IMG/VR virus record: IMGVR_UViG_3300027801_000211
Coordinates: 1 to 20,258 of that record
Length of the DNA: 20,258 nt
Reading direction: 5' to 3' (one strand)
DNA from: a virus
A model generated the notes under the pieces. The model made no database searches and was not told the DNA's origin. It was given only the letters and a program-made list of their open reading frames with translations. Both the position numbers and the translations under genes were made by a program. Positions 1-20,258 of the stretch are shown one piece after another. The stretch's first letter is position 1. The number at the start of each line of letters is the position of its first letter.

Positions 1-114
1 GTGCATACAGGTTCTGGTGAAGTTGATATTATACAAACAGGAACAAATGACAATATTATTGATGCTATTATTACAAGTACTGGTGCAGATGTGGACATTA
101 CTCAAACGGACTAG
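1..114 (+). CDS. Curlin-repeat protein, C-terminal fragment (partial)
   Basis: The first 37 codons read in frame 1 to a TAG stop at 112-114; the gene starts upstream of the window. The visible sequence contains the curlin-like unit V-D-I-I-Q-T-G-T-N-D-N, which matches the CsgA/CsgB pattern of an alternating hydrophobic strand followed by Q-x-G-x-x-N. The protein ends in a second strand, V-D-I-T-Q-T-D. The complete curlin-like protein two genes downstream ends in the same way (L-S-V-T-Q-N), so the two are probably paralogues. Curlin repeats form stacked beta-strand amyloid fibres outside cells. That this protein does so is inference from the repeat pattern. The next gene starts inside this one (26-base overlap), which suggests translational coupling. 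Too little is visible to tell a major from a minor subunit. Confidence 0.7.
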   Translation: MHTGSGEVDIIQTGTNDNIIDAIITSTGADVDITQTD

Positions 115-1118
115 TCTATTATTATTCTTAGCTACACAGGTACAAGCAAATATTGGTTCGGTAACCGATTTTACAGGTTCCGCTGCTATAGAAAGAGATG
201 AAGGCTTTGAGGTATATGATGTAGAGAAAGACCTAGGTGTGGAGATGATGGATGTTGTCGCTACAGCAATGGGTAAAGTAAGGATAGAGTTTTTAGATGA
301 GACTCTAGTAGATGTAACCGAACATAGCAGATTGATCATAGATGATTTCGTTTATGATCCTGCTTCGGGTGAGGGATCATTAGGTTTAAAGGCGAGTCTT
401 GGTACGATAAGATACGCTTCGGGTAAGATCGCTAAGAACAGCAGACAGAACGTTGTGATTACGACACCGAGTGCAGTGATTGGTGTGAACGGTACAGATT
501 TTGCCATGATTGTAAATGAGATTGGTGGATCCATGATTACACTGTTGCCATCATGTGACAGCAGTGGTTTATGTGTTGTAGGTGAGATATCAGTTACTAC
601 AGATATGGGTTATGTTATAATGACCCAGGCATTTGAAACAACATATGCCGATAGTGCAGGGGTGAGACCTAGTAAGCCAGTTATATTAGATTTAGATGAG
701 GAGATGATGACGAATCTTCTGATCATAAGGGAAGTAAAGGAAGTAGATCCAGATGGAGCATTAGCTGCTGAGGAAGCTAAGAAGAAATTAAGTGATATAC
801 TTGGTGTAGATTTCTTAAGTACAGATGCTTTGTTAGCAGATGTTTTAGATGAAGACAAAGAAGAAAGATGGAGAACAGCGTTAGATGATAACAGATTCTT
901 CTTTGGTGATTTACTTGGAGATATATTAGAACAATTAAATTTAGCTTTGGCAAAACAGTTACAAGCTGATTTTGATAAAAGCAGAAGAGCATCGCAACAG
1001 GGAGAGGGATACGATGAAATTACAGGTACACGACTTAGTATTGAAGACGGTAAGTGGACATTGTCAAGAAGAGACATGGAAACAGATCAGTACTGGAGCT
1101 TGGAGTTAGATCAGAATA

Positions 1119-2224
<1,106 letters not shown>

Positions 2225-2246
2225 ATCTATTTTTAAGGAGTTCATT

Positions 2247-2417
2247 ATGGATGAGGGACCAAGTAAGACTTACCCTGCGCCAGATTTAGAGAACATGAAA
2301 GACGTTTTAAAGAAAGATAAGTTTATGAAGAATGTATATGAAAGAGAGTTAGGCCCTGATTTTGAATCATTTAGCAACGGTGTATGCACCGGTAATACAG
2401 GAGAAGAAGATGTTTGA
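2247..2417 (+). CDS. Small hypothetical protein (56 aa)
   Basis: A short gene starts at ATG 2247, preceded by a good ribosome-binding site (AAGGAG at 2235-2240, six bases before the start), and ends in TGA at 2415-2417. The product is hydrophilic and charged, with Pro-rich residues 5-12 and a Lys/Asp-rich helix-like middle (about 16-36). No signal peptide, membrane segment or family motif is recognised. It overlaps the next gene by eight bases, in keeping with the tight packing around it. The strong Shine-Dalgarno sequence and position make it likely to be a real gene, but no function can be suggested. Confidence 0.7.
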   Translation: MDEGPSKTYPAPDLENMKDVLKKDKFMKNVYERELGPDFESFSNGVCTGNTGEEDV

Positions 2418-2682
2418 AGATACACTATGGATATACACGAGTATTGCTGGAGCTATATTAGGTGCAGCTTTCTTAATGTATATAAAAGACACACGCATTG
2501 GTTTATGGGGTTATGATAAACTTGATGATACAGTAGATTATTTTAGAGACAAGTATGGATGGACATGGTTGAATCAAGATCCAGATGCTTGGAAGCAGGT
2601 ACATCCAAAAATAGCTGCTAACATGGATATGTTAGAGCAAAGAATTGAAGACTTAGAAACTGAGATAAGCGAAAAGCTATAA
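2410..2682 (+). CDS. Small single-pass membrane protein with C-terminal coiled coil
   Basis: The ATG at 2410 is preferred over an upstream TTG at 2362 because it follows a purine-rich AGGAGAAG site and removes a poorly conserved-looking extension. The 90-residue protein has a hydrophobic segment at residues 6-25, rich in Ala/Gly, that should span the inner membrane. A middle part with many aromatics follows (G-L-W-G-Y-D, Y-G-W-T-W-L), and then a charged heptad-like helix at about 70-90. The architecture fits a small membrane-anchored phage protein, but no family is recognised. It lies four bases upstream of the oxygenase-like gene. It could belong with other small membrane proteins nearby (3281 and 4220) in a lysis or envelope-associated group, but that is only a contextual guess. 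Confidence 0.75.
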   Translation: MFEDTLWIYTSIAGAILGAAFLMYIKDTRIGLWGYDKLDDTVDYFRDKYGWTWLNQDPDAWKQVHPKIAANMDMLEQRIEDLETEISEKL

Positions 2683-2686
2683 AGTT

Positions 2687-3268
2687 ATGAGAGATTATTG
2701 TATTGAGATACCTGCATTGGCCGGTATTATTACAAAAGAAAGAGAGAAAGAGCTGATTGCAGCAAGGAAGGATCCAAGACCATGGGTTGATGGTATTGAA
2801 TGTTATGGATGGCAAGAAGATTTTGCTGGTTTAAATGCAGATTTGTTTGAGAGTGGTGATGTAGATCTTCCATATGATGGACTGATCTCTAATGATGATT
2901 TTCAAAAAGGATCTGTTCGTGCATGCTTATGTAAGAAAGAACCAGGGTATGATTTTGTACCACATACAGATACGGGATATGTTTTAATATTTCCGTTTAA
3001 TGTACTTGATGATCCGGATGATTACAAGTTGCAGTATATAGATCCTAATGGATATACGTGGGAAGATCAGTTACAATATGAACACAAGTATCGTGTGAAT
3101 GAAGATGGTTATGTTATACCTATTCTTCATAATGGACCGGGGTGGTTACATACGGTTGTTTATAATAGTCCGGAACCTAAATGGTGGATGCAAATAATAT
3201 TGAATCCGAAAGAAGGTGGATGGAATGAATTATTGGAGAACGTAGAAAACGGTAATATTTTTAATTAG
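2687..3268 (+). CDS. Putative 2-oxoglutarate/Fe(II) oxygenase-like (cupin-fold) protein
   Basis: This 193-residue protein has a distant resemblance to the double-stranded beta-helix oxygenases common in marine phages. His93-Thr-Asp95 (in P-H-T-D-T-G) could be the H-x-D iron ligands, followed by strand V-L-I-F-P-F-N. His155 (in G-W-L-H-T-V-V-Y-N) could be the distal histidine. The expected C-terminal Arg that binds 2-oxoglutarate is not clear: the matching strand reads P-K-W-W-M-Q-I-I-L, with Lys165 the only basic candidate. It may therefore use a different co-substrate or be a non-enzymatic cupin-like protein. The N-terminal 80 residues carry no recognised motif. The gene sits between two membrane-protein genes and is followed by the AGGAGAATA leader of the next gene. 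The fold assignment is by motif and spacing only. Confidence 0.45.
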   Translation: MRDYCIEIPALAGIITKEREKELIAARKDPRPWVDGIECYGWQEDFAGLNADLFESGDVDLPYDGLISNDDFQKGSVRACLCKKEPGYDFVPHTDTGYVLIFPFNVLDDPDDYKLQYIDPNGYTWEDQLQYEHKYRVNEDGYVIPILHNGPGWLHTVVYNSPEPKWWMQIILNPKEGGWNELLENVENGNIFN

Positions 3269-3277
3269 AGGAGAATA
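3269..3277 (+). promoter_or_regulatory. Strong ribosome-binding leader AGGAGAATA
   Basis: The nine-base element AGGAGAATA lies just before the ATG at 3281. The identical element precedes the nuclease gene (10233) and the major capsid gene (18795), so it looks like a favoured translation-initiation leader of this phage. Confidence 0.7.
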
Positions 3278-3280
3278 CTA

Positions 3281-3412
3281 ATGGGAAGTAATTTAGGTTT
3301 AGTAGTAATGGGATTAGTTGCAATATTTGCAACATCAATGATTAAAATTGTGGCTATCGCTGCAATAGCTTGGGGTGGATACAAAGCTTATAAAGATTGG
3401 GGAGCGCAGTAA
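3281..3412 (+). CDS. 43-residue single-pass membrane peptide (holin-like size)
   Basis: A short gene with a strong AGGAGAATA leader starts at ATG 3281 and ends in TAA at 3410-3412. The product is almost entirely one hydrophobic helix (residues 5-31, with Gly/Ala/Ile/Val and a lone Lys22 in the middle), followed by a short aromatic and basic tail (Y-K-A-Y-K-D-W). Its stop codon overlaps the ATG of the lipase gene (TAATG), so the two are likely made in a coupled way. The small size, the amphipathic flaw in the helix and the link to a lipase are compatible with a holin-like or membrane-targeting helper. No homologue is recognised, so this remains a hypothesis. Confidence 0.75.
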   Translation: MGSNLGLVVMGLVAIFATSMIKIVAIAAIAWGGYKAYKDWGAQ

Positions 3413-4182
3413 TGAGTATTTGGCATATGGATATAAAACAAAGGAGTGTATTATTTGCACACCTCGCAGCTGATGCGTATGGCGTTGAGAAGGCCGTTAA
3501 GAAAATAGCAAAGACACATGGCTTCACTAAATGTAAATTCTATGACAACGGTGGAGCTCAAGCATATAGATTTGAATCACCTACAGATGTTGTTATAGCT
3601 TGTCGTGGTACAGAACCTTCTGAATTTAATGATCTCAAGGCAGATCTTAAAGCATTTCCTGTACCAGCAGAAACAATATCAAGAGTTCATAGAGGCTTTA
3701 AGAATGAAGTTGATGAACTATGGCCGATGGTTAGACCTGATGTAGAGAAGGTTACAAAGAACTTATGGTTCTGTGGTCATTCATTAGGTGCAGCAATGGC
3801 AACTATTATGGCAGCAAGATGTTCATATAGTTATGACATGCCTGATCCAGTACAGTTATATACATTTGGTTCACCAAGAGTTGGTTGGCATGCTTATGTT
3901 AAAGGTATGAAAGTAGACCATATAAGATGGCAGAATAACAATGATATAGTCACAAGAGTACCATTGATGATCATGGGATACAAACATCATGGTCATTTAA
4001 TGTATATAAGACATGATGGTTCTGTTGATGATGATGGTAAATGGTCACCGATTGGTAGATTTATTGATCGTATGAAAGGAATGTTAGGTGGTTTGGTACA
4101 ACTTAAGGTCGATAATTTCTCTGATCATGCCATGGCAGAGTATATTCCACATCTTGAAAGGTGGAAAGAAAAGGATGTATAA
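3412..4182 (+). CDS. Class 3 lipase family protein
   Basis: This 256-residue alpha/beta hydrolase of the fungal lipase-like class 3 family probably hydrolyses acyl ester bonds in glycerolipids or phospholipids. The nucleophile elbow G-H-S-L-G-A-A places Ser124 as the nucleophile. The strand V-V-I-A-C-R-G-T-E at 60-68 is the usual oxyanion-region motif, and V-H-R-G-F at 92-96 is also typical. Asp178 (N-N-D-I-V-T-R-V-P) and His192 (Y-K-H-H-G) complete a plausible triad in the right order, so the enzyme looks intact. No signal peptide is visible. ATG 3412 overlaps the stop of the 43-residue membrane peptide; a TTG at 3397 would add five residues and is less likely. The stop codon lies within the late promoter at 4178. 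Roles in membrane damage at lysis, membrane remodelling or lipid metabolism are all possible. Confidence 0.92.
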   Translation: MSIWHMDIKQRSVLFAHLAADAYGVEKAVKKIAKTHGFTKCKFYDNGGAQAYRFESPTDVVIACRGTEPSEFNDLKADLKAFPVPAETISRVHRGFKNEVDELWPMVRPDVEKVTKNLWFCGHSLGAAMATIMAARCSYSYDMPDPVQLYTFGSPRVGWHAYVKGMKVDHIRWQNNNDIVTRVPLMIMGYKHHGHLMYIRHDGSVDDDGKWSPIGRFIDRMKGMLGGLVQLKVDNFSDHAMAEYIPHLERWKEKDV

Positions 4183-4185
4183 ATA
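4178..4185 (+). promoter_or_regulatory. T4-type late promoter TATAAATA
   Basis: An exact match to the T4 late-promoter octamer (recognised in T4 by gp55 with gp33 and the gp45 clamp) overlaps the lipase stop codon, 35 bases before the ATG at 4220. It would start a unit reading through 4220-7734. Confidence 0.75.
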
Positions 4186-4219
4186 TATTAAAGTAATAAC
4201 GTATATCGCGGAGATATAA

Positions 4220-4582
4220 ATGGCAGACACAGAATTACGCGATATAGAGTTGCGTTTAGAACGAATGCATAATGCATTGGCAAGACAGGAAGAAGAGTTA
4301 TCATCTTGGAGAGAAAGATCTGCAAGGTTACCAAACTGGATAAGGAATGGTGGGCTAGCCCTCTTCTTTGCTTTATTTGCACAGTCGATGACTGCAGTAT
4401 GGTGGGCATCTGAGATAACTAATACCCAACAAAATATGTTGGCTGATGTCAAAGTAAATACAGAATTTAGGATAGCATCTACCGAACGGTATAATGATAT
4501 CATGATAGAAATAGTCAAGATCCAAGTAATGATGGATAACCATTTTAACAAAGATAATCGTGAAAGATATAACGATCAATAA
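4220..4582 (+). CDS. Membrane protein with flanking coiled coils
   Basis: This 120-residue protein has a charged N-terminal helix with heptad-like spacing (about 5-35), a hydrophobic segment at 43-66 (G-G-L-A-L-F-F-A-L-F then T-A-V-W-W) and a second amphipathic helix (about 72-110). This looks like a single-pass inner-membrane protein with helices on both faces. It could be a holin-like, spanin-like or other envelope protein; no family motif decides this. A GGAG sequence lies just upstream of ATG 4220. It is the first gene after the late promoter at 4178 and directly follows the lipase, so it may share a role with it, although it is in a different predicted transcription unit. Confidence 0.75.
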   Translation: MADTELRDIELRLERMHNALARQEEELSSWRERSARLPNWIRNGGLALFFALFAQSMTAVWWASEITNTQQNMLADVKVNTEFRIASTERYNDIMIEIVKIQVMMDNHFNKDNRERYNDQ

Positions 4583-4593
4583 AAAGGAATAAC

Positions 4594-5880
4594 ATGAAAT
4601 CAATCAAACAAATCAGAGAAGCATCAGGCGGTAAGGAAGCTTACCAAAAATTCTTCAATTCAATACTTAAAAGATTCGGCGTAGGTTCACCAGCTGAATT
4701 AGAAGGAGATGCAAAGAAGAAATTCTATGATGCAATCGATGCTGGTTGGGATGGTGATAATGAAAAGCCTGAGCCTGGAGATAAAAAGAATGAGAACACT
4801 GATGACTTTAAGTCTGATGAAGATGTTCCAGATGATAAAGGCAACTACACCATGGGTGACATGGCTGAATCACCGGCTATAGCAGTAAAAGTTGCTGCAG
4901 CCATTGACAAAAAGAATGAAAAGAAGAAATCAGTTAAAGAAATTAGAGTAAAGCCTGTTGATGAGAAGATGGGAATGTGTGAGCAGTGTGGTACAATGCA
5001 TGAAGAAGGTGACTGTCCTCAATCTGATATGGATATGAGTGATCTAGATCCTGATACTAAAGGTATGGCTGAAGCAGAAATTAAAGAAAAATCTAAGCTA
5101 AAGGCTGGTAAAGGTAAAATCACTGTTGATCTTAATTGGGATGGTACTGCTAGAGATAAAAAATTTGCAGAAACTAAATACGGTATTAAGCTTAAGATAA
5201 CAAGAACTGGTGCATTAGCTACAGGTGAAAAGGCAAGAGTCTTAGCATATGTATCTGGTCAAGATTATGCAATGGATGATGCAGACATTGAAGATTTAAT
5301 GCCAGAAATACTAGAGGCTAGAGGATCTGACCTATCATCTGCTGAACTTAAAAAAGCTGAGAAGATTGCTAAGAAACATTCTGGTGATATGAAAAAAGCT
5401 ATGGCAGAAATCGAGAAGATTAAAAAAGGTTCATCTGAATCTGATGCTGTAATGACTATGCTTAAGAAACATAATGAAGACACTACTGAAGATATGTACA
5501 TGCATACTTCTAAGAAGAAAAGAAAATTAAAAGCACATAAGGGCGATCATATGGATGAAGCTGTTAGTGTTGATCGTAGAACAATGGGTTTTAAAGAAGC
5601 TATGAAGAGACGTGCTGAAGCAAAAGCTAAGCGTGAAGCTAAGAAGATTAAAGATGCTAAGTCACAAGCTAAGTCAGACATGGCTAGTATCGATGCTAAC
5701 TATGCATATGATGGTGATGTAGCAGAGATTCTTGCAAGTGCTAATAAAAGTATTATGGGACAACATGAAGATGCTGCAGCAAATGCATCAAGTTCAGGTG
5801 CTGTTGATATGAATACTAATGGCAAGAGTGTCAAGAAAAAGAAAGATAAAGAAAACCTTATGGCAAAATACGGGTACTAA
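4594..5880 (+). CDS. Charged structural-type protein with a Cys/His cluster
   Basis: The 428-residue protein is very rich in Lys, Asp, Glu and Ala. Residues 16-58 contain F-F-N-S-I-L-K-R-F-G-V-G-S-P-A-E-L and a K-K-F-Y-D-A-I-D-x-G-W stretch, a small helical motif seen in many proteins of marine T4-like phages. A possible metal site, Cys129-x2-Cys132-x3-His136-x4-Cys141, follows an acidic linker. A more ordered part at about 170-240 contains I-T-V-D-L-N-W-D-G-T and looks beta-rich. The C-terminal third is basic and helical, with Ala/Lys-rich repeats, and ends K-Y-G-Y. The composition suits a head-internal, core or DNA-associated virion protein, and the position just upstream of the neck genes agrees, but there is no direct proof. 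AAGGAATAAC before ATG 4594 provides a usable ribosome-binding site. Confidence 0.8.
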   Translation: MKSIKQIREASGGKEAYQKFFNSILKRFGVGSPAELEGDAKKKFYDAIDAGWDGDNEKPEPGDKKNENTDDFKSDEDVPDDKGNYTMGDMAESPAIAVKVAAAIDKKNEKKKSVKEIRVKPVDEKMGMCEQCGTMHEEGDCPQSDMDMSDLDPDTKGMAEAEIKEKSKLKAGKGKITVDLNWDGTARDKKFAETKYGIKLKITRTGALATGEKARVLAYVSGQDYAMDDADIEDLMPEILEARGSDLSSAELKKAEKIAKKHSGDMKKAMAEIEKIKKGSSESDAVMTMLKKHNEDTTEDMYMHTSKKKRKLKAHKGDHMDEAVSVDRRTMGFKEAMKRRAEAKAKREAKKIKDAKSQAKSDMASIDANYAYDGDVAEILASANKSIMGQHEDAAANASSSGAVDMNTNGKSVKKKKDKENLMAKYGY

Positions 5881-5881
5881 T

Positions 5882-6223
5882 ATGCAAACATTTAAGTTGT
5901 GGGAAATAGATTGCTGGGATGGATTTAAAAAAGCCGGCATGAAGAAAGGTAAAGGCGGTAAGATGGTTAATAACTGTGTACCTGAAGAAGACACTAACGA
6001 AGTGAATGGTGCAACCCCAGATGAGATAGATCAGAAGCGTAGGAAGAAACGTTATAGAGATGAGGACATAGATGAAATGGGTCCTGCTGCAATGAAACGT
6101 GCTAAGCGCAGGAAAGCATCTCTAGATAAAACAATGAAGAAATATGGTGATGCTACTAAAATGGGTATGAATCCAGCTGATGTTAATCAAAGAAGAAGCA
6201 AGCCTACATTAAAGAAAAGATAA
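5882..6223 (+). CDS. Small basic phage protein with W-D-G-F-K-K-x-G motif
   Basis: ATG 5882, one base after the previous stop codon, is preferred because the conserved-looking N-terminus begins there; the upstream ATG at 5819 lies inside the preceding gene. The 113-residue product has W-D-G-F-K-K-A-G-M-K near residues 12-21 and N-N-C-V-P-E at about 30-35, a short motif found in many phage structural-region proteins, followed by a highly basic, probably disordered tail (K-R-R-K-K-R, K-R-A-K-R-R-K). No Shine-Dalgarno sequence is seen, so translation probably relies on coupling to the gene before it. The strong positive charge suggests nucleic-acid binding or packing inside the head. The function is not established. 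Confidence 0.75.
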   Translation: MQTFKLWEIDCWDGFKKAGMKKGKGGKMVNNCVPEEDTNEVNGATPDEIDQKRRKKRYRDEDIDEMGPAAMKRAKRRKASLDKTMKKYGDATKMGMNPADVNQRRSKPTLKKR

Positions 6224-6240
6224 TACTAGGCCGTTAAATT

Positions 6241-7734
6241 ATGGCATTACCGACTCCAATACACGCAGTATCTAGACACGTAGCAACAGCACGTGACTAC
6301 GCACAAAAGCAACCATTCGAACTTAAAAGAACAGCTACAGGATCGTTTTACACTGAAGCTTGTTACCTTGTATTCGATGATATAATGAGAGCTCAAAATT
6401 CAAAACCTAAAATCGATGTAGCAGATCAGCTAACCGCAAGACAAAAGAAGGCAGTATATGCCGGTATAAAAACAATATATGAACCAATGTATGGAAAGGG
6501 TAGCAATTCAACTGCAAAAGATGATGAAAAATATTTTAATCTTTTAAAGGGATATGTTGGTTCATACTTCTATAAGCAATATGATTGGTTTAATACAGAT
6601 CAAGATTTAAACATTCTAGAATTTGCTGCATTGAATATTGGTAATTCATTGTATCAGTTTATAGATTTTGTAGTTGAACCTGAAACAATAGATGAAGCAT
6701 ATACTGACTATGCTGAACAAGGTATGGGTACATATAAAGCTTACCAACTGGATGCAAACAATGAATCTTTTAAAGTTAGAGTTGAATTAAGAGATAAGAG
6801 ACTTAGAATTCAATTGTATACTGATCCAGATGCAAGTGGAAATACTACTCCAGACCGAGTAGTCTTTGCTGGGTTTGATCAGTTTGGAAATTTAGTTGTT
6901 TGGGATCAAGCATCTTATCTTTCACTTAACGATGTTGATATCACTAGATTTAATTTTGATCAGTTTAAAGGTAATGCAATGTGGTGGATAGATGAGTTAA
7001 CTGGATGTGAAGCAGATTGGAAACCTAAAGAAAAGCCTGCACCTACTCCTGAGAATCCATTCCCAACAGCTTATGGCTATGTACAATTCACACACAATTC
7101 TATAGCGACTGCAGCACAAATGTATCTAACTCTGATAGACAATTTTAATTCAAGAAGAAATACAAGAGATTGGAAACCATGGGGATATCCTGGAACTAGA
7201 AAAATGAATAGGCCAATGTGGCTTGATCGGTTATGGCAAGCCATTGATAGACAACCTAACGGTAAGCCTGGACCAAACTATAAGCATGAATTTGAAATAG
7301 ATAGATTATCATATGATCAAGTAGCTGCTTTAGCACTTGTTCATGCTAAAAGAGAACCTGTAAAAGATTCTGACTTTATATTATTAGGTATGGGAAATAT
7401 TGAAGCGGCAAAGTTTCTATACACACAGAAACATCATACAAATGCTGATGCAGCAACGCTACTTAGATTGAATGTCACTAAGCAACCGGGTCGTGATGTG
7501 AACGGTATTCAGATACTAGGAACTGATCCAGGATTTTTTAGAATACATTATGATAGATCACCAAAAATAGCAGACACGCTATGGCTTGGTATAACAAATA
7601 CACCTATTCAATTCGGAATTGAAATTATATCAGCTCCTGTAAATTTTTTAAAGGAGAAACTATACGGTGCAATATTTTCTGACGAGTATAAAGCTAAGAG
7701 AGCAGCGATCAAAGCGGCAAACGGAGTGCCGTAA
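6241..7734 (+). CDS. Uncharacterised 497-residue protein, probably virion-associated
   Basis: No known family is recognised. The protein is soluble-looking, rich in aromatic residues (many Tyr, Phe and Trp) and has no signal peptide or clear membrane segment. Helical stretches appear in the N-terminal third (about 1-160). A beta-rich middle (about 165-245: V-R-V-E-L-R-D-K-R-L-R-I-Q-L) follows, and then a Pro/Trp-rich linker near 258-275. The C-terminal half includes W-K-P-W-G-Y-P-G-T, and the last 30 residues form a basic helix. It is the last gene before the gp13 late promoter and is likely transcribed from the promoter at 4178. Size, composition and position next to neck genes suggest a head, neck or tail-associated component, but T4 has no obvious counterpart here. 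No good Shine-Dalgarno sequence precedes ATG 6241. Confidence 0.8.
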   Translation: MALPTPIHAVSRHVATARDYAQKQPFELKRTATGSFYTEACYLVFDDIMRAQNSKPKIDVADQLTARQKKAVYAGIKTIYEPMYGKGSNSTAKDDEKYFNLLKGYVGSYFYKQYDWFNTDQDLNILEFAALNIGNSLYQFIDFVVEPETIDEAYTDYAEQGMGTYKAYQLDANNESFKVRVELRDKRLRIQLYTDPDASGNTTPDRVVFAGFDQFGNLVVWDQASYLSLNDVDITRFNFDQFKGNAMWWIDELTGCEADWKPKEKPAPTPENPFPTAYGYVQFTHNSIATAAQMYLTLIDNFNSRRNTRDWKPWGYPGTRKMNRPMWLDRLWQAIDRQPNGKPGPNYKHEFEIDRLSYDQVAALALVHAKREPVKDSDFILLGMGNIEAAKFLYTQKHHTNADAATLLRLNVTKQPGRDVNGIQILGTDPGFFRIHYDRSPKIADTLWLGITNTPIQFGIEIISAPVNFLKEKLYGAIFSDEYKAKRAAIKAANGVP

Positions 7735-7737
7735 TTA

Positions 7738-7745
7738 TATAAATA
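7738..7745 (+). promoter_or_regulatory. T4-type late promoter TATAAATA
   Basis: An exact TATAAATA lies in the short gap between the 497-residue gene and gp13, 25 bases before ATG 7770. It should drive the neck, stabiliser, nuclease and terminase genes (7770-12619). Confidence 0.85.
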
Positions 7746-7769
7746 ACTGTATATAGATAAGGAAAGATT

Positions 7770-8513
7770 ATGGCGGCACCAACAACTAGAGCTACATTAC
7801 AAGAATATTGCTTAAGATCATTAGGATCTCCAGTAATAGAGATCAATGTGGACGACGACCAGATAGAAGATCGCACAGATGACGCGATACAGTTCTACCA
7901 GACATGGCATGATGATGCTATACTACGTACATATTTAAAACATGAGCTTACTGCAACTGATATAACTAATAATTATATTACAGTAAGTGATCATATAACA
8001 TCCGTAGTAAGAATGTTAAAGATTAATTCTACTGCTGGTAATGCTTTGTTCGATGTAGGTTATCACATGCGTTTGAATGATGTGTTTATGGTTGGTGGAA
8101 TGACAAGTCAAATTCAAAACTATGAACAGAAGCTACAACATCTATCCTTAATAGAAAGTCAATTAAATACAGAAGAACATATAAGATATAGTAGACATAT
8201 GGATAGACTTCATATGGACGAAGGATTTGGTGATCTTAAAGCTGGTTCATTTATTGTTATCGAGTGTTATCAGATTGTAGATCCATCTGCTTATGCTCAA
8301 ATATATAATGATTTATTTTTAAAGAAGTATCTTACTGCATTAATTAAACGTCAATGGGGAGCGAACATGATGAAGTTCGAAGGCTTCCAATTGCCAGGTG
8401 GTATAACAATGAATGGTCGTCAAATGTTTGATGATGCCATTGAGGAATTACAACGATTAGAAGAAGAAGTTGCGCTGACATGGATGACTCCAGACAACTT
8501 TATAATGGGATAA
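7770..8513 (+). CDS. gp13: Neck protein gp13 (T4-like)
   Basis: This is the head-completion/neck protein that, with gp14, closes the portal after DNA packaging and prepares the head for tail attachment. The 247-residue protein is shorter than T4 gp13 (309). The family signature is clear at the N-terminus: Y-C-L-R-S-L-G-S-P-V-I-E-I-N-V-D-D-D-Q at 13-31, followed by an acidic helix with F-Y-Q. It is also clear near 195-216, with Q-W-G-A-N-M-M-K-F-E-G and L-P-G-G-I-T. It is followed by gp14, gp15, gp16 and gp17 in T4 order. A weak AAGGAAAG site precedes ATG 7770, with a late promoter 25 bases upstream. The call rests on both sequence pattern and gene order. Confidence 0.95.
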   Translation: MAAPTTRATLQEYCLRSLGSPVIEINVDDDQIEDRTDDAIQFYQTWHDDAILRTYLKHELTATDITNNYITVSDHITSVVRMLKINSTAGNALFDVGYHMRLNDVFMVGGMTSQIQNYEQKLQHLSLIESQLNTEEHIRYSRHMDRLHMDEGFGDLKAGSFIVIECYQIVDPSAYAQIYNDLFLKKYLTALIKRQWGANMMKFEGFQLPGGITMNGRQMFDDAIEELQRLEEEVALTWMTPDNFIMG

Positions 8514-8516
8514 TAA

Positions 8517-9464
8517 ATGGCGACTAGTGTATATTTTAACGGTGCTGTTCGGTCTGAGCAGAACCTATACGAAGATTTAGTACTTGAAAGCATAAGAATG
8601 TTTGGTCAAGACGTAGTCTACATTCCGCGTGAGCAAATATATGAGGATGCCATTCTAAATGAAACTCTCAATCAATATCGTCATGCCTATCCAATAGAAT
8701 GCTTTATAGAAAACGTCGAAGGATTTGAAGGCGATGGTAATCTATTAGGTAAATTCGGTTTAGAGATAAGAGACCAAGGTAACTTTGTAATACCTAAGAA
8801 ACGTTGGGATAATGTCGTAGGTGCGAACCTTGCTGAAGGATTAGGTAATATGTATACAAGTCGGCCTGCTGAAGGTGATCTTATATACATGACAATGACA
8901 GATAGAATATTTGAGATTAAGTATGTGGAACCTAAGAATCCTTTCTTCCAATTACAAGATTTACCAAGCTATACATTGACAGCTGAATTGTTTGAATACA
9001 ATGGTCAGAATTTCGATACAGGTTTACCTGAAGTAGATAACATAGAATTACTATATGCTAGTGCTTATTCATACACTACTACAGCTGCAGCCAATACTAA
9101 CCACTTCCAGATCGGTGAGTTCGTACATCAGTGGACTGGAACTGTTGATGATAATGGTGCTAACATTAATATAATTGGTAAGGTTGCTGGATATGAAGTA
9201 GTTGATACAGAAAATTATACACTAACACTTGTATCACCACATCAATCAACAAACGGTGATGGATCATTTATGCAGCCTGCAGTGCATGCAACACGCTTAC
9301 TTGTAGGTCAACTATCTGGTGCTTCAAGAAAAATTACTGTAGACTTAACAGGTACTACTAAGACAGAATACAATAGAGATGAATACGCTGATAATGATGA
9401 GTTTGAATTCCAGGGTGATTCGTTCATAGACTTTAGTGAAGCTAATCCGTTTGGAGATCCATAA
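8517..9464 (+). CDS. gp14: Neck protein gp14 (T4-like)
   Basis: Partner of gp13 in the neck complex at the head-tail junction. At 315 residues it is longer than T4 gp14 (256), the extra length falling in the beta-rich, Thr/Asn-rich middle and C-terminal part. The N-terminal region (S-V-Y-F-N, then Q-N-L-Y-E-D-L-V-L-E-S-I-R-M-F-G-Q-D-V-V-Y-I-P-R) is typical of the family in marine T4-like phages. The gene starts three bases after the gp13 stop codon, and its TAA overlaps the gp15 ATG (TAATG). Virion-structural role is by family and by exact synteny. Confidence 0.93.
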   Translation: MATSVYFNGAVRSEQNLYEDLVLESIRMFGQDVVYIPREQIYEDAILNETLNQYRHAYPIECFIENVEGFEGDGNLLGKFGLEIRDQGNFVIPKKRWDNVVGANLAEGLGNMYTSRPAEGDLIYMTMTDRIFEIKYVEPKNPFFQLQDLPSYTLTAELFEYNGQNFDTGLPEVDNIELLYASAYSYTTTAAANTNHFQIGEFVHQWTGTVDDNGANINIIGKVAGYEVVDTENYTLTLVSPHQSTNGDGSFMQPAVHATRLLVGQLSGASRKITVDLTGTTKTEYNRDEYADNDEFEFQGDSFIDFSEANPFGDP

Positions 9465-10231
9465 TGTTTGATAATCATTGGTATAATCAGTCAACACGTA
9501 GAATGGTATCTGTATTTGGATCTATGTTCAATGACTTAGAAGTGCACAAATATAATGCAGCTGGTAAAGTATTATCAAAAATTAAAGTTCCTTTAGCTTA
9601 TGCACCAAGATCTAAAGTACTTGCACGTTTAGCAGAACAAACAAGTGATCCTAAGTTAGCAATCAAATTGCCACGTATGTCATTTGAAATATCATCTATG
9701 GAATACGATGCGAATGCACGTGTATCTAAACATAAGAATTATAGAAAGGTTATTGTAGGTGATACGTTACAAGTTAGTAAATTAGGTGCTCCAGCTGTAT
9801 ACAAGGTTGGATTTGAATTAAATATACTTGCGGCCACACAAGATGAAGGTCTGCAGTTATTAGAACAGATACTGCCAATGTTCCAACCGGAATATACAGT
9901 AACAGTAAAAGATATCCCTACAATGGATATCACAACCGACACTCCTATAGTTTTAGATAGTGTCGATCTTAATGATGATTATGAGGGTGATTTAGTAACG
10001 CGTAGAGCTATAATATACACATTAAACTTCTCTACTCGTATTCGTTATTATAGAGGAACCGGTAAGAGCAAACAAATTCTCCAAACAGAAGTTGATTATT
10101 CAGAGAATGTTGATCCGACAACTCATAAATTTGAGCAACAAAAAGTGGTTGGTACTACTACGCCAGATGGGGCGGGTGGATTTACAACACCATACACTGA
10201 GACGATTAACTTTTTTGATACTGATGTATAA
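9464..10231 (+). CDS. gp15: Proximal tail sheath stabiliser gp15 (T4-like)
   Basis: The tail terminator protein forms a ring on top of the finished tail tube and sheath and joins the tail to the neck. The 255-residue length is close to T4 gp15 (272). Recognisable features are the start F-D-N-H-W-Y-N-Q-S-T-R-R, a V-P-L-A-Y-A-P-R-S-K-V segment at about 42-52, L-P-R-M-S-F-E-I-S at about 69-77, and F-Q-P-E-Y-T-V-T-V in the second half. Translation is coupled to gp14 through a one-base overlap. The next gene in T4 would be gp16; here a nuclease gene intervenes. Confidence 0.94.
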   Translation: MFDNHWYNQSTRRMVSVFGSMFNDLEVHKYNAAGKVLSKIKVPLAYAPRSKVLARLAEQTSDPKLAIKLPRMSFEISSMEYDANARVSKHKNYRKVIVGDTLQVSKLGAPAVYKVGFELNILAATQDEGLQLLEQILPMFQPEYTVTVKDIPTMDITTDTPIVLDSVDLNDDYEGDLVTRRAIIYTLNFSTRIRYYRGTGKSKQILQTEVDYSENVDPTTHKFEQQKVVGTTTPDGAGGFTTPYTETINFFDTDV

Positions 10232-10232
10232 T

Positions 10233-10241
10233 AGGAGAATA
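10233..10241 (+). promoter_or_regulatory. Strong ribosome-binding leader AGGAGAATA
   Basis: The same nine-base element as before the capsid gene and the 43-residue membrane peptide, here two bases before ATG 10244. It indicates that the nuclease is translated independently and well. Confidence 0.7.
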
Positions 10242-10243
10242 CA

Positions 10244-10726
10244 ATGGCACATGAATTTAAAGCACAACTAGTAAGAGTAGTTGATGGAGATACCATCGAC
10301 GCAGATATCCATTTAGGATTTAACATGATCATGAGAGATCGCATCCGTTTAATGGGTATAGATACACCTGAGAGTAGAACAAGAAACCTACAAGAGAAAT
10401 CTTGGGGTATGGCTTCTAAGCATAGACTGATAGAACTATTGGCAGAAACTGATGGCGAATTTACTTTGCACACAGAAGAAATGAAGAAAGGTAAGTTCGG
10501 AAGAGTATTAGGTACGATTATGGTTAACGGTAAAGATGCTAACCAAGTACTAATAGACGAACAACTTGCTATACCTTACCTTGGCGGTAACAAAGACGAA
10601 AGTCGAGCTAACGCTGGAGTAGGTGAATTATGGAATACATATTATGAAAACCCACAAGAGCACGACGATGACCATGAACATGGAGACGAAAATCCAGAAG
10701 CACACATCGACTGGCACGAGCACTAA
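10244..10726 (+). CDS. Staphylococcal nuclease-like (thermonuclease) protein
   Basis: A Ca2+-dependent SNase-family phosphodiesterase, cutting DNA and/or RNA. The 160-residue protein has V-V-D-G-D-T at 12-17, R-I-R-L-M-G-I-D-T-P-E at 33-43 and G-K-F-G-R-V-L-G at 83-90. The active-site residues of S. aureus nuclease (Asp21, Arg35, Asp40, Glu43, Arg87) are all present, and by count they fall at the same numbers here. Unlike many SNases it has no signal peptide, so it acts in the infected cell or in the particle. Residues 136-160 form a tail with six His and ten Asp/Glu, possibly metal-binding. The gene is inserted between gp15 and gp16, and its 3' end overlaps the start of the small terminase gene. 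A role in host DNA breakdown or in DNA processing at packaging is possible. Confidence 0.93.
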   Translation: MAHEFKAQLVRVVDGDTIDADIHLGFNMIMRDRIRLMGIDTPESRTRNLQEKSWGMASKHRLIELLAETDGEFTLHTEEMKKGKFGRVLGTIMVNGKDANQVLIDEQLAIPYLGGNKDESRANAGVGELWNTYYENPQEHDDDHEHGDENPEAHIDWHEH

Positions 10727-11057
10727 AGTTGAGTCTGACTACCAGAGAGTCAGAAAACAATTTTACGACTTAGCGGACCAGGGAGACGAAGCCATTGAGC
10801 TTATGTTAGAACTGGCCCGTGAGTCTGAACACCCAAGGGCGTTCGAAGTACTTGGACAGTTAATTAAAAACAATGCTGAGATAGGTGAGAAGATCCTTAA
10901 ACTTCACAAGAGTAAGAAGGAACAGGATGATGACGGTACACCTCAGATCTCAGGACCAACTAACAATAACGTATTCATAGGTAGCACAGCTGAGCTACAA
11001 AAAATGTTACGTGATGAAGAAGTAATTGAGCAGGAGCCAGATTTATTTAAAGCATGA
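10644..11057 (+). CDS. gp16: Small terminase subunit gp16 (T4-like)
   Basis: The regulatory and DNA-recognition subunit of the packaging motor. The conserved part begins near Y-Q-R-V-R-K-Q-F-Y-D-L and continues through a helical A-R-E-S-E-H-P-R-A-F-E-V-L-G-Q-L-I-K segment and L-H-K-S-K-K, a clear gp16 signature. The start is uncertain: no start codon exists after ATG 10680 before the conserved part, so the gene must begin inside the nuclease gene. Candidates are GTG 10623 and ATG 10644, 10668, 10674 and 10680, giving 125-144 residues (T4 gp16 is 164). None has a strong ribosome-binding site; 10644 is chosen for a weak GGAA. The Thr/Met/Lys-rich N-terminus is the out-of-frame reading of the nuclease tail. 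The stop overlaps the gp17 start by four bases (ATGA). Confidence 0.9.
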   Translation: MKTHKSTTMTMNMETKIQKHTSTGTSTKVESDYQRVRKQFYDLADQGDEAIELMLELARESEHPRAFEVLGQLIKNNAEIGEKILKLHKSKKEQDDDGTPQISGPTNNNVFIGSTAELQKMLRDEEVIEQEPDLFKA

Positions 11058-12619
11058 GAGAGACAAACTATCTAGGCAATCCGAATGTTCGTGGTGCCGA
11101 TGTAGAACATCCATGGACCAAAGCGGAATTAGTCGAATACAAGAAGTGTTTAGTTGATCCTAAATACTTTGCTAAAAAGTATTGCAAAGTAATCCACCTC
11201 GATAAAGGTTTAATACCCTTTAACCTATACCCGTATCAAGAGAAAATGTTTGATTCATTTACTGCTAATCGATTTAATATCGTTCTGGCATGTCGTCAGA
11301 GTGGTAAATCCATTGCTGTTGTAGCCTATCTATTGTGGTATGCTATCTTCAAGGGTGAACAGGTTGTAGGTGTGTTAGCAAATAAGAACGCAATTGCAAG
11401 AGAGATGTTAGCACGTATTACATTGATGCTAGAGAACCTACCATTCTTTTTACAACCAGGGTGTACAATATTAAACAAAGGATCTATTGGCTTCTCAAAC
11501 AATAGTAGAATCATTGCTGCTGCCACATCTTCAAGTTCAATTCGTGGTATGTCACTTAACTTAGTATACCTTGATGAGTTTGCATTCGTAGAGAATGCCA
11601 CTGAATTCTATACATCAACCTATCCGGTTATATCATCTGGTAAAACATCTAAGATCATTATTACATCTACCGCAAATGGTATCGGTAATATGTTTCATAA
11701 ACTATATGAAGGTGCAATACAAGGAACAAATGAATTCAAATCCATTCGTGTAGACTGGTGGGATGTACCTGAAAGAGATGAGAAATGGAAACAAATGACC
11801 GTCGAGAATACATCTCAGTTACAATTCGATCAGGAATTTGGCAACTCATTCCATGGTACAGGTAATACATTAATCACTGCTGATATACTATTAGCTTTGA
11901 GAGCTATGGAACCAGAAGAGTATCAAAGCAATGTAAAGATATGGGATCAACCAAAGGAAGGTCATACCTACCAGATGTTTGTTGATGTATCTAGAGGAAG
12001 AGGTCAAGACTATTCTACATTTACAGTAATAGATGTATCTCAAAATCCGTTCGTGCAAGTATGTACGTATAGAGATAACATGATAAGTCCATTGTTATTC
12101 CCTGATATGATATACAAATACGCAACACATTACAATGAATGCTATGTAGTAGTTGAATCTAATGATGCAGGACAGGTTGTATGTAATGGTTTATACTATG
12201 ATTTAGAATATGAGAACGTATTCGTAGAGTCTATGATTAAGGCTAATGCTATTGGTGTGACTATGACAGCTAAAACTAAACGTATAGGTTGTTCTAACAT
12301 AAGAGATATCATGGCACAACACAAATTAATAATAAAGGATGAGGAAACTATAAGAGAAATGTCTACCTTTGTTGCTAAAGGATCATCATACCAAGCAGAT
12401 CACAATGCACATGATGATCTTATGATGAATTTAGTTATGTTTGGATGGTTTACATCCACACCATTCTTTGCAGAATCAACAGATGTTAACATGAAACATA
12501 TGTTATATCAACAGAAAGTTAAACAATTAGAAGATGAAGTCATACCAGTTGGTAATATGCCAAGCTATGATGAGGAAGTACATCCATTCGGAAAGGGGTG
12601 GGAAGTATGGAATCCGTGA
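11054..12619 (+). CDS. gp17: Large terminase subunit gp17 (packaging ATPase-nuclease)
   Basis: The motor that pumps DNA into the prohead and cuts the concatemer. At 521 residues it is shorter than T4 gp17 (610), mainly at the ends. The ATPase domain has the atypical Walker A C80-R-Q-S-G-K-S86, Walker B V-Y-L-D174-E175-F, and a coupling motif I-I-T-S-T-A-N-G near 202-209. The RNase H-like nuclease domain shows F-V-D311-V-S-R-G, V-E368-S-N-D371 and H453-D454-D455. All catalytic positions appear intact. Residues 1-60 carry the family N-terminal region. The gene starts within the gp16 stop (ATGA) and ends just before the late promoter for the tail genes, closing the neck and packaging unit. Confidence 0.98.
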   Translation: MRETNYLGNPNVRGADVEHPWTKAELVEYKKCLVDPKYFAKKYCKVIHLDKGLIPFNLYPYQEKMFDSFTANRFNIVLACRQSGKSIAVVAYLLWYAIFKGEQVVGVLANKNAIAREMLARITLMLENLPFFLQPGCTILNKGSIGFSNNSRIIAAATSSSSIRGMSLNLVYLDEFAFVENATEFYTSTYPVISSGKTSKIIITSTANGIGNMFHKLYEGAIQGTNEFKSIRVDWWDVPERDEKWKQMTVENTSQLQFDQEFGNSFHGTGNTLITADILLALRAMEPEEYQSNVKIWDQPKEGHTYQMFVDVSRGRGQDYSTFTVIDVSQNPFVQVCTYRDNMISPLLFPDMIYKYATHYNECYVVVESNDAGQVVCNGLYYDLEYENVFVESMIKANAIGVTMTAKTKRIGCSNIRDIMAQHKLIIKDEETIREMSTFVAKGSSYQADHNAHDDLMMNLVMFGWFTSTPFFAESTDVNMKHMLYQQKVKQLEDEVIPVGNMPSYDEEVHPFGKGWEVWNP

Positions 12620-12623
12620 TTCG

Positions 12624-12631
12624 TATAAATA
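12624..12631 (+). promoter_or_regulatory. T4-type late promoter TATAAATA
   Basis: Exact octamer in the 68-base gap between gp17 and gp18, 56 bases before ATG 12688, giving the longest leader among the late promoters here. The same ATTCGTAT sequence begins at 12619 and again at 12646, flanking the start region. Confidence 0.83.
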
Positions 12632-12687
12632 AGTATATTGAGAAAATTCGTATTATGAAAATCTTATTAATAAATGAAGGAGTTTAG

Positions 12688-14361
12688 ATGGCTAATCTAG
12701 TTTCGCCTGGAGTACAGGTAAAAGAAATCGATTTGACCAATGTCGTTCCGTCAGTATCATCAACAGTTGGAGCCATGGCAGGAGCATTTGCCTGGGGAGA
12801 TGTTGATGTGGTTACTACTGTATCATCGGAAACGGAATTAGTCAACACGTTTGGAAAGCCTGACGCGAACACGTTTGAAAGTGTTCTCACGGCAGCCCAA
12901 TTCTTAAGTTATGGCAGCGCTTTAAAAGTTGTCAGAGCTTGTGGAACATCAGCTCGTAATGCTACGGCATCGGGTACTGGTATTCTAACTAAAAATAAGA
13001 CCGTATTTGACGGTCAATCACCAGCAGCAGGAGACTGGACGCAAGCCCGTTACCCTGGTGTTACAGGTAACGCAGTTGGAGTGAGTGTGATAACCGCAAC
13101 TCAAACCATGACAGCATGGCAAGCAAGCAATGTTGAAGCAGGACCTGGTACATCTGCAGGAGCAAATGCAGTCGGTGGTTCTAATGATGAAATTCACTTA
13201 TGGGTTTACGATGTAAACGGTACAATAACAGGTGCTGCAGGCACAGTGTTAGAGTATTGGACATATCTTTCACAAGCAAGTGATGTAAAAGGATCTGATG
13301 GTTCTTCTTTATATTATAAAGATGTAATCAATGCAGGATCAAAATGGATCTATATCGGTAATCACCCAGCAGCTTTGACAGATGCAGGTGAATCAGCGGT
13401 TAGTAATGCATTTACTCATGTAGCATCATTCTTTATTGCCTTAACTGGTGGTATTGATGATAACGTATTGTCAGTAGGTGAAACTACTGCGGGATATGGT
13501 TTATTTGCTGATACAGAAACAATGGATATAAGCTTAGTGTTTCAAGCGAACTCAGGATTGAGTGCGACTGATAATATTACATTAGGTAATTATATTACAG
13601 CGCTGGCAACAGCGAGAAAAGATGCGGTAGCCTTTATCTCACCAGAGAGAGCGGCAACAGTAAACGCAGCGGCACCACAAACAACAGTAGCAGCATGGAG
13701 AACGGGTTCAACTTCAACGTCTTATGGCTTTGCAGATTCAAGTTCTTTGTATGTGTATGACAAATACAATGATGTATATCGTTGGATTGCAGCGGCAGGA
13801 TCTACAGCAGGACTAACAGCTAACGCTGATTTAGTTGCTGATGCATGGTTCTCACCAGCTGGTTTTACACGTGGTAATGTTCGTAACGTTACTAAACTAG
13901 CATGGAACCCTAACCAAGCACATAGAGATGCACTATATAAAACGGGTGTTAACCCTATAGTGACTTTCCCTGGTCAAGGTACAGTGTTATTTGGTGACAA
14001 AACTCTACAGTCTAAACCTTCAGCGTTCGATAGAATTAACGTTCGTAGATTGTTTATTGTGTTAGAGAAAGCTGTGAGTACAGCATCTAAGGCGTCATTA
14101 TTCGAATTTAATGATGAATTTACAAGGGCTCAATTTAGAAACATGGTTGAACCTTTCTTGAGAGATGTTAAAGGTCGTAGAGGTGTTACAGACTTTAAAG
14201 TAGTTTGTGATGGTACCAACAATACTGGTGCTATTATCGATTCTAATAAGTTTGTTGCTGATATTTATATCAAGCCTGCACGTTCTATTAACTATATCAC
14301 ATTGAACTTTATCGCTACGAGAACTGGCGTAGAGTTTAGTGAAATAGCGGGAGGTAATTAA
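12688..14361 (+). CDS. gp18: Contractile tail sheath protein gp18 (T4-like)
   Basis: The main subunit of the contractile sheath around the tail tube. The 557-residue protein (T4 gp18 is 659) starts with the conserved S-P-G-V-Q-V-K-E-I-D-L at 5-15. It also has S-Y-G-S-A-L-K-V-V-R-A at about 74-84, and ends with the core strand F-V-A-D-I-Y-I-K-P-A-R-S-I-N-Y-I and F-I-A-T-R-T-G, which form the interlocking part of sheath subunits. The Thr/Ala/Gly-rich middle is the usual variable, surface-exposed domain. A good GAAGGAG site lies before ATG 12688. gp19 follows two bases after the stop, forming a two-gene tail unit between the promoter at 12624 and the terminator near 14913. Confidence 0.97.
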   Translation: MANLVSPGVQVKEIDLTNVVPSVSSTVGAMAGAFAWGDVDVVTTVSSETELVNTFGKPDANTFESVLTAAQFLSYGSALKVVRACGTSARNATASGTGILTKNKTVFDGQSPAAGDWTQARYPGVTGNAVGVSVITATQTMTAWQASNVEAGPGTSAGANAVGGSNDEIHLWVYDVNGTITGAAGTVLEYWTYLSQASDVKGSDGSSLYYKDVINAGSKWIYIGNHPAALTDAGESAVSNAFTHVASFFIALTGGIDDNVLSVGETTAGYGLFADTETMDISLVFQANSGLSATDNITLGNYITALATARKDAVAFISPERAATVNAAAPQTTVAAWRTGSTSTSYGFADSSSLYVYDKYNDVYRWIAAAGSTAGLTANADLVADAWFSPAGFTRGNVRNVTKLAWNPNQAHRDALYKTGVNPIVTFPGQGTVLFGDKTLQSKPSAFDRINVRRLFIVLEKAVSTASKASLFEFNDEFTRAQFRNMVEPFLRDVKGRRGVTDFKVVCDGTNNTGAIIDSNKFVADIYIKPARSINYITLNFIATRTGVEFSEIAGGN

Positions 14362-14363
14362 AG

Positions 14364-14891
14364 ATGGCAATATTAGGCGTAGATGATATGAAAGCCAAAC
14401 TAGTTGGCGGCGGTGCTAGACCTAATCTATTCAAAGTAACAATGGCTTTTCCAAGTTATGTTACAGCGAATGTAGAATTGGCATCATACATGTGTAAGGC
14501 AACAAGTATGCCAGCAAGTACTATTGCACCTATTGCGGTTCCTTTCAGAGGTCGTAATTTGCAAATAGCTGGTGACAGAACGTTTGATCCATGGTCGGTT
14601 ACTATAATCAATGATACGGACTTTAATGTGCGTAACTCTTTTGAACAGTGGATGAATGGGATTAACCAACATAATGAGAATACAGGTTTAACACAGCCTA
14701 GTTCTTATATGGCGGATATGATCGTTGAGCAACTGGACAAAGATGGAACTACTAAGAAGACTTATAACATTCGTGGTACTTTCCCTACTAACTTAGGTGC
14801 AATTGAACTAAGTTATGATAGTGAGAATGCTATTGAAGAGTTCGAAGTTGAATTACAAGTTCAATATTGGGAGTCTAACAAGACAACGTAA
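14364..14891 (+). CDS. gp19: Tail tube protein gp19 (T4-like)
   Basis: Subunit of the inner tail tube through which DNA passes. The 175-residue length fits T4 gp19 (163). Family features are R-P-N-L-F-K-V-T-M at about 19-27, A-S-Y-M-C-K-A-T-S-M-P-A-S-T-I at 40-54, and P-F-R-G-R-N-L-Q-I-A-G-D-R-T-F-D-P-W near 60-77. The last of these is nearly diagnostic of gp19 in this group. The ATG lies two bases after the sheath gene, with the sheath's final G-G-A-G-G-T codon region serving as ribosome-binding site. A strong intrinsic terminator follows 21 bases after the stop. Confidence 0.97.
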   Translation: MAILGVDDMKAKLVGGGARPNLFKVTMAFPSYVTANVELASYMCKATSMPASTIAPIAVPFRGRNLQIAGDRTFDPWSVTIINDTDFNVRNSFEQWMNGINQHNENTGLTQPSSYMADMIVEQLDKDGTTKKTYNIRGTFPTNLGAIELSYDSENAIEEFEVELQVQYWESNKTT

Positions 14892-14910
14892 ATCATCGTA
14901 ACATAACACA

Positions 14911-14936
14911 AGGAGTGCCTTCGGGCACTCTTTCTT
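14911..14936 (+). terminator. Intrinsic terminator after gp19
   Basis: A perfect seven-base-pair stem GAGTGCC/GGCACTC (14913-14919 with 14924-14930) is closed by the very stable TTCG tetraloop and followed by TTTCTT. A-T and G-T pairs extend the stem on the outside. It ends the gp18-gp19 unit just before the gp20 promoter. Confidence 0.93.
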
Positions 14937-14942
14937 AAGTGT

Positions 14943-14950
14943 TATAAATA
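14943..14950 (+). promoter_or_regulatory. T4-type late promoter TATAAATA
   Basis: Exact octamer seven bases after the T-tract of the gp19 terminator and 35 bases before ATG 14985. Together with the terminator it separates portal transcription from tail transcription. Confidence 0.87.
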
Positions 14951-14984
14951 TATTTAAGAAAGAGTGAATAAAGGAATAAAATAA

Positions 14985-16496
14985 ATGGCAGATAGAGATG
15001 GAAGAAGTTTCTTTGGCTTTGAGTTTAAAAGAAAAGCAATAGAATCAAATAAAAAACCGGTATCATTCGCAGCTGATAATGAGGATGGTGCGTATGAGAT
15101 ATCCCCAACAGGTGGATACTTTGGCCAATACATGGATATTGGTGGAGATAAATTTCAGACAGACAAAGATCTAATCATGAAGTATCGTGCAATATCTTCA
15201 TATCCTGAAGTGGATATGGCGATTGAAGACATATGTAATGAAGCAATCACTGATGAGAACGGTATTATTGTTAAATTAAATCTAGATGAATTAGATCAGG
15301 CTGACAATGTTAAAGATCTAATCATGGAAGAGTTCGATAGAATTCTAAGTTTAACTAACTTCTCTATGACAGCATACGATACCTTTAGACGTTGGTATAT
15401 AGATGGTAGACTATTCTATCATGTCATTATCAATGAGAATAAAGCTGACGCTGGTATAATAGAACTAAGACAAATTGACCCAACAAAGATTCGTAAGATT
15501 AAAGAAGTCGAGAAGGTTAAAGATCCTAAGACTGGAGCTGAGCTTACAAAAGAAGGTAAAGAATATTACTTGTATCAAGATGATGCAATGGTTAATAACG
15601 CAGAAGGTTTAAAGATCAATGTTGATTCTATTATACAAGTTAACTCAGGTCTATTAAATGATGATCGTAATAAGGTTGTAGGCTATCTAAACAAAGCACT
15701 TAAACCTTTAAACCAATTAAGCATGATGGAAGACTCACTAGTCATCTATCGTATATCAAGAGCACCTGAACGTCGTATATTTTATATTGATGTAGGTAAT
15801 CTACCTAAGGGTAAGGCTGAGGAATACCTCAACAGTACTATGAATAAGTATCGTAATAAGATTGTATATGATCCTACTACAGGTAACATCAAAGATGAGA
15901 AAGTACATCGCAATGTGATGGAAGACTTCTGGTTACCACGTAGAGAAGGTGGTCGTGGTACAGAGATTACTACTCTTCCTGGTGGTGCAAACCTTGGTGA
16001 GATTGAAGACGTACAGTACTTCCAAAACAAATTATACAGGGCTTTAAATATCCCTATGAGCAGACTAACTGAGAGTGATGCATTCTCTGTTGGACGCTCT
16101 TCCGAAATCACACGTGACGAACTTAAGTTCCAGAAATTTATTGATCGTTGCCGTGGTAAGTTCTCAACATTATTCTATGAAACACTTAAGAGACAATTGA
16201 TCCTTAAAAAGATTATAGTTCCAAGTGACTGGATAAATATCCGTGAAGAAATCGTTGTTGAGTATTCCAGAGACAATTACTATGCTGAACTTAAGGATTC
16301 TGAAATCCTGAAGGAAAGAATAGAAATGGTACAAATGATGGATGAATATATCGGTTCGTTCTGGTCTAAAGACTGGGTACGTCGTAATATTCTTAAGTTG
16401 GATGATGAAGATATTAAACAAATCGCTAAAGATAACGAAGTAGATCCTCTTGAACCAGGTGATATTGATCCAGAATTAGTGAAGGGTACAATATAA
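14985..16496 (+). CDS. gp20: Portal vertex protein gp20 (T4-like)
   Basis: Twelve copies form the portal ring through which DNA enters and leaves the head, and it starts prohead assembly. The 503-residue length is near T4 gp20 (524). Conserved stretches include Y-R-A-I-S-S-Y-P-E-V-D-M-A-I-E-D-I near 67-83 and E-L-R-Q-I-D-P-T-K-I near 162-171. Further on are Y-R-I-S-R-A-P-E-R-R-I-F-Y-I-D-V-G-N-L-P near 255-275, W-L-P-R-R-E-G-G-R-G-T-E-I-T-T-L-P-G-G near 317-335, and R-A-L-N-I-P-M-S-R-L near 352-361. This region is the usual marker-gene segment for marine T4-like phages. It is the only gene between the promoter at 14943 and the next promoter at 16527, although read-through into the core genes is expected because no terminator intervenes. 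Confidence 0.98.
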   Translation: MADRDGRSFFGFEFKRKAIESNKKPVSFAADNEDGAYEISPTGGYFGQYMDIGGDKFQTDKDLIMKYRAISSYPEVDMAIEDICNEAITDENGIIVKLNLDELDQADNVKDLIMEEFDRILSLTNFSMTAYDTFRRWYIDGRLFYHVIINENKADAGIIELRQIDPTKIRKIKEVEKVKDPKTGAELTKEGKEYYLYQDDAMVNNAEGLKINVDSIIQVNSGLLNDDRNKVVGYLNKALKPLNQLSMMEDSLVIYRISRAPERRIFYIDVGNLPKGKAEEYLNSTMNKYRNKIVYDPTTGNIKDEKVHRNVMEDFWLPRREGGRGTEITTLPGGANLGEIEDVQYFQNKLYRALNIPMSRLTESDAFSVGRSSEITRDELKFQKFIDRCRGKFSTLFYETLKRQLILKKIIVPSDWINIREEIVVEYSRDNYYAELKDSEILKERIEMVQMMDEYIGSFWSKDWVRRNILKLDDEDIKQIAKDNEVDPLEPGDIDPELVKGTI

Positions 16497-16526
16497 TACA
16501 AAAAGTTTACTGGAAATAAACAATTT

Positions 16527-16534
16527 TATAAATA
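16527..16534 (+). promoter_or_regulatory. T4-type late promoter TATAAATA
   Basis: Exact octamer in the 62-base gap after gp20, 25 bases before ATG 16559. It heads the capsid unit (gp67-like to gp23), which runs without another promoter match or terminator until 20091. Confidence 0.85.
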
Positions 16535-16558
16535 ATATACAAGGTTGAATGAAACAAT

Positions 16559-16780
16559 ATGAGCACAAGAACACTAATTGATAATATAAAACAGGGTGAC
16601 GCACAGAAGAGCAATAATACTTTTAATAGTATGATGCATGATAAACTTGTGACGGCGTTAGATGCACACAAACAAGTGGTTGCTTCCAAAATGTATGGAG
16701 CGACGACAGATGCTCCAGCAGTAGAAGAACCTGCGGTGGAGACACCAGAAGGGGAAACAACTACAGATGCTAACGTTTAA
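16559..16780 (+). CDS. Prohead core protein, gp67-like
   Basis: A small component of the prohead core, expected to be degraded by gp21 during maturation. The 73-residue product (T4 gp67 is 80) begins S-T-R-T-L-I-D-N-I-K-Q-G and has V-A-S-K-M-Y-G at about 41-47, the N-terminal pattern seen in gp67-like proteins of marine T4-like phages. The C-terminal 25 residues are acidic (V-E-E-P-A-V-E-T-P-E-G-E), as in T4 gp67. Position between gp20 and gp21 is exactly that of gene 67. It overlaps the next gene by 14 bases. Confidence 0.75.
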   Translation: MSTRTLIDNIKQGDAQKSNNTFNSMMHDKLVTALDAHKQVVASKMYGATTDAPAVEEPAVETPEGETTTDANV

Positions 16781-16997
16781 GGAATCATTCAATGAAGTAA
16801 TTGAAGCTAAATTAAAGCTTCCAAAAGGTGAAAAGGTAGCCAAGGAATTAACCAAGCTTGGAAAGAAGAAGAATGTGACTGCTGTTATCACAAGCAAGTT
16901 CAATCTTTATATTGATGGGGTAAAGCTAGACAAATATAAAGATCAGAAGAGTGCTGAAAAAGCGGTACAAGAATTCATCAAATTAATGGGAGCATAA
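16767..16997 (+). CDS. Small basic protein in the gp68 position (prohead core candidate)
   Basis: A 76-residue, Lys-rich protein with a helical N-terminus (L-T-F-K-E-S-F-N-E-V-I-E-A-K), a short beta-like centre (V-T-A-V-I-T-S-K-F-N-L-Y-I-D-G-V-K-L-D) and a C-terminal helix ending F-I-K-L-M-G. Such short proteins lie between gp67 and gp21 in many marine T4-like phages and are often labelled gp68 or prohead core. It is about half the length of T4 gp68 (141), and sequence similarity to T4 gp68 is not evident, so the call is mainly positional. It overlaps the upstream gene by 14 bases and gp21 by one (TAATG). Confidence 0.6.
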   Translation: MLTFKESFNEVIEAKLKLPKGEKVAKELTKLGKKKNVTAVITSKFNLYIDGVKLDKYKDQKSAEKAVQEFIKLMGA

Positions 16998-17647
16998 TGA
17001 AGCTAATAACAGAATATACTCAGAACCAGCTTGGATTCTCTATAGAGGAGAACAAAAAGACTGGTAAGAAGAGTACCTTTTTAGAAGGTGTCTTCATGCA
17101 AGCTGAGAACAAGAACAAAAATGGACGTATATATACACGTGAAGTGTTAACAACGGCCGTTGACAGATTTGTAAACGAACAAGTGATAACAGGTCGAGCA
17201 GTTGGTGAGTTAAATCATCCTGACGGCCCTTCCATTAATTTGGATAAAGTTTCGCACAGAATTACCGAACTTAATTGGGATGGTAACAACGTGATGGGAA
17301 AAGCGCTAATTTTGGATACGCCTATGGGTCAGATCGTAAAAGGTTTGGTTGAAGGTGGTGTACAACTTGGAGTGTCTAGTCGTGGTATGGGAAGTCTTAG
17401 CATGAGAGACGGGGTTAACTATGTTGGGGAAGATTTTATGCTCAACACTATTGATATCGTACAAGATCCATCAGCTCCTAATGCATTTGTAAATGGCATT
17501 ATGGAAGGTGTTTCGTACGAAGAAGATAGACCTGGTCATTTCGTTAAGACCATTGAAAAAGGTGAGACAGAAGTGAAAGAGACTAAAGAAACTTTCTCAG
17601 AAGAGAAACAATCTGCAGGCTTTGGGCATTTCCTCTCTAAACTATAA
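16997..17647 (+). CDS. gp21: Prohead maturation protease gp21 (T4-like)
   Basis: The serine protease that cleaves scaffold, core and capsid proteins and then itself during head maturation. At 216 residues it matches T4 gp21 (212). The family core is visible: G-V-F-M-Q-A-E-N-K-N-K-N-G-R-I-Y near 31-46, then G-E-L-N-H74-P-D with the likely catalytic His. The nucleophile motif G-V-S127-S128-R-G lies 53 residues later, and I-D-I-V-Q-D-P-S-A-P-N-A near 152-163 is strongly conserved. The C-terminal 35 residues are a charged tail ending G-H-F-L-S-K-L. Translation is coupled to the preceding small gene (TAATG). It precedes its main substrates gp22 and gp23. Confidence 0.96.
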   Translation: MKLITEYTQNQLGFSIEENKKTGKKSTFLEGVFMQAENKNKNGRIYTREVLTTAVDRFVNEQVITGRAVGELNHPDGPSINLDKVSHRITELNWDGNNVMGKALILDTPMGQIVKGLVEGGVQLGVSSRGMGSLSMRDGVNYVGEDFMLNTIDIVQDPSAPNAFVNGIMEGVSYEEDRPGHFVKTIEKGETEVKETKETFSEEKQSAGFGHFLSKL

Positions 17648-17665
17648 CTCTCATGGGAGAAAATA

Positions 17666-18784
17666 ATGTCTGAATTAAAAGACGATGTTGTTGAAACAAC
17701 TGTAGATGAGGTTATTGTTGAGGATACGCAAGTAGAAGCTCCGGTATTAGATATACCTGAAGCACCTCTAACAGCAGCTCGTACAGTATCAGCAATACAA
17801 GCTTCTTTGGCAGAAATGTCTAAAGAAGGCCTTGACGCGATCTTTGAAGCAGCGGAAAAAGCTAAAGCGAAAGCTAAAGTGGAAGACGATGAAGAAGAAG
17901 AGGACGACGAAGGTGATGAAGATGAAGGTGAAGTAGAAGAAGAAGCACCAAAAGAAGTAAAAGGTGGAAAGACTGATCAACCAGTACCTAAAGCAACTCC
18001 AACAAAGAAGAAGAAAGTGAAAGCTGACGACGGATCTGAAGGTGATGTAATGGAGAAGGATGCTAAGTTTAAAGAAGACCTTGATGCTCTAGTTAAAGAC
18101 GAAGACACATTGTCTGAAGGATTTAAAGAGAAAGCATCTACTATTTTTGAAGCTGCACTAACATCAAAAATCACTGCTGAGACAGCAAAATTAGAAGAAA
18201 GATATACTTCTGATCTGGCTGGCGAAGTTGAAGCTATTAAAGAAGATTTGGTTGACAAAGTAGACGGATACTTAACGTATGTTGTTGAAAACTGGATGAC
18301 TGATAACGAAGTTGCTATTGAGCATTCTTTGAAATCAGAAATCACTGAATCATTTATACAATCACTAGGTCAATTATTTAGTGAGCACCACATTAACGTT
18401 CCTGAAGATAAAGGTGACATCTTAGATGCCTTATCTGAAGAAGCGAAAGATGCTAAAGCTCAACTTAATGATGCGACTGCAAATGCTATGGAATTATCTG
18501 AGAAAGTTAAAGCTTTCGAACGTAAAGATATAGTTAGTGAAGCATGTAATGGTTTAGCAGTAACTGAAACTGCAAAATTAACTGAATTAGTTGAAGGCAT
18601 CGAGTCTGATTCTAACGAAGATTTTGCTAAAAAAGTAGCAACAATTAAGGAATCTTACCTTAACAAAGACTCTGAAGTACAAACATTAACAGAAGTTGAT
18701 GCTATTACTGAAGATTCTATAGATGAACCACAAGATGTTTCTGACCAAATGCAAAAATATCTTAGCGCAATTTCGCGTACTTAA
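17666..18784 (+). CDS. gp22: Prohead scaffolding core protein gp22 (T4-like)
   Basis: The main internal scaffold on which the capsid assembles, later cut to small peptides by gp21. The 372-residue protein is longer than T4 gp22 (269). The extra length is a highly acidic segment at about 73-93 (nearly all Asp, Glu and Gly) followed by a Lys-rich patch near 114-120. The remainder is mostly helical, with Ala/Glu/Lys-rich coiled-coil character, as expected for a scaffold. At least nine candidate gp21 sites of the form (L/I)-x-E are present, for example L-A-E at 48-50. The N-terminus (P-V-L-D-I-P-E-A-P) is Pro-rich. A GGGAGAAAATA leader precedes ATG 17666. The call rests on composition plus exact position between gp21 and gp23. 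Confidence 0.9.
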   Translation: MSELKDDVVETTVDEVIVEDTQVEAPVLDIPEAPLTAARTVSAIQASLAEMSKEGLDAIFEAAEKAKAKAKVEDDEEEEDDEGDEDEGEVEEEAPKEVKGGKTDQPVPKATPTKKKKVKADDGSEGDVMEKDAKFKEDLDALVKDEDTLSEGFKEKASTIFEAALTSKITAETAKLEERYTSDLAGEVEAIKEDLVDKVDGYLTYVVENWMTDNEVAIEHSLKSEITESFIQSLGQLFSEHHINVPEDKGDILDALSEEAKDAKAQLNDATANAMELSEKVKAFERKDIVSEACNGLAVTETAKLTELVEGIESDSNEDFAKKVATIKESYLNKDSEVQTLTEVDAITEDSIDEPQDVSDQMQKYLSAISRT

Positions 18785-18794
18785 TCCATATTTT

Positions 18795-18803
18795 AGGAGA
18801 ATA
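18795..18803 (+). promoter_or_regulatory. Strong ribosome-binding leader AGGAGAATA
   Basis: This element lies four bases before the capsid ATG, identical to those at 3269 and 10233. It probably ensures the high translation needed for the most abundant virion protein, since no late promoter lies directly before gp23. Confidence 0.75.
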
Positions 18804-18807
18804 AAAA

Positions 18808-20055
18808 ATGGAAATTAATCAACAAGTTTTACAGGAAAAATGGGCTCCTGTACTTGATTCAAAAGAAGCTGGCAGCATTGCTGATCAGCACAAACGTCGT
18901 GTAACGGCTGTTGTTCTTGAGAACCAAGAAATAGCGTTGCAAGAAGCAGCTGCTGTAAACAATTCGTCTGGCTCAGGCGTAGACAACTGGGATCCAGTAC
19001 TAATCTCTTTAGTGAGACGTGCTACTCCTAACCTTTTAGCATTTGATCTAGTTGGCGTACAGCCAATGACTGGACCTACTGGTCTTATCTTTGCTATGAA
19101 ATCACGTTATTCAACTGCTGGTGGTACTGAAGCATTGTTCAATGAAGCTAACACTGAATTTTCTGGTGCAGCTGCAGGAACAGCTAATGATTCAACTGAT
19201 CCATTTGCTGGTGATACATCAGACGCGGACGCAATTGATGACTACACACCTGGTTCTGGTAACACACTAGCCACTGCTGAAGCACAAGTTGCTGCTGCTG
19301 ATATCCCTCAGATGGCGTTTTCAATCGATAAGACTACTGTGACTGCAAAGTCTCGTGCTCTTAAAGCTGAATACACTACTGAATTAGCACAAGACCTTAA
19401 GGCTGTACACGGACTTTCTGCTGAAACAGAACTTGCGAATATCCTTTCAACTGAAATTTTAGCTGAAATGAATCGTGAGATCATCCGTACTATCAACGTT
19501 AACTCTGTAACATCTACTCGTGGCGCTGCTGCTGGTGTATGGAACATGGATGTTGCTGCTGATACTGATGGTCGTTGGTCAATTGAGAAATTCAAGGGAC
19601 TAGTTCAAGCTATGGAACAAGAAGCTAACCAAATTGCTGTTTCCACTCGTCGTGGTAAGGGTAACTGGGCTATCGTTTCTCATGGCGTTGCTGCTGCATT
19701 AAATGCTGCTGGCGTTATGGACACAGGTATGGGTGCTTTAGGTGCTCAACAAATGGACTCAGATGTAACTGGTTCATTACTTGCTGGTACAATTAATGGT
19801 TCTATGAAAGTATATGTTGATCCATATGCTGGTGTAGATTACTTTACTGTTGGTTATAAAGGTGCAAACCCTTATGACGCAGGAATGTTCTTCTGCCCAT
19901 ACGTTCCATTAAGCATGATGAAAACAATTGGTGAAAATGACTTCCAACCACGTATCGGATTTAAAACTCGATATGGTATGGCTGACAATCCATTTGTTAC
20001 TGCTGGTGCTGGTGCAAACGTATACTACAGAAAACGTAAAGTTCTTAATCTCTAG
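18808..20055 (+). CDS. gp23: Major capsid protein gp23 (T4-like)
   Basis: The HK97-fold protein that builds the hexameric shell of the head. The 415-residue precursor is shorter than T4 gp23 (521), as is usual in marine members. The N-terminal region (residues 1-46) is a helical scaffold-binding extension ending in L44-Q-E46, a good gp21 cleavage site before A-A-A-V-N; the mature protein would have about 369 residues. Conserved segments include V-L-I-S-L-V-R-R-A-T-P-N-L at 63-75, F-D-L-V-G-V-Q-P-M-T-G-P-T-G-L-I-F near 78-94, and a C-terminal F-F-C-P-Y-V-P-L region. It is the last gene of the capsid unit and is followed by a strong terminator. gp24 or another vertex gene is not visible downstream within the window. 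Confidence 0.99.
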   Translation: MEINQQVLQEKWAPVLDSKEAGSIADQHKRRVTAVVLENQEIALQEAAAVNNSSGSGVDNWDPVLISLVRRATPNLLAFDLVGVQPMTGPTGLIFAMKSRYSTAGGTEALFNEANTEFSGAAAGTANDSTDPFAGDTSDADAIDDYTPGSGNTLATAEAQVAAADIPQMAFSIDKTTVTAKSRALKAEYTTELAQDLKAVHGLSAETELANILSTEILAEMNREIIRTINVNSVTSTRGAAAGVWNMDVAADTDGRWSIEKFKGLVQAMEQEANQIAVSTRRGKGNWAIVSHGVAAALNAAGVMDTGMGALGAQQMDSDVTGSLLAGTINGSMKVYVDPYAGVDYFTVGYKGANPYDAGMFFCPYVPLSMMKTIGENDFQPRIGFKTRYGMADNPFVTAGAGANVYYRKRKVLNL

Positions 20056-20090
20056 TAGATTAGTAATAAACGTTTCTAAAGTTACAACTA

Positions 20091-20118
20091 AGATCCCCCT
20101 TTATTGGGGGATTTTTTT
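20091..20118 (+). terminator. Intrinsic terminator after gp23
   Basis: A G/C-rich stem of five C-G pairs, extended by T-A and A-T pairs (ATCCCCC with GGGGGAT), encloses a TTTATT loop and runs into a tract of seven T (20112-20118). It ends the capsid transcription unit. Confidence 0.93.
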
Positions 20119-20122
20119 ACTC

Positions 20123-20130
20123 TATAAATA
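20123..20130 (+). promoter_or_regulatory. T4-type late promoter TATAAATA, abutting a start codon
   Basis: Exact octamer four bases after the T-tract of the gp23 terminator and only four bases before ATG 20135. T4 late transcripts start about six bases after the octamer, so the message would start at or within this ATG. Confidence 0.8.
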
Positions 20131-20134
20131 ATAC

Positions 20135-20258
20135 ATGAATTATTTAGTCTTATATCAAGGTGGAATGGCAGGTACATGGTTAGCTTGGTTAATTAATCAG
20201 CATGCCAATTTTCCTAAATACAATAAACATACAAAAGAATCAGGACTTGACATCGGTT
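20135..20258 (+). CDS. Unidentified protein, N-terminal fragment (partial, runs off window)
   Basis: An open frame starts at ATG 20135 and continues past the end of the window; 41 codons are visible. The sequence starts with a short hydrophobic strand (N-Y-L-V-L-Y-Q) and a glycine-containing loop (G-G-M-A-G-T-W-L-A-W-L-I-N-Q-H), an arrangement reminiscent of the phosphate-binding loop at the start of sulfotransferase-like P-loop proteins. That resemblance is weak evidence and cannot be tested on so short a piece. A second ATG at 20165 has an AAGGTGG sequence just upstream, but starting there would delete the strand before the loop, so 20135 is preferred. The gene would be expressed from the late promoter at 20123. 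Confidence 0.6.
   Translation, partial: MNYLVLYQGGMAGTWLAWLINQHANFPKYNKHTKESGLDIG

Follow-up and report, generated by a model that had tools for sequence, protein, structure and literature searches.

The lipase locus

The DNA analyzed here, referred to below as the window, is the whole of the 20,258-base IMG/VR virus record IMGVR_UViG_3300027801_000211. Among named phages, its large terminase (TerL) is closest to that of Phage C48C1 (63.4% identity), followed by those of cyanophages and Melnitz phages, and we therefore regard the record as that of a T4-like marine phage. An earlier reading made from the letters alone (the sequence-only reading) saw no peptidoglycan-degrading enzyme here. For the window this is correct, but the record probably covers only 20 kb of a full genome of about 140 to 155 kb. 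In Phage C48C1 itself, an endolysin is annotated and a T4-type lysozyme is present, and our lipase search found no match in it.

We called genes with a simple in-house caller; those described in this paragraph all lie on the plus strand. The small membrane protein that the sequence-only reading had placed at position 2410 was borne out as a 90-aa protein (2410 to 2682) with an N-terminal transmembrane segment (residues 7 to 25) and a Glu/Leu-rich C terminus that is probably a coiled coil. Its family, F8, serves below as a marker of lysis cassettes. The next gene (2687 to 3268) encodes a 193-aa protein that sits between F8 and the peptide only in the window and in three related loci (L002, L005, and L006), and is probably an insertion outside the module. 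It is followed by the genes for a 43-aa single-helix peptide (3281 to 3412; family F20/F59, or PEP) and a 256-aa class 3 lipase (3412 to 4182), the stop codon of the former overlapping the start codon of the latter in the sequence TAATG (3410 to 3414). The membrane protein reported just 3′ of the lipase is also present, as the 120-aa protein F9 (4220 to 4582), although its one central hydrophobic segment (residues 45 to 63), flanked by probable coiled coils, is weak (Kyte-Doolittle mean, 1.46).

A curli operon (1 to 1970) borders the cassette and encodes a FecR-domain protein (PF04773; E = 5e-7) and a curlin-repeat-like protein, the latter match being below the cutoff. Directly 5′ of the cassette is a gene for a small 4Fe-4S ferredoxin (1970 to 2224; Fer4_10, E = 3.6e-7). 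The 428-aa protein encoded at 4594 to 5880 begins with MKSIKQIREA, a start that we take to be reminiscent of T4 capsid-targeting sequences. Between neck and terminase genes lies a gene for a staphylococcal-nuclease-like (SNase) protein (10244 to 10726), homologs of which occur within the lipase cassettes that other phages carry (for example, at 70267 to 70734 in record G018), with 24 matches in the 80 F8 loci analyzed below.

The lipase and its catalytic residues

The lipase matched Pfam family Lipase_3 (PF01764) with an E value of 2.5e-19 and a score of 70 bits against a gathering cutoff of 22, making it a member of that family. It matched no other Pfam family, DUF676 appearing only below the cutoff, and in PHROGs it matched the esterase/lipase family phrog_21992 (E = 4.4e-27). 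When a profile of 17 homologs was compared with the PDB, it found fungal class 3 lipases (best E = 2.5e-17) and, more weakly, plant phospholipases A1 (3.1e-07). Foldseek placed an AlphaFold2 model of the lipase (mean pLDDT, 76.9) in the same neighborhood, with modest TM-scores of ~0.5. The phage enzyme would be expected to hydrolyze glycerolipids.

The sequence-only reading had described an intact lipase with GHSLG, Asp178, and His192 as its catalytic features. The first two stand: Ser124 of the GHSLG motif (codon at 3781 to 3783) and Asp178 (3943 to 3945) are each invariant in all 17 aligned homologs. The same is true of His239, in the motif DHAM (codon at 4126 to 4128), the counterpart of which is also invariant in 13/13 sequences of a further alignment. 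His192 is likewise invariant in the 17-homolog alignment, so conservation alone does not decide between the two histidines. However, His192 lies in a GYKHHG stretch that aligns with the GYSHSSPEYW stretch of Thermomyces lipase, which we presume to be without the catalytic histidine. In fungal class 3 lipases, the catalytic histidine is found closer to the C terminus, a position that His239 fits. We rejected His192 on these grounds, and His239 is the more likely catalytic residue. Among 54 dereplicated relatives, GxSxG was present in all 54, NNDxV in 50, and DHx[MI] in 52.

Neither a signal peptide nor a transmembrane segment was seen in the lipase, and of the 53 dereplicated relatives whose N-terminal part is complete, 52 lacked a hydrophobic segment there. 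The enzyme should therefore remain cytosolic as long as the inner membrane is intact.

The coupled peptide and the small membrane proteins

The single hydrophobic segment of the peptide spans residues 8 to 26, and its stop codon overlaps the lipase start codon in all 22 loci that hold the pair, the window included, confirming the translational coupling to a one-helix peptide that had been noted earlier. The peptide is conserved as a protein (pN/pS of 0.32 across 22 sequences). Failure of the two genes to co-occur in related phages had been named as an outcome that would refute the proposed module; in fact, they do co-occur in relatives. The features expected of a holin (small size, at least one transmembrane segment, and proximity to lysis genes) are all found in the peptide, whose relatives adjoin a T4-type lysozyme gene and an i-spanin gene in loci L177 and L182. 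It matched no holin family in our Pfam and PHROG profile scans, and we regard it as a candidate holin from its size and topology only. A search with the peptide alignment returned 15 loci, all on contigs that other searches had also recovered, and no match in named phages was obtained by tblastn with the peptide, the F8 of the window, or two further F8 proteins.

We tried and rejected two identities for F8. Its match to XhlA (PF10779) reached 18.3 bits against a cutoff of 34.7 (E = 0.0026). The topology of F8 would suit an i-spanin, but spanins, where present, are encoded by a separate overlapping gene pair beside F8. For F9, we found a homolog in gp41 of the podophage Lau218 (34.8% identity over 92 aa). 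Two further small protein families were encountered in these phages. One is a family of 110- to 111-aa membrane proteins encoded near the lipase and F8 genes (L009:7269-7601 and L025:3105-3440); the L025 member matched the mechanosensitive-channel beta domain PF00924 just below the cutoff (E = 0.001), and the L009 member gave no match. The other, common to lipase phages, comprises 73- to 77-aa proteins with two hydrophobic segments (G001, 83480 to 83707; L025:3546-3767) that are holin-like candidates.

Gene neighborhoods in related phages

With the window lipase as the sole query, we recovered 75 related loci. F8 was present in 29 of them, and the lipase occurred without an F8, peptide, F9, or spanin open reading frame (ORF) in the stretch covered in 42; the remaining 4 (L007, L013, L016, and L070) end at the lipase or just 5′ of it but carry F9. 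The peptide family was found in 25 of the 75 loci, 21 with the 43-aa type and 4 with a 51- to 52-aa type. Gene order varied, being F8-peptide-lipase in the T4-like clade and in L067 and L076, F8-lipase in L025 and L027 to L029, and lipase-F8-...-peptide in L074 and L075. Persistence of the linkage through such changes of order speaks for genes that work as a set.

Searching with F8 yielded at least 568 relatives; we analyzed the best 80 loci, a selection that favors near relatives and in which about 22 loci are contigs already among the 75. The lipase was present in 48 of the 80, and many of the lipase-free loci carried an overlapping i-spanin/o-spanin ORF pair 5′ of F8. The existence of F8 loci without a lipase implies that F8 function, whatever it is, does not require the enzyme. 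Because related contigs are redundant, we give dereplicated counts beside the raw ones: at 90% dereplication there were 26 F8 clusters, 18 with the lipase and 7 with a spanin, and a lipase, spanin, or peptidoglycan hydrolase accompanied F8 in 23 of them, two of the others having no marker and one having the peptide only. In L177 and L182, a T4-type lysozyme, the peptide, i-spanin, o-spanin, F8, and lipase all lie within ~4.5 kb.

A lipase-seeded search with a further alignment, A5, gave at least 556 relatives, and among the best 80, again a selection weighted toward near relatives, we counted 69 loci with F8, 38 with the peptide, 25 with o-spanin, 22 with i-spanin, and 10 with a SleB-type hydrolase. 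At 85% lipase identity, these formed 54 clusters, of which 47 had F8 (on the lipase strand in 47/47), 27 the peptide, and 17 a spanin ORF. When neighboring ORF families were ranked in this set, F8 came first after the lipase itself, and the peptide was next once antisense frames were excluded. These fractions are inflated, because most A5 lipases were first met through F8; the 29/75 given above carries less bias. Seven of the 80 A5 loci (L244, L246, L253, L258, L263, L278, and L281) share the order peptide-(gp33)-i-spanin-o-spanin-lipase-F8-gp37.

The hidden Markov models (HMMs) used for these counts were self-built from few or single seeds, with one sequence each for i-spanin, o-spanin, and both hydrolases, and part of the matches were judged by eye. 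The spanin seeds, gp34 and gp35 of Melnitz, matched the PHROGs "Rz-like spanin" annotation with E values of 5.3e-17 and 4.6e-15.

As a control, we ran the same lipase profile against a bacterial and archaeal genome collection. Only 8 of the 76 loci recovered carried F8 (L304, L320, L321, L324, L325, L327, L328, and L329), and we read these as binned phage contigs. The remaining 68 had no F8, peptide, or spanin ORF, which ties the linkage to the phage copies and not to the enzyme family itself.

Lysis genes in larger records

Every lipase-bearing record of at least 60 kb that we examined (G001, G002, G003, and G018) has a spanin-like gene. The 152.7-kb record G018 encodes a T4-type lysozyme at 28.9 kb and a SleB hydrolase at 45.2 kb; its i-spanin, o-spanin, lipase, SNase, peptide, and F8 genes lie contiguously, in that order, at 68.8 to 71.2 kb. 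G002 (99.6 kb) has a lipase-peptide-F8 group and a spanin pair ~22 kb away, and G011 combines lipase-F8-peptide with a lysozyme-spanin cluster. G001 (140.5 kb), which belongs to the window lineage, and G003 (61.3 kb) each encode a lipoprotein resembling a unimolecular spanin; that of G001, whose C-terminal hydrophobic stretch and topology were judged by eye, lies ~9 kb from the module. Close linkage to endolysin and spanin genes is thus seen in relatives and not in the window itself.

Searches with PF00959 and PF07486 gave no match in G001, G002, or G003. No peptidoglycan hydrolase was among the matches listed in Pfam scans of 84 of the 200 predicted G001 proteins, which is not proof of absence; a "putative metallopeptidase" (DUF6782) and a PHROG "peptidase" were among the G001 matches. 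In G004 and G005 (~50 kb each), also of the window lineage, no endolysin or Rz-like spanin was found beside the module. Four full or nearly full lone-lipase records of 35 to 52 kb (G006, G007, G010, and G012) had no spanin, F8, or peptide, and two of them (G010 and G012) encode a SleB hydrolase. A look for conventional lysis genes elsewhere in the genome turned up spanin-like genes (G001, G002, G003, G011, and G018) and, in G018 and G011, peptidoglycan hydrolases, but an incomplete search of the window lineage revealed no such hydrolase.

Interpretation

Lysis by phages of Gram-negative bacteria is taught as three steps, carried out by holin, endolysin, and spanin. A survey of spanins could identify none in 91 of 677 genomes, and its authors asked about another route (PMC6139136). 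In many marine phages, a class 3 lipase is linked to spanins, endolysins, and a small coupled membrane peptide, which points to a step of enzymatic lipid degradation. The orphan families F8, peptide, and F9 are likewise marked as lysis candidates.

Our preferred reading, to which we give a probability of roughly 60%, assigns the lipase to a modular phage lysis cassette as an accessory enzyme, acting alongside endolysin and spanin and not in their place. The lysis-module idea is strongly supported genomically, because relatives of F8, the peptide, and the lipase adjoin spanin and endolysin genes elsewhere. The lipid-attacking lysis module of the sequence-only reading thus survives in part; what finds no support is the notion of the lipase standing in for the standard lysis set. 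Beyond the gene linkage, we infer every step, including the role of the peptide and the step of lysis served. The lipase would build up in the cytosol until, at the end of infection, the inner membrane is permeabilized; the candidates for a holin-like or recruiting protein are the peptide, F8, and F9. The enzyme could then reach the inner and outer membranes and hydrolyze glycerolipids and phospholipids, acting together with spanin and endolysin. Such hydrolysis may help complete the breakdown of the envelope and free the progeny from membrane debris.

Among the observations that weigh against a lysis role are the 42 of 75 loci in which the lipase is alone, the window lineage with no recognized endolysin or Rz-like spanin beside the module, and a curli operon that is equally close and would also fit a role in envelope secretion. 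The first would suit an auxiliary metabolic gene whose product releases the fatty acids of host lipids during infection, to supply energy or to allow remodeling, and host-lipid use is thinkable for these lone lipases. Family F39 lies near the lipase in 8 of the lone-lipase loci, and the one member that we scanned is fatty acid desaturase-like (L037:4905-5900; PF00487, E = 2.1e-29). We consider a metabolic role unlikely, since it leaves unexplained the linkage with F8, peptide, spanin, and cell wall hydrolase genes across rearranged orders.

The curli genes raise another alternative, an envelope-remodeling or secretion module built with the phage curli pore CsgG/CsgF and serving, for example, protein release or superinfection exclusion before lysis. 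In L018, genes for CsgG (E = 9.3e-48), CsgF (2.1e-11), and CHASE2 (3.8e-27) lie beside the cassette (L018:1-6045), together with FecR, and the neighbor families of this locus recur in L028 and L029 in another gene order. A lysis-timing role of phage CsgGF has been proposed for Melnitz (PMC9004378). Canonical cassettes (L246 and G018), however, place the lipase between o-spanin and F8, and we give the secretion module little chance of being the answer.

That the lipase replaces a missing endolysin or spanin step in the window lineage seems improbable. The hydrolase searches of G001, G002, and G003 agree with such a replacement, as does the cultured cyanophage P-SSM2, which is listed as spanin-less in the survey cited above (PMC6139136) and encodes a class 3 lipase (Lipase_3, E = 9e-21). 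The P-SSM2 lipase lies near a weak gp37 homolog (E = 1.2e-4) and near primase and ribonucleotide reductase genes, surroundings that resemble the Melnitz lysis region in all of these genes. We nevertheless rejected replacement of the spanin, given the spanin-like genes in G001, G002, G003, G011, and G018, and the hydrolases of G011 and G018 speak against replacement of the endolysin. It is very improbable that the lipase is associated with the virion or with ejection and acts as infection begins: ORF order puts the window gene among head and neck genes, but no tail or capsid-targeting feature was seen, the peptide coupled to it is a membrane peptide, and the lipase keeps company with lysis genes in G018 and in A5 loci.

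Returning to an accessory lysis enzyme, we offer tentatively a broader form of the idea. Many marine T4-like phages may use a fourth lysis step, hydrolysis of phospholipids by a class 3 lipase delivered through the peptide or F8, and for spanin-less phages, of which P-SSM2 is an example, this enzyme might be an alternative means of disrupting the outer membrane. Since P-SSM2 is cultured, is on the spanin-less list, and carries a class 3 lipase, the spanin-less question is testable there.

Comparison with known systems

In fold and sequence family, the phage lipase goes with the fungal class 3 lipases of Rhizomucor miehei and Thermomyces lanuginosus and with the plant phospholipase A1 CaPLA1. 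These are eukaryotic enzymes, and the fungal ones are secreted, whereas the phage enzyme has no visible signal peptide.

A likeness in gene order is seen with Methylophilales phage Melnitz, in which gp32, gp34, gp35, and gp37 are homologs of the peptide, i-spanin, o-spanin, and gp37 in the same order as in the seven A5 lipase loci. Melnitz has gp36 (DUF1353) where the lipase cassettes carry the lipase and F8, and no lipase match was found in it. In Lau218, gp42, beside the F9 homolog gp41, is a homolog of the spanin-like lipoprotein of G001; Lau218 differs in being a podovirus, its gp41 and gp42 have no annotated function, and it gave no lipase match.

The nearest tested parallel, and one whose role may be comparable, is the mycobacteriophage enzyme LysB. 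It belongs to a different hydrolase family from the class 3 lipases, and it differs further in its mycobacterial hosts, its mycolate ester substrates, and its lack of F8 or peptide partners. Like the role proposed here, however, LysB of Ms6, a mycolyl-arabinogalactan esterase, is a lipolytic enzyme of a lysis cassette that also contains endolysin and holin, and cells infected with Ms6 without LysB lyse but release progeny poorly (PMC5707550). A second parallel is the GDSL lipase of a siphovirus of Pseudomonas syringae, whose gene adjoins those for holin and endolysin; this lipase, too, belongs to what is probably a Gram-negative phage lysis cassette (PMC12173070). It differs in family, in having a carbohydrate-binding domain, and in phage type, and it is not a class 3 enzyme with F8 and peptide partners. 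We found no description of a class 3 lipase in a lysis cassette in the literature searched, the closest papers being these two (PMC5707550 and PMC12173070). The idea of a lipase in the lysis cassette of a Gram-negative phage has thus been published before, for the siphovirus (PMC12173070); what is new here is the class 3 family, the tiny coupled peptide, F8, and the spread of this set over many marine phages.
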